In this document: positions 1 through 64,000 of the stretch, in pieces
Layout: every line of letters starts with the position of its first letter
Position numbering within the stretch: the stretch's first letter is position 1
Assembly (NCBI GenBank): GCA_902785105.1
Contig: CACZXF010000001.1
Span: 51,124 to 115,123 of the forward strand
DNA: 64,000 nucleotides
Source: an uncultured Eubacteriales bacterium
GTDB lineage: Bacteria; Bacillota; Clostridia; Christensenellales; Aristaeellaceae
Direction: 5' to 3'
Program-made: the position numbers and the translations under genes
The notes under the pieces: model-generated
What the model saw: only the letters and a program-made list of their open reading frames with translations
Told to the model about the DNA's origin: nothing
Database searches by the model: none

Positions 1-21
1 ATTGACAGGAGGAAGAGGATC

Positions 22-1917
22 ATGGACAAGGAAGAATACAAGGCTTTTTACGAGAGCGTCTACCGCCATTCCCTGGCCCACATACTGGCCAAGGCGGTCA
101 TTGAGATCTACGGTGCCGACAAGGTGCAGTATGCCATCGGCCCGCAGATCGCCGACGGCTTCTACTATGACTTCGAGCTGCCCGCCGCCATCTCCACCGA
201 GGACTTCAAAACCATCGAGGACAAGATGCGCGAGATCATCAAGCGCCGCGAGCCTTGGACCTGCAAGGAGCTGACCCGTGACGAGGCGCTGGAGCAGTTC
301 AAGGGCCAGAAGTTCAAGACCGAGCTGATCAAGGATTTGCCCGAGGACGAGAAGATCACCTGTTACTGGACCGGCGACGACTTCGTTGACCTCTGCCGCG
401 GCCCCCACGTCGCAAATTCCCAGGAGCTGATGAACGCGGCCTTCCAGGTGCGCAGCGTGGCGGGCGCCTACTGGCGCGGTGATGAGCATCGTGAGCAGCT
501 CCAGCGCGTCTACGTCTACGCCTTCACCGACCAGAAGGGTCTGAAGGCGCACCTCCAGTTCATCAAGGAGGCCATGGAGCGGGACCACAAGAAGATCGGC
601 CCACAGCTCGACCTGTTCATGTTCGACGAGACGGCCCCCGGCATGCCCTACTGGCTGCCCCGCGGCTGGAAGATGTATCAGGCGCTGCTGGCCTATTCCC
701 GCAGCATTCAGGACAAGCACGGCTATACTGAAATTTCCGCGCCGGTCATCAACAAGAAGAAGCTGTGGCTGATCTCCGGCCACTGGGCGCACTATCAGAA
801 CAACATGTTCATGGTGCCCGGCATCTCCGGCTGGCTGTCGGCGGATGCGGAGATCCCCGGCGTGCTGACCAACCTCCAGGAAGGCGCGGCGGACAACATC
901 ACCGTGCGTCTGGCGGCCCAGAGCGCGCTGTTCAACCGCGACGCCGAGGACACCATGGGCGCGAAGCCCATGAACTGCCCCAACGCCATGATGACCTACA
1001 AGCGGACGCTCCACTCCTACAAGGAGCTGCCCATCCGCTACAGTGAGTATGACGTGCTGCACCGCAAGGAGAAGTCCGGCCAGATGAACGGCCTGTTCCG
1101 CGTGCAGGAGTTCCGGCAGGACGACGACCACACCTTCGTCTCCGAGGATCAAATCGAGTCCGAGATCGCCGACATCATTTCCATCGCCGACGAGATTTAC
1201 GGCACTTTCGGCCTGACCTACCGCGCCGAGCTGTCTACCCGCCCGGAGGACTTCATGGGCGACATCGAGGTCTGGAACCGCGCCGAGGCGGCGTTGAAAA
1301 AGATACTGGACGACAAGTACGGCGAGGGCGGCTACGAGATCAACGAGGGCGACGGCGCCTTCTACGGCCCGAAGATCGACCTGCAGATCAAGGACGCGCT
1401 GGGCCGCGAGTGGCAGTGCGGCACTATCCAGCTCGACTTCCAGCTCCCCCACAACTTCGGCCTGACCTACACCACCAAGGAGGGCGGCACGGCCATGCCC
1501 GTGGTCATCCACCGCGCCATCTACGGCTCCCTGGAGCGTTTCATCGGCATCATCATCGAGCACTTCAAGGGCGCGTTCCCCTTCTGGATGAGCCCGATGC
1601 AGGTGGGCCTGGTGCCCATCCGCGTGGAGCACAACGAGTACGCGAAGGAGATCGAGGAGCACCTCCAGGATCTGGGCATCCGCGTGGAGGCCGATTACGC
1701 CGACCTCAACATGAACACCAAGATCAAGAACTACAAGACCATGAAGGACCCCTACATCGTGGTCGTCGGCGACAAGGAGATGCAGGACCGCACGGTGTCC
1801 ATCACCGTCCGCGGCGAAAAGCAGCAGCTCCACGATGTGCCGCTGGAGAAGTTCTATGAGATGTGCCTCAAGATGAACCGCGAACATTCCCGCGAGCTGA
1901 TCTCCAAGGCTGAATAA
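22..1917 (+). CDS. thrS: threonyl-tRNA synthetase, TGS-less
   Basis: Charges tRNA-Thr with threonine in the cytoplasm. The N-terminal editing domain is visible: HSLAH at residues 16-20 and CRGPH near residue 130, the metal/editing residues of ThrRS. The class II catalytic core follows: motif 2 around RVQEFRQDDDH, motif 3 around HRAIYGSLERF, then the anticodon-binding domain (QVGLVPI to the C-terminus). An AGGAGG-type site lies 8-12 nt before the ATG. The protein begins directly at the editing domain, so the usual N-terminal TGS domain is missing, yet total length (631 aa) is near normal because about 45 extra residues (about 265-312) sit between SGHW and KPMNCPN. The upstream leader (a T-box would be expected) is outside the window. 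A strong terminator follows. Identity is certain; the unusual domain layout is directly visible. Confidence 0.97.
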   Translation: MDKEEYKAFYESVYRHSLAHILAKAVIEIYGADKVQYAIGPQIADGFYYDFELPAAISTEDFKTIEDKMREIIKRREPWTCKELTRDEALEQFKGQKFKTELIKDLPEDEKITCYWTGDDFVDLCRGPHVANSQELMNAAFQVRSVAGAYWRGDEHREQLQRVYVYAFTDQKGLKAHLQFIKEAMERDHKKIGPQLDLFMFDETAPGMPYWLPRGWKMYQALLAYSRSIQDKHGYTEISAPVINKKKLWLISGHWAHYQNNMFMVPGISGWLSADAEIPGVLTNLQEGAADNITVRLAAQSALFNRDAEDTMGAKPMNCPNAMMTYKRTLHSYKELPIRYSEYDVLHRKEKSGQMNGLFRVQEFRQDDDHTFVSEDQIESEIADIISIADEIYGTFGLTYRAELSTRPEDFMGDIEVWNRAEAALKKILDDKYGEGGYEINEGDGAFYGPKIDLQIKDALGREWQCGTIQLDFQLPHNFGLTYTTKEGGTAMPVVIHRAIYGSLERFIGIIIEHFKGAFPFWMSPMQVGLVPIRVEHNEYAKEIEEHLQDLGIRVEADYADLNMNTKIKNYKTMKDPYIVVVGDKEMQDRTVSITVRGEKQQLHDVPLEKFYEMCLKMNREHSRELISKAE

Positions 1918-1924
1918 ACGGTGC

Positions 1925-1975
1925 AAAACCGGCTGTATTCATTCCATCATGTGGTTTGAATACAGCCGGTTTTTT
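1925..1975 (+). terminator. intrinsic terminator of thrS
   Basis: A 16-bp perfect stem (1925-1940 pairs with 1958-1973) with a 17-nt loop, ending in a run of T. It begins 8 nt after the thrS stop codon. Confidence 0.9.
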
Positions 1976-1998
1976 GCTACGGTTCGCCTTGACAGATT

Positions 1999-2152
1999 GG
2001 GATTTGTAGGGGAATCGAACCAACCTTGTAGGGGCGCCGTTTCGGCGCCCGCCCCCAACGAAACGCATCGTCCTACCTGGCGGGCGGTGGGACCGCTCCC
2101 AGCGGCGCAACGCCGCCCCTACAGGAGAGCGGGTGGCTCCCCCATAAATCCC
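1999..2152. repeat. dispersed palindromic intergenic repeat, copy 1
   Basis: The outer ends are an inverted pair (GGGATTTGTAGGGG against the complement of the end at 2138-2152). Inside is TGTAGGGGCG followed by the palindrome GGCGCCGTTTCGGCGCC, and near the other end CGCCGCCCCTACAGG. The internal block is almost identical to copy 2 at 13175-13312 for about 70 nt, so these are recent copies. No ORF of its own is seen. A decayed partial copy of the core (about 2205-2242) follows; the rest of the 1918-2268 gap holds nothing I recognise. Confidence 0.8.
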
Positions 2153-2268
2153 TGTTTATTGAGTCTTAAAAGCATTATCAGGAAAACCTGTATCGCATCG
2201 CACCAGCCCTGTAGAGGTGACGTCTCGCCGCCCGCCCTCCAGGTCCGGACGCATTGCGCAGAATCGAT

Positions 2269-3492
2269 CTATTTGACCCGAATCCTCAAAATATCCCCCT
2301 CCCCCACCGTCTCCGGCGCGTTGATGTCGAAGCGCTGCAGGGGGACAGGAGCGACGTCGATGGGATTTCCGACTGCGTCAGTCATGTTTTCTACGGTAAT
2401 TTTGAGGCCGAAGCTGTTTGGGGACAGGACCTCCAGCATATCCCCCACCTGGACGCGGTTGCGTTGCTCGACGCGGACGCGGCCTCCTTGCAGGCGCTCT
2501 TTGACCACGCCGACGAACTTGCAGTCCTGCTGGTAAACGCCATCGTCGGGCGCGTGCTTTTTCATCGCGCCGAAATAGAAGCCGCTGGAGTAGGAACGGT
2601 GACTGGCGGCGTCCAGCTCCTTGCGAAGGGTGTCGGTCAGCTCGGGCGTGGACGTGCCATTCATCAGCGCGTCGATCTGGCGGCGGTAGGCATTGGTGAC
2701 CGTCGCCACATAATAGGGCGACTTCATGCGTCCCTCGATCTTGAAGGATGATATGCCCGCCGCCATGAGCTGATCCAAAAATTCCAGGGTACAGAGGTCG
2801 AAGGAGCTGAGGATGGTCGTGCCGCTGTCGTCCTCCTCCACGGGAATGTATTCGCCGGGGCGCTTCTCCTCCATCAGATGATAGACCCAGCGGCAGGACT
2901 GGGCGCAGCCCCCGCGGTTGGCGCTGCGGTCCGTGAGGTAGGCGCTGATCATGCAGCGGCCCGACCAGGCCATGCACATCGCACCATGAACAAAGGCTTC
3001 AAGCTCCAATTCAGTCGGAGTCTTGGCGCGGAGCTCGGCAATCTGCTCCAATGTCATCTCCCGTGCCAAGACCACGCGGCTCGCGCCCATGTCATAGTAG
3101 ACCCGCGCCGCCATGTAATTTTGGCAGTTGGCCTGGGTAGAGACGTGGATAGGCAGGTCAGGCGCGGCCTTGCGCATGACGGCGATGGCGCCGAGGTCGG
3201 CCACGATAGCGGCATCCGCGCCGCAGTCTTTGAGGGCCTGGGCGTAGTCCGGCAAGGCGTCCAGCTCGGCATTGGTGGGAAAGGCGTTGACGGTGACGTG
3301 GAGCTTCTTCCCGGCGGCGTGGACCCTTTCAGCGGCGGTCTTGAGGTCGTCCATGGTGAAGCCCACGGTGCCTGCACGCAACTGGAGCTTCGGCCCGCCG
3401 ACGTACACGGCGTCCGCACCGAAATGCAGGGCGGTATCCAGGCGCTCCAGGTCCCCGGCGGGTGAGAGCAATTCAGGTCGGTTCATGGTCAT
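2269..3492 (-). CDS. trhP: U32 family peptidase / TrhP-like tRNA hydroxylation protein
   Basis: 407 aa. It carries the U32 signature EAFVHGAMCMAWSGRC (about residues 165-180) followed by RGGCAQSCRW; these four cysteines are the conserved set that in TrhP/YegQ/YrrO proteins binds an iron-sulfur cluster. The N-terminus (PELLSPAGDLERL, GADAVYVGG) is the TIM-barrel start typical of the family. In E. coli and B. subtilis such proteins take part in 5-hydroxyuridine formation at tRNA wobble position 34; others are described as collagenase-like peptidases. TrhP is preferred on overall similarity to YrrO, but the substrate is inferred. Its start overlaps the stop of the upstream DUF624 gene by 4 nt, so the two are probably translated together. 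Confidence 0.82.
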   Translation of the reverse strand: MTMNRPELLSPAGDLERLDTALHFGADAVYVGGPKLQLRAGTVGFTMDDLKTAAERVHAAGKKLHVTVNAFPTNAELDALPDYAQALKDCGADAAIVADLGAIAVMRKAAPDLPIHVSTQANCQNYMAARVYYDMGASRVVLAREMTLEQIAELRAKTPTELELEAFVHGAMCMAWSGRCMISAYLTDRSANRGGCAQSCRWVYHLMEEKRPGEYIPVEEDDSGTTILSSFDLCTLEFLDQLMAAGISSFKIEGRMKSPYYVATVTNAYRRQIDALMNGTSTPELTDTLRKELDAASHRSYSSGFYFGAMKKHAPDDGVYQQDCKFVGVVKERLQGGRVRVEQRNRVQVGDMLEVLSPNSFGLKITVENMTDAVGNPIDVAPVPLQRFDINAPETVGEGDILRIRVK

Positions 3493-4421
3493 TCGTCGTC
3501 CTCGGGGCGATATTCGGTGTCGTCCCAGTTCTCCGGGCGGAGGCCGATGTTGGTGGCCGCGCCCTCGATGCGGGTGTTCATGAAGGTCTCGCAGAGCCAG
3601 TTGGCGTAAGAGACGGTGATGAGCTTGTTGAAGGCCACCATGAACACGAAGTACAACAGCGTCAAGCCCAGCAGGATGTACTGGGTCGCGCCGGGCAGCA
3701 GACGGATCAGCACCACCGCCAGAATCGGCACCGCCAGCGTCAGCAGCTTGAACAGCACCGCGAAGGGCAGCCGCCCGATTGTCAGCAGCAGTGCGTTGCG
3801 GATGACGTCCCTCAGCTTCAGTTCATAGGTCACCATCAGCACGTACATCAGCATGGTCATCATCGACCAGATGATCGCCGCCAGCACCAGCAGCGCCACG
3901 GGCAGCATGAATATGGGCGAGGCCTTCGCCATGTCGCCATAAAACTGCACGCCGATGAACACCAAAAACGGAAGCGCGCCGGTGATAATGCTTACGGGCA
4001 GAGCCTGCTTCCAGTTGCCCTTGACGGCGTCCCAGAAATCGCTGAGCACGAAGCTGTGCTGATCCCGCGCCCAGTTGCGCAGCACGTAGGTGATGCCCGC
4101 GTTGAAGGGGCCCGTAATGGCGATGCAAGGCCAGAGGATCATCAGCCACATGGAGATGACGTTCAGAAAGTCCTCGTTGGCGTAGGTGACGGACTCATTT
4201 AACTGCATGCCGTTCATCAGCACCAGGTTCATCACCGTCCATATGATGGCGGGAATCCAGCACACCAGATACAGCAGATTGATGCCCACCAGCGACGACC
4301 AGCGCACCTTCAGCACCGCGCCGAACAGCTCCAGCCGGTTCGCCGGCAGGTCTGCCACCGTCATGTCGGCCTTGCCCTGCTTGCCGTAGAAATAATTGTT
4401 CATCATGTCCTTGAAAGCCAT
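3489..4421 (-). CDS. DUF624 (YesL-like) integral membrane protein
   Basis: 310 aa from the ATG at 4421, which has GGAGG 8 nt upstream; an in-frame start at 4445 lacks a site. About six hydrophobic segments are visible (for example LVGINLLYLVCWIPAIIW, ISMWLMILWPCIAI, FMLPVALLVLAAIIW, ILLGLTLLYFVFMVAF). The GPFNAGITYVLRNWARDQHSFVLSDFWDAVKGNWKQ region, read in parts, matches DUF624 (YesL) proteins, often found near carbohydrate uptake genes in Bacillota; function unknown. The acidic C-terminus is cytoplasmic by prediction. The ATGA overlap with the U32 gene suggests one operon. Confidence 0.85.
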   Translation of the reverse strand: MAFKDMMNNYFYGKQGKADMTVADLPANRLELFGAVLKVRWSSLVGINLLYLVCWIPAIIWTVMNLVLMNGMQLNESVTYANEDFLNVISMWLMILWPCIAITGPFNAGITYVLRNWARDQHSFVLSDFWDAVKGNWKQALPVSIITGALPFLVFIGVQFYGDMAKASPIFMLPVALLVLAAIIWSMMTMLMYVLMVTYELKLRDVIRNALLLTIGRLPFAVLFKLLTLAVPILAVVLIRLLPGATQYILLGLTLLYFVFMVAFNKLITVSYANWLCETFMNTRIEGAATNIGLRPENWDDTEYRPEDDE

Positions 4422-4503
4422 GGGATTACCTCCGTTGAAACGCAAGGATTAATGGAAAATGAATAGTGCCTTTGTCAGCAGGCAACCAATCATTATCCTT
4501 TCA

Positions 4504-5127
4504 TTACATCCTCCGCTTGATATCTGAAATCAGTATGTCCCCCACCACCGTGCGGTCCTCGGCGGAGAAGGCCTGGGGGAAGTTGTCGGAGAAGAGGATC
4601 TGGCTGTTGGGCGGGAACTCGTCGTCGCCCTCCCAGACGATAAGGCGCACATCGTAGCCGGGCATGACCTCCAACTGATAGGAGGCGTCGCCCTTGTCCA
4701 GCTTGATGGCCGGAGTCTTGGCCATGGCCCGCTCGAAGGCGCCCAGGTGAATGCCGAAGGTGAAGGCGGCGCGATTGAGGCAACGGCCCGTGAAGGGCTT
4801 CAGATAGACCTCGCCCCAGGGCATCTCACGATAGGGCAGGAACTGGCCGGTGCCGATAGACTTCTTGCCCTCCAATAAATAGCGTATCAGAAGCATCTGC
4901 GCAGGCAGGTTTTCCAGCGCGAAGCCCGTCGGGTTGTCGGAGCGGATGCTGAAAGCGGGCCAGGTCAGCTCGTAGTCCACGTAAAACAGGCGCATCTGAA
5001 AGCTCTGGGTCAGCGGGTCGTATTTCACGCCGCAGCGCTCGGTGGCCTCAATAGGGTCCAGCTTTGCGTAGAGGGCGGTGTAATGCTCAAAGGGCACCAT
5101 TTCCTTGTGATTCTCGATCGTCGCCAT
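4504..5127 (-). CDS. DUF3786 family protein
   Basis: 207 aa soluble protein. The block MPWGEVYLKPFTGRCLNR followed by AAFTFG, and IVWEGDDEFPPNSQILFSDN, are hallmarks of DUF3786, a family seen in anaerobes and often linked by context to corrinoid or metal proteins. No catalytic residues can be named. GGAGA lies 8 nt before the ATG. It is divergent from uraA with a 240-nt shared upstream region. Biochemical role unknown. Confidence 0.82.
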   Translation of the reverse strand: MATIENHKEMVPFEHYTALYAKLDPIEATERCGVKYDPLTQSFQMRLFYVDYELTWPAFSIRSDNPTGFALENLPAQMLLIRYLLEGKKSIGTGQFLPYREMPWGEVYLKPFTGRCLNRAAFTFGIHLGAFERAMAKTPAIKLDKGDASYQLEVMPGYDVRLIVWEGDDEFPPNSQILFSDNFPQAFSAEDRTVVGDILISDIKRRM

Positions 5128-5160
5128 GTGCGTCTCTCCTTGTCATCATTTGCCTATTTT

Positions 5161-5189
5161 ATATTACATGATGGCGGGGCAAACGTCAA
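5161..5189 (-). promoter_or_regulatory. candidate promoter of the DUF3786 gene
   Basis: On the minus strand TTGACG (5184-5189), a 17-nt spacer and TAATAT (5161-5166). The -35 is good, the -10 matches consensus at four positions. Confidence 0.4.
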
Positions 5190-5273
5190 GTGAAAACCAT
5201 TCAGAATCCTTTGACAACCTGAACTCCTCCCCGATTTAACGGAAAGCCACTATGAATCAATATATTATTTGTC

Positions 5274-5279
5274 TATAAT
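5274..5279 (+). promoter_or_regulatory. candidate -10 box for uraA
   Basis: A perfect TATAAT about 90 nt upstream of uraA in an AT-rich island; no convincing -35 is visible at 17 nt, so this is tentative. Confidence 0.35.
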
Positions 5280-5318
5280 TAGTCGAAGTTGAAAAACTTT
5301 ACTGCACATCGATCGAAA

Positions 5319-5341
5319 CAGGGACAGCCCCGCTGTCCCTG
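5319..5341 (+). promoter_or_regulatory. leader hairpin before uraA
   Basis: A perfect 9-bp stem (CAGGGACAG pairing with CTGTCCCTG) with a 5-nt loop, ending 7 nt before the AAAGGTGG ribosome site. It has no T-run, so it is not a terminator; its position suits control of translation initiation. It does not resemble the PyrR-binding loop. Confidence 0.45.
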
Positions 5342-5365
5342 AACAATGAAAGGTGGATGGATACT

Positions 5366-6688
5366 ATGTCTGAACAGGGAATCCGTGACGCGAGGTCGCT
5401 GGGTATGCCGAAGATGCTGCTGCTGGGCTTCCAGCACATGTTCGCCATGTTTGGCGCAACGGTGCTGGTGCCGGTGCTGACGGGTCTGCCGGTCTCGACC
5501 ACGCTGCTGTTTGCGGGACTGGGCACGCTGCTCTTCCACTTCCTGACCAAGGGCGAGGTACCCGCCTTCCTGGGCAGCTCCTTCGCGTTCCTGGGCGGCT
5601 ATGCCAGCGTGGCGGCGATGTTCAACAACACCGAGGCGCTGAACTGGATCCCCTACGCCGGCGTGGGCGTGGCTTGCTCGGGCCTGATGTACGCCGTGCT
5701 GTCGGCGCTGTTCAAGTCCTTCGGCGCGAAGCGGGTCATGCGCTACTTCCCGCCCATCGTCACCGGCCCGGTCATCATCTGCATCGGCCTGTGCCTGGCG
5801 AATTCCGCCATCAACAACTGCGAGGCCAACTGGTGGATCGCCATACTGGCCATCGCCATCGTGGTGGTCTGCAACATCTGGGGCAAGGGCATGATCAAGA
5901 TCATCCCCATACTGCTGGGCGTCGTGGGCAGCTACATCGTGGCCGCCATCTTCGACCAGGTGGACTTCTCCGGCATCGCCTCCGCGGCCTGGGTGGGCTT
6001 CCCCATCAACTTCGATAACACCGTGTTCAGCCTGTTCAAGGGCTGCGACGGCGGCAAGCTGGTCAGCGCCATCGTCATCATGGTGCCCATCGCCATCGCC
6101 ACGATGATCGAGCACATCGGCGACGTCTGCGCCATCTCCTCTACCGTGGGCCGCAACTTCGTGGCCGAGCCCGGCCTGCACCGCACCCTGCTGGGCGACG
6201 GCATGGCCACTGCGCTGGCCTCCCTGTTCGGCGCGCCGGCCAACACCACCTACGGCGAGAACACCGGTGTACTGGCCCTGACCAAGGTCTACGACCCCGC
6301 CGTCATCCGCATCGCCGCCGTGCTGGCGATACTGTTCTCATTCTGCCCCAAGTTTGCGGCGCTGGTCTCCGCCATGCCTGCCGCCACCATCGGCGGCGTA
6401 TCGCTGATCCTCTACGGCATGATCTCCGCCGTGGGCGTGCGCAATGTGGTTGAGAATCAGGTGGACTTCACCAAGTCCCGCAACATCATCATCGCCGCCC
6501 TGATCCTGGGCCTCAGCCTGGGCATCAACTTCTCCAGCGCGGGCGCCATCGTCCTCGGCCCCGTCAGCCTGTCCGGTCTGGCCGTGGGCGCGCTGGTGGG
6601 CATACTGCTCAACGCCGTCCTCCCCGGCAACGACTACGAGTTCGGCAAGGACCTCCAGGGCGACACTGCTGTGAACTTCAAGGTCTGA
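5366..6688 (+). CDS. uraA: uracil/nucleobase permease (NCS2 family)
   Basis: 440 aa membrane transporter importing uracil with protons. The start is placed at 5366 because AAAGGTGG (5349-5356) is 9 nt upstream; the in-frame ATG at 5357 touches that site. The N-terminus GFQHMFAMFGATVLVPVLTGLPVSTT (read in parts) and the ALASLFGAPANTTYGENTGVLALTKVYDP motif are typical of UraA/PyrP. Roughly 12-14 hydrophobic segments. It faces preA, which reduces uracil or thymine, so uptake and reductive degradation genes sit side by side. Confidence 0.93.
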   Translation: MSEQGIRDARSLGMPKMLLLGFQHMFAMFGATVLVPVLTGLPVSTTLLFAGLGTLLFHFLTKGEVPAFLGSSFAFLGGYASVAAMFNNTEALNWIPYAGVGVACSGLMYAVLSALFKSFGAKRVMRYFPPIVTGPVIICIGLCLANSAINNCEANWWIAILAIAIVVVCNIWGKGMIKIIPILLGVVGSYIVAAIFDQVDFSGIASAAWVGFPINFDNTVFSLFKGCDGGKLVSAIVIMVPIAIATMIEHIGDVCAISSTVGRNFVAEPGLHRTLLGDGMATALASLFGAPANTTYGENTGVLALTKVYDPAVIRIAAVLAILFSFCPKFAALVSAMPAATIGGVSLILYGMISAVGVRNVVENQVDFTKSRNIIIAALILGLSLGINFSSAGAIVLGPVSLSGLAVGALVGILLNAVLPGNDYEFGKDLQGDTAVNFKV

Positions 6689-6700
6689 TATTGACAGACG

Positions 6701-6730
6701 AAAACCCGTCCGCTTGTTGGACGGGTTTTT
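6701..6730 (+). terminator. intrinsic terminator of uraA
   Basis: AAAACCCGTCC pairs with GGACGGGTTTT across a 7-nt loop and ends in T residues, 12 nt after the uraA stop. Confidence 0.9.
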
Positions 6731-6749
6731 CATTTGTCACGACAATTGA

Positions 6750-6838
6750 AGATTTGTGGGAAGAGCTGTACTCTCCTGTAGGGACGGGCGCCGAAACGGC
6801 GCCCCTACAGAGTTATCTCATTTACCCTACAAATTTCC
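6750..6838. repeat. dispersed palindromic intergenic repeat, short copy
   Basis: Shares the TGTAGGG...GGGCGCC...GGCGCCCCTACA palindromic core and the GATTTGTGGG / CCCTACAAATTT outer ends with copies 1 and 2, but the middle is shorter. It lies between the uraA terminator and the end of preA. Confidence 0.7.
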
Positions 6839-6850
6839 ATTTACCAGAAA

Positions 6851-8353
6851 TCACTTCCTTGAAATGCGCTTTCTCGCGGGTACGATGGCCCTCTGGGGAC
6901 AGACCAGTATGCAGAGGTGACAGCCTACGCATTTTTTGCCGTTCAACACGGGACGGCGCTGCTCGTTCAGCCGAATGGCCTGATGGCCGCCGTCGGCGCA
7001 GGAGATGACGCAGCGGCCGCAGCCGATGCACTTCTCATGGGCGAATGTCGGGAAGAGCACGGTGTCCCGCTCCAGGGCGTCGGTGGTGGCGTCCAAGGCG
7101 TCCAAGCCCAGGCCGATGAGGTCTTTGACGCTGTCGATGCCCTTCTCGGAGAGGTAGAGATTGAGGCCCTCCTTCAGGTCGTCGATGATGCGGTAGCCGT
7201 ACTGCATCACGGCAGTGGTGACCTGTATGGAGCCGCCGCCCAGCAGCATGAATTCCAGCGCGTCCTGCCAGGTCTCCACGCCGCCCATGGCACTCAGGTG
7301 CATCCCCCGGAGGCTGGGATTATGGCCCAGCTCCGCGATGAAGCGCAGGGCGATGGGCTTGACGGCGTTGCCGCTGTAGCCGCCCACGGCGCTCTGGCCT
7401 CGCACGGCGGGAGCCGAGACGAAGGTGTGGATATTCAAACCCACAACAGATTTAATGGTGTTGATGGCGGCGATGCCGTCCGCGCCGCCCCGCTTCGCCG
7501 CCTCGGCGGCGGGACTCATATTCGCCACGTTGGGCGTCAGCTTCGCCAGCACTGGGATATGGCAGGCCCGCTTGGCCGCGGCGGTGAAGCGCTCCACCAG
7601 CTCCGGCACCTGGCCGATGTCCGAGCCGAGGCCGCCCTCTGCCATGTTGGGACAGGAGAAGTTCAGCTCCACGGCGTCTGCGCCGTTTTCCTCACACAGC
7701 CGGGCCAGCTCGCCCCACTCCGCCTCGTTCTGGCCCATGATGGAGGCCAATATGAATTTGCTGGGATACTTCGCCTTCAGGCGGCGGAAGATCTCCATGT
7801 TCTCGGCGACGCTGTGGTCGGAGAGCTGCTCGATGTTCTTGAAACCCATAATGCCGCCGCCGTCGCCGGTGATGGCGGAGAAGCGGGGCGAGGCCTCGTG
7901 GATGTCCATGGAGCAGATGGTCTTGAAGCAGGCCCCGGCCCAGCCCGCCTCGAAGGCCCGTGCGCACATGTCGTAGGTGCTGGCCACCACCGAGGAGGAG
8001 AGCAGGAACGGGTTTTCCAGCGGTATGCCGCAGAGGTCGCATTTCAGCCGGTCCTCATTCTCCGGCACTGGCGTCTCCGTCACCGGCCTGACCTGATAGT
8101 ACAGCCGATTGACCAGGTCCCGGATGGGCACCTCGCCCGGCCGCACGCAGGCACGCTCACAGGGCGCGGGACAGGTGACGCAGGGATTTTCCTTCGGGAG
8201 CCGGGCAACCGCGCCCTGCTCATTGCGAAACCATATGCTGCGCAACAGGCCGGAGGGATCAAGTTCTTCACATGCCGCGTCACAGGGCGCGTCCATGCAC
8301 ATCGCGCAGTGGATCATGTCTCTTCGGGCGATGATCGGTTCATTGCTGATCAT
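6851..8353 (-). CDS. preA: PreA-type dihydropyrimidine dehydrogenase with fused N-terminal Fe-S domain
   Basis: 500 aa. Residues about 100-420 are the FMN-binding dihydroorotate dehydrogenase-like barrel, with the NFSCPN motif holding the proton-donor cysteine of dihydropyrimidine dehydrogenases. The C-terminus has two ferredoxin motifs (CIGCGRCVISC and CVGCHLCILVC). The first 70 residues add eight cysteines (16, 19, 24, 28 and 58, 61, 65, 69) that look like the N-terminal Fe-S domain of PreT/GltD or of mammalian DPD, but the FAD/NADPH part of PreT is missing. It therefore probably receives electrons from an unlinked donor. AGGAG is 9 nt before the ATG. Convergent with uraA, consistent with reductive uracil/thymine metabolism. 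Confidence 0.9.
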   Translation of the reverse strand: MISNEPIIARRDMIHCAMCMDAPCDAACEELDPSGLLRSIWFRNEQGAVARLPKENPCVTCPAPCERACVRPGEVPIRDLVNRLYYQVRPVTETPVPENEDRLKCDLCGIPLENPFLLSSSVVASTYDMCARAFEAGWAGACFKTICSMDIHEASPRFSAITGDGGGIMGFKNIEQLSDHSVAENMEIFRRLKAKYPSKFILASIMGQNEAEWGELARLCEENGADAVELNFSCPNMAEGGLGSDIGQVPELVERFTAAAKRACHIPVLAKLTPNVANMSPAAEAAKRGGADGIAAINTIKSVVGLNIHTFVSAPAVRGQSAVGGYSGNAVKPIALRFIAELGHNPSLRGMHLSAMGGVETWQDALEFMLLGGGSIQVTTAVMQYGYRIIDDLKEGLNLYLSEKGIDSVKDLIGLGLDALDATTDALERDTVLFPTFAHEKCIGCGRCVISCADGGHQAIRLNEQRRPVLNGKKCVGCHLCILVCPQRAIVPARKRISRK

Positions 8354-8401
8354 TCTCGCGTCACTCCTTTCATCTTATGGCTGACATCGAAACCCTGTGT
8401 G

Positions 8402-8824
8402 TCAACGATTCATCTTTTGCCGTATCCGCGCGGACAGCTCCTTCAGTTCATCCCTGGACAGCTCGTGCAAATGCTCCAGCTTGTCCGTTATGGCGGCGAG
8501 GGAATCCTTTTTGCGCAGCTCCATGGTCTGGGTAAAGTAATTGACCACGACAGCTGTCACGATGGCCACCACGAAAACGGAATAGAAGGACAGCACGATG
8601 GAGATCACGCGGGCCAGCGTGCCGTGCACCACCACATCGCCAAAGCCGATGGTGGACGCGACGGTAAAGCAATACCATATCGCCTCGCCATAGGTGTACA
8701 TGTCCGGTTCAGCCAGCCAGATCACCAGGGCCGAGAGCAGGAGCAGCGCCAGGAAGGACCCCATGATGGCGTCGGTCCCCGTCTCACGGATGATCTTCCA
8801 GAGCAGTCTTGTCTTTTTGAACAT
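8402..8824 (-). CDS. two-transmembrane potassium channel
   Basis: 140 aa. Hydrophobic helix at about 20-37, pore loop with filter TIGFGD (58-63), second helix at about 68-95, then a charged C-terminal helix (about 100-140), the layout of KcsA-like channels. The filter differs from canonical TVGYGD by V to I and Y to F, which is common among bacterial channels. It lies 48 nt upstream of preA on the same strand and may be co-transcribed by proximity only. Confidence 0.85.
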   Translation of the reverse strand: MFKKTRLLWKIIRETGTDAIMGSFLALLLLSALVIWLAEPDMYTYGEAIWYCFTVASTIGFGDVVVHGTLARVISIVLSFYSVFVVAIVTAVVVNYFTQTMELRKKDSLAAITDKLEHLHELSRDELKELSARIRQKMNR

Positions 8825-8864
8825 GTCGGTATAGTCCTTTGTTAATCAGTTGCATTCACAAATT

Positions 8865-8909
8865 GGGATTTGTTGAGGTGACCTCGAACTAACACCTCGA
8901 CAAATCCCC
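8865..8909. repeat. 16-bp stem hairpin, minimal copy of the dispersed repeat
   Basis: GGGATTTGTTGAGGTG pairs with CACCTCGACAAATCCC (one G-U) around a 12-nt loop. The GGGATTTGT / ACAAATCCC ends are those of the larger repeat copies. It lies after the ABC ATPase gene and could also end its transcript, although no long T-run is present. Confidence 0.6.
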
Positions 8910-8938
8910 GTTAATCGACCAAACCCAACAGTGCCTTA

Positions 8939-10033
8939 TCAAAGCAGATGCGCGCATTGCTTGTCGAAGGATATGAAGGCGTCGTCGCCCACGTTGAAAA
9001 TCTTCTTGTTGATGGGGCAGTTGTCGGTGATCTTGACGAGGGTGTCCCCCACCCGTACGTGGTAATTCTGGTAAGCGCCCATGAAGCAGGACAGCTCCAC
9101 CTTGCAGGGCAGCATGCCCTTGTCGGCAATGACGATGGCTTCGGGGCGGAGGACGATCTTGGCCTCGGCTCCGGGGGATGCCTTGCCTGCACCGTCAGTC
9201 GCCACCGATACCGGATGGCCGTTGACATCGATCACCGTCTCATTGGCGGCAGTAGTTTTCACCGTGCCCTTCAGGAAATTGCACTCGCCGATGAAGTCGG
9301 CCACGAACTCACTGTTGGGGCGGTAGTAGATCTCCGTAGGCGAGCCCATCTGGGCGATGACGCCGCCCTTCATCAGTATGATGTTGTCGGAGATGGACAT
9401 GGCCTCGGACTGGTCGTGGGTGACGTAGATGGCGGTGATGCCCAGCTTCTGCTGGATGCGGCGGATCTCCGTGCGCATCTGCACGCGGAGCTTGGCGTCC
9501 AGGTTGGAGAGGGGCTCATCGAAGAGCAGCACGCCCGGCTCCACCACCAAGGCACGGGCCAGGGCCACGCGCTGCTGCTGGCCGCCGGAGAGCTGGTTGG
9601 TCATGCGGGCCTCCATGCCGGAAAGCTCCACCAGAGCGAGGATCTCCGTCACGCGACGCTGGATCTCATCCTTGGGGACCTTTCTCAGTCGCAGGCCGTA
9701 GGCCACGTTGTCGAACACGTTGTAGTGCGGGAAAAGCGCGTAGCTCTGGAACACCATGGCCGTGTCGCGCTTGTTGGGGGTCAGGGCGTTAATGGGCTCG
9801 CCGCCCAGGTAGATTTCACCCTCGTCCGGCGACTCGAAGCCCGCGATCATGCGGAGGGTGGTGGTCTTGCCGCAGCCGGAGGGACCCAGCAAGGTGACGA
9901 AGGTGCCGGGCTCAATGTCGATGTTCACGTCGTGGACAGCGTAAAAGTCCTTGCCGGTCTTGGGGTCCTTGTAGATCTTGGAGATGTGGTTGAGCTTCAC
10001 GCCCTTGGGCTGTTTGACGCGCATATCGGCCAT
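8939..10033 (-). CDS. ABC transporter ATP-binding protein (FbpC/PotA type)
   Basis: 364 aa ATPase energising import at the inner face of the membrane. Walker A GPSGCGKTT (about 51-59), signature LSGGQQQR, Walker B VLLFDEP with following SNLDAKLR, switch VTHDQ are all intact. A C-terminal TOBE-like regulatory domain (about 240-364) follows. Similar ATPases serve ferric iron, polyamine and 2-aminoethylphosphonate importers. The start is 2 nt from the end of the permease gene, so the two form one transcription unit. Confidence 0.92.
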   Translation of the reverse strand: MADMRVKQPKGVKLNHISKIYKDPKTGKDFYAVHDVNIDIEPGTFVTLLGPSGCGKTTTLRMIAGFESPDEGEIYLGGEPINALTPNKRDTAMVFQSYALFPHYNVFDNVAYGLRLRKVPKDEIQRRVTEILALVELSGMEARMTNQLSGGQQQRVALARALVVEPGVLLFDEPLSNLDAKLRVQMRTEIRRIQQKLGITAIYVTHDQSEAMSISDNIILMKGGVIAQMGSPTEIYYRPNSEFVADFIGECNFLKGTVKTTAANETVIDVNGHPVSVATDGAGKASPGAEAKIVLRPEAIVIADKGMLPCKVELSCFMGAYQNYHVRVGDTLVKITDNCPINKKIFNVGDDAFISFDKQCAHLL

Positions 10034-10034
10034 T

Positions 10035-11747
10035 TTACTCAGCCTCCTTCATTTGCTTGCTGGTGCCGAAGTGTTTGATGACCCAGTTCATCAGCACCAC
10101 GGAGCCGTAGGTGATCAGTATCAGTATGGTGGCGAAGGCGCAGGCGATGCTGTAGGCGCCCTTTTCCGCGAATTCATTGATCTGCACGGTGATGAGCAGG
10201 TAGCTGGGCGTCACCAGCAGTATGATGGCGGAGATGGCGGTGATGGAGCGCACGAAGGCGGTCACCAGGCCGGAGAGGAAGGAATCCTTGATGAGCGGCA
10301 GCGTGACGGAGGTGAACACCTTCAGGCTGTCCGCGCCCATGTCGTAGGCGGATTCCTCGATGGACTTGTCGATCTGACGAAGCGCTGAGATACCGGACCT
10401 TGTACCCGTGGGCAGCGAACGAACCACGAACACGATGACCAGTATCAAGCCCGTGCCATAGATGCCGCTGAGTATGCCGGTATGGAACAGGCCGTTGGCG
10501 AAGCCGCGGATATAGCCCACGCCCAGCACCGTGCCGGGCACGGCCATGGCGAGAATGGAAACCGCCTCGATGAAGCCCTTGCCCCGGAACTGACGCTTGA
10601 CCACGAGGTAGGAGATGATCATGGAGAGCAGCGCCGTAATGGGCGAGGCGATCAGCGAGAGCACAAAGGAATCCCGGAAGGCCTGCAAGCCGCGATAGCG
10701 GGTGAACACCTGTTGGAACCACTTGAAGGTCAGCGGGGTGAACTTATAGCCCCAGGTGGGGAACAGTGCGCCGATGGGCACGCAGATGTACATCATGATG
10801 ACGAACACCGCCGCCAGGGAGCAGAGCAGCGTCAGGGGGATGGTGACGGACTTGTCCTCGATGAGCATACGGACGCGGCTGGCCTTGCCGGAGAGTGTGG
10901 AGACCGTCTTGCGCTCCAGATAATATTTCTGCACCGCGAACATCGCCAGCGTGATGCACAGCAGCACCACGGCCATGGCCGCCGCGCCCTGCTTATCCAT
11001 GGCGCCGGTGATTTGCAGGTAGATGGTCGTCGCCAGGGTGTCGTAGCTGCCGCCAATGATCATGGGGTTGGCGAAGTCGGCGATGGATTCGATGAAGGTC
11101 ACCAGGAAGGCGTTGCCCAGGCCGGGGAGCAGCAGGGGCAGCGTCACCGTGGTGAACACCGTCCAGCGGGAAGCGCCCATGTCCCGGGCGGCCTCCTCCA
11201 TGGAGGGGTCGATGTTCTTGAGCAAGCCCTTGAGCATCATGTAGCAGACCGGGAAGAAGGTCAGCGTCTGGACGATGACGATGCCCCAGTAGCCGTAGAT
11301 GTTGTTGTCATAGATGCCCAGCAGGAAGCGGGTGATCAGCCCCGCCTTGCCGAACAGCATGATCATGGACAGGGAGAGCACAAAGGGGGGCGACACCACG
11401 GGCAGCATGGAGACGACCTTGAAAAGGCCGCCCACCGCCTTGCGCATCCTGACATAGACCTCCACATACGCGAACAGCAGGCCCACCAGCGTGGACAGTA
11501 TGCCCACCACGAAGCCCACCTTCAGCGTATTGGTGATGGCCCTCCGGAAGGTGTGCATCTGGAAGATGCGCTGGAAGGTCTCCAGAGAAAGACCAGTTTC
11601 GCCATAAAGGCTGTCCACCAGCAGTATCGCCAGCGGATAGAGTATGAACAGCGTCAGAAAGGTGATCAGGAGCACGATGGTGGTCATCATGATGGGGTCC
11701 GCCATCAGCTTCTTCCGATCCAGCGCCGCGCTTTGGCCGCGTGCCAT
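10035..11747 (-). CDS. ABC transporter permease, two fused MetI-like domains (FbpB type)
   Basis: 570 aa with about twelve membrane segments forming two tandem permease domains. Each has an EAA-type loop: EEAARDMGASRWTVFTTVTLP (first, cited in parts) and EESAYDMGADSLKVFTSVTLP (second). A single fused chain replacing two permease subunits is typical of FbpB-type iron and phosphonate importers. The start at 11747 has GGAGAGG 7 nt upstream; a longer in-frame reading to 11834 lacks a site. Confidence 0.92.
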   Translation of the reverse strand: MARGQSAALDRKKLMADPIMMTTIVLLITFLTLFILYPLAILLVDSLYGETGLSLETFQRIFQMHTFRRAITNTLKVGFVVGILSTLVGLLFAYVEVYVRMRKAVGGLFKVVSMLPVVSPPFVLSLSMIMLFGKAGLITRFLLGIYDNNIYGYWGIVIVQTLTFFPVCYMMLKGLLKNIDPSMEEAARDMGASRWTVFTTVTLPLLLPGLGNAFLVTFIESIADFANPMIIGGSYDTLATTIYLQITGAMDKQGAAAMAVVLLCITLAMFAVQKYYLERKTVSTLSGKASRVRMLIEDKSVTIPLTLLCSLAAVFVIMMYICVPIGALFPTWGYKFTPLTFKWFQQVFTRYRGLQAFRDSFVLSLIASPITALLSMIISYLVVKRQFRGKGFIEAVSILAMAVPGTVLGVGYIRGFANGLFHTGILSGIYGTGLILVIVFVVRSLPTGTRSGISALRQIDKSIEESAYDMGADSLKVFTSVTLPLIKDSFLSGLVTAFVRSITAISAIILLVTPSYLLITVQINEFAEKGAYSIACAFATILILITYGSVVLMNWVIKHFGTSKQMKEAE

Positions 11748-11859
11748 CAGCAGCCTCTCCTTTCGTGGGTGAGATTGGGTAATAAGAAAAATGGGAATCA
11801 TTTCCTGTGATGGGCCTGGTTCGTATCCCGACAAGCTCCGTTTATAACGGAACTCCGCC

Positions 11860-13128
11860 TCACAGCTCCTTAAACGTCACCATCGCCTCAAACTGATACC
11901 AGGGGTCGCCGCGATCGAGGGTGGTCGCCATCAGGATGGTCATATCGGGCGTGAGGGTCAGGGCGGTTTCCTCGCCACCCACGACGAAGGTCACGGGTGC
12001 AGAGAAATCCACCATGTGCTCATTGAGGAACATGCTGAACTCGCCGTTCACGTTCTGGGTATCGACGATGAAGCGGTTGTCGCCGTCCGCCTTCACGGTT
12101 ATCACGCCCTGATTGGTGGTATAGGGGGCCGAGAGGTAATAAAAGCTCTCCGTCTCCCGAAGCTCCGCGCGGGTGGTGAGGTCCCACACGACATTCAGCG
12201 GCATGGGGTCGCGGGTATACTGGTCCATGTAATCCGGCGGGAAGGAATCCACGGGCTCATGGGTGCGGTCACCTTCTTTGAGCCAGGCGGCAGCGTCGCT
12301 CATCACCTCGATGGGCACGCGGCTGGAATCATCGTAGTTGTGCCCCTCGTTGTAGTGGATCAGCGTCCGGTGCTCATAGCCGCCGTTCCGGCTTTGGAGC
12401 TCGTCCAGCTTCATGCCGTATTCGGCGGTGACCTTATTGCGGTCATACTCCGCGTCGAACTCGCCCGCCTGGAGCTGTATGGGCAGGTTCCGGAGGTTGA
12501 TCAGGGAGACGCCGTTGGGATGGCCGGAGGACATGTTGGCCGCGGCGAAGCGGTCCGGCATACGGGTGGAAATGGCGTACACGCCGTCGCCGCCGGCGGA
12601 GAAGCCCTCCAGGTAGACCCGGTTGGGATCGACGTCCTCCGTGAGGATCATGTACTGTATCAGCCGGTCATAGAGGGGATAGGATTCCGGGTTGAAATGG
12701 GTGTCCCAGGTGTCCCGCACGCCCCGGACCGCCACATAGACGCCGCAGTCCAAATCATCCGAGTAGTAGAGCATCATGTCCACCCACTGGGAATCGTTGA
12801 AATCCGGCGTCTCGTCCCAGCCGCCGCCGTGCATGGCGATGTAGAGGGGGTAGCCCGCCTCCGGCTTGTCGCCGATCACCTGCACCGAATAGCGCATGGT
12901 CGCCTCGCCGAAGGTCATGGCCTTTTCCTGGGTTTCGCGGAGCAGCGTTTCGTCGCTCAGCATTTCTTCGCGGTAGTTGTCCCAGGCCGCCTCGCGGACT
13001 TCGTCCAGATCATCGATCTCAAGGGCCGGGGAATCGGGAATGACCAGAGGCTCCACCACTACCTGGGCATGGGCAGTGAGAGACAGCAGGAGGACAAGCA
13101 TAGACAGTATCGCTAATTTTCGATTCAT
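11860..13128 (-). CDS. secreted alpha/beta hydrolase (esterase/prolyl-oligopeptidase type)
   Basis: 422 aa. Signal peptide at the N-terminus (MNRKLAILSMLVLLLSLTAHA). The HGGGW oxyanion motif and the nucleophile motif GFSAGG with EGHNY as the likely catalytic His region define an alpha/beta hydrolase; LIQYMILTEDVDPNRVYLEG (in parts) is typical of poly-hydroxyalkanoate depolymerase or PHB-like esterases. The C-terminal 110 residues look like a beta-rich extra domain. The start at 13128 is preferred because it begins the signal peptide; the earlier in-frame ATG lies in a repeat. It sits between the binding protein and permease genes; whether it supplies the importer is inference. Confidence 0.75.
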   Translation of the reverse strand: MNRKLAILSMLVLLLSLTAHAQVVVEPLVIPDSPALEIDDLDEVREAAWDNYREEMLSDETLLRETQEKAMTFGEATMRYSVQVIGDKPEAGYPLYIAMHGGGWDETPDFNDSQWVDMMLYYSDDLDCGVYVAVRGVRDTWDTHFNPESYPLYDRLIQYMILTEDVDPNRVYLEGFSAGGDGVYAISTRMPDRFAAANMSSGHPNGVSLINLRNLPIQLQAGEFDAEYDRNKVTAEYGMKLDELQSRNGGYEHRTLIHYNEGHNYDDSSRVPIEVMSDAAAWLKEGDRTHEPVDSFPPDYMDQYTRDPMPLNVVWDLTTRAELRETESFYYLSAPYTTNQGVITVKADGDNRFIVDTQNVNGEFSMFLNEHMVDFSAPVTFVVGGEETALTLTPDMTILMATTLDRGDPWYQFEAMVTFKEL

Positions 13129-13174
13129 GGGTTTTATCACTTCGCTTTCCGGGTGCTTTTTTAGGGTATATATT

Positions 13175-13312
13175 GGAATTTGTCGCGGAGTCAAGCCGAC
13201 CTTGTAGGGGCGCCGTTTCGGCGCCCGCCCCCAACGAAACGCATCGTCCTACCCGGCGGGCGGCGCAACGCCGCCCCTACAGGAGAGCGGGTAGCTCCCC
13301 GTCAAATCCCCC
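13175..13312. repeat. dispersed palindromic intergenic repeat, copy 2
   Basis: Same organisation as copy 1 at 1999-2152: TTGTAGGGGCG, GGCGCCGTTTCGGCGCC palindrome, then CGCCGCCCCTACAGG, bounded by TTTGTCGCGGAG / CTCCCCGTCAAA ends. It lacks about 16 nt in the middle relative to copy 1. Confidence 0.8.
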
Positions 13313-13341
13313 ATTTCTTATCGTCGCCATCTTAGAAACAA

Positions 13342-13368
13342 TACCCCCGCCCCGATGGGGGCGGGGGT
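13342..13368 (-). terminator. GC-rich hairpin after the binding-protein gene
   Basis: ACCCCCGCCCC pairs with GGGGCGGGGGT around a short loop; on the minus strand it follows the binding-protein stop by about 18 nt. The T-run is weak, so strong termination is uncertain. Confidence 0.6.
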
Positions 13369-13385
13369 CAGCTTGAGCTATGGGG

Positions 13386-14465
13386 TTATTCGGTCTTGAA
13401 GCGGTCGTCGGCGGCGTCGCCGAGGGCGTTCATGACCTCCTCCACATACTTGGAGGTGTTGGCGGCGGCGTCAGCGAAATCGTAGCCGTCCCAGACGAGG
13501 TTGGGGTCGAGGCCGAAGTCGATGGCGGCCTGGGGCTGGGTGGCGTTGTCCAGCACGAGGAACTGATAGGAGCCATAGTTGGCGGCCAGCTCGACGCACT
13601 CGGGGCTCAGGGCATACTCCAGGAACAGCTTGGCGGCTTCGGGATGCTTCGCACCCTTGAAGATGGCCACCGGGCCGATCTCGCAGGAGGTGCCATCCTT
13701 GGGGATGATGAGCTGGATGTTCTCATAGCCGTTGTCCACGATCTGGGTGATGCCGTCGTGGAGGAAGCCGATGCCGATGGTGCACTCGCCGGTGCCCACG
13801 TTCTTGGAGGGACCGGAGCCGGACTTGGTGTACACCTGGATGTTCTTGTCCAGGTCCACCAGGTACTGTATGCCCGCGTCGTGGCCCTTCATCTGGAGCA
13901 AGGTGTTCACGACCAGCTTGGCAGTGCCGGCGGTATTGTAGTTGGACAGCCAGATCAGGTCCTTGTATTCGGGCTTGAGCAGGTCGTCCCAGGTCTCCGG
14001 CGCGGCCAGGCCCAGACGCTGCAGCTCGTCCTTGTTGGCCATGAAGCCCAGGATGCCGGTGTAGATGCCGTACCAGTAGCCGTTGGGGTCCTTGTAGATG
14101 TCCTTGGACAGGTGGGCGGCGTTGGCCGGCACATAGCTGTTGTCCAGCAGGCCCTTGGCCGCGGCGTCGTCATAGGGGTTGTTGGTGCCGCCGAACCAGA
14201 CGTCGGCGGAGGGGTTGCCGTTCTCCTCCTCGATCTTGGTGGGCACCTCGCCGGTGGAGAGGCGCTGATACTGGGTCTTGATGCCGTAGAGCTCCTCAAA
14301 GTGCTGGCAGGCCGCCGCGAGATATTCCTCCTCGCAGGAGCCGTAGACCACCAGCTCGCCCTCCGCCTTGGCCGCGGCCACCAGGTCGGCGTCCGCCTCC
14401 GCCAGCGCGGATACGCAGGTCAGCGCCATCAGCGCGGCCAGCAGCAATGCAAACAGCTTTTTCAT
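13386..14465 (-). CDS. ABC transporter extracellular solute-binding protein (FbpA/PhnS-like)
   Basis: 359 aa exported protein, signal peptide MKKLFALLLAALMALTCVSA-type at the start (GGAGG 9 nt before the ATG at 14465). LVVYGSCEEEYLAAACQHFEE (in parts), RLSTGEVPTKIEEE and ADVWFGG are those of family 1 binding proteins for ferric iron, 2-aminoethylphosphonate or similar anions. It probably feeds the fused permease and ATPase encoded further along this strand. The ligand cannot be told from sequence. Confidence 0.88.
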   Translation of the reverse strand: MKKLFALLLAALMALTCVSALAEADADLVAAAKAEGELVVYGSCEEEYLAAACQHFEELYGIKTQYQRLSTGEVPTKIEEENGNPSADVWFGGTNNPYDDAAAKGLLDNSYVPANAAHLSKDIYKDPNGYWYGIYTGILGFMANKDELQRLGLAAPETWDDLLKPEYKDLIWLSNYNTAGTAKLVVNTLLQMKGHDAGIQYLVDLDKNIQVYTKSGSGPSKNVGTGECTIGIGFLHDGITQIVDNGYENIQLIIPKDGTSCEIGPVAIFKGAKHPEAAKLFLEYALSPECVELAANYGSYQFLVLDNATQPQAAIDFGLDPNLVWDGYDFADAAANTSKYVEEVMNALGDAADDRFKTE

Positions 14466-14521
14466 CCTCAAAACCTCCTGTTGTATAATGTTGAAAAACC
14501 GTAACGTTTTTACCATTTCTT

Positions 14522-14550
14522 ATTATAATAGTGGAGGTTGAGATTGTCAA
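14522..14550 (-). promoter_or_regulatory. consensus promoter of the ABC importer
   Basis: On the minus strand TTGACA (14545-14550), 17-nt spacer, TATAAT (14522-14527): a perfect sigma-A promoter. An interrupted palindrome AAAAAC/GTTTTT (about 14492-14510) lies at the expected transcript start and is a candidate operator. Confidence 0.85.
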
Positions 14551-14630
14551 GGTGTTTTGAGCAATTGAAAATTGATAATTGAAAATTAATCGTCGCTGTC
14601 GCACACATCGGTAGCTCATTTTTCAATTTA

Positions 14631-14660
14631 CAAAAAAGAGACGCGCCAGAACGACGCGTC
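14631..14660 (-). terminator. intrinsic terminator of putP
   Basis: On the minus strand GACGCG and CGCGTC form a stem followed by TCTTTTTTG, 17 nt after the putP stop codon. Confidence 0.8.
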
Positions 14661-14676
14661 CCGATGTTTTATGCAG

Positions 14677-16116
14677 TTACCTCGTAGCCCGGTCAAACAG
14701 CGCCTCCACCTCTTTGGAGGGTTCGCCGGAGGCCTTGGAGACGAGGACGGCGACGATCATGCCGGCAATGAAGCCGGGGATGATCTCGTAGATGCCGGTA
14801 GCGGAGAGGGTCATCAGCCAGAGGATGTCCACGGCCGCGCCGGCGACGATGCCCGCCGTAGCTCCGGCGAAGGAGAACTTGCGCCAGAACAGGCTCAGCA
14901 GTATGGCGGGACCGAATGCCGCGCCGAACACGCCCCAGGCATTTTCCACAAGGCCCATGATGGTGCCGCTGTTGGGATTGGAGGCGATGATGAGCGCCGC
15001 GACGGAGATGGCCAGCACCACGATGCGGCCGGCCCAGAGCATCTCATGGTCGGAGGCCTTCTTGCGGAACACGGGCTTGTAGACGTCCGACGCGAAGGCC
15101 GAGGACGCCGCCAGCAGCTGAGAATCGGCGGTGCTCATGGAAGCCGCCAGTATGGCGGAGAGCAGTATGCCGGACACCAGCGGCGGGAAGATGCGACGGG
15201 TGAGCTGGATGAACACGGTGGAGCTGTCGGCGATCTCGCCCAGGAACATGCGGCCCACGCAGGCGGACAGCACGGACATGGTGAGGATGATCAGCGTCCA
15301 AGTGATGCCGATAGCGCTGGACTTCCGAAGCTCCTTATCCGACCGGATGGACATGAAGCGGATGATGATGTGGGGCATTCCGAAGTAGCCGAGACCCCAG
15401 CCCAGGCCGGAGACGATGTCGCGCCAGTCGGCGGTCAGGCTCCAGAAGTGCTCCGGGAAGGCGGTGTTGGCCTCCACCGCGCCGGACTGGATCAGGCTCC
15501 AGGCGAAGATAGGCGCGATCATCAGGGCCGCCAGCATCAGCATGCCCTGGAAGAAGTCCGTCCAGCAGACGGCAGAGAAGCCGCCCAGGAAGGTGTAGGC
15601 GATGATGATGGCCGCGGCCAGATACATCGCCACCGTGGGGTCCATGCCCAGCACGGTGTTGAACAGCGTGCCGCAAGCCTTGATGGAGGAGGCGGCGTAG
15701 ACCGTGTAAGCCACGATGAAGATCACGGCACAGACGATTTGGAGCGCCTTGCTTTTCGAGAGGAAGCGGTTGGTCAGGTACTGGGGGATGGTGATGGAAT
15801 CGTCCGCCTCAATGGAGAAGCGGCGCAGCCGCGGAGCCTCGAAGATCCAGCTCAGCGCGTAGCCGATCATCAGGCCGATGGCGATCCACGCCTTGCTCAC
15901 GCCCGCCGCATAGATCGACGCCGGCAGGCCCATCAGCACCCAGGCCGACATGTCCGAGGCCCCCGCCGACAGGGCCGATACCCACGGGCCCATCTGACGG
16001 CCGCCCAGGAAGTAGTCCTTCTCGTTGCCGCCCCTGGACTTCAGGAAGAAGTAAAACCCGATGCCCACCATGGCCACCAGGTAGATCACAAACACAGCCA
16101 GTTCAGCAAAATTCAT
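14677..16116 (-). CDS. putP: sodium/proline symporter
   Basis: 479 aa, about 13 membrane segments, sodium:solute symporter family. YFLGGRQMGPWVSALSAGASDMSAW (in parts) and GWGLGYFGMPHI with ILAASMSTADSQLLAASSAF are the sodium- and proline-site regions typical of PutP. AAGGGGAG precedes the ATG by 6 nt. A consensus-like promoter and a terminator enclose it as a single-gene unit. Substrate proline is inferred from family similarity. Confidence 0.92.
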   Translation of the reverse strand: MNFAELAVFVIYLVAMVGIGFYFFLKSRGGNEKDYFLGGRQMGPWVSALSAGASDMSAWVLMGLPASIYAAGVSKAWIAIGLMIGYALSWIFEAPRLRRFSIEADDSITIPQYLTNRFLSKSKALQIVCAVIFIVAYTVYAASSIKACGTLFNTVLGMDPTVAMYLAAAIIIAYTFLGGFSAVCWTDFFQGMLMLAALMIAPIFAWSLIQSGAVEANTAFPEHFWSLTADWRDIVSGLGWGLGYFGMPHIIIRFMSIRSDKELRKSSAIGITWTLIILTMSVLSACVGRMFLGEIADSSTVFIQLTRRIFPPLVSGILLSAILAASMSTADSQLLAASSAFASDVYKPVFRKKASDHEMLWAGRIVVLAISVAALIIASNPNSGTIMGLVENAWGVFGAAFGPAILLSLFWRKFSFAGATAGIVAGAAVDILWLMTLSATGIYEIIPGFIAGMIVAVLVSKASGEPSKEVEALFDRATR

Positions 16117-16161
16117 TCGTTTCTCCCCTTCTGCTCAAATCTATATATGGAAACAGTGTCT

Positions 16162-16190
16162 ATTATACATCATTTCTATTAATTATTCAA
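16162..16190 (-). promoter_or_regulatory. promoter of putP
   Basis: On the minus strand TTGAAT (16185-16190), 17-nt spacer, TATAAT (16162-16167). Confidence 0.75.
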
Positions 16191-16299
16191 TTCGCCTCGC
16201 CATATCTGCACTTTTCTTTAACACCGCTTTAATACGGTAAATTAAAATCGTGTTGAGAGTTATAGTCAAATGTTATAGCCGACCATCGAATCTTCGTAT

Positions 16300-16328
16300 T
16301 TGACATTTTCATACTATGTTGATATGAT
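16300..16328 (+). promoter_or_regulatory. promoter of the metY leader/metY
   Basis: TTGACA (16300-16305), 17-nt spacer, TATGAT (16323-16328). The transcript would begin near 16335 and carry a leader of about 110 nt. No SAM-I, SAM-II or T-box signature is visible in it. Confidence 0.8.
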
Positions 16329-16359
16329 ATTTGTAGTCAAAGGGAAGGAGCACAAGACC

Positions 16360-16398
16360 ATGTCGATATTGCTGAGCCGGAATCGAATGTGTGCGTAA
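16360..16398 (+). CDS. 12-aa leader peptide MSILLSRNRMCA upstream of metY
   Basis: An ATG with AAGGAG 9 nt upstream opens a 12-codon frame that ends in Met-Cys-Ala and stops 49 nt before metY. Short leader peptides of the LLxRxR...C type are known before sulfur-assimilation genes in Actinobacteria, where cysteine codons sense cysteine supply. The ribosome site, the position and the Met-Cys end suggest the same job here. No experimental support; inference. Confidence 0.55.
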   Translation: MSILLSRNRMCA

Positions 16399-16447
16399 AT
16401 ACCGCCGTTCGTTTCCATTTATATAGATGTTAAAGGAGAGAAATAAA

Positions 16448-17755
16448 ATGTCAGATATTCGTTCTTCCAAAAACTGGGCCTTTGAAACCAGACAGCTCCA
16501 CATCGGCCAGGAGAGCGCCGATCCCACCACGGACGCCCGAGCGGTGCCGATTTACGCCTCGACTTCCTTCGTGTTCCACAATTCCCAGCACGCTGCCGAC
16601 CGCTTCGGCCTGCGGGATGCCGGGAACATTTACGGACGGCTGACCAACCCCACCAACGATGTTTTCGAGGCTCGCATCGCCTCTCTGGAGGGCGGTTCGG
16701 CGGCGCTGGCGGTTGCCTCCGGCGCGGCGGCCATCAGCTACGCGCTCCAGGCGTTGGCGAAGGCCGGGGAGCACATCGTCGCCGCCAAGACCATCTATGG
16801 GGGCACCTACAATTTGCTGGCCCACACCCTCCCGCTGACCAGCGGCATCACCACCACTTTTGTCGATCCCGAGGTGGAGGGGTCCTTTGAGGCCGCCCTG
16901 CAGCCGAACACCAAGGCGATATTCATCGAGACGCTGGGCAATCCCAACTCCAACCTCATCGACATTGAGGCCGTCGCCGCCATCGCCCACAAAGCCGGCA
17001 TACCGCTGGTGGTGGACAACACCTTCGCCACGCCCTATCTGGTGCGGCCCATCGAGTGGGGCGCGGACATCGTGGTCCACAGCGCCACCAAGTTCATCGG
17101 CGGCCACGGCACCGCCATCGGCGGCGTGATCGTGGAGGGCGGCAAATTCGACTGGAAGGCCGGGGGCAAGTATCCCTGGATCACCGACCCGAACCCCAGC
17201 TACCACGGCATATCCTTCGCCGACGCCGTGGGACCGGCGGCCTACGTCACCTACATCCGCGCCATATTGCTGAGAGACACCGGCGCGACCCTCTCCCCCT
17301 TCCACGCTTTCCTGTTCCTGCAAGGTCTGGAGACCCTCTCCCTCCGTGTGGAGCGCCACCGCGACAACGCGCTGAAGCTCGTTGATTACCTCTCGAAACA
17401 CCCACAGGTGGAGGCCGTCCACCACCCCGCACTCCCTTCCGAGCCCAGCCATCCCCTCTACGCCAAGTACCTCCCCCAGGGCGGCGGCAGCATATTCACC
17501 TTTGAAATCAAAGGCGGCGCGGAGACGGCTCAGAAATTCATCGACAACCTGCCCATATTCTCCCTGCTGGCCAATGTGGCCGACGTCAAGTCTCTGGTCA
17601 TCCACCCCGCCAGCACCACCCACAGCCAACTCACCGAGGCAGAACTGCTGGACCAGGGCATCCGCCCCAACACCATCCGCCTCTCCATCGGCATCGAAAA
17701 CGCCGATGACCTCATCGCCGCGCTGGATGTTGGATTTGAAGCGATCAGAGTCTAA
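16448..17755 (+). CDS. metY: O-acetylhomoserine sulfhydrylase / aminocarboxypropyltransferase
   Basis: 435 aa PLP enzyme making homocysteine (or methionine) from O-acetylhomoserine and sulfide. FETRQLHIGQ at the start, NPTNDVFEARIASLEGG, VVDNTFATPYL and SATKFIGGHGT (PLP lysine near residue 214) are the Cys/Met-metabolism family signatures; the length and the WITDPNPSYHG block favour MetY over MetB. The start at 16448 has AAAGGAGAG 7 nt upstream. Single-gene unit with its own promoter, leader peptide and terminator. Confidence 0.94.
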   Translation: MSDIRSSKNWAFETRQLHIGQESADPTTDARAVPIYASTSFVFHNSQHAADRFGLRDAGNIYGRLTNPTNDVFEARIASLEGGSAALAVASGAAAISYALQALAKAGEHIVAAKTIYGGTYNLLAHTLPLTSGITTTFVDPEVEGSFEAALQPNTKAIFIETLGNPNSNLIDIEAVAAIAHKAGIPLVVDNTFATPYLVRPIEWGADIVVHSATKFIGGHGTAIGGVIVEGGKFDWKAGGKYPWITDPNPSYHGISFADAVGPAAYVTYIRAILLRDTGATLSPFHAFLFLQGLETLSLRVERHRDNALKLVDYLSKHPQVEAVHHPALPSEPSHPLYAKYLPQGGGSIFTFEIKGGAETAQKFIDNLPIFSLLANVADVKSLVIHPASTTHSQLTEAELLDQGIRPNTIRLSIGIENADDLIAALDVGFEAIRV

Positions 17756-17803
17756 AGACACACTGCTAAATCCCCGTTTATCAATATCTCCATAATCATC
17801 AAA

Positions 17804-17834
17804 CCGGCAGGACATCGCGTCCCGCCGGATTTTT
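17804..17834 (+). terminator. intrinsic terminator of metY
   Basis: CCGGCAGGAC pairs with GTCCCGCCGG (one mismatch) followed by ATTTTTC, about 50 nt after the metY stop. Confidence 0.8.
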
Positions 17835-17892
17835 CACGTGTAGATCTATGTCAACGCCCTTTGCCCCGGGCGATATGGGGCATGTTGTTCTA

Positions 17893-18132
17893 TCAGGTGA
17901 GGCTGGTCATCGTCCTGCCGCAGCGAGGGCAGAGGCCACTGCCGGTGGCACAGGTGGTGCCGCAGTTGGAGCACTGAGCCACAGCCTGACGGCGTCCATT
18001 GGTCGGTGCAGGCGGACAGGCGTAGACATTGCCGCTGGTCCCGTTGGTCGACGCGCCGCCCATCTCATCCACGCTCTCAAAGGCGCAGGAGGACTGAGGG
18101 AACAAAGGGAGACTGAAGAATTCATTTTTCAT
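17893..18132 (-). CDS. small zinc-ribbon protein next to attL
   Basis: 79 aa. The C-terminal half has CSNCGTTC and CPRCGR, a four-cysteine zinc-ribbon; the N-terminal half is unstructured and hydrophilic. The ATG at 18132 lies inside the left arm of the att palindrome. Before phage insertion it would have followed directly after the cysteine-rich gene now at 56385-57164. Function unknown. Confidence 0.6.
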   Translation of the reverse strand: MKNEFFSLPLFPQSSCAFESVDEMGGASTNGTSGNVYACPPAPTNGRRQAVAQCSNCGTTCATGSGLCPRCGRTMTSLT

Positions 18133-18151
18133 CTGATGCTTACCCTAAATT
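18124..18151. other. attL, left end of the prophage
   Basis: 18124-18148 is the inverted complement of 56385-56409 (23 of 25 identical), the host arm of the site. The 5-nt AAATT at 18147-18151 is present in direct orientation at 56382-56386 and is the likely crossover core. Phage DNA begins after it. Confidence 0.7.
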
Positions 18152-18188
18152 TCAACCCCAAAATCTCTTCATACAGGGTGAAAACACA

Positions 18189-18231
18189 AAAACGCGGGGA
18201 CTATGGTTCAGAGCCACAGTCCCCGCGTTTT
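18189..18231 (-). terminator. intrinsic terminator after the holin gene
   Basis: AAAACGCGGGGACT pairs with AGTCCCCGCGTTTT (14 bp), followed on the minus strand by TTTGTG; it closes the late operon just inside attL. Confidence 0.88.
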
Positions 18232-18235
18232 GTCC

Positions 18236-18664
18236 TTAGAGGTCGGGAGGTTTATCTTTTTCTTCCCGCATATCTTCGAGGTGTTTTCTGATGAAGGCCG
18301 GGAAGGGGACGCCCATCAGGTCGGCGTTTTCGAGGACGGAGATACCCTCATTGGCGATGTAATAGAACACCGTGGCGGTCTGAAAGACCATGGACGTATT
18401 GCCGATGGCTTTATCGAGCATGGTGGCCACCAGGACGATGAGCAGTATGAAGCCCTTGCGGGCGATGCCGGTGAAGCCCACCTTGCTGGAGAGGCCGCCG
18501 CCCTCGGTCTTCGGGGACTTGCCGGAGATGGCGACGAGAATGCCGGTCAGGTAGTCCACGGTCATCATCACGGCCAATATGGTCAGGGCGGTGGTCCACT
18601 CGCCGAAGAGTCCGGCGATGAAGCCGGTGACCAGGCAGACAGCTTTGATAATCTTATCCCACAT
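18236..18664 (-). CDS. phage holin, TcdE/Cph1 family (holin_4)
   Basis: 142 aa. Membrane segments at about 5-25, 28-45 (MMTVDYLTGILVA is the family hallmark), 70-86 and 95-108, then a charged cytoplasmic tail. Such holins form membrane lesions that let endolysin reach the wall at the end of infection. It is the last gene of the late operon, preceded by the endolysin and a 20-aa membrane peptide. Confidence 0.92.
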   Translation of the reverse strand: MWDKIIKAVCLVTGFIAGLFGEWTTALTILAVMMTVDYLTGILVAISGKSPKTEGGGLSSKVGFTGIARKGFILLIVLVATMLDKAIGNTSMVFQTATVFYYIANEGISVLENADLMGVPFPAFIRKHLEDMREEKDKPPDL

Positions 18665-18685
18665 TTATTCACGCCTCCTTTGTGT

Positions 18686-18748
18686 TTACTGTCGTTCCAT
18701 CTCCCGGAGGATCAGGATCACGACAATGATGGCTATGATGTGCTGCAT
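18686..18748 (-). CDS. 20-aa membrane peptide between endolysin and holin
   Basis: MQHIIAIIVVILILREMERQ: one hydrophobic helix with a charged tail. The ATG overlaps the endolysin stop as TGATG and has GGAGG 7 nt upstream. Position and topology suit a lysis accessory peptide (small holin or spanin-like), but there is no homology to prove it. Confidence 0.6.
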   Translation of the reverse strand: MQHIIAIIVVILILREMERQ

Positions 18749-19584
18749 CAAACATCCTCCTCCACCTCGGCATATCTGCCGCTGATCCAGCCCGTTTTGC
18801 CGTCGAAGGCGACGAGCTGCCAGCCGTTGGGATAGGTATAGCCCCACCAGTGAAGTCGGTGGACCTTGCGGGCGACGCCCATGCTGGGGTATTCCTTGCC
18901 GGGGCCCTGGCGGACGTGGGCGTCGCCGGTCAGGAGGACATAAGGCGGCTCGGGGAGGTCGTCGGCGGGTTCAGGCTCGGGTGGCTGCGGGGCGGCGTCC
19001 GGGTGCCACTGGTCGCGGACTTTGGCGCCCAGGGTGACGTTGGCGGCGGCGTGGTGGCTCTCACAGAGCAGGATGTCGCCGGGGAGAAGGCAGCAGCCGC
19101 CGGTCAGGTACTTTGAGGCGGTGAGGACCTGGAAGCCCGCTTTGGCGAACTCCGCGCGCATGTTCCGGCTGGTGCAGAGGGGAAGGTCTTGCAGCGCCCG
19201 GATGCCGTGGAGATGACCCGCGGCCCGGACGTTGGCGCTGACGCCGGCGGTGCAGTCCTCCTCGCAGGCGGTGACGATCTTCGACGGGTCGAAGCCCGCG
19301 GCCCTGAGCTGCTGCCAGTAGGTCGTCCGCTGGGACTGGTCATAGCCGATCCTGTCATTGAGCGCCGCGGCGATGGACAGCCGGGCGATGGTCAGCGCCA
19401 CGGCCTGATCGGGCCAGCGGAGGATCACCGTCCAGGGGCGATCGTACCAAGCCTTCAGCTCCCATTCATGGCCGGTCTGGTCGCCGGCCTTGCCGCCGTG
19501 GTATGCCTTGTTCTCATCGCTTCCAGAATTGGCGATGTAGTGAATCCCGGTCGAGTATATGTATCTATCGAAGTCGATAGCCAT
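18748..19584 (-). CDS. phage endolysin: NlpC/P60-like cysteine hydrolase with SH3 domain
   Basis: 278 aa. The GGKAGDQTGHE motif, RPWTVILRWP and ACEEDCTAGV (catalytic Cys region) with ESHHAAANV (His) are typical of clostridial phage NlpC/CHAP-like lysins. The last 65 residues (DAHVRQGPGKEYPSMGVARK, GKTGWISGRYAEV) form a bacterial SH3 wall-binding domain. The start at 19584 has AAGGTGGTG 8 nt upstream and overlaps the previous stop by one base; the longer frame lacks a site. It cleaves host peptidoglycan at lysis. Confidence 0.85.
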   Translation of the reverse strand: MAIDFDRYIYSTGIHYIANSGSDENKAYHGGKAGDQTGHEWELKAWYDRPWTVILRWPDQAVALTIARLSIAAALNDRIGYDQSQRTTYWQQLRAAGFDPSKIVTACEEDCTAGVSANVRAAGHLHGIRALQDLPLCTSRNMRAEFAKAGFQVLTASKYLTGGCCLLPGDILLCESHHAAANVTLGAKVRDQWHPDAAPQPPEPEPADDLPEPPYVLLTGDAHVRQGPGKEYPSMGVARKVHRLHWWGYTYPNGWQLVAFDGKTGWISGRYAEVEEDV

Positions 19585-20042
19585 TATGTCACCACCTTGT
19601 ATATCGGTCGGTTCATCGTTGCCGTGCGCTTGAAGAAGATCATGCTGATGCTCTTGCCTTTGTCGTCGTTGCAGCAGTACAGGCAGAGGTCTGCCCATTT
19701 TACTGCCGTCAGCTTTTGCCCGGTACAGGTGACGAGGTTTGTGCCGGTATTCGTCCCCGGCATCGCCGCGACGCACTGGTAGATGTGCGCCAGCTCCGGG
19801 GTCTGGATCACCGCGGCCATTCCGATGTGGCAGCGCTTGATGGCGTCAAAGCCCTGCTTGGCATGGTCGGCGATGTAATCACAATGGCCGCCGTTAAAGT
19901 GTCTGAACAGCTCCGCGCTGTTCTCCCTGTCTACGATGGTCTGGCCCTTGACGGCCCTGCTCCGCTCGTAAAGGGGCACGCTCAGGGCAATGTCGGGGAT
20001 GTAAAGGAAGCCCGCGTCACCGTAAACGTGCGGTTTTTTCAC
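19584..20042 (-). CDS. sortase-like phage protein
   Basis: 152 aa. The arrangement IADHAKQGFD (His60), DLCLYCC (Cys124) and FFKR (Arg139) matches the His-Cys-Arg order and spacing of sortases, where the Cys ends a TLxTC strand and the Arg is about 12-15 residues later. VPLYERSRA and the IVDRENSAELF region resemble similar short proteins in other Clostridia phages. No signal peptide. It overlaps the sigma factor gene by 26 nt and is followed by the endolysin. Fold assignment is my inference. Confidence 0.55.
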   Translation of the reverse strand: MKKPHVYGDAGFLYIPDIALSVPLYERSRAVKGQTIVDRENSAELFRHFNGGHCDYIADHAKQGFDAIKRCHIGMAAVIQTPELAHIYQCVAAMPGTNTGTNLVTCTGQKLTAVKWADLCLYCCNDDKGKSISMIFFKRTATMNRPIYKVVT

Positions 20043-20748
20043 CGCTGCTCACCTCCTGTTGTCTTTCACGCTGTTCAATGCGCCAGAGCGCCGCCGCCTC
20101 GGTGACGCTCGTCCGGTCGCTCATGAAGGCCCTGACGCCCTTGTGGGCGTGGAAGCGGGTCCGCTCATCCAGATCGGCGAAGGCGCGGAGACGGCGGTCG
20201 CGGGCGAGGCTGGCCAGGGCGCGGCCATGGAGCTGAAGCGCCCTGGCGGGGGTGATGCTCATGGCGCTGGCAGCCTCGGACAGGGAGCAGCCCGAGAGGT
20301 CGCGGAGCTCCACAAGCTGCCGCAGGCGCGGGTCGGCAAGCTGGTCAATGGCCTGGCGAACGCAGGCGCAGGTCTCCTCGCGCATCAGCGCCTCGTCCAA
20401 TTCGGGCATGGTGTCGTCGGGAAGCATTTCGCCCAGCGTGGCGCTGTTGGCCTTGTGCGAAATCAAAGGCGCATCCATCGAAGCGGCAAGCGAATGGGGA
20501 TTTTTCAGTTCCCCATTTCGGATTCCGAGGGCGCTGTAGATTTCGCGCAGGATGCAGGCCTTAACGTGCATCATCCAGGTGCGGGGCGTATTTTCGTCAT
20601 AGGTATTGTAGGCGTTCACCAGCCCGATAAAGCCCACCTGGACCAGATCCTCCACGTCCACAGCGCGATCCGTCCTGCAATAATCGCGGTAACGATTGGC
20701 GATGCTACAGATGAAGCCCTTGTAATCCTGGTAAAGCTGCTCATACAT
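20017..20748 (-). CDS. phage sigma-70 family sigma factor
   Basis: 243 aa. Region 2 is at about 10-85 (IANRYRDYC, DVEDLVQVGFIGLVNAYNTYD), region 4 helix-turn-helix at about 145-180 (RQLVELRDLSGCSLSEAASAMSITPARALQLHGRAL in parts). A further basic C-terminal 60 residues are unusual. It sits inside the late operon before the lysis genes, so it may act on phage or host late promoters. GGAGG precedes the ATG. Confidence 0.82.
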   Translation of the reverse strand: MYEQLYQDYKGFICSIANRYRDYCRTDRAVDVEDLVQVGFIGLVNAYNTYDENTPRTWMMHVKACILREIYSALGIRNGELKNPHSLAASMDAPLISHKANSATLGEMLPDDTMPELDEALMREETCACVRQAIDQLADPRLRQLVELRDLSGCSLSEAASAMSITPARALQLHGRALASLARDRRLRAFADLDERTRFHAHKGVRAFMSDRTSVTEAAALWRIEQRERQQEVSSGEKTARLR

Positions 20749-20760
20749 TCCCGGCCTCCG

Positions 20761-21393
20761 CTATTCCAGCCGCTCGCAGATGAAGCGGCCGTAATCGGCA
20801 TTTCGCCACTGCCCCAGCCCGTGATACGCGCCGTATTCCAGCGCCGCCTCGACGGCCTCCCAGTCCAAAGGATCGCCCTTAATGTTGGCTGAGCGCTTCG
20901 GCGGGAGCAGTGTGAGCTCGATTTCCACGCTCCAGGGGTCATCGACCTGCTCCGACGCGGCCAGGCTGACCTTTTCTCCCTTGGGGCCCTGGCTTCGCAG
21001 GGGACGCTCCAGGATGTCGTCCTCCATCATGATGGGCTTGCCGTCCCGCAGCAGCGGGATGAAGCGCGGCTCCACAAACAGCATCAGATCCACTTTCGAC
21101 TTGTAGCCCGCGATCTTATACTGCCCGGAGAGCGCGTAAAGCGCCGCCTTGAAAAAGCCCTTGACCTGATACCCCATGACGCACAGCCGGTTCTGCCTGT
21201 CCCGATTGAAAACGGTCAGGCCCCGGTCGTTGAGGTCAAAGGGCATTTCAGCTTCCTCCTCCGCAAGCTCAGACATGGGCGCCTTCTGGGAGATATAAAT
21301 GGTGCGCAGCTCCTTGCTCGCCGGCAGACTGCCGAGAATAGGAGTCAGGCCACTCAGCCTGTAAACGCGGGATTCCGCTATCAGTTTTCCCAT
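20761..21393 (-). CDS. uncharacterised phage protein with RAMP-like features
   Basis: 210 aa, a conserved type in Clostridia phages but without known function. YQVKGFFKAALYAL (about 75-88) resembles the G-S-LKG-alR segment of Cas7/Csm3-type RAMP proteins, and the C-terminal GLGQWRNADYGRF (192-204) has the spacing of a RAMP glycine-rich loop (GxGxxR...GRF). No Cas genes are nearby. The fold is inferred from two motifs only. It is the next gene after a BRO-like gene and precedes the sigma factor. Confidence 0.5.
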   Translation of the reverse strand: MGKLIAESRVYRLSGLTPILGSLPASKELRTIYISQKAPMSELAEEEAEMPFDLNDRGLTVFNRDRQNRLCVMGYQVKGFFKAALYALSGQYKIAGYKSKVDLMLFVEPRFIPLLRDGKPIMMEDDILERPLRSQGPKGEKVSLAASEQVDDPWSVEIELTLLPPKRSANIKGDPLDWEAVEAALEYGAYHGLGQWRNADYGRFICERLE

Positions 21394-21506
21394 GATGATT
21401 CGCCTCTCTGTTCATTGGTGGTGCATAGATTCACTGTTACGCAGCTCAACTGTGCCCGACGCGACCGTGCTTTTACATTGCAATACATTGGAATGCGCGT
21501 ATATCC

Positions 21507-21854
21507 TCATTTCGGCAGCGGAAGCGCTTCCATCAGCCTGTGCCTCGGAATCCTTCCCCCGTAGCGCAGAACCAGCCGTTCGACGCCATGCCGATTGATG
21601 TAACAATAGCGCTTGTCATAACAGTCCTTCCCGCTCTTTGTCTTCTTGAGCGTCCAGTCATATCTCTTGTCCCCGGCGTCTATCAACGCCGACGCCGCAT
21701 GGCGCAAGTTTACATCCCAGGGCATCCCCAGGGCGTCGAATACGTCCCGAAGACGGTAGAATGCCGCGCCGTCGATCTCGGCGCAGCGCAGCTCGCCCAG
21801 ACGCTTTAAGACGTCCGCGTCGGTGGCCGTGACGGGGCCGGTTCTTCCGCTCAT
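21507..21854 (-). CDS. BRO-N/antirepressor-like small protein
   Basis: 115 aa. FYRLRDVFDALGMPWDVNLRHA (in parts), YINRHGVERLVLR and IPRHRLMEAL follow the order of BRO-N/ANT antirepressor domains (replacement of the usual RDVAxALGY ... YINESGLY). Such domains bind DNA in phage regulators. GGGAGG lies 7 nt before the ATG. The 113 nt after it hold a 32-codon frame with an ATGA overlap that I do not consider proven. Confidence 0.6.
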   Translation of the reverse strand: MSGRTGPVTATDADVLKRLGELRCAEIDGAAFYRLRDVFDALGMPWDVNLRHAASALIDAGDKRYDWTLKKTKSGKDCYDKRYCYINRHGVERLVLRYGGRIPRHRLMEALPLPK

Positions 21855-21883
21855 GTCATCGCCTCCCTTTAATTTCCGCTGTT

Positions 21884-24800
21884 CTAAGGCATGACTGTTA
21901 TATTGAATGCACTCTTTATCACTCTGTTTTTTATGGGGTCTTCAATGGTAACCGGTATGACCTGAATTCGATTCTCTGCTGTTTCTCCGTAAAACATTCT
22001 CCAGGCGATGCTGGCGACATTCGACCAACCGGCATACTCATTGTTGTAAGGCCCAATGCTGTTGCTCCTATAGACTCCAGAAATTTCATAATCTGTGTAG
22101 TATACGGTTTTATCATCTGTTGTCTTTTGGCTGGTGAGCTTATACGTTTTATTCAACTCTCTGCGGCCATCATCATAGATGTCGAACTGATACATTTCAG
22201 CATTATTGAAAGCAGAACAGGCAACCACAGAAATGCTCCTCATTGACCATCCATCATAAAAGAAATAGGCCAAATACCCATTTTCAATTACGAACTCTTT
22301 GGCAATGACAATATTGCTATAAGCATCGTCAGTCTTCCACCAGTTATTCATCCAATATATGAATGATGTTCCAACCTCCAAATTATCATGAAACTGTATC
22401 CCGGCATTGGCCCAGCTCGCCTTCTTTGGCAGAGTCAGCATTTTCATGGGCACATTTCCCCAAACGGCTCCATGCCTGTCATAACCTGTTACAACCATGC
22501 CGGAATAATCAATATCCCCTCCATCCTGATATGTGAGCTTATTCGGCGGTGTGGTGACGTCGATATGCACCGGATAGGGATTCGCTTTGATGGTTATTTC
22601 AAACGATGCTGTTATCTGCTGCGATGTTTTCAGGCCGACACACAGCAGGTTGACCACATCTGTTTTATCCTTATACGCGATTTTAGGCAGTTCCAGAGCC
22701 TCTATGGGAACTATGCCATTCGGATAAATTCCCCCATTCGTGCATGGATTGCCGTCCGCGTCATAAAGGGTGACCACCATGCCGGTATAATCGATCTGGT
22801 CGCCATCGTAATATTCCAATTTCTTCGGCAGCGCGGTCACGGTCATTCTGGCGGGCGCATTGGGGTCCATGTTGATATAAAGCTCAAAATGGTCCTCGAA
22901 GGTCTGGTTGGTGCCGGGCACATTCCACTGTACGGGTATTTTTTCAACTCCATCCACCACATCCCCATAGATCATCGTCCAAGCCGTGGGCGCCACCGGG
23001 TCGCCGCTGCTCATGGGCGTGACGTGGGCCGTCCAGGGGCCGTCGTAAATGATGTCATCGTAGACGATGGCCTCGCCGCCGGAGGAATACCACACCGTCT
23101 TTTTCCTGTAGGTATAGCTGTGCCGGGGATGATAGGTACCGTGCTCAGCGACCTCACCGTTTACCTTTGTTTCGGTGTACTCGATGATCGCGTCCGGGCT
23201 GTCCGCTGCCATGATATAGCGAAAAAAGCCATGGAAAGTCCCGTCCGGATTCTTTCTGGCATTGGCGGTCAGCAGCCCGCCCGTGATTTGATATTCATAT
23301 TTGTATCGATAATCCGGTCGGTAATTATGGGCAACAGGGTCGATGATCCTGCAACAGTAGGTTCCCGAAATGACCGGAGCAACCGACGGCAGTATGTTCA
23401 GATCGGATTCCCTGATGCCGCCCTCCGTCTTCCTGATATCCGTCTTTTTCTCCGGCAGGGTCAGATAGCGCAGAGGGATGTAGCCATCCTGAAACAGACC
23501 GCCCTGGGTCCACGGTTCCCCCCTGTTATCGATGGCGCGGACCAACATGCCGGTATAGTTGATATTCATATCGTTCATGTAGGCCAGCCGGTCAGGCGGC
23601 TTGACGATCTTGATCCTGACGGGTACGAGGGGGACGTACTGGACCACGGCGTCGCCGGTGCCGGTGGTGCGGGGGGTGGTGGGGGTGTATTCCACATAGC
23701 GGCCGCCCTCGGTCCAGCCGATGATGGGGTTCTCCATGTCGTAGGGCTCGCCATCGGGGAGGACCATCTGAGTCCTTCCCAGGAGGAGGTCGCCGTAGCG
23801 GTAGCTGATGGTCAGCTTGCCGGAGGGGACCTTTTCCAGGTTGGAGCTGATGGTGAGCGTGGCGCTGGCCTGGAGGCCGAAGCGGAAGTCACAGGACTGG
23901 ATGTAGCCGGTGTAAATGGTGTCCTCGTCGGCGTAGACGCGGACCTTCTGGCCGGGGTAATATTGGGCGTTGTTGATGACGTCCATGCGGATCTCGCCCC
24001 GCCGGAAGTATGCGGCGGAGAGCCAGCCGATGACCTGCCGGGAGGATTCGCCGATGAGCGTCACGCCGTCGATGCTGACCTGCCGGCCCGGCAGCTCCGG
24101 GGACTCGTCGTTCTCGAAGAGCAGGTCCACGGGATTGTACCACCAGGTCACGCCCTGATCGTCCACGGAGGACTCCCACTGGATGACCTGGACGGGCTCG
24201 TCGCCGGGCTCCATGCCCTCCTCCGGCTGCGGGGTGGGGTCAACGTTGGTGAAGTTCTCATAGCCCGTCACGGCCACGGAGCGCATCAGCTCCCGGATGG
24301 TCACGGAGGGCTTTATGAACGTGTCGGAGATGGGGATCAGCGCCCCCTTGGCGTAGTAGGCCGTCGCATCCACGTCCGGGGCGGGGATGAATTGCAGCGC
24401 CTCGGAAAAGCACTGCCGCACCACGGCCCCCACCGTCACGCACAGCCATTGCAGCCGCTCCCGGGCCGTCTGCTCCGGGCAGAAGCCGGTGACGGTGATG
24501 TCATTGAAATAGGGGTCAACGTCGATGTCAAAGGTGTACAGATAACCCGAGGCGGGAATCCTGAAAAGCCACTCGATAAACTGCGGCACCTTCACATTCT
24601 GAAACATCTCCGCGGGCAGCTTCCACCGGTCCATCAGCGTCAGGTATGACTGCGCCACGATGCGGACGCACTGCTTACTCACCCGCTCCGCCTTCGTGAT
24701 GGTGTAGTCCGCCCAGAGCTGGTCCATGTCGTCCTTCAATATCGCCTCGCTGCCGGCCTCAATGCTGTCCTCCGTGATGATGTCCGCCCGGAACTCGTTC

Positions 24801-24901
24801 ACCGGCAGACTGGAGAGCGTCAGGTCCACCTCCGGGGCGAAGGAAATGGATTTTAATTGACGGTAGGGGTCTGGGGAGGCGGCGGGAATGATGATGTACA
24901 T
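21884..24901 (-). CDS. tail tip protein with three Ig-like (Big_3-type) repeats
   Basis: 1005 aa. The first 400 residues resemble siphovirus tail-tip/baseplate hub proteins. From about 425 come three copies of a module with P-x-KL-x-Y-x-[DG]-IDYTGM-VV (about 425-485, 680-745, 775-825), each ending in LxLP, which match bacterial Ig-like folds used in carbohydrate or cell-surface contact. The C-terminal 180 residues are unique and may be the receptor-binding part. It follows the GT2 gene. Base composition is more AT-rich in its C-terminal third (21.9-23.5 kb) than in its neighbours, suggesting recent exchange of the receptor-binding part. Confidence 0.75.
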   Translation of the reverse strand: MYIIIPAASPDPYRQLKSISFAPEVDLTLSSLPVNEFRADIITEDSIEAGSEAILKDDMDQLWADYTITKAERVSKQCVRIVAQSYLTLMDRWKLPAEMFQNVKVPQFIEWLFRIPASGYLYTFDIDVDPYFNDITVTGFCPEQTARERLQWLCVTVGAVVRQCFSEALQFIPAPDVDATAYYAKGALIPISDTFIKPSVTIRELMRSVAVTGYENFTNVDPTPQPEEGMEPGDEPVQVIQWESSVDDQGVTWWYNPVDLLFENDESPELPGRQVSIDGVTLIGESSRQVIGWLSAAYFRRGEIRMDVINNAQYYPGQKVRVYADEDTIYTGYIQSCDFRFGLQASATLTISSNLEKVPSGKLTISYRYGDLLLGRTQMVLPDGEPYDMENPIIGWTEGGRYVEYTPTTPRTTGTGDAVVQYVPLVPVRIKIVKPPDRLAYMNDMNINYTGMLVRAIDNRGEPWTQGGLFQDGYIPLRYLTLPEKKTDIRKTEGGIRESDLNILPSVAPVISGTYCCRIIDPVAHNYRPDYRYKYEYQITGGLLTANARKNPDGTFHGFFRYIMAADSPDAIIEYTETKVNGEVAEHGTYHPRHSYTYRKKTVWYSSGGEAIVYDDIIYDGPWTAHVTPMSSGDPVAPTAWTMIYGDVVDGVEKIPVQWNVPGTNQTFEDHFELYINMDPNAPARMTVTALPKKLEYYDGDQIDYTGMVVTLYDADGNPCTNGGIYPNGIVPIEALELPKIAYKDKTDVVNLLCVGLKTSQQITASFEITIKANPYPVHIDVTTPPNKLTYQDGGDIDYSGMVVTGYDRHGAVWGNVPMKMLTLPKKASWANAGIQFHDNLEVGTSFIYWMNNWWKTDDAYSNIVIAKEFVIENGYLAYFFYDGWSMRSISVVACSAFNNAEMYQFDIYDDGRRELNKTYKLTSQKTTDDKTVYYTDYEISGVYRSNSIGPYNNEYAGWSNVASIAWRMFYGETAENRIQVIPVTIEDPIKNRVIKSAFNITVMP

Positions 24902-24910
24902 AGCGCCCTC

Positions 24911-25879
24911 CTACAGCCTGTAGTCGTTGAGCCAGTCCCCGAAGCTCCGGTTGGGCGGCGGGAGGAGGTTTCGGACGTAGTTGTTCGATACCACGCCCAG
25001 CGCTCTCGCGTGTTCGGCGCGGTCGCAGGCGGCATAAAGCCCCGCGTATTTCGCCAGCAGCCGGCGCAGCAGGGCCTCGGTATAGCCCCGCTGGCCGGCG
25101 CTCTGAGCCTCCGCCCATTGGGACTGCGTGGTCATGTAATAGGCCTCGTAGAGCGTCAGCAGGGCCACGTTCCGCGCATCGGCCTCCCGCCTCCGGTTCA
25201 GCAGCTCGTCGATCAGCAGCTCGTCGCTCTTCAGCTTCATGTCGAACCGCGTGATGAAATAGTCGCTGCTGCGGCTGATGCTGGCCGGGTTGTGCTTCCA
25301 CAGGTATATGGCCTTGTCGCAATAGCTCTTCTTCGCCGCCAGCCGGATCGCCAGCCCCACAAAGTAGGTGTCCCCAAAGCAATACTGGGAATCCGCGTAG
25401 CGGATGCCGTTTTCGTCCAGCCAGGCCCGGTTGAAGATTTTGCCGTGGATGCAGAACAGATCGCGGGGATGCTCCTGAAAGAAGCTCCTGCCCGCCCTGT
25501 TCTTCAGTTCCTCGGCGAAATTATAGGAGAACAGCTCCGTGTCCGGGGCCTTTCGGATGCCGGACAGTATGTAATAGAGGGCGAAGGCGTCGGTGAACAT
25601 GTCATCCGCGTCGCAGAGCATCACAAAATCCGCGCTTGCGTGGCGCAGCAGGGCGTTTCGCGTGGCGGAGATGCCCCCGTGGGGCAGCTTGACATAGCGG
25701 CAGGAAAAGGGCCACGCGCTCAGGAAATCTTCGGACAGCAGCACCTCCGAGCCATCGTTGGCGATGATGACGCCCATATCCTCAAAATCAACGCCCTGCT
25801 GCAGCGCGATGGAGCTCAACAGCCTGCGCACAACGGATTCAGGCTCTTTGTATTGGGCCACGAGGATCTGCAATGTCAT
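24911..25879 (-). CDS. GT2 family glycosyltransferase in the tail module
   Basis: 322 aa from the ATG at 25879, which overlaps the upstream stop (TGATG). ILVAQYKEPESVVRRLLSSI, ANDGS, GGISATRNALL and CDADDMF (DxD metal/nucleotide-sugar motif) define a GT-A family 2 enzyme. It lies between two tail-tip genes, so it may glycosylate a tail fibre or act on host surface glycans; both are inference. No membrane segment. Confidence 0.88.
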   Translation of the reverse strand: MTLQILVAQYKEPESVVRRLLSSIALQQGVDFEDMGVIIANDGSEVLLSEDFLSAWPFSCRYVKLPHGGISATRNALLRHASADFVMLCDADDMFTDAFALYYILSGIRKAPDTELFSYNFAEELKNRAGRSFFQEHPRDLFCIHGKIFNRAWLDENGIRYADSQYCFGDTYFVGLAIRLAAKKSYCDKAIYLWKHNPASISRSSDYFITRFDMKLKSDELLIDELLNRRREADARNVALLTLYEAYYMTTQSQWAEAQSAGQRGYTEALLRRLLAKYAGLYAACDRAEHARALGVVSNNYVRNLLPPPNRSFGDWLNDYRL

Positions 25880-27096
25880 CAAATCCACCCCTTCAAACGA
25901 CAATATCCCTGTAGTTCTTCATAGGCTTCGAGGTCGTCCACAAATTCCATTTCTAAATCGAGGAAACCGGCATCCTCGGCAGTATCCCTGTACAAAAGCC
26001 GGAACTTCAATACGCTGTCCGTGCACATCGTATAAAGCAAGTCCGACCATTTCCCCACGCTGGCGGGGGCCTTTTGCGTTTTGACCTGGAAATCGGTTAT
26101 AAAATTCGATACATCCAAATTGTAATATCGCGGTATTCCCTCCGCCGTGCGGAAGGCTTCGATGTCAACATATTTTGTCTGCGGGGAAACGGTGGCCGGA
26201 ACGATGGTGGCCCCTTTCTCCACATTTACCGTAATGTTGCGATAATAGCCCCCCTCGCGGGAATACGTCCCGTTCTCCGTAAAGGTGATGTCCGCGTAAT
26301 CAACAGGCGGCGTCACATTCACCGTGACCTCTCGAAAATAGCCCTCCTCGCGAGAATACGCCCCGTTTTCCGTGATGGTGATGTCCTCATAATCAACATA
26401 TGGCTCCACATCCACCGTCACCACGTTGTTGTAGGTTGTGTCATAGCTCCCGTTCTCGGTGACGCTCAGCCCGGTCTGCTCTACCAGCCCGGCCCCGCCG
26501 TGCAGCAAAACGACCTTCCCTTTGTCGTCGTACCCGTAAGTATACGGAATGTCTACCACCACACGGTCGTTCAGCGTGGTGTCGTATGCGCCGTTGCCTC
26601 TTACCTCCAGCGTCGTTTGAATTTCCAGGCCGTCATCCGTCACGACCTTTCCGATGTCTTCTGCTTCGTAAACATTGGGCACCGCCACGACGACCGGGCT
26701 GTAAGCCGCACCCTCCTCGGCGTATTCGCCGTTTTCGGTGACCTCCAGCGGCAGCACCGTCACCTGCTCCGGCTGGTCTCCGGCGTCGCCCCTGCGTTCC
26801 ACCGGGATGGTGATGTCGTACTCCGTCACGCTGTAGGCCGTATCCTCGATCACGATATAGGCGTGAATGTCCTCCCCCTGCGCCACCAGTGTGTCCGGCA
26901 CGGCCACGCCGACGGATGTCATGGTCGCCGGTATCGCCGTGCCGCCTGCCGCGTTGGCAAAATGCAGCTTGTAGCGCTCCGGCAGCCCCAGTCCGTTGAC
27001 GCGGAGGACGCGCCCCCGGTCGGTGGAATAGATTTTGCGCGTCTTCGCCCTGCGCGTCAGCGGGCTCAGCGAGGCGTAAATGATGTTGGTATACAT
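25879..27096 (-). CDS. tail appendage protein with TENGxY repeats
   Basis: 405 aa from the ATG at 27096 (GGAGGAG 3-8 nt upstream). It contains at least four copies of a VTENGxY...(G)Y..VTVNV module (TENGEYAEEGAAYSP, TENGSYDTTYNN, TENGAYSREEGYFREVTVNV, TENGTYSREGGYYRNITVNV), a beta-repeat seen in many phage tail and bacterial surface proteins. Two have almost the same 20-residue length, so the repeat has been duplicated recently. Function: probably tail fibre or decoration. Confidence 0.65.
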   Translation of the reverse strand: MYTNIIYASLSPLTRRAKTRKIYSTDRGRVLRVNGLGLPERYKLHFANAAGGTAIPATMTSVGVAVPDTLVAQGEDIHAYIVIEDTAYSVTEYDITIPVERRGDAGDQPEQVTVLPLEVTENGEYAEEGAAYSPVVVAVPNVYEAEDIGKVVTDDGLEIQTTLEVRGNGAYDTTLNDRVVVDIPYTYGYDDKGKVVLLHGGAGLVEQTGLSVTENGSYDTTYNNVVTVDVEPYVDYEDITITENGAYSREEGYFREVTVNVTPPVDYADITFTENGTYSREGGYYRNITVNVEKGATIVPATVSPQTKYVDIEAFRTAEGIPRYYNLDVSNFITDFQVKTQKAPASVGKWSDLLYTMCTDSVLKFRLLYRDTAEDAGFLDLEMEFVDDLEAYEELQGYCRLKGWI

Positions 27097-27106
27097 GCGC
27101 TCCTCC

Positions 27107-27619
27107 TCAATAGGCGATGTTGTCCGCATCGGCATAGCTGGCCGTTTTGGCCCAGTGACCCTCGGTCCAGGTGAAGCTGTCGCCCTCCTCCGGCTGGGCG
27201 ATGTCCGGGATGGGGGCGCGGCCCCGGGTGATGACCTCGCCCAGGGAATGGGCCTTGGTCGGATGGTTGGCCGCGACGGTGAAGCGCAGGCCCGTCCAGT
27301 ATTTTCCGTCGTTCCACAACCGGACAAACCTGTCCGGGACGCTCTGCACCCGCCCCGTGACCTTCAGCGTGCCCGAATTGTAGGGAAACACGAATTCGTG
27401 CCCGTCCACCGGGTCGGTGAGCAGCTCATAGACCTGATTGTAGATGTCCCGGTCGTTCGTCGGCACGGCCACGGCCACGGTGTACTGCATGTAGGTGCCG
27501 TAGACGTCGTTGAAGTAGTTCCGATCCAGCATGAGACCGGAGATGTCGGAAGGCCTGATCTCCGCCTCCCGCTCGATGGTACAGGGATAAGGCCAGGTGA
27601 TCCCGTCAATGGTGTACAT
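27107..27619 (-). CDS. distal-tail-like protein
   Basis: 170 aa. Lies directly after the tape measure gene, starting within its stop (TGATG), where siphoviruses place the distal tail (Dit) protein. DGHEFVFPYNSGTLKVTGRVQSVPDR (in parts) and YWTGLRFTVAANHPTKA fit the N-terminal domain of such proteins. Similarity is weak and the call rests on position. Confidence 0.55.
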   Translation of the reverse strand: MYTIDGITWPYPCTIEREAEIRPSDISGLMLDRNYFNDVYGTYMQYTVAVAVPTNDRDIYNQVYELLTDPVDGHEFVFPYNSGTLKVTGRVQSVPDRFVRLWNDGKYWTGLRFTVAANHPTKAHSLGEVITRGRAPIPDIAQPEEGDSFTWTEGHWAKTASYADADNIAY

Positions 27620-29814
27620 CAGTCATTGCCTCCCGTCGATAGCTTCAGTCCCACGCGCTGCTCCTCGGCCTTGTTGAGCCGGTAGATCCATCTCTGCGCG
27701 CCCTCAAGCTCGAATATGACGTTGACCGGGCGGCTGTCCCGCACGTCCGGCGGCTGCATGGCCGACATCGCGGCCATCACCGCCCCGGCGATCATCTGCT
27801 GGAGGGAGCCCACGCCCACCACGGCCTCCGGGCCCGCGTCTCCCGCCACCTGAAAGGCGCCGTTGGCATAGCCGAACAGTGTGGCATTGCTGAAAATGCG
27901 CCCCGCGGACATGGCGCTGGCGTTCTGCTGCACGGGCAGGCCGCTGACGTTGGCGTTGACGTTGATGGAATAGGTGCGGTTGTTCAGGCTGGCCTGGAAG
28001 TTGTTCCCGAAGGCCGTCCCGGCATCCGCGCCCGCGCCGCCGATGGCGTTCGACAGGTAGCCCGCCGCAGTGTCGCTGGACTGGGCAAGTATGGCCTCCA
28101 TGTCCGTCCCGGCGGTCGCGCTGCCGTCCGTGCCGGCGGCACCGATGGCGTCTGTCAGCGCCGCGCCGATGGTCTCGGCGGACGCGCCCATGATCTCCTC
28201 GCCGTGGACCGCGCCGGCGGCGATGCCGTCCGTGACGCAGGAGTCCGTGGCGGCGATCAGGGAATCCATGATGGTCACGGCGTCCAGGCTGGCCGGGAAC
28301 TGCACGTCATTGACGGTGATGTACAGCTCGCCCTTCTCGTTCGCCTCGTCCAGCGCCGCCTGTATGTCGTCGATGTCGGCCACGGGCTTGATTTGGAAGG
28401 CGTTCTGGAACACGCCCATGATGCCATTGTCGGTGTTGAACAGCTTCGACAGGCCGCCGGCAGCGGCGCCCACGAGCTGCGTGAGCTCCCCGCTGGAGTT
28501 CTCCGTGGCGTCGCCCAGCCCGCCGAAGAAGGCCGATACGAGCTTGGGCGCGGCCTCCGTCATCTTTGGTATCAGCTTTTCAAACGCCACGTCCAATATC
28601 TGGCCAACGATGCCGCCGATGGATTCCAGAAGCTTTGTCACGCTTTCGTTTTCTGCAAGCATGTCGATATAGACCGAAAGCATGTCCAGGCCGCCCTGGA
28701 GGCCGTTCGCGCCGATGGCGTCCGTGATGTCGTCCAGCGCCTGCGTCGCAAACTGTACGACTTCCCGCATGGGGCTGTTGACATCGTCATATATGGCATA
28801 TTTCAGCACGTTCAGCGAGGAATTGAACAACTCCACGTCGCCGGCGAGGCTGTCCAGGCGTACCTCCGCCATCCTCTCGGCCGCGCCCTCGGCTTCATTG
28901 ATGGCCTTGGTGAGCTTCTCCACATCGTCCACTTTGGCATTCATCAGTGCAAGCCAGCCCGATATGCCGTACTGGCTGGCGATGGTCTTGGCGTAGGCGA
29001 CCTGCTCCTGGTCGGACAGCTTGGCCCACTTTTCCCGCACATCGTCGATAAACTCGCCCCAGTCCCGCATCTTGCCGGAGCTGTCCCAGAAGGAGACGCC
29101 CAGCTTCTGGGTGATGATGTCCAGCGCGCCCATTTCGTTTTTCGTCTTGCCCGCGTTCGTGGAGATGCGGGTCATGATGCTGCGGAGGGACGTGCCCGCC
29201 ATGGAGCCCTTGATGCCCGCGTTGGCCATCAGGCCGATGGAAACGGCCACGTCGTCCACATCCGCGCCGAGTGAGCCCGCAATAGGCGCGACATACTTGA
29301 AGGTCTCGCCCATCAGGCCCACGTTGGTGTTGGCGTTGGTGGCGGTCTGGGCCAGTATGTCCACATAGCCCTGTACGTCGTCCGCGCCCTTGCCGAAGGC
29401 CGTGAGGGAGTCCGTCACGATGTCCGAGACGTTGCCCAGGTCCTCTCCGGAGGCCGCGGCGAGCTGCATGATGCCCGGAAGTCCCTTCATCATCTGCTCG
29501 GACTTCCAGCCCGCCATGCCCATGTAGTAATAGGCGTCGGCGGTGTCCTCGATGGTGAATATGGACTTGCGGGCCTGGTCGAGGGCGAACTCGCGGAGGG
29601 CGTTCATGTTCTCCACCGTGCCCTCCTGCTCGCCCAGCACGGCGCGCACGGAGGCCATGCTCTCATCGAAGCCCATGCCGGTTTTCAGCACGTCGCCCGC
29701 GAAGCCCACGACGGCCCCGGCAAAGCTGCTGAAAAGCTGCTGGGCATTGCCGATGCCGGCGATGAAGCTGCTGGCGTTCAGGCCCAGTGTGGCCTGTAGG
29801 TTAAATAGATCCAT
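27619..29814 (-). CDS. phage tail tape measure protein (TP901 family)
   Basis: 731 aa. The TP901 core is visible (about 60-300): MGFDESMASVRAVLGEQEGT, YYYMGMAGWKSEQMMKGLPG, DIVTDSLTAFGKGADDVQGY, GMAGTSLRSIMTRIS-like block. It fixes tail length and is at the usual place before the tail-tip genes. C-terminal VGVGSLQQMIAGAVMAAMSAM may span the membrane during DNA entry. GGAGG precedes the ATG. Tail length cannot be stated, but 731 aa implies a short-to-medium tail. Confidence 0.93.
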   Translation of the reverse strand: MDLFNLQATLGLNASSFIAGIGNAQQLFSSFAGAVVGFAGDVLKTGMGFDESMASVRAVLGEQEGTVENMNALREFALDQARKSIFTIEDTADAYYYMGMAGWKSEQMMKGLPGIMQLAAASGEDLGNVSDIVTDSLTAFGKGADDVQGYVDILAQTATNANTNVGLMGETFKYVAPIAGSLGADVDDVAVSIGLMANAGIKGSMAGTSLRSIMTRISTNAGKTKNEMGALDIITQKLGVSFWDSSGKMRDWGEFIDDVREKWAKLSDQEQVAYAKTIASQYGISGWLALMNAKVDDVEKLTKAINEAEGAAERMAEVRLDSLAGDVELFNSSLNVLKYAIYDDVNSPMREVVQFATQALDDITDAIGANGLQGGLDMLSVYIDMLAENESVTKLLESIGGIVGQILDVAFEKLIPKMTEAAPKLVSAFFGGLGDATENSSGELTQLVGAAAGGLSKLFNTDNGIMGVFQNAFQIKPVADIDDIQAALDEANEKGELYITVNDVQFPASLDAVTIMDSLIAATDSCVTDGIAAGAVHGEEIMGASAETIGAALTDAIGAAGTDGSATAGTDMEAILAQSSDTAAGYLSNAIGGAGADAGTAFGNNFQASLNNRTYSINVNANVSGLPVQQNASAMSAGRIFSNATLFGYANGAFQVAGDAGPEAVVGVGSLQQMIAGAVMAAMSAMQPPDVRDSRPVNVIFELEGAQRWIYRLNKAEEQRVGLKLSTGGND

Positions 29815-29825
29815 GGTGCCTCCTG

Positions 29826-30308
29826 TCAGGCGTTCTCAAGGTCCTTCTGTACGATCTGCTTATACTCGTCCACATGGTCGAGGAAGGCGGGGCGAAGGTA
29901 GGGCTGGGAGGGGACGGGCTTGCCGATCTTCACCACGCCCTCCAGCTTGTCGAAGTAAAGCCACCATTCCAGGCCGCCCACGCTGTGGGCGTCGTCGCCG
30001 TGGTATTCCTCCCATTCCGGGGGCGGATCGTAGAGCCTGCCGGTGCCCAGCTCGATGTAGGGCGCGATCTGCATGTTGGAGCCCACCGTCAGCACCGGCC
30101 CCTCGTCCACCTGCACGGCGATGGAATCCCGCAGGGCGAGTATGACGTCATGGGGCCACGCGCCGCCCATGGGGCCCTTGGACTTCTCCACGCTCTGCCG
30201 CGCGTAGGCCTGCACCCGGCCGCCGACGGCGCGGGCGGCCTTCTTTGTTGCCCCGTCCAGCAGGCGGAGCACCTCATCGGAGTTGTCCTCAAACAGTATA
30301 TCGCCCAT
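29826..30308 (-). CDS. HK97 gp10-like tail/neck protein
   Basis: 160 aa. A basic N-terminal helix (LLDGATKKAARAVGGRVQAYARQSVEKSKG) followed by SNMQIAPYIELGTGRLYDPP and PSQPYLRPAFLDH matches the gp10/tail-completion family (YxxYxExGT...QPFLRPA). Normally this gene precedes the tail tube gene; here it follows a MuF-like gene, next to the tape measure. Confidence 0.7.
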   Translation of the reverse strand: MGDILFEDNSDEVLRLLDGATKKAARAVGGRVQAYARQSVEKSKGPMGGAWPHDVILALRDSIAVQVDEGPVLTVGSNMQIAPYIELGTGRLYDPPPEWEEYHGDDAHSVGGLEWWLYFDKLEGVVKIGKPVPSQPYLRPAFLDHVDEYKQIVQKDLENA

Positions 30309-31349
30309 CTACTCCCCCTCCTCTCCCATCTGTGCCTCCAGCCATACCGCATAGCTGACGTCGCCGACGAAATTGCCCTCGGCGTCGTAGCGGGCGCGGG
30401 TGTTGTCGTATTCCGGGTAAAATTCATCCATCCAGCAGCGGCAGTTCCACACGTTGGCCGGTTCCGCGTCCGGGTCGCCGGGGAACATGATGGGGCCCAG
30501 CAGGCTGTCGAAGGGCTCGTCCATGTCCCGGACCTGGCCGTCCAGGGCGGCGTGGGCGTCGCGGGTCTTGTCGCCGAAGGTCGCCATCCAGCGCTTCTGC
30601 ATCACGAGGCCGTATTCGTCCCGCGCCCGCGCCATCACCATGAGGCCCCCGGCGTTCATGGCGCTGGTGTAGGCCGTGCGGGCATTGCGGCGCAGGCTGT
30701 TCAGCGCCTTCTCGCCGGTCTCCTCGGCCACCCGCAGGGCGATCTCGTCCAGCGTCTCGCCCTGGAGGATGCCGTGGATCACCGCGTTCTGCATGATCCT
30801 GTTGTACCACTGGTAATCCTTCTCCGGGTCCAGGTCCTGGTTGGGCAGCAGGCTGGGGTCGTCCCGGATCAGCCGCGCCACGGCGTCGCCATTGAACAGG
30901 CCGAAGGCGGCGGTCATGCCGGTGTCCTGCTCGATCTTGTAGTGCATCCAGTTGGCGTTCTCGGCGAACACGTCCAGCCGCTCATGATTCATCAGGCGGA
31001 GGGCCTGGGCGTCGATGTCCGTCATCAGCCGGGCGAGCTGGCCCCGCTTCAGCGCCCAGGCCCGCTGCTGGAAGAGCTGACCCTGCATCCAGGCCTGATA
31101 GTCCTGTTTGGACAGCTCCCCCGCCTCCACCATCCGCAGGTACTTCTCCACCCGCTTCTCGTGGCCGTGGGCCCATTCCATCTGCTTCAAAAACAGGTCG
31201 TCCCGCGCCTGGGAGTAGATGACCCGCAGCTTCTGGTTCAGCTCCCGGAGCTTTTGCTCGGTGTAGGCCTCGCCGTGGTCGTTTATGACCCATTCCCGCC
31301 TGAAAGGGCCCTCGGCGTTGGTGTGGGTGATGATGAGCTTCTTCGGCAT
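30309..31349 (-). CDS. phage minor head protein (Mu gpF/SPP1 gp7-like)
   Basis: 346 aa. RTAYTSAMNAG, KRWMATFGDKTRDAHAALDGQ and NVWNCRCW form the Phage_Mu_F signature (DxRDxH...NCRC). The N-terminal 200 residues are helical. These proteins are injected with DNA or complete the head. Its position after the tail chaperones is unusual: it is commonly beside the portal gene. Confidence 0.8.
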   Translation of the reverse strand: MPKKLIITHTNAEGPFRREWVINDHGEAYTEQKLRELNQKLRVIYSQARDDLFLKQMEWAHGHEKRVEKYLRMVEAGELSKQDYQAWMQGQLFQQRAWALKRGQLARLMTDIDAQALRLMNHERLDVFAENANWMHYKIEQDTGMTAAFGLFNGDAVARLIRDDPSLLPNQDLDPEKDYQWYNRIMQNAVIHGILQGETLDEIALRVAEETGEKALNSLRRNARTAYTSAMNAGGLMVMARARDEYGLVMQKRWMATFGDKTRDAHAALDGQVRDMDEPFDSLLGPIMFPGDPDAEPANVWNCRCWMDEFYPEYDNTRARYDAEGNFVGDVSYAVWLEAQMGEEGE

Positions 31350-31351
31350 GG

Positions 31352-32016
31352 TCAGTCCTCGGCAAAGGTCAGCCCCGCCCGGGCCATGACGTCCGCCGCG
31401 ATCTCGGCGGCGGTGCGGTTGTCCTCGGGGGCCGGGTGGAGCAGGTCAAAGTAGCGTTTATTGAACTTCACGCCAAGCTGGCCCGCGATGGCGGAGAGCA
31501 CGTCGGTAACGTAAACGCGGTAGAGCTGCCGCTGGCGGTCCGCCTCCATCGCGCCCCAGAGGGCGTCCGACAGATGGCCGGGCCCCAGCAGCTCCAGCAG
31601 ATCCACGCGCACCGCGCCCAGCGCCCGGAGCCAGGCGGCGTCGTCCGCTACAGATACAGCGTAAAAAAACCCCGGACGCCCTCGTCCGTCAGCATGGCGT
31701 TCACCGCCGAAAGGTATTCGCCCAGGGTGTGGCCGTCGAAGTCCTCCGGCGCGGTGAAGGTGGCCATGCACAACAGCGCGATGGTGCCGTCAAAGTCCTT
31801 CTCCAGCGCCGCGTCCAGTATCTCCGGAGTGTTCTGCCGGGCCTGCTCGATGAGCGCGTCCCGCTTCTCCTCGTCGGTCATGTCCTCAAAGCCCTCGGGC
31901 CGGCGGGCGCGTATGGCCGGTATGCCCGTGGCGTCCAGCCACGCCTTAAAGGGCCCGCGGAGCTTCCGGACCTGCTTCAGAAATTCGGTGGGGGTGCAGT
32001 TTGCAAGGTGCTTCAT
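31352..32016 (-). CDS. tail assembly chaperone gpGT fusion by -1 frameshift
   Basis: The first frame (from 32016) runs into a 7-T run (plus-strand A run 31663-31669) within GGT TTT TTT ACG, 5 codons before its stop. Slipping back one base there continues as TAC GCT GTA in the frame that reads on to 31352, giving about 221 aa. The downstream frame has protein-like sequence (LLELLGPGHLSDALWGAM, YVTDVLSAIAGQLGVKFNKR) but no start or ribosome site of its own. This is the gpG/gpGT arrangement of lambda-like tails. The exact slip efficiency is unknown. Confidence 0.75.
31648..32016 (-). CDS. tail assembly chaperone gpG
   Basis: 122 aa product without frameshift: MKHLANCTPTEFLKQVRKLR to GVRGFFTLYL. 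It lies between the tail tube gene and the tape-measure module, the standard position for tail chaperones that fold the tape measure. AGGAGG precedes the ATG. Confidence 0.75.
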   Translation of the reverse strand: MKHLANCTPTEFLKQVRKLRGPFKAWLDATGIPAIRARRPEGFEDMTDEEKRDALIEQARQNTPEILDAALEKDFDGTIALLCMATFTAPEDFDGHTLGEYLSAVNAMLTDEGVRGFFTLYL

Positions 32017-32042
32017 GATGTCCTCCTGTGGGGCAGAAATTT

Positions 32043-32070
32043 GAAAAACGGGGCAACCTCACGTTGCCCC
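32043..32070 (-). terminator. intrinsic terminator after the tail tube gene
   Basis: GGGGCAAC and GTTGCCCC form a perfect 8-bp stem, followed on the minus strand by GTTTTTC. A partial terminator after the most abundant structural transcript is common in phages. Confidence 0.85.
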
Positions 32071-32076
32071 TCATTG

Positions 32077-32712
32077 TCAGGGTGTCGGATCGCCGGTGGA
32101 GCCGGGTGTCGGATCGCCGGTGGAGCCGGAGGCCGCCGCCGTGCCCTCCTGGACGTAGAACTCGAAGGGAACGTCGTCGATGTTCTCAATGTCGTAGTGG
32201 GCCTGGAAGTCGAACTGGAAATCGCCCTTGCCCTTGTCGTTGGTCTTGAGCCGGAAGCCCAGCACGTTCATGGCGTTCTTCAGGTGGATGGCGATGAAGC
32301 CCGCCGTGTCGCCGGCCTCGGACTCGATGTTCTTGTCGCCGTAGTCGCAGATGAGCCAGCAATCGTGGAAATGCGCCTGGGTCAGCTTGTTGCCGGGGAC
32401 GATGTGCTTGCCGTCCAGCGTCGCGCCGCCCTGCATCAGCTTCGCCAGCGTCGCCTCCATGGTCTTGAAGGTGCCGGTCAGGTGGGGCTCGAAGTAGTCG
32501 ATGTCCTTCATCTGCCAGGTGTTCTTCGGCATGTTGTCGATGCCGTCGCCCCGGTCAATGAAATTGGGATGGGGGTCGAATTCCACGCCGCCCCCGGTGG
32601 CGCCCAGTATGTTGCCGATGGCGCCGGTGGCGGGCGTGAAGCTGTCCACGACTATGCCCGCGTTGGGCTGTATGGCCTGCATGGTATTCGTCGGAACCCG
32701 CGTATATTTCAT
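32077..32712 (-). CDS. major tail tube protein
   Basis: 211 aa. Position between tail-terminator and chaperone genes, and YFEPHLTGTFKTMEATLAKLMQGG, HFHDCWLICDYGDKN, GDFQFDFQAHYDIEN blocks, match siphovirus tube proteins. The C-terminus ends in an exact tandem repeat GSTGDPTP x2, encoded by two identical 24-nt units (32080-32103, 32104-32127); it may be a surface-exposed tail. GGAGG precedes the ATG. Confidence 0.8.
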   Translation of the reverse strand: MKYTRVPTNTMQAIQPNAGIVVDSFTPATGAIGNILGATGGGVEFDPHPNFIDRGDGIDNMPKNTWQMKDIDYFEPHLTGTFKTMEATLAKLMQGGATLDGKHIVPGNKLTQAHFHDCWLICDYGDKNIESEAGDTAGFIAIHLKNAMNVLGFRLKTNDKGKGDFQFDFQAHYDIENIDDVPFEFYVQEGTAAASGSTGDPTPGSTGDPTP

Positions 32713-32733
32713 GTGGTTTTCACCTCCGCAGTG

Positions 32734-33111
32734 TCAGTATGTGTCCGCCGCGATGATCAGGTTGAGATAGGCGACGCGATAGAGCGGGTCGCCGGGAAAG
32801 ACTCTGTTCTGGCGGAAACGGTCGCCCCGGTAGATCCGCACGCAGCCCGCCCCGGTGGGCAGGCTGACGCCCTCGCCGATGGCGGTCTCGATCTCATCCA
32901 CCTTGGCGTTGAGGGCGTCCAGCCTCGGGGAGCGGTAGTAGACCTCGGCGTAAAAGGGCATGGACTGAAGCACGTCCGGCACCACCAGGTCGTAGACCAG
33001 ATAGGGGGCGCGGACGTCCGTCGGCACGGTGCCGATGGCGTAGGCCGGTATGCCGAAGCCGCTGAAAAAATCATACAGCGCCTCGGCCACGCGGGTGGAA
33101 CGGCTGCTCAT
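32734..33111 (-). CDS. tail terminator/completion-like protein
   Basis: 125 aa. RVAEALYDFFSGFGIPAYAIGTVP and APYLVYDLVVPD at the start, FYAEVYYRSPRLDALNAKVDEIE in the middle are typical of siphovirus tail terminators (gpU-like). It begins in the stop codon of the preceding connector gene (ATGA overlap) and precedes the tube gene. Confidence 0.75.
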   Translation of the reverse strand: MSSRSTRVAEALYDFFSGFGIPAYAIGTVPTDVRAPYLVYDLVVPDVLQSMPFYAEVYYRSPRLDALNAKVDEIETAIGEGVSLPTGAGCVRIYRGDRFRQNRVFPGDPLYRVAYLNLIIAADTY

Positions 33112-33494
33112 TGGGGCACCTCCCAGCGCTCGGCGCTGACCTTCGCGATCTGTATGGTGGAGACCGCCGGGGCCGCGCTGTCCGTGGAGTGAGAGGTGAC
33201 CCGGAAGGTCTGGCCGTCGCTCTCCCGGCGGAACACGTCCTGGTAGTGCAGGGCCATGGCGGCGGGGATGGTGACGATGTAGCGCTCGCCTAAGTCCTGC
33301 CGCCCGGCCAGCACGGCCTCGTGGGGCGCGATGGTCTCCTTGCGGATCTTCGCCTCGAAGGCCTCGCCGTCCTCCCAGGTGCCGCCGTAGCCGCCCTGGC
33401 CGTCCCGCGTATCGGCGTCCACCCGCTTCAAAAGGGTGCAGGGCTCGAAGAATCCGGGCAGTATGCCCGTCCCCGCGTAGGCACGCCCGCTCAT
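33108..33494 (-). CDS. head closure (stopper) protein
   Basis: 128 aa from the ATG at 33494 (GGAGGAAG upstream, ATGA overlap with the preceding gene). AFEAKIRKETIAPHEAVLAGRQDLGERYIVTIPA followed by FRRESDGQTFRVTSH is the fold signature of phage head-tail joining proteins (SPP1 gp16-like). Sits between connector and tail terminator. Confidence 0.72.
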   Translation of the reverse strand: MSGRAYAGTGILPGFFEPCTLLKRVDADTRDGQGGYGGTWEDGEAFEAKIRKETIAPHEAVLAGRQDLGERYIVTIPAAMALHYQDVFRRESDGQTFRVTSHSTDSAAPAVSTIQIAKVSAERWEVPQ

Positions 33495-33934
33495 CTCAGC
33501 TTCCTCCATTCGTTCAGCCGGCTCCGAAAGACCTCTTTCCAGCCGTCGGCGCTGCCCATGACGCCCTTGCTGGTGTTGCCGCCCTGCTTCGTGTAGCTGT
33601 ACTCGCCGATCACGCTCTCGGACTGGTAGGGGCTGGCCATCACCGCGCCGTACTTCTCCTGCCAGCCCTCGATCTCCTCCGCCAGTTCGAGCACGGCCCT
33701 GGGCACCCGCATGGGCCATATCTCCCCGGTGAAGGTCTCGTCCTCCAGATCTTCGGCGGGACAGACGTGGATTCCGTCGTTGAACAGGCTGCCCACGATG
33801 CGGAAATACTGCCCCCCGGCGACGATGCCGCTGAGGTCCAGCGCGCCGCCCTCCACGGTGAAGGTGCCCGCGCAGACGTCTGCGGGCCGCGTGAACCAGT
33901 TGTGCAGATGGGTGCAGAGCTGATCAAGCATCAT
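33491..33934 (-). CDS. head-tail adaptor/connector protein
   Basis: 147 aa. The N-terminus LCTHLHNWF followed by alternating strands, and PRAVLELAEEIEGWQEKYG, suit the connector placed between capsid and stopper genes. Identification rests mostly on position. Its start overlaps the end of the 66-aa gene before it. Confidence 0.6.
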   Translation of the reverse strand: MMLDQLCTHLHNWFTRPADVCAGTFTVEGGALDLSGIVAGGQYFRIVGSLFNDGIHVCPAEDLEDETFTGEIWPMRVPRAVLELAEEIEGWQEKYGAVMASPYQSESVIGEYSYTKQGGNTSKGVMGSADGWKEVFRSRLNEWRKLR

Positions 33935-34124
33935 GCCGCTTCACCCGCCTTCCGGGCCTGTCCGCCACGGCCTCGATGAGTGGACGGCCCAGGCTGTTGT
34001 CCCTGCCTGAAAGCTCCCGCAGCCGCGCGGCGTCCGCCGGCCTGCCGTCCCAGGGGTAGGTGTCCCCCGGACGGTAGAGGCGGCCGTCAACGCGGTCGGT
34101 GAAGGCCTCGATCACGCGAAACAT
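33924..34124 (-). CDS. 66-aa head-module protein
   Basis: Small protein MFRVIEAFTDRVDGRLYRPGDTYP-type, ending in a basic KRHDA. Genes of this size with a YxxGDxYP motif commonly follow capsid genes in siphoviruses; function unknown. Begins 4 nt after the capsid stop; no strong ribosome site, so translational coupling is likely. Confidence 0.6.
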   Translation of the reverse strand: MFRVIEAFTDRVDGRLYRPGDTYPWDGRPADAARLRELSGRDNSLGRPLIEAVADRPGRRVKRHDA

Positions 34125-34128
34125 GGCG

Positions 34129-35226
34129 TCACGCGATCGGGGTCACGGCGCGGGTATAGTAGGTCTTGCCGCTGACCACGGTGGTGTCGGTGGTGCGGAA
34201 GTAGTTGTTGGCCGCGTCCTTCTCGTAGTAGTTCAGGGCGGCGGGATTCGCGCCGGAGTCCGGGCTGGAGACGGCGGAGAAGGCCTCGGTGCCGATGTCG
34301 ATGCTGGCAATGCCGTCCAGGTACTCGGCCCACAGCGCCATGCCCATCAGCGCGAAGCTCTCGCCCACCGCCGTGGAGTAGTTGCCGTTGGCGTGGAAGC
34401 CGATCAGGTTGGTCTCGCCCTTCACGGTGTAATCCAGGCCCAGACGGCGGAAGTCGCTGTCGCCGGGGTCGATGTAGTAAAGGTCGATGTTCTCCACCGG
34501 AGTCGCCAGCACCTTGTTCCGGGCGATCTGGGTGGCCGGCAGCAGGAACAGCGTGGAATAGCCCATGAAGTCCTTCAGGTAGGTCAGGCCGAACATGGTC
34601 TGGGTGGTGATGTTGGCCGCGCCCAGGTAGTCGTAGGCGTCCAGTATGTTGGCGAAGCCCACCACCTGGGTGACGTCCTTCTTCAGGGTCATGAACTTGT
34701 TCAGCACCTCGCCCTGGGCCTTCGCCACCGCCGCCTGCCAGGTGGCCGCCGTGCCGGTGAGGCTGCCGGTGTTCAGGAAGGTGTAGAACTTGCCCAGCAC
34801 CTCGTTCTGAAGGGCCGTCAGGAAGGCGTCGTCGCTCTTCTCCACGGCCACCGCCGCGCCGTACTTCTCCACGTCCTCGATGGGCACGGCCTTGGCGTAC
34901 TTCTCGATGGTCAGATCCGCCTTCGCCACGGGGACGATGGTGGACTTGCTGTAGGGGATCAGGTTGCCGGGGCCCACCTGGCCGGATTCCAGCGCCACGG
35001 TGGCGTTGTAGGAGGTCAGGGAGGTGCCCGGCTGCTTGCGGATGGGCCGCATGATGCCCAGGATGTCCCGCAGCGCGTCCCAGTTGTCGTTGAACCGGGT
35101 GACGAAATCCACCTCGCGGGCCCGCACGTTGGTGTACACGTTCGGCAGGCTGTCGCGGGGATTGGTCAGCCCCTCCGCGCTGGACGCGGCGAAGAGCTGA
35201 AGGTCGATGTCAAAGGTCTTGTACAT
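34129..35226 (-). CDS. major capsid protein
   Basis: 365 aa with a clear HK97-like capsid layout: N-terminal arm, FNDNWDALRDILGIMRPIRKQPG, GNLIPYSKSTIVPVAKADLTIEKYAKAVPIEDVEKYG (in parts), and GYSTLFLLPATQIARNKVLATPVENI. It directly follows the scaffold gene. GGAG precedes the ATG. Forms the icosahedral shell. Confidence 0.88.
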   Translation of the reverse strand: MYKTFDIDLQLFAASSAEGLTNPRDSLPNVYTNVRAREVDFVTRFNDNWDALRDILGIMRPIRKQPGTSLTSYNATVALESGQVGPGNLIPYSKSTIVPVAKADLTIEKYAKAVPIEDVEKYGAAVAVEKSDDAFLTALQNEVLGKFYTFLNTGSLTGTAATWQAAVAKAQGEVLNKFMTLKKDVTQVVGFANILDAYDYLGAANITTQTMFGLTYLKDFMGYSTLFLLPATQIARNKVLATPVENIDLYYIDPGDSDFRRLGLDYTVKGETNLIGFHANGNYSTAVGESFALMGMALWAEYLDGIASIDIGTEAFSAVSSPDSGANPAALNYYEKDAANNYFRTTDTTVVSGKTYYTRAVTPIA

Positions 35227-35253
35227 GGGATTGCTCCTTTCTCCGGATGATTA

Positions 35254-35865
35254 TCATTCCGCCCCCGGGCTCAGCAGCTCGGGGTGCTCCGCCAGGGCCT
35301 TCTGGCGCGCCTCGGTGCTCATGATGTAGCGGCCGCGGTCATCCTTCTTGTAGATGTCGGCGCGAGTCAGGCTGCCGGGCTTGTGCTCGGGCGGGGTCCT
35401 GGTGGGCGTGGGCTTCGTGCCCTCGGTGACGATGAACTTCGCCCAGCGGGAGCGTATGCCCTCGGCCAGGGCGTCCCGGTCCTTCAGGGCCCCGTCCTTG
35501 TCCAGCTTCATGCCGTCGAACTTCGTGGCCTCCATCACGGTGTCCACCAGGTCGTCGTCGACCTTCTCGTCCTTCAGCAGACCGCGATAGGCCGTTTTGA
35601 CCTTCGCCAGGCTCTCCCGCGCCTCGGTCTCGCCCTTCAGCCTGTCATACTCGGCCTTCCAGTCGGTGCCGTCGTTCTTCGCGTCGAGCTGCTGCTTGAG
35701 CCTGTCCCGCTCGCTCCTGAGGGCGTCCGCCTGGTCCGCCTTCTCCTTCAGGCCGTCCCGCTCCGCCTTGATCTGGTTGACGGTGGCGAGGTGCTCCTCA
35801 AAAATGCTCTCCCGCTGTTCATCCGTCAGGCCCATGCTTTTGAGCATCTTCTGCGTCAGTGCCAT
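35254..35865 (-). CDS. capsid scaffolding protein
   Basis: 203 aa, highly charged, with a coiled coil at about 20-75 (QIKAERDGLKEKADQADALRSERDRLKQQLDAK in parts) and a variable C-terminus. DUF4355/GP20-type scaffolds have this form and lie directly before the capsid gene. GGAG precedes the ATG at 35865. Confidence 0.82.
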   Translation of the reverse strand: MALTQKMLKSMGLTDEQRESIFEEHLATVNQIKAERDGLKEKADQADALRSERDRLKQQLDAKNDGTDWKAEYDRLKGETEARESLAKVKTAYRGLLKDEKVDDDLVDTVMEATKFDGMKLDKDGALKDRDALAEGIRSRWAKFIVTEGTKPTPTRTPPEHKPGSLTRADIYKKDDRGRYIMSTEARQKALAEHPELLSPGAE

Positions 35866-35890
35866 GGTGTGTTACTGCTCCTTTCTGTAT

Positions 35891-35973
35891 CTCGGGGGCA
35901 TTGCCTCGCCCCGGAGCCGGTCGTCGTGCTGCGCTCCCTGCTTTGCCTCGGGGGCGATGTCCCGCCCCGGAGC
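35891..35973. repeat. 27-nt direct repeat and hairpins between portal and scaffold genes
   Basis: CTCGGGGGC...CCCCGGAGC units at 35891-35917 and 35947-35973 are 22 or more of 27 identical. They are followed by two hairpins: GGCCGGGC/GCCCGGCC near 35998-36011 and CCGCCG/CGGCGG near 36021-36050. The 184-nt gap contains no gene. Confidence 0.6.
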
Positions 35974-36049
35974 GCGTTGTGGCTCTGGCCGGGCGCTGTC
36001 TTGCCCGGCCTCTATAAAAGCGCCGCCGCGATGTCCTGCGACGGCGGTT

Positions 36050-37471
36050 CTATACCCCGTCAGTGGTTTCCTCTGTGGGCGTGGTGGTCGTTCTCGTCAT
36101 CAGCCGCCGGGCGTCCTCAGCGTCCATGCGCTGCAATATGGCATCCTTCTCGTCCACGGTGATGAAGGGCAGGTGATCCAGCACCGCCTCGGCGTCCAGG
36201 AACTGTGCCGACGCCATGACGGCGTTGGTCAGCTCGGTGATGTTCTTCGCCTTGCTTCGGTCGAACCGGGGCGTGTCGTCGATGTCCATCAGCTTTAGCT
36301 GCATTCTGACCGCCTCGATCACCTGGAGCTCGAGCTGGTCCGCCTCCTCGTCCAGAGGCTGATAGGCCGCGTCGATGTGGTCGTTGGTGGCCCCGGCGGT
36401 GAGGTCGCGCACATCCATGGCCCCGAAATCCCGGTACATGGACTTCTCCAGCGCCTCCAGGAAGGAGAGCCGCCCCTGGTGGGGCACCTCGGTGCTGTAG
36501 GGGCTCATGGCCTCCCGGACGCTGCCGTCGAAGCCGCTGCCGTCCACGTTGATGATGTGGTGGGTCAGCATGTCGTCCAGCAGCCGGTTCAGCTCCGCCT
36601 GGTCCATGCCGTTCGCGTTGTTCATGATCCAGTAGATGGCGGCCACGTCCTTCAGGTCCTTCGCCAGCCCGGAGGCGATGAGGTCCCAGGCGTCGATCTT
36701 CTCCCGCAGGCCCACCAGCGTGGACTGTTTGAGGTTGGAGCCGTACATGGGGATGACCGGGAAGCCCTTCGGCGCCACCGACCCCACGGCCACGGTGCCC
36801 CTGGCCGCGCTGGTCCGGGTGCGCTCGATGTAGGCCCTCGGTCCCTCCCCCGCGGCCACCAGCTTCTCCGAGCCCCGGCTCTGTCCCTCGAACTCGAATA
36901 TGCCCTCGGCGGTGTAGAGCTCCGCCTTCATGGGGTGCTCCTCGTCGATGCGCCAGAAGCGCACGCCGGCCATCAGCGCCCCGGTGTCCTCGTCCGGAAG
37001 GGGCGCGAACTGGGTCACCGGGAACACATAGAGCCGCTCGCTGTCCCAGTAGCCGAAGGCCACGCCGTGGATCAGCGCGTGATAGGCCCACTGGTAGAGC
37101 TGGCTGTCGTAGTCCTGCCCCAGCAGCTCCTTGGTGACGTCCACGTTCACCAGCAGCCCGGCGTCGTTGCGCCGCCGCTCCATCCGGGTGAAGGACACGC
37201 CGTTGCCCAGCAGATAGCTGCACCGCTGGGTGTTGAACCGCCGAAAGTAGTTCGACGCGATGGCCAGGCTGATCTGCGCCGCCGCCACGCCGCTGTGGGC
37301 CGCCCGCCCCAGCATGTCCGAAAATTCCCGGATGGTGGTGTTCCGCTGCCGGTCGTAGGCGTCGGCAATGACGGCCATGTTGTAGACCTCCGACTGCTTG
37401 TGCCGCGCGATGACCTTCGCCACAAATTCCGGCAGGTCCGCCGCCGCGAGATAATCCTGATAAGTCAGCAT
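36050..37471 (-). CDS. phage portal protein (SPP1 gp6-like)
   Basis: 473 aa from the ATG at 37471, 2 nt after the terminase stop. RRFNTQRCSYLLGNGVSF, YWAYHALIHGVAFGYWD-like, PVIPMYGSNLKQSTL and LVGLREKIDAWDLIASGLAKDLKDVAAIYW (in parts) are typical of the SPP1/gp6 portal family. The dodecameric portal feeds DNA into the head. The longer frame to 37618 overlaps terminase and is not used. Confidence 0.9.
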   Translation of the reverse strand: MLTYQDYLAAADLPEFVAKVIARHKQSEVYNMAVIADAYDRQRNTTIREFSDMLGRAAHSGVAAAQISLAIASNYFRRFNTQRCSYLLGNGVSFTRMERRRNDAGLLVNVDVTKELLGQDYDSQLYQWAYHALIHGVAFGYWDSERLYVFPVTQFAPLPDEDTGALMAGVRFWRIDEEHPMKAELYTAEGIFEFEGQSRGSEKLVAAGEGPRAYIERTRTSAARGTVAVGSVAPKGFPVIPMYGSNLKQSTLVGLREKIDAWDLIASGLAKDLKDVAAIYWIMNNANGMDQAELNRLLDDMLTHHIINVDGSGFDGSVREAMSPYSTEVPHQGRLSFLEALEKSMYRDFGAMDVRDLTAGATNDHIDAAYQPLDEEADQLELQVIEAVRMQLKLMDIDDTPRFDRSKAKNITELTNAVMASAQFLDAEAVLDHLPFITVDEKDAILQRMDAEDARRLMTRTTTTPTEETTDGV

Positions 37472-37473
37472 GT

Positions 37474-38718
37474 TTAACCCCGTTTGTTGTCCAGATACCG
37501 GCACATGCACGCCGCCGAATCCGGCGCGTCGTCGTGCTCGGCGTCCTCGGTGTAATCCATGATCTGGGTGATATAGGCCGCGTCCGTGCCCTTCAGCCAG
37601 ACGATGTTCGGCCACCACTTCCGCAGGAAGGTGGAGATTTTATAATACTTGTTTTCCCGCTCGTGGTAGGCCCCGGCCCGATGGCCCCGGCGGGTGATCT
37701 CTTTGGCTAAATAGCCTTTGTCGCCGTTGTTCTCCGAGTGGACGGGGGAACACATCAGCCGGTCGCATTCGGCAAGCGCCGCGTCCAGCACGGTGTCCAC
37801 ATGGGCGTACCACATGCGCCCGTATAAATACAGCTTGTCCCCCCGCCGCCGTCCGCAGGTCAGGGCGGTGTAGTCCTCGCCGCCATAGGCCGCGTCGATG
37901 TGGGCCACCCCGTCCCGCAGAAGGCTTGCGTCGTCCGTATACGCAGGCGCTTGCGTAAACAGCGCGTTCTCGGCGGCGATGTGCTGAAGCTCGTAGTTCG
38001 CGGCGAACAGGGAAGGGGCCATCGTCCGCCGCAGCGCCTCCACCTGCTCCCCGGTCATCAGCCCCGTGTCGTAGCAGGTGTATTTCACCGGCGGCGGCAT
38101 GACGGTGAAGGCGTCCTCCTTGTGCCATGGCGTCCCCGTGTTGAACAGCCGCCCGCCCCGGTTGAGGACGTTGTGCAGCTCATAGTAAAAGCTCTTGACC
38201 CGCTCCCGCTCCGCCCGGCTCTTCCGGTCCTGAAGGTTCACGATGTCATCCGTGAATATCCGGTCCGCGTGCTTGCCGGTGATGCTGGACTGGGTGCCGA
38301 TGCCGATGAGCTGGGCCGCGCCGCTGACGCCCTCGTAGGCGCCGGTGACGATCTCCGTGGCGTTGGCCCGGACCGTCAGCGCCTTCCCCGTCAGCGTCTT
38401 GTAGAGCGCCTGGGAGACCGGGTTTTCCAGGTTCCGCGCCACCTGCCGCACGACCTCCTTCACGTCGTCGTCGGTCTTGCGGATGAACATGCAGTTCTCA
38501 TGGCCCCGGAGCATGAGCTGTATGGACAGCGCCACGCCCACCGCCGTGGTCTTGTAAGACCCTCGGTGGGCCTGGAGCGTCATGTCGCCCCGCCCCAGCA
38601 GCATCTCCCGTATCCAGCGGTTGTGAAGCGCCGTCAGCTTCGTATAGCCCAGCATCTTCCCGTACTCTGCCGGGCGTTCAATCAAAAAGCGATAGGCCAA
38701 ATCCTGGTCAGGTGTCAT
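37474..38718 (-). CDS. terminase large subunit
   Basis: 414 aa packaging motor. Walker A is AHRGSYKTTA (50-59), Walker B ends in FTDDIV (D157, D158), and the C-terminal RNase H-like nuclease has HIDAAYGGEDYTAL, SENNGDKGYL and DAPDSAA with the metal-binding acidic residues. The Walker A is atypical in having HRGSYKT. Starts 11 nt inside the small subunit gene. Confidence 0.95.
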   Translation of the reverse strand: MTPDQDLAYRFLIERPAEYGKMLGYTKLTALHNRWIREMLLGRGDMTLQAHRGSYKTTAVGVALSIQLMLRGHENCMFIRKTDDDVKEVVRQVARNLENPVSQALYKTLTGKALTVRANATEIVTGAYEGVSGAAQLIGIGTQSSITGKHADRIFTDDIVNLQDRKSRAERERVKSFYYELHNVLNRGGRLFNTGTPWHKEDAFTVMPPPVKYTCYDTGLMTGEQVEALRRTMAPSLFAANYELQHIAAENALFTQAPAYTDDASLLRDGVAHIDAAYGGEDYTALTCGRRRGDKLYLYGRMWYAHVDTVLDAALAECDRLMCSPVHSENNGDKGYLAKEITRRGHRAGAYHERENKYYKISTFLRKWWPNIVWLKGTDAAYITQIMDYTEDAEHDDAPDSAACMCRYLDNKRG

Positions 38719-39184
38719 TCGTGACCACCTGGCCCTCCGCCGCCATGCGCGTCCTCACCTCGGCCATGATGTCCGCCCCCTCGGCGGTGGAGAGCGTCAC
38801 GTCCTTCGATTCCTTCCAGCCCTTGAAGTTGTTCTGGAGGGAGAACTGCGCCCCCCGGTTGCCGTCCCGGTCGAACAGCCGCTCCTCGGTGTACTGCTCA
38901 ATGCGGCTCTTGGCCCGCCGGATCACCGCCTCGAACTGTGGCTTGCCCTCGTAGTCTAAAAGCGAGGACCGGTCCGCGAAGCCCAGCGCCAGCGCCAGCC
39001 CCGTCATGGTGGGCGGCCTCGCGCCGACCATCACCACCTCGCCGAACTTGTTCAGCACCGGCTCGTCGTCCGCGTCCCTCAGCACCTCGCCCTTGCAGCC
39101 CTCGAAATAGCCCTCGATGAGCCGCTCCATGGCCTCCACCGATTTGAATTTGGGCGGCCTTCCGACCCTGCTTTTTCCCGCCAT
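38708..39184 (-). CDS. terminase small subunit
   Basis: 158 aa. The N-terminal MAGKSRVGRPPKFKSVE and MTGLALALGFADRSSLLDYE region is a DNA-binding helix-turn-helix of the small terminase type; the C-terminal part (SRIEQYTEERLFDRDGNRGAQFSLQNNFKGWKE, in parts) is a well-known block in this family. GGGAGG precedes the ATG at 39184. Binds pac/cos DNA and recruits TerL. Confidence 0.88.
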   Translation of the reverse strand: MAGKSRVGRPPKFKSVEAMERLIEGYFEGCKGEVLRDADDEPVLNKFGEVVMVGARPPTMTGLALALGFADRSSLLDYEGKPQFEAVIRRAKSRIEQYTEERLFDRDGNRGAQFSLQNNFKGWKESKDVTLSTAEGADIMAEVRTRMAAEGQVVTNDT

Positions 39185-39270
39185 CCGACCGCCTCCCTTC
39201 CACATCGCGCCCGCGCGCGCGTCATGCGCGGGCGTTGTCGTGGGGAAAAATTATCGAAGCCCATGACAAA

Positions 39271-39300
39271 GGGCAAACGCCTGTCTTACAGCGTTTGCCC
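39271..39300 (-). terminator. 10-bp hairpin before the terminase operon
   Basis: GGGCAAACGC and GCGTTTGCCC pair perfectly with a 10-nt loop; on the minus strand TTTGTC follows. It would end early transcripts before the packaging genes. Confidence 0.6.
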
Positions 39301-39395
39301 CGTTTAGCCCCCCGTCCACCGGCAGGGTAGCGCATCCCCAGATTTTTTTGTCCCACCGGTTGACGTTAAGAGTATAACACGAAACATGCCCCCGT

Positions 39396-39803
39396 TTATG
39401 GGGAAATTTCCCAGAGTTTTGAATCCAACAGGATATAAAAGTCCTGCCGAAGCTCATAGAACCGCTTGCGCTCGATGGGCGGCATCAATACCTCCCAGGT
39501 CAGCCCGTCCGCCACCGACCGGATCAGCGCCTCGGCGATCACCGGCTCGGCCACGGCGGCGGCGCAGTCCTCGATGAGCTTCACCCGCTTCGCCGCGGGA
39601 TTGCAGGCCAGCTCCAGCGCCTGATCCCCCGTGGGGTCCGGCCTGTGCCACTTCCCGCTGCCCTCCCTCCGGTCCACGATGCCCGCCCGCGCCATGCGCA
39701 CAATCCGCTGGAGCTCCCGATACTGCCCGCATATCCCCTGGAGCTCCCGAAACCGCGCCGGGCTGATGCCCGCATCCATAAACCGCCTCGAAAACCGCCT
39801 CAC
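39396..39803 (-). CDS. uncharacterised phage protein (early/late boundary)
   Basis: 135 aa, GTG start at 39803 with GGAGGG 8 nt upstream. Rich in helices (MDAGISPARFRELQGICGQYRELQRIV, in parts). ArpU-like late regulators often occupy this position before terminase genes, but I see no clear helix-turn-helix, so function is left open. Confidence 0.6.
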   Translation of the reverse strand: MRRFSRRFMDAGISPARFRELQGICGQYRELQRIVRMARAGIVDRREGSGKWHRPDPTGDQALELACNPAAKRVKLIEDCAAAVAEPVIAEALIRSVADGLTWEVLMPPIERKRFYELRQDFYILLDSKLWEISP

Positions 39804-39817
39804 CTTTCATCCCTCCT

Positions 39818-40438
39818 TCAGCCTTTGCCGTTGGCACTCAGCCACTCCCTGGCGTAATTTATAAATGTCGAGTGCTTCACGCCGCAGTGTTTGCCACATT
39901 CCCGCGAGCCCATGCGCCCCGCCTGCCACTCAACGGCATACTTCCCCAGTACCTCGGGCGCAATGCTTTTCCTCGGCCGCCCAAAGCGCACTCCCCGCGC
40001 CTTCGCCGCCGCGATGCCCTCCCGCTGGCGCTGTTTGATGAACTCCCGCTCCGTCTGGGCGACATAAGACAGCAATTGCAGCACGATGTCCGCGATCACC
40101 TTGCCCATCAGATCGCCCTCGCTCTTTTTCCGCGTGTCCAGCAGCGGCATGTCCAGCACAACGATGTCGCACCGCCTGCCCTTCACCAGCTCCCGCCACT
40201 GCTCCAGTATCTCGTCATAGTTGCGCCCCAGCCGGTCTATGCTCTTGATGACCAGCACGTCCCCTGCCCGAAGCCTTTTCAGCATCCGCTGATACTGCGG
40301 GCGGTTGAAATCCTTCCCGGACTGCTTGTCCACATAGACGCGCTTCTCCCCCACGCCATATTCCCGCATGGCGTCGATCTGCCGCGCCTCGTTCTGCTCC
40401 TGGGTACTGACGCGCACGTAGCCGTACATGGTCCCCAT
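39818..40438 (-). CDS. small serine recombinase (resolvase/invertase)
   Basis: 206 aa from the ATG at 40438. YGYVRVSTQEQ has the catalytic serine (Ser11), then KSIDRLGRN and EREFIKQRQREGIAAAKARGVRFGRP followed by a C-terminal helix-turn-helix: the full Hin/resolvase layout. It is distinct from the 520-aa integrase at 54.8 kb and may act in replication, resolution or inversion. No inverted sites for it were found nearby. Confidence 0.88.
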   Translation of the reverse strand: MGTMYGYVRVSTQEQNEARQIDAMREYGVGEKRVYVDKQSGKDFNRPQYQRMLKRLRAGDVLVIKSIDRLGRNYDEILEQWRELVKGRRCDIVVLDMPLLDTRKKSEGDLMGKVIADIVLQLLSYVAQTEREFIKQRQREGIAAAKARGVRFGRPRKSIAPEVLGKYAVEWQAGRMGSRECGKHCGVKHSTFINYAREWLSANGKG

Positions 40439-40889
40439 TATCACGTTCCCCGCTTTCCCGTGTCAGATAGTGCGCGATGGCCGCCTCCGCGCTGACCTTG
40501 CAGCGGTTCTTATAGCCGGTGAGGGCGGTGTAGCCGATGCCCAGCGCCTCGGCCCACTCCTGCAGGCTCAGCGTGCGCCCCTCCACGGTGTACCGCCTTG
40601 GACATATATTCGGCGGTGTCGAAAGTGCCTCTGCCAGCGGCTTGCCGCGGTTCTGCACGCGATTGCGCAGCGTATCATAGCAAATCCCCTTGATTTTCGC
40701 CCATTCCCGAAGGGTGTGCCATTCGCCCTCCAGCTTGTAGAGCTTCGGCTTTATGCCGGTACTACGCCTGTTATCCCTGCACGCCTGCTTGTAGGCGTCG
40801 CAAATGCCCTGCCGACAGCTCACCTTTTTGCAGTTTAAGCACATGTCGATCAGCGCCCGCTGCCGGTCGTCCACCCTCGTCTCCGTCAT
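40215..40889 (-). CDS. phage protein with zinc-like cysteines and NUMOD/AP2-like repeats
   Basis: 224 aa as an open frame. CLNCKKVSCRQGIC at the start could bind zinc; two helix-turn-helix-like repeats follow (LREWAKIKGICYDTLRNRVQNRGKPLAEAL and LQEWAEALGIGYTALTGYKNRCKVSAEAAI, in parts), similar to DNA-binding modules beside phage homing nucleases. Past about residue 150 the frame overlaps the resolvase gene for over 220 nt and becomes Arg/Gly/Ala-rich, so the true end is probably near residue 150 and a stop has been lost or is read through. GGGGAGGG precedes the ATG. Confidence 0.6.
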   Translation of the reverse strand: MTETRVDDRQRALIDMCLNCKKVSCRQGICDAYKQACRDNRRSTGIKPKLYKLEGEWHTLREWAKIKGICYDTLRNRVQNRGKPLAEALSTPPNICPRRYTVEGRTLSLQEWAEALGIGYTALTGYKNRCKVSAEAAIAHYLTRESGERDNGDHVRLRARQYPGAERGAADRRHAGIWRGGEARLCGQAVREGFQPPAVSADAEKASGRGRAGHQEHRPAGAQL

Positions 40890-40904
40890 TCCGGTCCCTC
40901 CCCG

Positions 40905-41795
40905 TCAATCCCGTTTTCGCATTCGGCAATAGATATAAGCCCCGGCCATGAAGTCGGACCATGTCACCCGGATGTTTTCCGCCACCCTGTAGCCGGGATA
41001 CAGCTTTTCAAAGATGGCCCGCCCCATGAAGGAGACGTCCTCGGCGATCTTCGCCGCCCGGCGGCGGGACAGCTTCCGGTCGCTGACCCTCGGCACCGGC
41101 TTTTTGAGGTTGCGGCTGTGGCTGATCCACCGCCCGCCCCGCTTGTTCTTGGTGATGTACCGCGCGATCCGCGCCGCGCCGTCGTGGATGAGGTCGAAGC
41201 GGTCGCAGCGGGTGAAGCCGAAGGGCCACTGCATGGACACGTCGTCCTGCGTCAGGTTCCCCGCCTCGATGAGCATGTGGACGTGATAGCGCGTGGGCAG
41301 GCCGAAGGCCGAGAGCTTGTCGTCCTCCTCGATGCGCAGTATCCATTTCAGCGCCTTCGGGTCCTCCATCCGCCGCTTCACACGGCCCAGGAAATTCCGC
41401 ACGATCTTCCGCACGTCCTCCACGCTCTCCGGCAGCTTCCGCCTGCGCCAGTCGTCCCACACGTCGTCGATGTTCATGAGACCTACGTCGTTCTCGCCGG
41501 GATACTCGAAGGTGCCGGTCAGCACCATGGCCTTCAGGTGGTGAAAGTTTAGCTCTGCCAGCCGCATGATGTGCAGCGTCTGGTTCCGGGCGTTGATGGC
41601 CTCCATGGCCCTGCCCGTCTTCCGGCTCTTCGCCTCCCGCTTCGCCCCCTCCGGCCAGTGGCGGATGATGGGGTGACACATCACCTCCAGCGAGGCCCCC
41701 GCCCGGATCGTCACCGTGCGGATGCCCGCGATGCCCCGCCCGTCATATTCCCCTGCCGGCAGGTCATACAATAGCTCGTAATCTTGCAGGTTCAT
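40905..41795 (-). CDS. HUH-type (rolling-circle-like) replication initiator-like protein
   Basis: 296 aa. Three Rep motifs in order: MVLTGTFEYP (about 90-99), HVH (171-173, in RYHVHMLIEAG) and ARYITKNKR (Tyr213 with Lys216/218). This is the layout of microvirus/inovirus-type replication initiators that nick single-stranded DNA. The family in Caudovirales prophages is usually unannotated. GAGAGGG precedes the ATG. Gene neighbours are the resolvase and terminase. Activity inferred from motifs. Confidence 0.7.
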   Translation of the reverse strand: MNLQDYELLYDLPAGEYDGRGIAGIRTVTIRAGASLEVMCHPIIRHWPEGAKREAKSRKTGRAMEAINARNQTLHIMRLAELNFHHLKAMVLTGTFEYPGENDVGLMNIDDVWDDWRRRKLPESVEDVRKIVRNFLGRVKRRMEDPKALKWILRIEEDDKLSAFGLPTRYHVHMLIEAGNLTQDDVSMQWPFGFTRCDRFDLIHDGAARIARYITKNKRGGRWISHSRNLKKPVPRVSDRKLSRRRAAKIAEDVSFMGRAIFEKLYPGYRVAENIRVTWSDFMAGAYIYCRMRKRD

Positions 41796-42058
41796 CGCCG
41801 CGCCCTCTCGTGTGTGAAATCATAATACGGTATACGAGCCCCCGCAGGGCCCCCGTTTTCCTCTTACAATAGGAAAGAACGACCCGAGCCCAAATCCCGG
41901 CGCGCCAGCCGGCAGAAACTAAAGATAGTTGCATTGTAAAATGAGGTATCCTCGTGCATTATGGAATACCAGCCCGCGCGCCGCCATTCGGGTTCGAGAA
42001 TTAAATCAGCTTCTCCATAGCATCACCCCCTTTTATGATTGAACCGCTCCGCTTCACT

Positions 42059-42304
42059 CTACAGTCTGTCATCATTGTCCAGATAATCCCTCATGTAAAG
42101 CGCCTGAGCAATGATGGCCTCCCGCATGTTTGCAACCTTGTCCCGCAACTCCTTTACTTTATCCTGCTCCATGTGATACCACATGTCCACGCGCTGGGCA
42201 GCTTCCTTCTGCTTTTCCAGTTCCTTCTCCAATTCGTCGATCCTGTCCTTCAGCGCCGCGTTTTCCTTCTCGATCGGCGTCAGCTCCCGCACATTATCAC
42301 CCAT
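42059..42304 (-). CDS. coiled-coil small phage protein
   Basis: 81 aa, nearly entirely a heptad-like coiled coil (LTPIEKENAALKDRIDELEKELEKQKEAAQRV in parts). GGGAGG precedes the ATG. Function unknown. The 263 nt between it and the Rep-like gene hold no gene I can support; they contain an AT-rich patch near 41930-41990. Confidence 0.6.
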   Translation of the reverse strand: MGDNVRELTPIEKENAALKDRIDELEKELEKQKEAAQRVDMWYHMEQDKVKELRDKVANMREAIIAQALYMRDYLDNDDRL

Positions 42305-42307
42305 GGT

Positions 42308-42871
42308 TTATACCTCCCGCTCGTCCTGTCCTTCGTTCATATCGTCCTTCGCGCCGTATACCGGCCTGCTCCCCAGCTCCGTCAATGCCCTTGAAATCCG
42401 TTTCGCGATATCCGCCGGTATCGGAGAGAGCATCGCGTCGCAGAACATCCCGTTATAGACGGCGATCAGAAGGTTCCCTTCGTCATCACGCACCAGCCGG
42501 TAATCCGTGGCGCCCTCGATGTTCGCGGGCTTCGCCCACGCCTCCGGGATGTACAGCATCGCCCCGTTGTAATCAAAGGCGTAAAGCACCTGTTCAAAGG
42601 CCCACACCGCCCCGGCCCAGCTCACCGGCTCGCCGATGGCCGGGTAATCCTCGGCGAAGATCGCCTCCTTCCGGGGCTCAGTCTGCACGATGAGCTTTTT
42701 CATCTGCTTGTCCGTCAGGGCAAATACGTCCTGGACCCAGTCGTCCTCCATCCAGATGCCTACGATCCTATAGTAGTTGATCGCGTCGCTCATCCACTGG
42801 CAGTGCTGCCCGTTGATGATGAAAAACTTCTTCGTATCAAGACATCGCCGCTTGATGGCCTGAAGCCGCAC
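42308..42871 (-). CDS. uncharacterised phage protein
   Basis: 187 aa, GTG start at 42871 with AGGAGG 8 nt upstream. Mixed alpha/beta character with several Trp residues (WMEDDWVQDVF, AVWAFEQVLYAFDYNGAMLYIPEAW). No motif recognised. Confidence 0.6.
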   Translation of the reverse strand: MRLQAIKRRCLDTKKFFIINGQHCQWMSDAINYYRIVGIWMEDDWVQDVFALTDKQMKKLIVQTEPRKEAIFAEDYPAIGEPVSWAGAVWAFEQVLYAFDYNGAMLYIPEAWAKPANIEGATDYRLVRDDEGNLLIAVYNGMFCDAMLSPIPADIAKRISRALTELGSRPVYGAKDDMNEGQDEREV

Positions 42872-42874
42872 CGC

Positions 42875-43273
42875 TCACGCCTCCTCGACCTCAACGCCCC
42901 ACTCGGAGCGCATCTGCTTCTTCTTATTGATGTATACCCTGTTCCGCTTCGTCGCCTCGCTCTTGGCGTCGATGACTGCCACATGGCCCGCGGGGTCGAT
43001 GGTGACGAAATCGGCGATGTAGCGTATGCCGCCCGGCAGGTCGAAGGGGACCTGTCGAAGCACCAGCCAAAGCTCCCCGGCCCGCCGCCTGAGCATAAGC
43101 CCCGCGTAGACCTCGGCCTCGTGCTGACTGTCGAACTTCTTCCCGTCCACCTCCACCCGCCGGTTGCCGTACTTCGGGCGCTTCTCCTTCGCCTCCGGGG
43201 CCGCCGCCCTGGGATGTGCATGGAGCATGTGCGAGCGCACATACTCCGCGTACTCCTCCTCCGTCCAGCGCAT
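42875..43273 (-). CDS. DUF1064 / VRR-like phage endonuclease
   Basis: 132 aa from the ATG at 43273 (TGATG overlap with the MazG-like gene). KYGNRRVEVDGKKFDSQHEAEVYAGL, RQVPFDL and RYIADFVTIDPAGHVAVIDAKS give the E...D...DxK pattern of DUF1064 PD-(D/E)XK nucleases, often Holliday-junction resolvase-like in phages. Likely acts in replication or recombination. Confidence 0.8.
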   Translation of the reverse strand: MRWTEEEYAEYVRSHMLHAHPRAAAPEAKEKRPKYGNRRVEVDGKKFDSQHEAEVYAGLMLRRRAGELWLVLRQVPFDLPGGIRYIADFVTIDPAGHVAVIDAKSEATKRNRVYINKKKQMRSEWGVEVEEA

Positions 43274-43596
43274 CAGCCCATCCTCGGCGGCTCGAGCTCC
43301 AGCCGGCGCGCCCAGCGCTCCGCCTTCTCCCGCATGGTCTCTTCCACGTTCCGCACCAACATCTCCGGGCCCAGCTCCATGGCGATGACGTCCACGCAGG
43401 TAAAGACGTCGCTGATCTCCTCCATGAGCTGGTATGTGCATTCCTTCGCGCTCCTCGGCGTGGGGTTGGCCCCCGTTATGGCCCGCCGCAGCTTCAGCGC
43501 CGCCTGGGAAAGCTCCGCGCACTCCTCGGCGAGCTGCAACAGCCGCTCCTCCATCGGCAGCGCGTCGGCGATCGCGCTATAATTCCTCTCCATCAT
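43273..43596 (-). CDS. MazG-like nucleotide pyrophosphohydrolase
   Basis: 107 aa helical protein. LAEECAELSQAALKLRR and LMEEISDVFTCVDVI carry the EExxE and ExxD metal-binding pattern of MazG-type NTP pyrophosphatases. Phages use such enzymes to adjust nucleotide pools or ppGpp. The start is at the second of two ATG or 43596. Confidence 0.78.
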   Translation of the reverse strand: MMERNYSAIADALPMEERLLQLAEECAELSQAALKLRRAITGANPTPRSAKECTYQLMEEISDVFTCVDVIAMELGPEMLVRNVEETMREKAERWARRLELEPPRMG

Positions 43597-43726
43597 TGTC
43601 CAGCATCTCCTGTAAGGTGTCCGCCTCGGTGATCAGTACAGTCCTGATATTGCCCTCGTGAAGCGCCGCCGCCATCGTCAATACGCCTATGGTCTCGGCA
43701 ATGCGCTCCCTCTGCTGCTGTGTCAT
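43577..43726 (-). CDS. 49-aa small phage protein
   Basis: MTQQQRERIAETIGVLTMAA...LITEADTLQEMLDNDGEEL, 49 aa. ATG overlaps the DUF3102 stop (ATGA) and the end overlaps the MazG-like gene start. Helical and acidic. Function unknown. Confidence 0.5.
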   Translation of the reverse strand: MTQQQRERIAETIGVLTMAAALHEGNIRTVLITEADTLQEMLDNDGEEL

Positions 43727-44778
43727 TGTATCTTGTATCCTTTCTGCATCCATTCCCCGACCTGCAAAAGCTCCTCGAGCCGCGCCTCGGCCTGCTTGCC
43801 GTCCAGCGCTTGAAGCTGCTCGATGACCCTTTGCGCCTTGCCGTACTGCTCCTTGATCGCGGTGATGGCGATGCGCACCTGCAAATTCATCGCCAGCACC
43901 GTCCGCGCCTTGTAATCACCCTCGGCGGGCTTCGCGGCTTGGGCCTGGGCCTCGGCGAGCTGACGGCGCAGGTCCTGAAGCTCCGCCGCCACGGCCTCCG
44001 GCACGACCTCCACCGTCTCCGGCTGTCTGCCCTCCAGCGCCGCCACGGCCTCCCGCGCCGCCCGGAGCTCCCCGGCGGTGGCATTGGCCCGCCGGATGGC
44101 GTCGGCGGCCTGGGCGGCGCTCTTCTCCGCTTCTGCCTCCGCCTGCTCCGCCCGCTTCTTCTGGGCGTCGGCCAGCTTTTCCGCGTAATCCGTCTTGTCC
44201 TTCTGCTGCTTGATGGCCCGCTCCGCCGCCTCGTGCTGCTGGATGAGGTCGTATATCTTGCAGTTGTCCGCCTGCTTCTGGTCCTCCAGCGCTTTGATGT
44301 GCTCTTTTAACTGCCGGGTGCTCAGGCCCTCCTCCGCGGCCTGCTCCGCCAGCGCGTCCCGCGCCTCGGCGGGGGCGGAGAGCAGGTCGTAAATTTGAGT
44401 GAAGGAAAGGCGGTCGTAGCTCTCCGGCAGCGCCTTCCCGGCGTATGCCTCAGCCACCTGCATGAGCTGCTGGGCCTTGCGGGTGCTGTATTGTATGTTC
44501 GCCTGGAGCCATTCGCCCCACCGGCCCTTGGGCACCAGCCCCTGGGCCTCGATGAGCCGCTGGCCGATCTCCACCGCCGTGGCCTTGAATACCTCCCGCG
44601 CCTGATGCTCCAGCAGGTTGATCTCCCCGGCCAGCACGCCTAACCGCCGCTCCGCGTCCACATTCTCCGGCGTCCTCGGCTCCGGCAGCAGGTTCCCGGC
44701 CTCGTCGTAATACGTCGCCTCCGCCGCCGTCTGGCCGGCGCTCAGATCCATCATGGTCTGCCCCTGTAATTCGCTCAC
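43723..44778 (-). CDS. DUF3102 family phage protein
   Basis: 351 aa, GTG start overlapping the PcfJ stop, AGGAGG upstream. NLLEHQAREVFKATAVEIGQRLIEAQGLVPKGRWGEWLQ followed by STRKAQQLMQVAEAYA is the DUF3102 signature (helix-turn-helix-like). Residues about 180-260 form a long coiled coil. Frequently in phage and ICE early modules; function unproven. Confidence 0.85.
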   Translation of the reverse strand: MSELQGQTMMDLSAGQTAAEATYYDEAGNLLPEPRTPENVDAERRLGVLAGEINLLEHQAREVFKATAVEIGQRLIEAQGLVPKGRWGEWLQANIQYSTRKAQQLMQVAEAYAGKALPESYDRLSFTQIYDLLSAPAEARDALAEQAAEEGLSTRQLKEHIKALEDQKQADNCKIYDLIQQHEAAERAIKQQKDKTDYAEKLADAQKKRAEQAEAEAEKSAAQAADAIRRANATAGELRAAREAVAALEGRQPETVEVVPEAVAAELQDLRRQLAEAQAQAAKPAEGDYKARTVLAMNLQVRIAITAIKEQYGKAQRVIEQLQALDGKQAEARLEELLQVGEWMQKGYKIQ

Positions 44779-46439
44779 GCGTTCTTCCTCCTTTTTCTGT
44801 TGTGCGCCCTGTCAAAGGCCTCCCAGAACAGCCGAAGCTGCTTCTGCGTCCCCGGCTCGATGCCGTTCCGGTCGTTGATATAGCCCCGGTCCTGCACCCT
44901 GCGCCCGTCCAGGGTTGAGAACTCCACCGCCCGCCAGGGCACGTCCGGCTCCTCGGCGCGGCGCAGGCAGCAGATGATCGTCCCGCCGTCGATGTAACGG
45001 TCCGCGTAGCTGCCGATGCAGATCCTGAGCGTCCGGCCCTCGGCGACGATCTCCTCCCGGTTCTCAAAGGGCCGCAGCACCAGCCCCGCCGCCCGGAAGG
45101 CGTAGTCCCGGCGCAGGTCCTCCAGCCGCTTCTGAAACGCCGCCTCGGCCTCCCGCCGCGCCCGCGCGTCCGCCTCCTTTTTCAGCATCTGCGCCCGCGC
45201 GATCATGCGGTCGTGCATAGCCGCGAAGTCCCTCGGCGCCACCAGCGCCGCGTCGGTGAAGTCCTCGCCGCACGCCCGCATGGCCTGATAGTAGTCCCGC
45301 CAGTCCACGTAGTGTCCGCCGCCCTGGGTGATGATGCGCCGAAACGCCCTGCGCCGCAGCTTCGGCGGCGTGTCCTGAAGGAAGTCCCCGACGTGGGCCG
45401 GTTCATATGGCCGCGCCCGCTTCTCCCATGGCATCTGCGGGGCGATATGCTCCAGATCATAGAGACATCGCGTCATGGGCAGCATATCGGCTATATGGCC
45501 GTCGCCCAGCCCCATACGACGCAGGTAGTGAAAGCATTCCAGCGCATACATGTCCAGCTCCACCCGGTCTTTCCGTACCTCGTGCCACTGGGCCTCGGTC
45601 AGCCCCAGCAGCTCCCGCGGCGTCCGCGCCCGCTGGTTCCCGATCACCGTCCGCGGGATGCGGCGGCACTCCATCAGCTCCCGCGCCAGGTAGGGCTGGC
45701 CGCTCTTGGCGATGTATTCCAGCCAGGGCCGCCGGGCGCAGCTCGCCACCACGTCAATGAGCTGGTCCATGGTGTCATAGATCCGCCCGTCCCGGAGCAG
45801 GTCGTAGGTCCTGCCGATGCGCGTGCCCTCCAGCGCGTCGTGAAAGGCCATGTAATCCCACACCACGCGCATGTAGCCGGACTCGAAGGACGTGTGCGCT
45901 GGCGTCACCTCGTTCATCCGCTGCCAGCCGCGGTCCCAGTCGTGTGCGTCCCACCGGTAATAGCTCTTGTAGAGCGTCACCGCCTCGCCGGGCCGGAAGA
46001 CGTAGAGCGCCAGCGGCGCCTCCACCTTGGGCGCTTCCTCCGGATAGGTGCGGCGGCTGTCCCGAAAGACGTGGGTCGCCGTCAACACCACGGCCTCCGG
46101 GTCGAGCAGCGAGCGCCGCCACTCGTACAGGCAGAACTGCCAGAACTCCCGCCGGTGCCCCCGCGATTCGTGCCGAAACTCCACCTCCGCACCGCACACC
46201 GGGCAGGTCACCATCCGCCCGTGACGCGCCTTCATGTCGCCCACATCCTGCCCGCAGGCCGTACAGTACCCGTGACCCGGATATTTCCAGATGTATTCCC
46301 GGCTGTTCGCCGCGATCAGCCGCCGCCCCTCGGCGGAGATGAAGCCCTCCGCCCCGCCGATGTGCCCAAGCGCCTGCTCAAACGTCAGCTTCTTCCCCGC
46401 CGCCATGTCCGACGGCGGAAGCATTGGTATCCCGCACAT
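44775..46439 (-). CDS. PcfJ-like protein
   Basis: 554 aa. CTACGQDVGDM and CPVCGAEVEFRH give a Zn-ribbon at about 58-90, and the C-terminal EEIVAEGRTLRICIGSYADRYIDGGTIICCLRRAEEP (in parts) is the PcfJ hallmark. PcfJ is found in conjugative elements and phages, usually adjacent to PcfK as here. No enzymatic activity is established. Confidence 0.85.
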   Translation of the reverse strand: MCGIPMLPPSDMAAGKKLTFEQALGHIGGAEGFISAEGRRLIAANSREYIWKYPGHGYCTACGQDVGDMKARHGRMVTCPVCGAEVEFRHESRGHRREFWQFCLYEWRRSLLDPEAVVLTATHVFRDSRRTYPEEAPKVEAPLALYVFRPGEAVTLYKSYYRWDAHDWDRGWQRMNEVTPAHTSFESGYMRVVWDYMAFHDALEGTRIGRTYDLLRDGRIYDTMDQLIDVVASCARRPWLEYIAKSGQPYLARELMECRRIPRTVIGNQRARTPRELLGLTEAQWHEVRKDRVELDMYALECFHYLRRMGLGDGHIADMLPMTRCLYDLEHIAPQMPWEKRARPYEPAHVGDFLQDTPPKLRRRAFRRIITQGGGHYVDWRDYYQAMRACGEDFTDAALVAPRDFAAMHDRMIARAQMLKKEADARARREAEAAFQKRLEDLRRDYAFRAAGLVLRPFENREEIVAEGRTLRICIGSYADRYIDGGTIICCLRRAEEPDVPWRAVEFSTLDGRRVQDRGYINDRNGIEPGTQKQLRLFWEAFDRAHNRKRRKNA

Positions 46440-46728
46440 GTTCCCGTTCCTCCCTCAGTTTTTCAAGGCAGTCCTGCCGAATTATCTCCCACATGCCGTC
46501 CAGTACGCCCTCGGCGTCTACCTCCTCCGGACCTCCCATGTCGTCAATGACTGAAACGAACACCGGGCAGACGGCCTGCAACAGTACATAGAAATCAATC
46601 GTGTGAACGTCTGTGCAGGTGACCACCGCCTCATTCGTTCCCTTCGGCAGCTCAATCAGCATCCTGATTTCATTTTCCCGGATGAAATCATTCATCAATT
46701 CCCCGAACGTATCCAGATTCAGGCTCAT
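46378..46728 (-). CDS. 116-aa phage protein
   Basis: Start at 46728 (GAGG 8 nt upstream). Acidic N-terminus MSLNLDTFGELMNDFIRENEIRMLIELPKGTNEA, then mixed. Overlaps the PcfJ start by 62 nt. Not recognised. Confidence 0.55.
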   Translation of the reverse strand: MSLNLDTFGELMNDFIRENEIRMLIELPKGTNEAVVTCTDVHTIDFYVLLQAVCPVFVSVIDDMGGPEEVDAEGVLDGMWEIIRQDCLEKLREEREHVRDTNASAVGHGGGEEADV

Positions 46729-46747
46729 ACCCCTTGCCTCCCTCGTT

Positions 46748-47140
46748 TTACAGTCCTGCCAGCAGCGCGTCCAGGTCGTCCACCGGCGCAGGCGCCTGCG
46801 CGCCGCCCTCCGGGGCTTTGGGTGGTTCACTCTCGGCGACAGTCGCGCCGTAAAGGTCTGGCAGGTCGCCGTCGATGCCGTAGTAATCACAGGCGATCTT
46901 CACCGCCTCCAGGGGCGACATGAAGTAGCTATTGCCCACCTTGCCCTGCTTGGCAACGCCGTACATCTTGTCATACAGTTCCTTCAGCGTCTTGCCCTCG
47001 GCCCCGATCTGCGCCGCCCAGTCCGGGCGCTGCCGGAGCAGGGCCGTCACCATCTCGCCCACGCCGCCGATGGCGGGATTTTTACTCTTCGCCATCTCGT
47101 CCCGCACCCTGTCCATGGCGCGGTCAAATATCTCGCTCAT
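46748..47140 (-). CDS. PcfK-like protein
   Basis: 130 aa from the ATG at 47140 (GGAGGCAGG upstream). EGKTLKELYDKMYGVAKQGKVG and EAVKIACDYYGID match the PcfK core (GKTL...Y..G...A..YY). PcfK genes sit next to PcfJ genes in mobile elements. One PcfK-like phage protein is known as the Cas9 inhibitor AcrIIA9, so an anti-CRISPR role is possible but unproven here. Confidence 0.7.
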   Translation of the reverse strand: MSEIFDRAMDRVRDEMAKSKNPAIGGVGEMVTALLRQRPDWAAQIGAEGKTLKELYDKMYGVAKQGKVGNSYFMSPLEAVKIACDYYGIDGDLPDLYGATVAESEPPKAPEGGAQAPAPVDDLDALLAGL

Positions 47141-47370
47141 ACCTGCCTCCTCTCCAGCACACCCGGCAGCAGCCGCACCCGCCAGCACTGCACGCCAACC
47201 AGGCAGAGCTGCCGCCGCATGTCCTCGGCTCGTCGTTCGCTGGGAAAGCGCGTGGCCTTTCGAGGGTCCGGCGTCCAGTCGATCCACGCCCGCCCGGAGA
47301 CCTCCTCGTGGCGGCGGATGAAATACAGCCCCGTCCGCCGATGCTTCAGATAGACCCTCGGCCCTTCCAT
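47137..47370 (-). CDS. 77-aa phage protein
   Basis: Basic protein (VYLKHRRTGLYFIRRHEEVSGR, Trp- and Arg-rich) with the YxxxxGxYFIRRH-type start typical of small phage proteins. ATGA overlap with the PcfK-like gene. Function unknown. Confidence 0.5.
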   Translation of the reverse strand: MEGPRVYLKHRRTGLYFIRRHEEVSGRAWIDWTPDPRKATRFPSERRAEDMRRQLCLVGVQCWRVRLLPGVLERRQV

Positions 47371-47380
47371 GCGCTTTCCC

Positions 47381-47581
47381 TCAGTTTCTCTCGATGATCT
47401 TCATGTTGTATTGCGGCAGCAGCTTCGCCAGCGTCTTCACCGTGCCTTTGTAGGTGTAGGCCGACGCCTCGGCCATGTCCTCCACCCAGCGGTATTCCAG
47501 CTTCGCGCGCTTGCTCCTAACCCCGTCGTCAAACTGGTCCCGATAATACCGGCCCGTCTTCTTATCTTGCAGTATGCACAC
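47381..47581 (-). CDS. 66-aa phage protein
   Basis: GTG start at 47581 chosen because GGGGG is 9 nt upstream; a TTG at 47587 is the alternative. KKTGRYYRDQFDDGV and RAKLEYRWVEDMAEASAY. A homologous small protein style to the previous gene. Function unknown. Confidence 0.5.
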   Translation of the reverse strand: MCILQDKKTGRYYRDQFDDGVRSKRAKLEYRWVEDMAEASAYTYKGTVKTLAKLLPQYNMKIIERN

Positions 47582-47583
47582 GC

Positions 47584-47820
47584 TCAATCACCCCCGATCA
47601 CCGCGTCGAAGGTATACAACCCCTTCACGTTCCCACCCTGCTGTGCGTAGTCGCTCAGCAGGCAGGCGCGGCGGCGCATCAGCACGCCGATGAACCGCGC
47701 CCGCTCGTCCAGCGCCCGGAGGGACGGCCCGTTTTTCAGAATCTCGGCACTTTCACCGCCGACCCGGAGGATCGTCTCGTCCACCTCGCGGATACGCGCT
47801 TCCAAAGTCTGCGCTTCCAT
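47584..47820 (-). CDS. 78-aa helical phage protein
   Basis: Start at 47820 with GGGGAG 9 nt upstream. MEAQTLEARIREVDETILRV, then RALDERARFIGVLMRRRACLLSDYAQ; all helical. Overlaps the 70-aa gene before it by about 85 nt. Confidence 0.5.
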   Translation of the reverse strand: MEAQTLEARIREVDETILRVGGESAEILKNGPSLRALDERARFIGVLMRRRACLLSDYAQQGGNVKGLYTFDAVIGGD

Positions 47821-47945
47821 GCCGCCCATCTCCCCTCTATTTTGTAAAGCGTCCCCCGCGCCCTCAGGTGATCCTGACGCTCGGCCTCGTAGCACCGCCC
47901 CAGCCAGAAGCACGCCGCGTAGGCCAGATAGATCCATTTCAGCAT
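47736..47945 (-). CDS. small membrane-anchored phage protein
   Basis: 69 aa from the ATG at 47945 overlapping the preceding stop (TGATG): MLKWIYLAYAACFWLGRCYEAERQDHL then a basic tail. One membrane helix. It overlaps the next gene by about 85 nt, so expression is plausible but unproven. Confidence 0.4.
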   Translation of the reverse strand: MLKWIYLAYAACFWLGRCYEAERQDHLRARGTLYKIEGRWAAWKRRLWKRVSARWTRRSSGSAVKVPRF

Positions 47946-48169
47946 CACGCCTCACCTCTTTCTTTCGGTGGCTCAGGCAAAGGCATCCAGTGCGTTGGCT
48001 CTGTATCGCAATCACATTCCCAGCCCTCGTCCGTTACCGCTCTCCAAGTTCTCTGATTGTCGTCTATTTTTAAAATGCGAACCACAGCCATGTCTTTGTT
48101 ACTGAAACAACCAAGGACAAATTTCCCTATTGGTGGCTTTTGGTTCTCTATGTTTATCCATTTCAGCAT
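47945..48169 (-). CDS. DUF551 phage protein
   Basis: 74 aa from the ATG at 48169 (GGAGGGG upstream). MLKWINIENQKPPIGKFVLG followed by TEPTHWMPLPEPP is the DUF551 pattern (W..W.P.P..GP.WMPLP). Function unknown; common in Caudovirales. Confidence 0.82.
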   Translation of the reverse strand: MLKWINIENQKPPIGKFVLGCFSNKDMAVVRILKIDDNQRTWRAVTDEGWECDCDTEPTHWMPLPEPPKERGEA

Positions 48170-48339
48170 CAAATTTCCCCTCCCATCAGTCTTGAGATAT
48201 TGACGAACAGACAGCACAGCATCACCACGAACATCGCCAGCGACAGTCCCGCGAACAGCCAGTCCCCGCGCCGGTCACCATTGCGAAAGTTGATCCACCA
48301 GCACGCCAGCGCGATGCAATTGCAGATAAGCCCCAGCAT
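48169..48339 (-). CDS. 56-aa two-transmembrane phage protein
   Basis: MLGLICNCIALACWWINFRN (first helix), a charged GDRRGD turn, WLFAGLSLAMFVVMLCCLFV (second helix). Starts and ends in TGATG overlaps with its neighbours. Small membrane proteins of this kind can be superinfection-exclusion factors; function unknown. Confidence 0.55.
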   Translation of the reverse strand: MLGLICNCIALACWWINFRNGDRRGDWLFAGLSLAMFVVMLCCLFVNISRLMGGEI

Positions 48340-48602
48340 CACGCCCAGCCCCCTCTCACGATGATGAAGGTGAACACCATCGAGGTCAGCGCCACGGCGA
48401 TGCCCACCGCCGCCACGATCATCTGGTGCCAGTATTCCTCCCGCTGCCGTCCCTCGGCCACGATCCTGCCCAGCCGCCGCGCCGCCCGCCGGGATTCCCG
48501 GAGACTGCCCCGCAGCTCCAGCACCTCCGTCCTCAGTCCCTCGTTCTCGTCCTGCACCCGGTCCATGGCCGCCATGAAGGCGTCTATATTGAAATTCTGC
48601 AT
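48339..48602 (-). CDS. coiled-coil membrane phage protein
   Basis: 87 aa from 48602 (GGGAG 10 nt upstream); a start at 48653 (GGTGAGG 2 nt away) is the alternative. MQNFNIDAFMAAMDRVQDENEGLRTEVLELRGSLRESRRAARRLGRIV (in parts) is a coiled coil, then IVAAVGIAVALTSMVFTFIIV is a membrane helix. The plus-strand RNA at 48640-48716 is antisense to the longer start. Confidence 0.5.
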   Translation of the reverse strand: MQNFNIDAFMAAMDRVQDENEGLRTEVLELRGSLRESRRAARRLGRIVAEGRQREEYWHQMIVAAVGIAVALTSMVFTFIIVRGGWA

Positions 48603-48604
48603 GT

Positions 48605-48633
48605 TTGACACGCTCCCGCTTTCGTGATATAAT
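48605..48633 (+). promoter_or_regulatory. consensus promoter for the plus-strand small RNA
   Basis: TTGACA (48605-48610), exactly 17 nt, TATAAT (48628-48633): a perfect sigma-A promoter. It points rightward, against all nearby genes. Confidence 0.85.
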
Positions 48634-48639
48634 CCATTT

Positions 48640-48716
48640 GAACGGTTGAACATACCCTCACCGTTTACGTTCTTTCCCCGAAGCCGCCGGGTTCCCGTCC
48701 CGGCGGCTCTTTTTTT
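48640..48716 (+). ncRNA. candidate small RNA, about 77 nt
   Basis: Begins 7 nt after a perfect promoter and ends at a strong intrinsic terminator: GCCGCCGGG (48683-48691) pairs with CCCGGCGGC (48699-48707) then CTTTTTTT. A first hairpin pairs AACGGT (48641-48646) with ACCGTT (48660-48665) and shows ACCCTC in its loop. The loop is complementary to the GGTGAGGGT ribosome site of the alternative start of the gene at 48339-48653 on the opposite strand. No ORF. A cis-antisense regulator is the leading guess. Confidence 0.65.
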
Positions 48717-48719
48717 GTC

Positions 48720-48776
48720 AAAAACAGCGCCTGCCGCCCCGGAATCACAGGCGGTCGCGGTCAGGCGCTTCGGCCC
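48720..48776 (-). terminator. minus-strand terminator between 49 kb and 48.6 kb genes
   Basis: AGCGCCTG and CAGGCGCT form the base of a long GC-rich hairpin (48725-48766 region) followed on the minus strand by GTTTTTG. Together with the plus-strand RNA terminator it separates two transcription units. Confidence 0.6.
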
Positions 48777-48787
48777 TCGTGGGGCCC

Positions 48788-48815
48788 TGGCAGGGCTGGC
48801 GGGGCTCGAACCCGC
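48788..48815 (-). tRNA. 3' fragment of a tRNA (T arm, acceptor strand, CCA)
   Basis: On the minus strand GCGGG-TTCGAGC-CCCGC is a regular T arm (loop TTCGAGC fits TTCRANY), followed by seven acceptor bases CAGCCCT, discriminator G and CCA. The matching 5' half (AGGGCTG) is not found upstream. It is probably a remnant captured from a host tRNA or an old attachment site. Confidence 0.5.
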
Positions 48816-48961
48816 ATTGGCCCGGCATCTGCGGCGGTTTTTGGTTTATTTATAATTGTGAGGGGACACAATCAACGATTTAGGAGATAAGGAGTGAGTA
48901 TCACATTGAAGAAAGTTTGCCGCCGCCCTGGCCTTCTGCCTTCTTGAATTACAGCCCCCGG

Positions 48962-49354
48962 TCAGTCCTCATCCTCCACATATCGCCAGCTCTGGGGCGG
49001 GGTGCGTATGCCGTAATCGGTGATGTGCTTTGCGATGCCCAGCCCCTTCCAGTCCCAGAGCGTCCCCTCCTGCACGTGCCAGCCGAAGAGCGGCCCCCGC
49101 CGCTGGTATTCCCCGGCCTCCTCGATGGTCACATACCCCAGCGCGGCGACGTGGCGCGCGTCCCTGTAGCTCAGCGGCACGACCTTGTCACAGATCCACG
49201 CGGCCTCCACCGAGCCGCAGGTGCCGCTCACGCAGCACAGCACCCGGAAGGGCGGCTCGAGCCTCGGCTTCGTCCGCCGAAGCTCCCATTTCTTTTTGCC
49301 CTTCAGCATGTTGTTCAGGTGCCGCTTCCTGATGCTGATCATCACCGTTTTCAT
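48962..49354 (-). CDS. ASCH domain protein
   Basis: 130 aa. The N-terminal MISIRKRHLNNMLKGKKKWELRRTKPRLEPPFRVLCCVSGTCGSVEAAW (in parts) has the ASCH motif [KR]xxxxKxWExR; ASCH proteins bind RNA or modified nucleotides. Common small cargo in phages. GAAAACG rather than a strong ribosome site precedes the ATG, so coupling to the gene upstream is likely. Confidence 0.78.
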   Translation of the reverse strand: MKTVMISIRKRHLNNMLKGKKKWELRRTKPRLEPPFRVLCCVSGTCGSVEAAWICDKVVPLSYRDARHVAALGYVTIEEAGEYQRRGPLFGWHVQEGTLWDWKGLGIAKHITDYGIRTPPQSWRYVEDED

Positions 49355-49520
49355 TCCCCAGCCTCCCCAGCTTCCAGTTCTTGTAGGCGATCTGCTCCAT
49401 CACCCGGCGTATGTTGTCCTTGCGCCGCTGAAGCTCCTCCTCGGATATGCCCGCGTAGCAGTCGTCCACCACGATCACATGCGCCCCGTTGGCGCAGTCA
49501 AATTCCCGCACGATTGCCAT
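49188..49520 (-). CDS. small phage protein with overlong frame
   Basis: MAIVREFDCANGAHVIVVDDCYAGISEEELQRRKDNIRRVMEQIAYKNW is the protein-like part (about residues 1-50). The frame then continues 166 nt into the ASCH gene as a low-complexity reading with no stop. The real protein probably ends near residue 57. Similar small proteins occur in Clostridia phages; function unknown. Confidence 0.5.
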   Translation of the reverse strand: MAIVREFDCANGAHVIVVDDCYAGISEEELQRRKDNIRRVMEQIAYKNWKLGRLGNENGDDQHQEAAPEQHAEGQKEMGASADEAEARAALPGAVLRERHLRLGGGRVDL

Positions 49521-49561
49521 GGTTCATCCCTCCCGCTCCATCCTATGCCCCGCGCCGGGGC

Positions 49562-50329
49562 TTAATCGTCCTCTTCCTCGTCGATGGCCCGGAGGATGCC
49601 GGCGGTCTCCCGCGTCAGCTTCATCAGCGCGTTGCCCAGGTCCGACAGCTCGCGCATCAGCTTCTCCGCCCGTTCCCGGCGCTCGTCAGGCTGCGCGGCC
49701 CTGGCCTTCCAGCCCGTCGCCGCCCTCTGGGCCTCCGTCGGCCTACCGGTCCAGCAGCGCCACGCCTGGCCGTATTCCTCGATGGGCGCTCTCAGGTCGA
49801 AAACCGTCGACGTCGAAAACACCATGTCATTACCGTCTATCTTGCGATAGAGCGCCCACTCGTCCGGCTCCTCCGGGTCGCGGTATTCCATCAGCACCGC
49901 GCCGTCGTGGGTGGGGATCTCGGAGGCCGCCAGCACCCTCGGCGCCTCCACATGCTCCCGCCAGGGCCAGCGACCATGCTCCGCCATGGTGGGCCGACGG
50001 GTCCAGCATCGCCAGCTCTCGCCGTAGGTCTCGGGGCGTTCGCAGGTCGTCCCCATGTTGGGAAGTGCGAACCTGTACAGGCCGTTTTCGGTCATGCCGT
50101 CAAACCGACCCTCCACCGGCGTCAGCGGGATGCCCTCCGCATACTCGATCCACACCGCGCCGCCACACCTGACATCATCGAGGGAAAGCACCCGCGCCGG
50201 CAGTTCTCCGGCCTCCTTTGCCGCCTCGATTCCGTTCATCCGCTCCGCCACCAGCCGCGCAAACCCGTCCTGGATGCTCCCGGCCAGCGCCTTGATCAGT
50301 TCCCTGGATTCCCTGTCCATCATCTTCAT
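49562..50329 (-). CDS. phage protein with internal duplication
   Basis: 255 aa. Two repeats: RVLSLDDVRCGGAVWIEYAE to YGESWRCWTRRPTMAE (about 45-120) and RVLAASEIPTHDGAVLMEYRD to YGQAWRCWTGRPTEAQ (about 130-205). The rest is helical. AGGAGG precedes the ATG. Function unknown; the duplication suggests a two-lobed fold. Confidence 0.65.
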   Translation of the reverse strand: MKMMDRESRELIKALAGSIQDGFARLVAERMNGIEAAKEAGELPARVLSLDDVRCGGAVWIEYAEGIPLTPVEGRFDGMTENGLYRFALPNMGTTCERPETYGESWRCWTRRPTMAEHGRWPWREHVEAPRVLAASEIPTHDGAVLMEYRDPEEPDEWALYRKIDGNDMVFSTSTVFDLRAPIEEYGQAWRCWTGRPTEAQRAATGWKARAAQPDERRERAEKLMRELSDLGNALMKLTRETAGILRAIDEEEDD

Positions 50330-50471
50330 GTCCTCCTTCTGGGTGTATCTCTGTCAAAATACAAAGTGTTCCGTCCTCTTCAGTCCTGGTCATCACCCTG
50401 CCGCTGAGCTTGTGCCGCGCCATTTCGGCGGCGATGACATCGACCATCTGCTCTTCCATGCTGACTGCCAT
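50175..50471 (-). CDS. phage protein with embedded ribosome site, overlong frame
   Basis: ATG at 50471 (AAGGAG 9 nt upstream, which lies inside the HPEGDRED codons of the previous gene). MAVSMEEQMVDVIAAEMARHKLSGRVMTRTEEDGTLCILTEIHPEG is protein-like; after this the frame overlaps the 255-aa gene for about 150 nt. Function unknown. Confidence 0.45.
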   Translation of the reverse strand: MAVSMEEQMVDVIAAEMARHKLSGRVMTRTEEDGTLCILTEIHPEGGHEDDGQGIQGTDQGAGREHPGRVCAAGGGADERNRGGKGGRRTAGAGAFPR

Positions 50472-50697
50472 CTTCACGATCTCCTTCAGGATGAATCCGA
50501 ACGATCACGGTAATGCCCCCGTCACGCTCGGGATACATGCTTGATTTTCCATGCCACTTTCCCTGCAGGAATCTCTTCTCGATGGGCACTAATACCATCA
50601 TCCTGTCAATACTGCCATCCTCATCCGGCTTTAACAGCCCGGCTTCAACAGCGCGTACACCGGCAGCCTCCCGTTCGGCAGCCTTCGTAAACTTCAA
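50380..50697 (-). CDS. phage protein with MKxT...GLLKxDEDGS start, paralogue of the 51 kb gene
   Basis: About 105 aa. MKFTKAAEREAAGVRAVEAGLLKPDEDGSIDRMMVLVPIEKRFLQGK is the conserved part, shared with the gene at 50799-51152 (MK[FY]T...A...GLLK..EDGS.D). The end overlaps the next gene; its IHPEGDRED codons carry the next ribosome site. Confidence 0.5.
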   Translation of the reverse strand: MKFTKAAEREAAGVRAVEAGLLKPDEDGSIDRMMVLVPIEKRFLQGKWHGKSSMYPERDGGITVIVRIHPEGDREDGSQHGRADGRCHRRRNGAAQAQRQGDDQD

Positions 50698-50745
50698 ATA
50701 ATCACCTCCCCGCCAGCCGGCTTCATGCCGACCAGTTATGCTGTC

Positions 50746-50989
50746 CTGATTTCGACCACGCCCGTTACGAGGTCACCGAAGCGGGCCGCGTCGCGCTGTC
50801 AGAGTTTGCTGAGGAGCGCCGCCGCCGCGCCGATCAGCAGGCCCGCGAGGATCGCCAGCGGCACGAGGCGAAAATCGAAGCCGCCCGCAACCGGCGCAAT
50901 GTGCTCGTCAGCGGCATCGTCAGTGCCGTGGTCAGCGCCCTGGTCAGCGCCGTCGTGACATTGCTCATGCGTCATTTTCTCGGATAATT
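50746..50989 (+). pseudogene. 5'-truncated plus-strand membrane protein gene
   Basis: The plus frame reads FDHARYEVTEAGRVALSEFAEERRRRADQQ, a charged coiled coil, then VLVSGIVSAVVSALVSAVVTLLMRHFLG and a stop. This is the pattern of small 'YxxTExGRxALxE..' coiled-coil membrane proteins of Clostridia and their mobile elements. There is no start codon or ribosome site upstream. It is antisense to the last 55 residues of the gene at 50799-51152. Confidence 0.4.
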
Positions 50990-51152
50990 TCCTGCACAGG
51001 TCGCAGTCCGGCAGGATCACCCGCTCCGCCTCGGCCCAGAATCGGTCAAAGTCTTCACTGTCAAAGCTCCCATCTTCCTCCACCTTTAACAGCCCGGTGT
51101 CGATCGCAATGGCCCGGGCTATCTCGATCTTCGGAACCGGCGTATACTTCAT
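50799..51152 (-). CDS. phage protein with GLLK-motif N-terminus
   Basis: 117 aa. MKYTPVPKIEIARAIAIDTGLLKVEEDGSFDSEDFDRFWAEAERVILPDCDLCRKLSEK (in parts) is protein-like and paralogous to the N-terminus of the 50380-50697 gene. The last 55 residues, including LVPLAILAGLLIGAAAALL, are read antisense to the truncated plus-strand gene, so the true end is doubtful. AGGAGG lies 8 nt before the ATG. Confidence 0.5.
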   Translation of the reverse strand: MKYTPVPKIEIARAIAIDTGLLKVEEDGSFDSEDFDRFWAEAERVILPDCDLCRKLSEKMTHEQCHDGADQGADHGTDDAADEHIAPVAGGFDFRLVPLAILAGLLIGAAAALLSKL

Positions 51153-51177
51153 GTGCTCGCCTCCTCGCCGCCCGGCC

Positions 51178-51282
51178 TCATGCCGGGCGGGTTTCTGCCT
51201 CTAAATGATTAAGGCCTTCCTGAATCAGCACGCGGATGATTTCCGTATAGCTCATGCGCGTATAGCGTTCATCCATGCACAT
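51178..51282 (-). CDS. short ribbon-helix-helix-like phage protein, N-terminus uncertain
   Basis: MCMDERYTRMSYTEIIRVLIQEGLNHLEAETRPA, 34 aa, is close to the end of the 52516-52692 protein (RYTRLSYAEIIRMLIQAGL). A plus-strand consensus promoter (51298-51327) lies in its upstream codons, so either the longer N-terminus is lost or the gene starts at a rare codon near 51330. Possibly a remnant. Confidence 0.4.
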   Translation of the reverse strand: MCMDERYTRMSYTEIIRVLIQEGLNHLEAETRPA

Positions 51283-51297
51283 CTTGTATTTTGTTTC

Positions 51298-51327
51298 TTG
51301 ACTTCGGTATTCTGTTTCCGGTATAAT
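51298..51327 (+). promoter_or_regulatory. promoter of the 51.3-51.7 kb structured RNA
   Basis: TTGACT (51298-51303), 18-nt spacer, TATAAT (51322-51327); the transcript would start at the beginning of the inverted repeat. Confidence 0.8.
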
Positions 51328-51333
51328 GGTCTT

Positions 51334-51680
51334 GCCCTTATATGGGCAATGGAAAGGAGTGAGGCCGTTTGGATAAACTCTTGAAATTGCCCCGTTCCCG
51401 TGGGTTCGCCTGCTGATGCTAATGGGCATTTCAGCGGAACCGCCACCGCTTAAGTGAAGCGCAGTCCCAAGAAGGGGGCGTTGCGTGCTTCCCCCTGCGC
51501 GGGATGCGGCCTAAGGCACCTGGTCGCAACGGTCAATTCTCGATGGTAAGGCAATTCCACCGGGATGAGACCGGTCCCGCGTGGGTGCAAGCCTGCACGG
51601 GTGAACAAATGGTGGGAAGTGCCCGGCGCGACGCAACCGCGCCGGGCGCTTTTCGTCTCACTCCTTGCCATTGCCCATAT
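51334..51680 (+). ncRNA. candidate structured RNA with 24-bp terminal inverted repeat
   Basis: 51340-51363 and 51657-51680 are inverted repeats with 23 of 24 matches, closing a 293-nt interior. Inside are at least six hairpins: CGCTT/AAGCG (51446-51460), GGGGG/CCCCC (51473-51495), ACCGG/CCGGT (51568-51584), GTGCA/TGCAC (51585-51598), GCCCGGCGC/GCGCCGGGC (51620-51647) with TTTT after it, and GAAATTGCCC/GGGCATTTC (51383-51432). A 15-codon TTG frame with AAAGGAG upstream lies at 51370. No large ORF on either strand. It is either a large structured RNA or a miniature inverted-repeat element; the promoter favours RNA. Not matched to a class from memory. Confidence 0.6.
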
Positions 51681-51691
51681 CGGCCTCCGCC

Positions 51692-51928
51692 CTATGCGCC
51701 GGAACGGTGCATCGCCGGTGCCCGGCTGTCCGTCAGGCCCAGCAGGTAGTCCGTCGAACACCCGAACATCCGCGCCATCTGCACCAGCTTGTCGGAGGGG
51801 ATCACCCCGCTTGCAATGTAATTCCAGTAGGTCCTCGAAGTCACGCCCAGGGTCCGGCTCAATGCCTCCTTCGACATCTGCGCCCGCCCGCGCTCCGCTT
51901 CGATGTTCCCTAAAATCACAGGCTCCAA
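51692..51928 (-). CDS. XRE family transcriptional repressor
   Basis: 78 aa, TTG start at 51928 (GGAGGTG 7 nt upstream). NIEAERGRAQMSKEALSRTLGVTSRTYWNYIASG is a Cro/C1 helix-turn-helix, followed by FGCSTDYLLGLTD, the classic end of such domains. Divergent from the DUF6173 gene with which it shares a 67-nt promoter region: the likely lysogeny repressor. The longer frame is rejected. Confidence 0.82.
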   Translation of the reverse strand: MEPVILGNIEAERGRAQMSKEALSRTLGVTSRTYWNYIASGVIPSDKLVQMARMFGCSTDYLLGLTDSRAPAMHRSGA

Positions 51929-51941
51929 TCCTTCACCTCCC

Positions 51942-51971
51942 TTGCGGCCCTCGGCCTGGTCATGGTATAAT
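51942..51971 (+). promoter_or_regulatory. promoter of the DUF6173 gene in the divergent switch region
   Basis: TTGCGG, 18-nt spacer, TATAAT (51966-51971), followed by AAAGGAGG. Overlaps the start region of the repressor gene. Confidence 0.65.
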
Positions 51972-51995
51972 CGCCTCGAAAGGAGGTGATTTGGT

Positions 51996-52400
51996 TTGAA
52001 TATGGCTTTCGACGATCGGTTGTCCACCTTGATTCCCAACTTTGTGAACGTAGTTCCCGAGGTCAATCCTACTCTCCCGACAGTTCTCGAAAATGCTAAA
52101 GCGTCAACGGCATCGGAGGTCTGCAAGCGATTGGAAACCATCGTGAATAATTTCATGGCGACCCTCGATCCTAGAGAGGAGGTCGGTGTAGCGCTTTCTT
52201 CCTTCGGCGCCGCGCATTTGATCGCCGTTACTGGCTTCCGCGCCATGGGCCCCAATCTGCTGGTCATAACCGGAACCGAAGGCGAACAGCCCGTCACGCT
52301 TGTTCAGCACGTTTCGCAGCTGAGCTTTCTACTCGTTCCGATAAAGCTTGCTTCTTCCGAAACTGAACCGCGTCGCACAATCGGATTTCAGTCGGAATGA
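51996..52400 (+). CDS. DUF6173 family phage protein
   Basis: 134 aa, TTG start at 51996 (GGAGG 9 nt upstream; the ATG at 52002 is an alternative). VGVALSSFGAAHLIAVTGFRAMGPNLLVITGTEG and VTLVQHVSQLSFLLVPIKL are typical of DUF6173 proteins of Clostridia. Unknown role, often beside XRE regulators in prophages. It is the first rightward gene in the switch region. Confidence 0.75.
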   Translation: MNMAFDDRLSTLIPNFVNVVPEVNPTLPTVLENAKASTASEVCKRLETIVNNFMATLDPREEVGVALSSFGAAHLIAVTGFRAMGPNLLVITGTEGEQPVTLVQHVSQLSFLLVPIKLASSETEPRRTIGFQSE

Positions 52401-52491
52401 TTTCAACCCTGGTTGCCGCCAGGTTGATGCCACCCATCACAAGCCCCGTGGAGTTGCCGCTCCTCTGGGGCTTTTCCGTTTTGTCGCTCAT
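52294..52491 (-). CDS. possible 65-aa phage protein, convergent overlap
   Basis: MSDKTEKPQRSGNSTGLVMGGINLAATRVEIIPTEIRLCDAVQF. AGGAGG is 6 nt before the ATG. Its last 35 codons overlap the end of the DUF6173 gene on the other strand, so the end may be artefactual. Preceded by the ribbon-helix-helix gene with the same spacer as seen near 51.17 kb. Confidence 0.35.
   Translation of the reverse strand: MSDKTEKPQRSGNSTGLVMGGINLAATRVEIIPTEIRLCDAVQFRKKQALSERVESSAAKRAEQA
52441..52482 (+). terminator. terminator of the DUF6173 gene
   Basis: AAGCCCC and GGGGCTT pair, with an inner GGAG/CTCC stem, then TTCCGTTTT, about 40 nt after the DUF6173 stop. Confidence 0.7.
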
Positions 52492-52515
52492 GGCTCGCCT
52501 CCTCGCCGCCCGGCC

Positions 52516-52692
52516 TCATGCCGGGCGGTATTCTGGCACCATTTTTTCAAGACCAGCCTGAATCAACATGCGGATTATCTCCGCATACGACAGGCGAGTA
52601 TAGCGTGGGTCCCGCCTCATCATCACAATGGCCTCTTCCATCTCCGCAGAAAGCGCAATGGAACGGCGCATTTCCATTCTTTTCTTTTCCAC
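52516..52692 (-). CDS. ribbon-helix-helix regulator
   Basis: 58 aa, GTG start at 52692 with AAAGGAGG 8 nt upstream. MEMRRSIALSAEMEEAIVMM has the beta-strand then helix order of Arc/CopG proteins, followed by RYTRLSYAEIIRMLIQAGL. It has a perfect promoter and a palindromic operator just upstream, the form of an autoregulated lysogeny gene. Confidence 0.72.
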   Translation of the reverse strand: MEKKRMEMRRSIALSAEMEEAIVMMRRDPRYTRLSYAEIIRMLIQAGLEKMVPEYRPA

Positions 52693-52715
52693 TGTTCGCG
52701 CCTCCTTTCTCTGTA

Positions 52716-52732
52716 GTGTACCATTGGTACAC
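52716..52732. promoter_or_regulatory. palindromic operator before the ribbon-helix-helix gene
   Basis: GTGTACCA and TGGTACAC are inverted arms around a single base, a perfect 16-bp palindrome placed between the minus-strand -10 and the start codon. Confidence 0.65.
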
Positions 52733-52743
52733 CTTATGATTAT

Positions 52744-52772
52744 ATTATACGCACCACTCCACCATTTGTCAA
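52744..52772 (-). promoter_or_regulatory. consensus promoter of the ribbon-helix-helix gene
   Basis: On the minus strand TTGACA (52767-52772), 17-nt spacer, TATAAT (52744-52749). Confidence 0.85.
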
Positions 52773-52814
52773 CAGGTTTTTGGCATTTTTGCACCACTTT
52801 TTTTCATTCATCTA

Positions 52815-52843
52815 TTTACATCTTTGCACTAGTGGTGTATAAT
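52815..52843 (+). promoter_or_regulatory. promoter of the 52865-53170 gene
   Basis: TTTACA (52815-52820), 17-nt spacer, TATAAT (52838-52843); an AGTGGTG box overlaps the spacer, as in the divergent promoter. Confidence 0.8.
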
Positions 52844-52864
52844 GTCATTGTAGGAGGTGGTTTG

Positions 52865-53170
52865 ATGTCTACACAAAAACCGCGTTTCATGGTTACGGTA
52901 AGTGATGAGATGTATGAAGCAATCAATAACTACAGGTTTTCCAATCACTTTAAGTCACAGACATTAGCTATAAACGATTTGATTTCAAAAGGAATAGAAG
53001 CTCTTGGCATCAATGAGCCAAAAGAAGAAGAGCCCGCCATTTCTGACGGACTCACTGAAGTTGAAACAGAATTCCTCAATGTGTTTTCTGAACTGACCCC
53101 TTCAAACCAGCGTCTGCTGCTTGGGATCGGCGCAGTAATTTTGCAAGAGCAAGAAAGGCCTGCTGATTGA
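52865..53170 (+). CDS. Arc-like small phage regulator
   Basis: 101 aa, ATG with GGAGG 8 nt upstream. PRFMVTVSDEMYEAINNYRFSNHFKSQTLAINDLISKGIEALG is the Arc-like strand-helix-helix domain; the C-terminal VETEFLNVFSELTPSNQRLLLGIGAVIL is a helix pair common in element-encoded regulators. Divergent from the 52516-52692 gene. Confidence 0.7.
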   Translation: MSTQKPRFMVTVSDEMYEAINNYRFSNHFKSQTLAINDLISKGIEALGINEPKEEEPAISDGLTEVETEFLNVFSELTPSNQRLLLGIGAVILQEQERPAD

Positions 53171-53237
53171 CCGGCGACATGGCGCGAAACACCAACAGCG
53201 CGAGCTTCTCCTCGCGCTTTAACGTATTGTATTCCAT
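53076..53237 (-). CDS. 53-aa minus-strand phage protein
   Basis: MEYNTLKREEKLALLVFRAMSPVNQQAFLALAKLLRRSQ then a tail. Its VFRAMSPVNQQAFLALAKLL is similar in pattern to FLNVFSELTPSNQRLLLGIGAVIL at the end of the opposite-strand gene it overlaps. Ribosome site is weak. Confidence 0.4.
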   Translation of the reverse strand: MEYNTLKREEKLALLVFRAMSPVNQQAFLALAKLLRRSQAADAGLKGSVQKTH

Positions 53238-53341
53238 ATTGTATACCTCTTCACTATGTACTCACCGGTGGTGTTTATATCATACTGTATATACATAACA
53301 TTAGTGTGCCACACATCTGAAAATAATTGGAGGAATAGAAT

Positions 53342-54148
53342 ATGAAAAGAACACTTGCCGTCATTCTTTGCCTCTTGCTCATGATTTGTGCCGCCCACGC
53401 GGAAACCGCGCTGGACACCATCATGGGATTTGTCCGCAATGGCCTCGGCGAAAAGGCGGAGGTCGTGAAGGTCGAGCTGGAAGACCGCACGCTTTCGATC
53501 ATCGTGGATATGAGCCCCATTGATTCTCTCTATGATGGCTTCTATGCCGACCTCACGACGGACTACGCCGCCAGCGTCACGGACGAGCTGCTGAATCACC
53601 GGGAGCTGGATGACGAGTGGGACATCGTTTTCATCGAAGCCGTAAACGTCGGCTATTTCTTCTTCACAAAGGACGACATCCACGATGACGACGCCTTTGG
53701 CGTCCGTATGCGCTATTTCCCCGTTTACGACGAGAATTACAATTCACTGATTACACTTACAGATCCACAGCCCTCTCCGACGCCAGCCCAGAAGCTCCCG
53801 GACAAACAGATGATCGAACCCGTTACGCGACTGTGGATCAGCCAGACTCTTCAATACACCGAAGTTGATTCCATCACCGTCAACGATGATCTGGGCACAT
53901 CCACGCCTGATGACTATATCGTTCTGATTCATCTGATCTGGGGCGGTGGAGCCGCCGGTCAACAGTACATCCCGGCTTACAGCGATACCATTGCCGTAAA
54001 CATGGTAGAAGCCTACCCCAGCATTCAGGAGCTCTGCCTCTTCTGGCACGCCCCCAACGATGACAACGTCAGCGTAAAGCGCGCCTATGAACAGAAAAAC
54101 GGCGCAATGTATCTGTCAGATGAAATATGGGCAAAGGTATTCAAATAA
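53342..54148 (+). CDS. secreted prophage cargo protein
   Basis: 268 aa. Signal peptide MKRTLAVILCLLLMICAAHA with cleavage after AHA. Two weakly similar halves each begin LDTIMGFVRNG... or EPVTRLWISQTL.. and contain VDMSPIDSLYDGFYADLTTDYAA-type blocks. No enzymatic motif. It lies between regulators and integrase, the usual place for lysogenic conversion genes. GGAGG is 7 nt before the ATG. Confidence 0.7.
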   Translation: MKRTLAVILCLLLMICAAHAETALDTIMGFVRNGLGEKAEVVKVELEDRTLSIIVDMSPIDSLYDGFYADLTTDYAASVTDELLNHRELDDEWDIVFIEAVNVGYFFFTKDDIHDDDAFGVRMRYFPVYDENYNSLITLTDPQPSPTPAQKLPDKQMIEPVTRLWISQTLQYTEVDSITVNDDLGTSTPDDYIVLIHLIWGGGAAGQQYIPAYSDTIAVNMVEAYPSIQELCLFWHAPNDDNVSVKRAYEQKNGAMYLSDEIWAKVFK

Positions 54149-54207
54149 AAGCTCTGATTAGCACATATATTTTCTAATCGACATTCTTCAAAAAAAGGAG
54201 TGACCCC

Positions 54208-54474
54208 ATGCCGACGCTTAGTATGTTCTATGGAATCCTGATCAAGATGAACTGGATGGACGCGGGGCAGCACAACCGCCCCCACTTTCACGCCTTCTAC
54301 GGCGGCCACGAGGCGTCCTTCGCGCTGGACGGCGAATTGCTCGCCGGGGACTTTCCGAAGAAGCAGGCGGCGCTGGTGCGCGCCTGGGCGCTGCTCCACG
54401 AGGACGAACTGGCCGCCAACTGGACACTCGCCCTGGCCGGCGAGGAAACCTACCGCATCGACCCTTTGAAGTAA
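54208..54474 (+). CDS. DUF4160 protein
   Basis: 88 aa. GILIKMNWMDAGQHNRPHFHAFYGGHEASFALDGELLAGDFPKKQ (in parts) is the DUF4160 signature (RPHxHxxY...). AAAAGGAG precedes the ATG. Co-occurs with DUF2442 next to it; such pairs are predicted to be toxin-antitoxin-like but not proven. Confidence 0.82.
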   Translation: MPTLSMFYGILIKMNWMDAGQHNRPHFHAFYGGHEASFALDGELLAGDFPKKQAALVRAWALLHEDELAANWTLALAGEETYRIDPLK

Positions 54475-54490
54475 AAAGGAGGCTTTCCCC

Positions 54491-54760
54491 ATGACTGAGA
54501 TCCTTCACGGCCCGGAGCCCCTCGGCCCCCGGGTGCAGGCTGTCGCCGCCCTGCCCGGCCACCGGCTGGCGCTGACCTTCACCAACGGCGAGCGCCGCCT
54601 CTACGATGCCCGCGGTCTGTTGGACTATCCCGCCTATCGCCGTCTGAGGGACGAGGGCTTCTTCCGCGCCGCCCGCGCCGAATATGGCACCGTCTGCTGG
54701 CCCGGCGACATCGATTGCTGCCCCGACCGCCTCTATGCCGACAGCATCCCCGTAAATTAA
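54491..54760 (+). CDS. DUF2442 protein
   Basis: 89 aa. VAALPGHRLALTFTNGERRLYDARGLLDYPAYRRLRD and CWPGDIDCCPDRLY are typical DUF2442 features (HRLxLTFxNGExRxYD...P.Y..L...). Ends 45 nt before the integrase. Works with the DUF4160 protein in a putative two-gene cassette. Confidence 0.82.
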   Translation: MTEILHGPEPLGPRVQAVAALPGHRLALTFTNGERRLYDARGLLDYPAYRRLRDEGFFRAARAEYGTVCWPGDIDCCPDRLYADSIPVN

Positions 54761-54804
54761 AAAACAGGCGCGTTGTGCGCCTTTTTTGAAGGGAAGGAAC
54801 GTAA

Positions 54805-56367
54805 ATGGGAAACACATTGAACCCCGCCGGGCTGTACTGCGTCTATCTTCGCAAGAGCCGCCGGGATCTGGAGCTGGAGGCCCTCGGCCAGGGGGACACG
54901 CTGGCGCGGCATGCGCAGGCGCTTGCGGAGCTGGCCTCGCGCCTCGGCATCCGGATCGCGCGGACCTACCGCGAGGTGGTCTCCGGCGACACCATCGCCG
55001 AGCGCCCGGAGGTGCGGCTGCTGCTGGAGGACGTCAACGCGGGCAAGTGGGACGGGGTGCTGGCCATGGACGTGGATCGCCTCGGCCGCGGCGACAGCAT
55101 GGACCAGGGTCTCATCATGCAGTCCTTTTACTATTCCGGCACCCTCATCATCACCCCTGACAAGATCTACAACCCTGCCGACGAGGCCGATGCGGAGTTC
55201 ATGGAGATCAAGCTCTTCTTCGCCCGCCGGGAATATCAGATGATCAAAAAGCGCATGCAGCGGGGCCGCATCGCCTCGGTGATGGACGGCTGTTACCTCG
55301 CGCCCCGCGCCGTCTACGGCTATGACCGCGTCCGCCTGACGGGCCGGAAGGGCTGGACGCTGCAAATCAACCCCGAGAAGGCGGAGATCGTCCGCACCGT
55401 CTACCGCTGGTACGCCGAAGGGATGGACGGGAAGAACGTCGGGGCCAACAGCATCGCCCGGCGCCTCAACGACATGGGCCTGCGCACCGACCTCGGCAAC
55501 CGCTTCACCGCCGATTCCATCCGCAACATGCTCCAGAATCCCACCTATATCGGCAAGGTCCAGTGGAACCAGCGGCAGGAGGCCACCCGCATCGAGAACG
55601 GCGTCAAGGTCAAGAGCCGCCCGAAATCTGACAACTACATCCTCATCGACGGCCGGCATGAGCCCATCATCGAGCCCGAACTCTTCGATCGCGTCCAGGC
55701 GATGTTCGCCGCCCACGACAAGCGCCCGAAGAACGACATGGCAAGGGTCGCCAATCCCCTCGGCGGCCTCGTCGTCTGCCCCTTCTGCGGCCACCACCTG
55801 CAAGCCAAGGGCGACCCGCACCGGCGCGGCGGCCTGATCCATTGCCCCACGCCCTTCTGCCCGACCGCAGGGGCCTATATCTTCGCCGTGGAGGACGCCG
55901 TGCTGGAGATCCTCGCCGCCTGGCGCGACGAATACAGCCTCAAGCTCTCCCAGACCTCCCCAGATGCCCGCGACGCCGCCGCCATCGAGGCCGCCCGCCA
56001 GCAGCTCACCCTCCAGCGCGAGGCCTTCACCGCCCGCCTCCAGCGCCACTACGACCTTCTGGAACAGGGCGTCTATTCCGTCGATGAGTTCCGCGAGCGC
56101 CGCGCCAAAGTCAACGCCCAGATCGCCGACATCGACAGATCCATCGCCGCCCTCGACCATACCCCCGCCAATGACCCCATCGCCGCCCTCCTGCCCCAGA
56201 TCACCACCGTCCTCAACTCCTACCGCACCGCCCCCGACGCTGAAAGCAAAAACACCCTCCTCCGCTCCGTCATCGACCATATCACCTACCATAAAACCCA
56301 GCGCGGCTACCGCAACAGTAACCCCGGCGATAACCTCACCCTCGAAATCGCCCCCAGAATCCCGTGA
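54805..56367 (+). CDS. large serine recombinase (phage integrase)
   Basis: 520 aa. YLRKSRRD carries the catalytic Ser18; DVDRLGRGDSMDQG and the recombinase domain (RRLNDMGLRTDLGNRFTADSIRNMLQNPTYIGKVQWNQR in parts) follow; CPFCGHH and CPTPFC form the zinc ribbon; ARQQLTLQREAFTARLQRHYDLLEQGVY (in parts) is the C-terminal coiled coil. It cuts attP and attB at a 2-nt core and joins half sites. It lies against attR, 15 nt away. Confidence 0.96.
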   Translation: MGNTLNPAGLYCVYLRKSRRDLELEALGQGDTLARHAQALAELASRLGIRIARTYREVVSGDTIAERPEVRLLLEDVNAGKWDGVLAMDVDRLGRGDSMDQGLIMQSFYYSGTLIITPDKIYNPADEADAEFMEIKLFFARREYQMIKKRMQRGRIASVMDGCYLAPRAVYGYDRVRLTGRKGWTLQINPEKAEIVRTVYRWYAEGMDGKNVGANSIARRLNDMGLRTDLGNRFTADSIRNMLQNPTYIGKVQWNQRQEATRIENGVKVKSRPKSDNYILIDGRHEPIIEPELFDRVQAMFAAHDKRPKNDMARVANPLGGLVVCPFCGHHLQAKGDPHRRGGLIHCPTPFCPTAGAYIFAVEDAVLEILAAWRDEYSLKLSQTSPDARDAAAIEAARQQLTLQREAFTARLQRHYDLLEQGVYSVDEFRERRAKVNAQIADIDRSIAALDHTPANDPIAALLPQITTVLNSYRTAPDAESKNTLLRSVIDHITYHKTQRGYRNSNPGDNLTLEIAPRIP

Positions 56368-56381
56368 TTTTTTCATTTCAC

Positions 56382-56409
56382 AAATTAGGGTAAGCATCCG
56401 ATGAACAAT
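56382..56409. other. attR, right end of the prophage
   Basis: 56385-56409 is the inverted complement of 18124-18148 (23 of 25). The AAATT core (56382-56386) is in the same orientation as at attL. It contains the stop codon of the cysteine-rich gene. Confidence 0.7.
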
Positions 56410-57164
56410 TCATCGCAGACATTCTCGGCGAACTCCTCGCAGGGGGGGACCTGGCAGAAGCCGTAGGTGGGGACCATGATGTCCACCTCGGCGATGACCT
56501 TGAGGACCACGGTGACGCAGACGGTGATCTCGAAGGTGCAGTTACCAATGTAAGAGCCGGACACGCAAATCGCGCTCACGAGGCTTTCGAGGGTGAAGGG
56601 GATGATGGAATCGTCGGGGATGCAGAGGAGGATATCCTTGTTGACGGTGACGGTGGTCTGGCCCATCCACTCCTGACAGCGCTGATCGAGGAACAGCACA
56701 TCCAGGGGCACGTCCACGGTGCAGCGGACCCGGGCAAACTGGGGGCGGTCGGCCAGGCGCTCCACGCTGAGGTTGGAGATGCGGCCCAGGGTGGTGGAGG
56801 AGCGGCAGCTCTCGAAGGTCCAGGCGCCGTAGGGCCGGGGCAGCGGGTTGGGGCTGTTTTCGGCGTTCTCCACGGCCTCCTGATGGGAGATCGGGCCATT
56901 GGGGCAGGTGCAGGAACAGCGGTTGTCCTCGCAGGCGCAGGTGCACTGGCGGTTCATGGGATTCTGGCAGTCGTTGCCGGGCAGCAGCGGGACGATGTTT
57001 TCGATCACGATCTCTTTGTCGTCAAGCTGCTCCTGCTGCATACAGCTGTCGTAGACGTTCTTTACCTGGATGCACACCCGCTGGTTCAGGCCGTTGAGTA
57101 TGTTGCCGTTCACCATGCCGGGACAGGCGTCGGAATTGGCGTTCTTGTAGCTGTAAAATGACAT
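56385..57164 (-). CDS. cysteine-rich protein split off by the prophage (host gene at attB)
   Basis: 259 aa. About 22 cysteines, clustered in CQNPMNRQCTCACEDNRCSCTC. NGNILNGLNQRVCIQVKNVYDSC and NCTFEITVCVTVVLKVIAEVDI are conserved-looking blocks. Cysteine-rich composition and the Clostridia setting recall spore coat or exosporium proteins, but no match was identified, so this is a guess. GGAGG lies 9 nt before the ATG at 57164. The stop lies in the right att arm; the downstream gene in the undisturbed chromosome would be the one at 17893. Confidence 0.6.
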   Translation of the reverse strand: MSFYSYKNANSDACPGMVNGNILNGLNQRVCIQVKNVYDSCMQQEQLDDKEIVIENIVPLLPGNDCQNPMNRQCTCACEDNRCSCTCPNGPISHQEAVENAENSPNPLPRPYGAWTFESCRSSTTLGRISNLSVERLADRPQFARVRCTVDVPLDVLFLDQRCQEWMGQTTVTVNKDILLCIPDDSIIPFTLESLVSAICVSGSYIGNCTFEITVCVTVVLKVIAEVDIMVPTYGFCQVPPCEEFAENVCDELFIGCLP

Positions 57165-57252
57165 CGAGCATACCTCCTGTCTTGTTGGGCGGCGGTTTTC
57201 ATTGCCCACACTGCATGGTATGCCCGATGTGAAAAAGGGTGATTCTCTGAAA

Positions 57253-57849
57253 TTAAAACTGACGGAACAGCGCCACCAGCTTGCCCAGCACGGCGGCGTT
57301 TTCGACGATGATGGGAGCCATGGTAGCGTTTTCAGGTTGGAGGCGGACGTGGCCGTCCTCGTAGAAGATGCGCTTGAGGGTGGCCTCGTCGTCCACCATG
57401 GCCACCACAATGTCGCCGTTGTCGGCGCTGTCCTGCTGGCGGAGGACCACGATGTCGCCGTCCAGTATGCCGATGTCTATCATGCTCTCACCCTGGACCC
57501 GCAGGCAGAAGACGTCGTCCTGGCCCAGCATGCTTTGGGGCAGGACCAGGTAATCCTCTATGTTTTCTATCGCCAATATGGGCTGGCCCGCCGTGACGCG
57601 GCCCACAAGGGGCACGCTGCGGCCCCGCTGGTGAGAGCCGTCCAACACCTCCAGGGCGCGGGGCTTGGTGGAATCCCGGCGGATCAGTCCCTGTTCCTCT
57701 AAGTGGTTCAGATGTGCGTGGACCGTAGAGGTGGATTTCAAGCCCACCGCCTGGCAGATCTCTCGCACCGACGGCGGATAGCCCTTCAATTCGATCTCGC
57801 TCTTGATGAAATCCAGTATTCTTTGCTGGTTCGCCTGTGATGAACGCAT
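57253..57849 (-). CDS. lexA: LexA repressor
   Basis: 198 aa (199 or 201 with the ATG at 57855). N-terminal winged helix ([29 protein letters not shown], in parts), cleavage site VTAGQPI, and serine-lysine dyad GESM...EATLKR of the S24 peptidase. It represses SOS genes and self-cleaves with RecA-ssDNA. It has its own promoter and a candidate SOS box. Confidence 0.96.
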
Positions 57850-57881
57850 ATTCATTCCCCCGCCGTCATTTTTCTTTCATT

Positions 57882-57910
57882 ATTATATCACATCATCGCT
57901 ATAATTGCAA
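57882..57910 (-). promoter_or_regulatory. lexA promoter with SOS box
   Basis: On the minus strand TTGCAA, 17 nt, TATAAT (57882-57887). The GAAC-AAAC-GTTT sequence (57909-57920 complement) overlaps the -35 and matches the Bacillota SOS box GAACNNNNGTTC at all but the last base: probable LexA autoregulation. Confidence 0.75.
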
Positions 57911-58067
57911 ACGTTTGTTCCCGTGATATATTGACCTGCCCCCTCCCAATCATTACAAATTGCGAAGAAACTATGAACAAAGTGTCAAAGAGTGGCGGAT
58001 AGCGGTTTTTTATGGTATACTGTGGAGTACAAATACAGGAAGTATGGATGAAGGGGGTGAATCGCGA

Positions 58068-58529
58068 ATGGCAGCCGGTGAATTTTCCGGGAACTATCCA
58101 CATAATATTGATCCGAAGGGCCGCGCGACGATCCCCGCCGCCTATCGTGAGGCGCTGGGCGAGAACTTCACCATCGGCCTGAACAATGAATTCAACGCCA
58201 TCGCCCTCTACCCCACCGAGAAGTGGAAGGACATGAGCGCCCGGCTGGACCGCATCCCGGACAGTGACGTGCGAGGCATGGCCTACGTCCGGCTCATCAA
58301 GGCGTTCTCCTTCACCGATCAAAACCTGGACAGCCAGGGCCGCGTGCTGCTGCCGGCGGTGCTCAGGCAGAAGGCGGGGCTGGACAAGGCCATCCGCTTT
58401 GCGGGCATGGGGCGCTATCTGGAGATCTGGGACGAGGCGAAGTTCGTCGAGATCAACGAGGCCTCCGAGCAGGACATCGCCAAGCTGCTGGATTACATCA
58501 ACGACCGGTACTTTACGCCCGCGGAGTGA
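58068..58529 (+). CDS. mraZ: MraZ transcriptional regulator
   Basis: 153 aa. Two AbrB-like halves, with GEFSGNYPHNIDPKGRATIPAAYR and FSFTDQNLDSQGRVLLPAVLRQ as the repeated DxxGR signatures. AAGGGGG is 7 nt before the ATG; an earlier in-frame start is less likely. The first gene of the wall/division cluster; binds upstream direct repeats in other bacteria. Promoter TATACT (extended -10 TGGTATACT) lies about 55 nt upstream. Confidence 0.95.
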   Translation: MAAGEFSGNYPHNIDPKGRATIPAAYREALGENFTIGLNNEFNAIALYPTEKWKDMSARLDRIPDSDVRGMAYVRLIKAFSFTDQNLDSQGRVLLPAVLRQKAGLDKAIRFAGMGRYLEIWDEAKFVEINEASEQDIAKLLDYINDRYFTPAE

Positions 58530-58626
58530 TGGAAGCAGATTTATCGAAAAATCCCTGTTTAATCACGTTAGCACTGACTCTCAGGACCGGTGACGGGGTT
58601 CTTTCCCCGGCGAGGGAGGCATAGAA

Positions 58627-59001
58627 ATGAATCGTGGAAGCACCAAGCGCTCCCGTCAGGTTGAGCGGAACCGCGCCACCCGCAGGATGATGATCATCTT
58701 TGCCGCCGTGCTGTTCGTGTGCATGTTCGCTCAGATCTTCATGATTTCCCGGCTGGCAAAACAGAACAAGGAGATTCGGGCGGTGGAATCCAGAATCAAG
58801 GCGCTGAACGCCGACGCGGAGAACTACCGGCTGGCCCTCAATCAGTTGGGCAATACGGACCGCGTCAGCAAGCGGGCCGCCGCGCTGGGCATGATTGAGC
58901 CCGGCGAAAAGCAGATTCGGGTGGTCAATCTGCCCGACATCGTGGACAATACTTCCGCGCAGAGCGCCGGGAACACCAGCGCTGAGGAAATGAATCAATA
59001 A
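58627..59001 (+). CDS. ftsL: FtsL-like cell division protein
   Basis: 124 aa bitopic protein. Basic N-terminus, one membrane helix (MMIIFAAVLFVCMFAQIFMI), then a coiled coil (AKQNKEIRAVESRIKALNADAENYR) and a short acidic tail. FtsL/DivIC proteins have this layout and lie before ftsI. Low sequence conservation makes the name position-based. Confidence 0.7.
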   Translation: MNRGSTKRSRQVERNRATRRMMIIFAAVLFVCMFAQIFMISRLAKQNKEIRAVESRIKALNADAENYRLALNQLGNTDRVSKRAAALGMIEPGEKQIRVVNLPDIVDNTSAQSAGNTSAEEMNQ

Positions 59002-59028
59002 ATTTTCTTCAGGCGGGGAGGGATGGGC

Positions 59029-61149
59029 ATGGTTCTGACAGGGCCGGTCATCCGTCGCCGCCTTGCCATCTGTATGGCCGTGTTCCTGATGCTGTTTTCG
59101 GCGCTGAGCGCGCGGCTGTTCGCGCTGCAAATTCTCAGGGCTGAGGAGCTTCAGAGGCGAGCGCAGAACCAGTGGACCTCGGAGAGCGTCATCGCCCCCA
59201 CGCGGGGCATGATCACCGACCGAAACGGGCGGGTGCTGGCCCAGAGCGCCACCGCCTACACCGCCTCGGTCAGCCCCCGGCAGGTCACGGATGCCAGGCG
59301 GCTGGCGCAATTACTGGCCCCGGTGCTGGACATGGAAGCCTCGGTCATTGAAAAGAAGGCTTCCGATACTTCCAAGGGCGGCGTTACTTTGAAGCGGCAG
59401 CTCTCCCGGGAACGTGCCCAGCAGCTCAAGGCCATGAAGGCCGAATACGCCCGGGCGGGTTCCGACGCGCTGAAGGGGCTGTATTTGGAGGAAGAGAGCA
59501 AGCGATACTATCCAATGGGACAGTTCGCCGCTCAACTCATAGGCTTGACCACCATTGACGGCGTGGGACAGTCGGGGCTGGAACAGTCGCTGGACCGCTA
59601 TCTTTCCGGGCGGGAGGGGCACATCCTCAAGGAGATCGACGGTAAGGGCCGGGCGCTGGGAAACGCGGAAAGCACCTATGTGCCCGCCGTGGACGGGGGC
59701 TGCGTTTCGCTGACGCTGGACGCCTCGCTCCAGGCGTTTGCCGAGCAGGCGGCGCGGGAGGCGCTGACCGTCAACAACGCCAAGGCCGTCCGGCTACTGG
59801 TGATGGACCCCAATACCGGCGAGATCCTGGCGATGGTATCCAAGCCCGATTTCGATCTGAACGACCCGCCGCGCAATGATGTTCAAACATTGACGGCGCT
59901 GATGCGCAACCGCGTCATTACCGACGCCTACGAGCCCGGCTCCACCTTCAAGACCCTCACCTCCGCCGCCGCGCTGGACGCGGGGCTGGTGACGCCCGCC
60001 GAGGGCTTCTACTGCTCCGGTTCGGTGGTGGTGGACGGCGGGCGGATCAAGTGCTGGGGCCGGCCCCACGGCGCGGAAACCTTCGCCCAGGCGCTGCAAA
60101 ACTCCTGCAACCCGGTGTTCGTGGAAATGGGTTTGCGGCTGGGTACGGAGCGGTTTTACAAATATCTGGATGCCTTCGGCATCGGCAAAAGGACCGGCGT
60201 GGACATTCCCGGCGAGGCCGGGGGCATCGTGATCGCCGAAAAGAACGTCAAGCGGGTGGACCTGGCCCGCATCGGCTTCGGACAATCCGTGGCCGTGACG
60301 CCGATACAATTGCTCACCGCCGCCTGCGCGGTCATCAACGGCGGCAATCTGATGAAACCCTACATCGTCCGGGAGATCACCGACGCCAACGGCAATGTCA
60401 TCGAGCGGGGCACGCCCGAGGTGGTGTCCCATCCCATATCGAAGGCGACCTCCGACACCATGCGGGTGCTGCTGGAAAACGTGGTCACCGTGGGCGGCGG
60501 CAAAAACGCCTATCTGCCCGGCTACCACGTGGGCGGCAAGACCGGCACGGCACAGGTGTACGTCAACGGCGTGGTTTCCTCGGCCACCCACATCGGCTCC
60601 TTCTGGGGCTTTGCCCCGGCCAACGCGCCGAAGATCGCCATGATACTGATCGTGGACGAGGCCGACGTGCCCGTGGACTTCGGCAGCGTCACCGCCGCGC
60701 CCTTCGCTCGTGATTTTCTGGAAAAGGCGCTGAACTATCTGAACGTGGCCCCAGATACCGACGAGCCGCCCTTGGCAGAGGTGGAGGTGCCCGACGTCAC
60801 CGGACTGTCCGTGGAGGACGCCGCGGAAGTCATCGAAGGCGCGGGGTTCAGCTATGTGCTGGACGGCGCGGGGGCCGTGGTCGTATCCCAGTTGCCCGCC
60901 GCGGGGGCCATGGCGAATCAGGGTGCGCTGATGATGCTGTACGTCGAGGGCAGCCAGGTGGAGAGCGCCTCCGCAAGAGTTCCCGACGTCACCGGCATGA
61001 CCGTGTTGGAGGCCAACAAGCTGATACGCTCCCTCGGGCTGGAAATGTCCATTGAGGGCAGCGGTTTGGCCGTCAGTCAGTCGCCCAAACCGGATGAAAC
61101 CGTCAATCCGTCGTCACTGGTCACAGTAAGATTTGAACGGCCAGGATAA
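59029..61149 (+). CDS. ftsI: PASTA-domain class B penicillin-binding protein (FtsI/SpoVD type)
   Basis: 706 aa from the ATG at 59029 (GGGGAGG 6-7 nt upstream). Membrane anchor near residues 8-28, dimerisation domain, then the transpeptidase with GSTFK (catalytic SxxK serine), NSCN (SxN) and GGKTGTAQ (KTG). Two PASTA domains (about 590-645 and 655-706). It cross-links septal or spore peptidoglycan. Two PASTA modules suit PbpB-like FtsI; SpoVD is the alternative. Confidence 0.93.
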   Translation: MVLTGPVIRRRLAICMAVFLMLFSALSARLFALQILRAEELQRRAQNQWTSESVIAPTRGMITDRNGRVLAQSATAYTASVSPRQVTDARRLAQLLAPVLDMEASVIEKKASDTSKGGVTLKRQLSRERAQQLKAMKAEYARAGSDALKGLYLEEESKRYYPMGQFAAQLIGLTTIDGVGQSGLEQSLDRYLSGREGHILKEIDGKGRALGNAESTYVPAVDGGCVSLTLDASLQAFAEQAAREALTVNNAKAVRLLVMDPNTGEILAMVSKPDFDLNDPPRNDVQTLTALMRNRVITDAYEPGSTFKTLTSAAALDAGLVTPAEGFYCSGSVVVDGGRIKCWGRPHGAETFAQALQNSCNPVFVEMGLRLGTERFYKYLDAFGIGKRTGVDIPGEAGGIVIAEKNVKRVDLARIGFGQSVAVTPIQLLTAACAVINGGNLMKPYIVREITDANGNVIERGTPEVVSHPISKATSDTMRVLLENVVTVGGGKNAYLPGYHVGGKTGTAQVYVNGVVSSATHIGSFWGFAPANAPKIAMILIVDEADVPVDFGSVTAAPFARDFLEKALNYLNVAPDTDEPPLAEVEVPDVTGLSVEDAAEVIEGAGFSYVLDGAGAVVVSQLPAAGAMANQGALMMLYVEGSQVESASARVPDVTGMTVLEANKLIRSLGLEMSIEGSGLAVSQSPKPDETVNPSSLVTVRFERPG

Positions 61150-61191
61150 AACATATTACCCATTCTGTCAACATGCACTGGAGGAATCCGG

Positions 61192-62658
61192 ATGAAATTA
61201 AACGCGATGCTCGAAAGGCTTCCCGGCCTGGTGGAAACCGTCGGCGACATTGAGAACACCGACATACTGGCGCTGCGCATCGATTCGCGAAAGGTCCAGC
61301 CCGGCGACCTGTTTTTCTGCACGCCGGGACTGCGGATGGACGCCCACACCTTCGCGCCTCAGGCCGTTGAGAAGGGCGCGGCGGCGCTGGTGGTGTCCCG
61401 CAGGCTGGACATCGACGTGCCCCAGGTGGTTGTGGAGGACGTGCGCATCGCCACCTCCTACATTGCGGCGGCGTTCTACGGCCATCCCGCGGACAGCCTC
61501 ACCATGATCGGCATCACCGGCACCAAGGGCAAGACCACCTCCAGCTTTCTGGTGAAGTCCATACTGGACGAGGCGGGCTATCGCACCGGGCTCATCGGCA
61601 CGGTCTGTTCGATGATCGGCGACGAGACGCTGCCCTCCAACCTCACCACGCCGGACCCCGTGGAGACCCAGGCGCTGCTCCGGCGGATGGTGGACGCGGG
61701 CATACAGTGCGTGGTGATGGAGGTTTCCGCCCACGCCACGGCCATGCACCGGCTGGCGGGGGTGAAGTTCAAGGTGGCGGCCTTCACCAACTTCTCCCAG
61801 GATCATCTGGACTTCTTCAAGGACATGGACGAATATTTCGCCGCGAAGCTGAAGCTCTTCGCGCCGGAGGTCTGCGACGCCATCGTCTACAACGTGGACG
61901 ACGAGCGGGTCAGCGCCGCCATGAGCAAGCTGGGACGGCCCGCGCTGCGCATTGGTATCCGTGAACCCAGTGACGTCTACGCCAACGACATCGAGGTCGC
62001 CGAGCGGGGCTGCTCCTTCCTGATGACCTGGCACAAGAAGTTCCGCACCAGCATCAGCCTGCGCCTGTCCGGGGTGTTCAACGTCTACAACGCGCTGCTG
62101 GCGGCGGGCATCTGCATCTGCGCCGGGGTCGGCCCGGAGGCCATCCGCCGGGGCCTGGAGCGGGTTCGCGCCGTGCCGGGACGCATCGAGCTGCTGGACA
62201 CGGGCACGCCCTATCGCGTGATACTGGACTACGCCCACTCCCCCGACGCGCTGGAGAACATACTCAATGCCGTGCGGGAGACCACGAAGGGTCGGCTCAT
62301 CGCGCTGTTCGGCTGCGGCGGGGCCAGGGACCACTCCAAGCGGCCCATCATGGGCGAGATCGCCGGGCGGCTGGCGGATTACTGCATCCTCACCAGCGAC
62401 AACCCCCGCAACGAAAACCCCATGGACATCATCGACGCCATCGAGGAGGGCATCAAGACCACCCGCTGCGAGTACACCGTCATCGAGAACCGCCGGGAGG
62501 CCATACGCTGCGCCCTCAAAATGGCGAAGCCCAGCGACGTGGTGGTGCTTGCCGGCAAGGGCCATGAGACCTATCAGGAGATCAACGGCGTCAAGCATCC
62601 CTTCGATGAAAAGCTGATCGTGGCGGAGCTGCTCAAGGAAATCGCCAAAGAAAAGTGA
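61192..62658 (+). CDS. murE: UDP-MurNAc-Ala-Glu:DAP ligase
   Basis: 488 aa cytoplasmic Mur ligase. GITGTKGKTTS binds ATP, VMEVSAHATAMHR and FSQDHLDFF hold Mg, and DNPRNE is the motif for meso-diaminopimelate, so peptidoglycan is DAP-type. GGAGG precedes the ATG. It follows the PBP gene; murF is missing downstream. Confidence 0.96.
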   Translation: MKLNAMLERLPGLVETVGDIENTDILALRIDSRKVQPGDLFFCTPGLRMDAHTFAPQAVEKGAAALVVSRRLDIDVPQVVVEDVRIATSYIAAAFYGHPADSLTMIGITGTKGKTTSSFLVKSILDEAGYRTGLIGTVCSMIGDETLPSNLTTPDPVETQALLRRMVDAGIQCVVMEVSAHATAMHRLAGVKFKVAAFTNFSQDHLDFFKDMDEYFAAKLKLFAPEVCDAIVYNVDDERVSAAMSKLGRPALRIGIREPSDVYANDIEVAERGCSFLMTWHKKFRTSISLRLSGVFNVYNALLAAGICICAGVGPEAIRRGLERVRAVPGRIELLDTGTPYRVILDYAHSPDALENILNAVRETTKGRLIALFGCGGARDHSKRPIMGEIAGRLADYCILTSDNPRNENPMDIIDAIEEGIKTTRCEYTVIENRREAIRCALKMAKPSDVVVLAGKGHETYQEINGVKHPFDEKLIVAELLKEIAKEK

Positions 62659-62686
62659 CGCGGCCGCATATGTAACACACAGCCCG

Positions 62687-62715
62687 TTGACTTGTAACGG
62701 GAATTTGACTACAAT
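62687..62715 (+). promoter_or_regulatory. promoter of mraY
   Basis: TTGACT (62687-62692), 17-nt spacer, TACAAT (62710-62715). It gives mraY its own transcript with a leader of about 170 nt. Confidence 0.7.
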
Positions 62716-62752
62716 ATAGAGAGGCGTGACAAAGCCGCCTCATTTACGCTGA

Positions 62753-62826
62753 AAGCAGGGGCGCGACGCCCGCCAGTACGAACGCAAAGCGTAGCGGCGG
62801 ACGGCTGACAACGCCCCTGCTTCATT
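62753..62826 (+). promoter_or_regulatory. long stem-loop in the mraY leader
   Basis: AAGCAGGGGCG pairs with CGCCCCTGCTT (11 bp) and closes a loop with a nested ACGC/GCGT hairpin; ATTTT follows. It may be an attenuator or another copy of the AGGGGCG repeat family. Function unknown. Confidence 0.55.
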
Positions 62827-62895
62827 TTATGTCGCATGAATTCAATGGAACCGGAGAAGAATAATTCTATCACACCAAACGGGGGGTAACAGAAG

Positions 62896-63888
62896 ATGCA
62901 GAGATTAATCTGGACGGTGGTCGCGGCCTTCGCGATGGCGATTGTGCTGGGACCGATCATCATTCCGTGGCTGAAAAAGCTGAAGCTGGGCAAGGTGATG
63001 TACGAGCTGGGGCCGGACCACGCGGCCAAGGCGGGCACGCCGCAGATGGGCGGCATCATATTCGCGCTCCCGGCGCTGATCGCCGCGGCGGCGTTCTGCT
63101 ACAAGGACGCGGACCTGAGTCTGTTTTTCATATGTCTGGTGAGCGCCCTTGGCTTCGGCCTCATCGGCTTCATCGACGATTTTCTGAAGGTGAAGAAGCA
63201 CAGCTCCGAGGGCCTGACGCCGAAGCAGAAGCTGGCCCCGCAGATCGTGCTGTCCATAGGGCTTTCGATCTGGGCGTACCTGCACCCCGCCATCGGTTCC
63301 TCGCTGACGGTGCCCTTTGTGAACGTGGAATGGAACCTGGGCTTTTTCTACATCCCCGTGATGGTGTTCATCCTCGTGGGCACCGTCAATTCGGCCAACC
63401 TGCTGGACGGGCTCGACGGCCTGCTGGGCGGCTGCTCGCTGTTTGATTTCATCACCATGGTCATCATCTGCCTGGCGCTGGCGGCAGCCAATCCCGACCG
63501 GGCAGGCAGTCTGCTGAACGTCGCCATATTCGGCGGGGCCATGGCCGGCGGAATCATCGGCTTTTTGCAGTACAATTCCCACCCGGCCCGGGTGTTCATG
63601 GGCGACGTGGGCTCCTTCTTCATCGGCGGGGCCCTGGTGGGCATGGCGATGGTCACCCGGCTGTCACTGCTGCTTCCCATCATCGCGCTGGCGATGTTCA
63701 TGTCCAGCGTGTCCGACCTCATACAGTTCGCCTACTTCCGCGCCACCCATGGCAAGCGCTTCTTCAAAATGGCTCCGCTGCACCATCATTTCGAAAAGTG
63801 CGGTATGCCGGAGACGAAGATCGTCGCCATGTACTATATCGTCACCGTCATGCTGTGTCTGCTGACGCTGCTGGGGTTTGTGGCATAA
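62896..63888 (+). CDS. mraY: phospho-N-acetylmuramoyl-pentapeptide transferase
   Basis: 330 aa, ten membrane segments. GFIDDFLKVKKHSSEGLTPKQK, NSANLLDGLDGL and PLHHHFEKCG are the catalytic signatures. Makes lipid I from UDP-MurNAc-pentapeptide and undecaprenyl phosphate. GGGGG lies before the ATG. Confidence 0.96.
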   Translation: MQRLIWTVVAAFAMAIVLGPIIIPWLKKLKLGKVMYELGPDHAAKAGTPQMGGIIFALPALIAAAAFCYKDADLSLFFICLVSALGFGLIGFIDDFLKVKKHSSEGLTPKQKLAPQIVLSIGLSIWAYLHPAIGSSLTVPFVNVEWNLGFFYIPVMVFILVGTVNSANLLDGLDGLLGGCSLFDFITMVIICLALAAANPDRAGSLLNVAIFGGAMAGGIIGFLQYNSHPARVFMGDVGSFFIGGALVGMAMVTRLSLLLPIIALAMFMSSVSDLIQFAYFRATHGKRFFKMAPLHHHFEKCGMPETKIVAMYYIVTVMLCLLTLLGFVA

Positions 63889-63902
63889 GCATGACACTAC
63901 CC

Positions 63903-64000
63903 TTGTAGGGGCGGCGTTGCTGTTAAGGGTAATGTGGTATACATTTTGTGCAAGTACATGGTATACACATTTTCCCGCGAAGCGGGGGGCGCTTGGGTTT
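63903..64000. repeat. end of dispersed repeat with adjoining foreign end
   Basis: CTTGTAGGGGCGGCGTT is the start of the dispersed repeat. It breaks off after about 18 nt and is replaced by a segment with GTGGTATACATTTTGTGCAAGTACATGGTATACACATTTT, an imperfect repeat of TGGTATAC. Possibly an IS end inserted in the repeat; the rest is cut by the window. Confidence 0.35.

Follow-up and report, generated by a model that had tools for sequence, protein, structure and literature searches.

The structured stretch that occupies positions 51298–51680 of the window (that is, of the whole 64-kb stretch of DNA that was analysed) is almost certainly a phage RNA of the FuFi-1 family. Comparison with its homologs supports the view that FuFi-1 is a self-contained phage transcription unit, with a predicted promoter and a predicted terminator, that carries a mini-ORF. 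According to the favoured reading, to which we give a probability of roughly 35–40%, FuFi-1 would be a self-terminating counter-transcript that acts at the immunity switch and is gated by the translation of the mini-ORF, its output being what we infer rather than observe.

Identity and copy number

A covariance search of Rfam identified RF02986 (FuFi-1) at 51411–51652 on the + strand, with 87.8 bits against a gathering cut-off of 59.6 bits and an E-value of 2.3e-17. The match covers the whole model (1–175 of 175), one hairpin of the core displaying an insertion of about 70 nt relative to it. In the alignment, the joining strand GGGTGAACAAAT of the window corresponds to the GGUAAACAAA-like strand of FuFi-1, and the 3' terminator hairpin corresponds to the last stem of the model. 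FuFi-1 is the sole Rfam family above cut-off across the whole 64-kb window. Indeed, none of the GOLLD, ROOL and OLE families reaches it there, these large ornate RNAs resembling FuFi-1 in being structured bacterial or phage RNAs. GOLLD is linked to phages.

The preliminary description, made from the sequence alone, hesitated between a structured phage RNA and a MITE with terminal inverted repeats. The former stands, whereas the MITE, which has in its favour the presence of a 24-nt inverted repeat, was rejected and is now barely conceivable. FuFi-1 is present as a single copy in the 3.44-Mb source genome (131 contigs, 92% complete), where exact matches to the first 13 nt of the inverted-repeat arm are found at the two arms only. 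Furthermore, no target-site duplication of 2–10 bp surrounds the element of the window, the sequence has an Rfam identity and most other copies of the family lack the repeat.

FuFi-1 was reportedly first described by Weinberg and co-workers. A literature search retrieved no paper naming FuFi-1 or RF02986, and the word 'FuFi' only in papers that seem unrelated, judging by their titles; the source paper was outside this search, so that earlier remarks on the features reported here are possible. The Rfam match begins 3' of the start of the ORF and of strands 1–3 described below, and the RF02986 model includes neither the ORF, nor the switch, nor the location in the immunity region.

Organization of the locus

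The features of the locus are the following.

51298–51327, + strand: predicted promoter, TTGACT (51298–51303), 18-nt spacer and TATAAT (51322–51327), 11 of 12 consensus bases
51332–51337, + strand: strand 1, TTGCCC, 5' arm of the first hairpin
51340–51363, + strand: left arm of the 24-nt inverted repeat, spanning strand 2 and the Shine-Dalgarno sequence
51344–51350, + strand: strand 2, GGGCAAT, partner of strand 1 or strand 3
51353–51359, + strand: Shine-Dalgarno sequence, AAAGGAG
51369–51416, + strand: short ORF with a TTG start, MDKLLKLPRSRGFAC, stop TGA at 51414–51416 (from translation, motif counts and codon table)
51386–51392, + strand: strand 3, ATTGCCC, within the ORF, partner of strand 2 or strand 4
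51411–51652, + strand: FuFi-1 core according to Rfam RF02986 (87.8 bits)
51424–51428, + strand: strand 4, GGGCA, in the first loop of the FuFi-1 core
51434–51449, + strand: conserved GC hairpin GCGG-AACCGCCA-CCGC, then TTAAGTG (from the Rfam alignment)
51617–51653, + strand: terminator hairpin (51617–51630/51638–51651) followed by a U run (TTTT)
51657–51680, + strand: right arm of the inverted repeat, 3' of the terminator, complementary to strand 2 plus the Shine-Dalgarno sequence
51692–51928, − strand: small HTH (Cro/CI-type) gene, convergent (Pfam below curated cut-offs, PHROG 7e-10)
51996–52400, + strand: gene of a DUF6173 protein, divergent from the HTH gene (PF19670, 1.9e-13)

Several elements of the preliminary description are thus recovered: a consensus promoter that runs into one arm of an inverted repeat, the repeat itself (96% complementary), an interior that folds strongly and a terminator-like hairpin. 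Two promoter-like sites are found in 51150–52050 against a mean of 0.4 in shuffled sequences. The + strand of 51298–51680 folds at −185.2 kcal/mol (z −6.6), none of 100 shuffles being as good, and the RNA from 51333 to the terminator (51653) at −152 kcal/mol (z −4.1); the − strand of 51298–51680 also folds well (z −4.2). The claim that the stretch has no large ORF holds in that no long one lies wholly inside, but mechanical ORFs of up to 144 aa (+ strand, 51565–51999) and 103 aa (− strand, 51450–51761) overlap it. The 15-codon ORF preceded by a Shine-Dalgarno sequence had been overlooked.

Homologs of FuFi-1

The homologs came from whole-genome searches with Rfam, four pattern scans of viral contigs and one pattern scan of GTDB genomes, giving 69 copies in 68 loci, window included. 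Fifty-three copies were kept with a fuzzy start-motif filter, which biases them toward the presence of the ORF, and 16 more came from the Rfam searches. The start is defined in 66 of the 69 copies and the core in 67, and the tests use subsets of these. Among 50 IMG/VR records picked by core patterns, which are part of 67 viral loci first fetched in this way (the three weakest matches being unused), 27 hold FuFi-1 above the Rfam cut-off. The cut-off was also passed in 2 of 200 genomes of relatives, 3 of 391 of the class and 2 of 398 of the phylum, the source genome of the window being counted and the strict filters of the Rfam family search losing weak matches; the Bacillus subtilis control genome displays a weak RF02986 match below cut-off. 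Twenty-four GTDB loci were retained or merged; 23 of them belong to Clostridia by title, the remaining one being described as just 'bacterium'.

A blastn search with the 51-nt 5' domain of one homolog matched a single phage record, MT835537.1 (a phage scaffold from human faeces), which carries the start motif, the core motif, the tail and two same-strand HTH ORFs downstream. A second homolog matched the same record again, a third had no match in the phage collection and the RNA of the window had none in the plasmid and phage collections. Among relatives from the genus, the only match is one of 37 nt, which falls within the stretch of the HTH gene and comes from a single genome out of 27 others, so that there are no close copies in which the 24-nt arms could be compared. 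Some homologs (L060, L143, L140, L125 and others) display by eye an extra conserved domain, GGTCGCAA...TGG...CCAAAGCA...AAACTGG, between the ORF and the Rfam core, the full RNA reaching roughly 350–420 nt in this subgroup.

A conserved short ORF

FuFi-1 RNAs very probably share a conserved short ORF that is predicted to be translated. Upstream of the Rfam match, the homologs have in common a promoter, a small hairpin, a Shine-Dalgarno sequence and a start codon. The ORF begins in this region, upstream of the Rfam model, and the consensus start of its peptide is M-T-K-L-L-x-L-P. Of 66 distinct copies, 61 have a −10 box with no more than one mismatch 22–75 nt 5' of the ORF, whereas a control region has one in 20 of 63, and a Shine-Dalgarno-like 5-mer lies 4–12 nt ahead of the start in 62 of 64 copies.

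The main evidence comes from 33 distinct copies, window included, that were retrieved with the 3' core or the Rfam model and without use of the ORF. They correspond to 36 copies minus three duplicate cores; four of the 36 (L003, L004, L044 and L194) do not reach the Rfam cut-off, and loci re-matched by a core pattern but fetched with an ORF pattern were excluded. The motif sought was a Shine-Dalgarno sequence followed by ATG, GTG or TTG, the ORF being no longer than 45 codons and containing [LFV]-L-x-x-P close to its start. It is present in 23 of the 33 copies, whereas 0.2 would be expected from shuffled sequences. Ten copies lack it, six of which display a related frame by eye (MFKKLTCPVPFI, MLIKKLSCPVPLI, MASFGEALFLPVRSERKRDA, MPCATIGEALFLSMRSRSKN, MKALLILLCPYKVDA and MKKIVKKFLRYLAP). 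L003 has no ORF starting with ATG, GTG or TTG preceded by a Shine-Dalgarno sequence, and L174 and L185 have no ORF with the motif. In L017 and L190, an in-frame stop at codon 6 ends the mini-ORF after five codons; these two copies are a natural test of the role of the peptide versus that of initiation alone.

A codon table was drawn up from 45 distinct ungapped sequences. The first codon is TTG in 34, ATG in 8, GTG in 2 and TTA in 1, codon 4 specifies Leu, Phe or Val, all 45 have TTG as codon 5 and codon 8 specifies Pro in 44, with all four Pro codons in use; this table is biased, many of the loci having been retrieved or selected by means of a pattern in which parts of the motif are fixed. 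The Shine-Dalgarno sequence, start codon and frame are thus kept across homologs, except in L017/L190, L003, L174 and L185 and, for the frame, L169 and L173. In the latter two, strand 3 is displaced from the start by a number of nucleotides that is not a multiple of three (by eye), and the GUUCC that comes after strand 3 is conserved although it is read in either of two frames (LPVP and LPCS). Therefore, part of the conservation is that of the RNA and not of the peptide, and the peptide beyond the Pro is not conserved as such. The C-termini of the peptides vary among copies. Upstream of strand 3, indels in multiples of three were assessed by eye only, and no number is drawn from them.

Four strands with alternative pairings

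The strands UGCC (1), GGCA (2), UUGCC (3) and GGCA (4) probably constitute a covarying switch, in which either 1:2 and 3:4 or 2:3 would pair. Strands 1 and 2 form the first hairpin, strand 3 corresponds to codons 6–8 of the ORF and strand 4 to the first loop of the core, and their covariation implies mutually exclusive pairings. As a MAFFT alignment of 18 of the 25 short-spacer copies misregisters such short strands, the pairing between the own strands of a copy was compared with that between strands taken from other copies, in place of per-pair counts. Own strands pair better than swapped ones for 2:3 (z 7.1, 0/10000), 3:4 (z 5.0, 0/10000) and 1:4 (z 6.3), while the control pairs 1:3 and 2:4 give z 0.1 and −0.4. 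For 1:2, the z of 14.9 is biased, the hairpin having been selected for pairing; in fixed windows the swap test of this hairpin is weak (238/10000), and in 53 of 66 copies the best hairpin of the strand 1/2 region is better than the average obtained by shuffling that copy.

The use of one sequence per cluster reduces the effect of relatedness on these tests without removing it. With clusters at 75% identity (n=47), z is 6.3 for 2:3 and 4.5 for 3:4, and with clusters at 65% identity (n=19) it is 5.1 and 2.6 (62/10000); when strand 2 is taken from a fixed window, z is 4.7 and 3.0 (30/10000). Individual copies display joint changes of strands 2, 3 and 4: GGTAT, ATACC and AGGGTAT in L191; GAGCAAG, TTTGCTC and AGAGCA in L155; GGCAC, GTGCC and, ahead of the core and by eye, GGCAC in L002. 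If 1:2 and 3:4 were the only real pairings, 2:3 would be expected to behave as the control pairs do. Selection therefore seems to act on one or both of the cross pairings (2:3 and 1:4), so that the RNA would have to choose.

The 2:3 pairing encloses the Shine-Dalgarno sequence and the start codon, and it is the form found in the minimum free energy structure that RNAfold gives for the RNA of the window (51333–51653). The 3:4 pairing crosses the first Rfam stem and is therefore a pseudoknot linking the ORF to the core. The start codon also lies inside a small covarying hairpin (z 5.6, 0/10000; 19/10000 on 19 clusters).

Leader-peptide attenuators and translational riboswitches likewise have alternately pairing strands around a short ORF. 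FuFi-1 differs from them in that no antiterminator was found in the four region pairs compared, in that the gate would act on the mini-ORF rather than on another gene and in that the structured core follows this ORF instead of preceding it. It is conceivable, although unlikely, that FuFi-1 is a switch in the wrong order, in which the pseudoknotted core located after the ORF would license or block its start (2:3 versus 3:4), a supply of ribosomes or a ligand being read at cro/cI and biasing lysogeny.

Terminator and inverted repeat

The two halves of the terminator are strongly matched within copies (own versus swapped, z 31 over 63 copies) and a U tract is present in 67 of 69 copies. A strict terminator scan was negative, perhaps due to the short T run. 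The terminator arms display no pairing with upstream RNA in the four region pairs compared (z 0.3–1.1), among which the 3' arm was set against the 5' domain only; this leaves regulated termination without support there.

Since the right arm of the 24-nt repeat lies beyond the terminator, it would be absent from the terminated RNA. The arms had been thought to join into a closing stem; this was rejected as a family trait, 48 of 53 copies having a 5' region that is not more complementary to their own downstream flank than to every other. Complementarity to the own flank nevertheless recurs in a minority: in 6 of 66 copies (L001, L019, L061, L118, L127 and L140, which beat all swaps), the 5' region finds its best complement in the post-terminator sequence of the same copy, against 2, 1 and 1 of 66 for the controls. 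At the level of the group, the complementarity gives z 5.7 (0/5000 permutations; controls, z 1.2–1.4) and, without the window, z 4.6 (0/5000), but an ungapped version of the test gives z 2.4 only (41/3000). The post-terminator arm is a recurring minority feature, neither a family trait nor a transposon end, and could lock the Shine-Dalgarno sequence in a read-through RNA.

Location in the immunity region

There is little doubt that FuFi-1 belongs to a phage-regulator context. An HTH gene lies downstream in 57 of the 60 copies with at least 1 kb available there. A convergent HTH gene is present in 47 and a same-strand one in 49, the order FuFi→ ←HTH HTH→ being found in 38. Upstream, an HTH gene is found on the same strand in 1 of 58 copies and on the other strand in 27; the HTH profile behind these counts, grown from one repressor, derives from the loci under study and does not amount to an independent library. 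Pfam gives a similar picture for one same-strand downstream ORF per locus (HTH_3 in 35 and Peptidase_S24 in 15, for 48 of 54 listed ORFs), for convergent ORFs (HTH_3 in 24 and DUF739 in 10 of 62) and for upstream ORFs (HTH_3 in 5, for 95 of 127 ORFs). We read this context as a cro/cI region in which FuFi-1 would lie on the Cro side, facing the repressor. Transcription from the predicted promoter would be directed toward the phage repressor, with the geometry of lambda pE.

This geometry suggests the main rival of the favoured reading, a rival which we hold to be unlikely: FuFi-1 could be the leader of a repressor-establishment transcript, as at lambda pE (pRE), occasional read-through of the terminator giving an RNA antisense across cro that is also the repressor mRNA, with the switch and the mini-ORF setting the frequency of read-through. 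The same-strand HTH gene found downstream in 49 of 60 copies fits this proposal, as do five of the nine scanned loci that have no convergent ORF of at least 50 aa close by, in which an HTH or S24 gene comes next on the same strand (L064, L148, L155, L173 and L194), and the tandem FuFi-1 copies ahead of one HTH gene in L095. It has, however, to accommodate a strongly kept terminator (z 31) between FuFi-1 and the repressor gene, the lack of antiterminator pairing in four region pairs, the other four scanned loci, whose next gene encodes a Peptidase_M78 (L073), a DUF3892 protein (L065) or a product without Pfam family (L140 and L182), and the promoter-like sites that separate the terminator from the repressor in several of the nine. 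The order of genes relative to HTH genes resembles that of lambda in 38 of 60 copies, but the window itself has DUF6173 instead. Furthermore, pE is stimulated by CII, whereas FuFi-1 has a near-consensus promoter followed by a structured RNA with a mini-ORF and a terminator.

In L095, from Fournierella massiliensis, the two tandem FuFi-1 RNAs both point toward the one downstream HTH gene, their ORFs starting at 4174 and 4700 on the reversed strand. In L073, L148 and L173, repeated operator-like palindromes and facing promoters are seen by eye after the terminator, before the next regulator gene.

The same orientation bears on the possibility that FuFi-1 is a trans-acting, dual-function small RNA, whose core would act on distant RNAs or proteins and/or whose peptide would act on a host or phage protein, the immunity region being merely where the RNA is carried. 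This we consider unlikely. It agrees with the type given by Rfam (gene; sRNA), with the self-contained unit delimited by a promoter and a terminator and with the conservation of the core and of the peptide start, but the strict orientation toward same-strand HTH genes (49/60 downstream versus 1/58 upstream) suggests a role in cis, and the variable C-termini of the peptides also count against it.

In the window, the HTH gene has matches to HTH_19 (4.8e-5) and HTH_3 (2.9e-4) below curated cut-offs and to a PHROG of transcriptional regulators (7e-10), its TTG start at 51928 being a putative one. The repressor gene that had been proposed as a neighbour is thus upheld as an HTH gene, whereas neither Pfam nor PHROGs names either copy of the sequence called a broken ribbon-helix-helix gene, which is such by look. 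Two direct repeats of 129 nt (51155–51283 and 52493–52621, 77% identical, 1338 bp apart) flank the 51284–52492 stretch that contains FuFi-1, the HTH gene and the DUF6173 gene. The upstream copy contains a sequence that resembles the 3' part of the ORF at 52516–52797 (− strand), down to its end, which would explain the 'broken' gene.

The DUF6173 gene occupies the position where most loci have the same-strand HTH gene, and no + strand HTH ORF is present within the ~1.5 kb examined at this locus. Next come the gene of a protein with a match to a PHROG of transcriptional repressors (52826–53167) and that of a serine integrase. The DUF6173 gene, which is divergent from the small HTH gene, is a candidate immunity partner.

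A proposed counter-transcript gated by translation

Under the favoured reading, the 2:3 fold would enclose the ribosome-binding site and the start codon, and the 3:4 fold would lock codons 6–8 of the ORF into the core as a pseudoknot, so that reading of the ORF and folding of the core should compete. Ribosomes on the mini-ORF would then act as reporters of the cell's translational state and would determine the lifetime of the active fold. The facing HTH gene would be the cro gene and the early operon would cross FuFi-1. A counter-transcript located at the lysis-lysogeny switch would oppose early lytic transcription, either as an antisense RNA or through head-on polymerases, and would favour the repressor side. 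The switch-like location found in most loci, with a small HTH gene facing FuFi-1 and a second one, often of S24 type, beyond it on the strand of FuFi-1, speaks for this reading and resembles the surroundings of lambda cro and cI.

Several points weigh against the counter-transcript. It leaves the ornate conserved fold unaccounted for by itself, since such a transcript needs none; an early operon that crosses FuFi-1 is not borne out everywhere by the upstream ORFs, the nearest one of at least 60 aa being on the − strand in 41, on the + strand in 24 and missing in 4 of 69 copies (crude longest-ORF calling); and, in the window, DUF6173 stands in the place of the repressor. A plain antisense RNA or polymerase collision, for which the transcript would matter and the fold and the ORF would be irrelevant, is very unlikely. 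In 47 of 60 copies, FuFi-1 does run against an HTH gene that is convergent with it, but the conserved sequence, ORF start and covarying strands would be superfluous for such a role.

Like FuFi-1, lambda OOP RNA is a short RNA near the switch, in this case antisense to the cII side of the early operon (PMC5869508). OOP is shorter than FuFi-1 and is not known to have an ornate core or an ORF.

Significance

FuFi-1 belongs to the many bacterial RNA families that are still orphans. The conserved start codon, the testable four-strand switch and the location beside HTH genes provide it with a concrete hypothesis, namely that phages of Clostridia control lysogeny by means of an RNA. These three features are also a reason to look upstream of the Rfam boundary when FuFi-1 is annotated. 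If the switch in the wrong order proved true, FuFi-1 would be a translation-sensing RNA counterpart of the lambda CII-pE system in phages of Clostridia.
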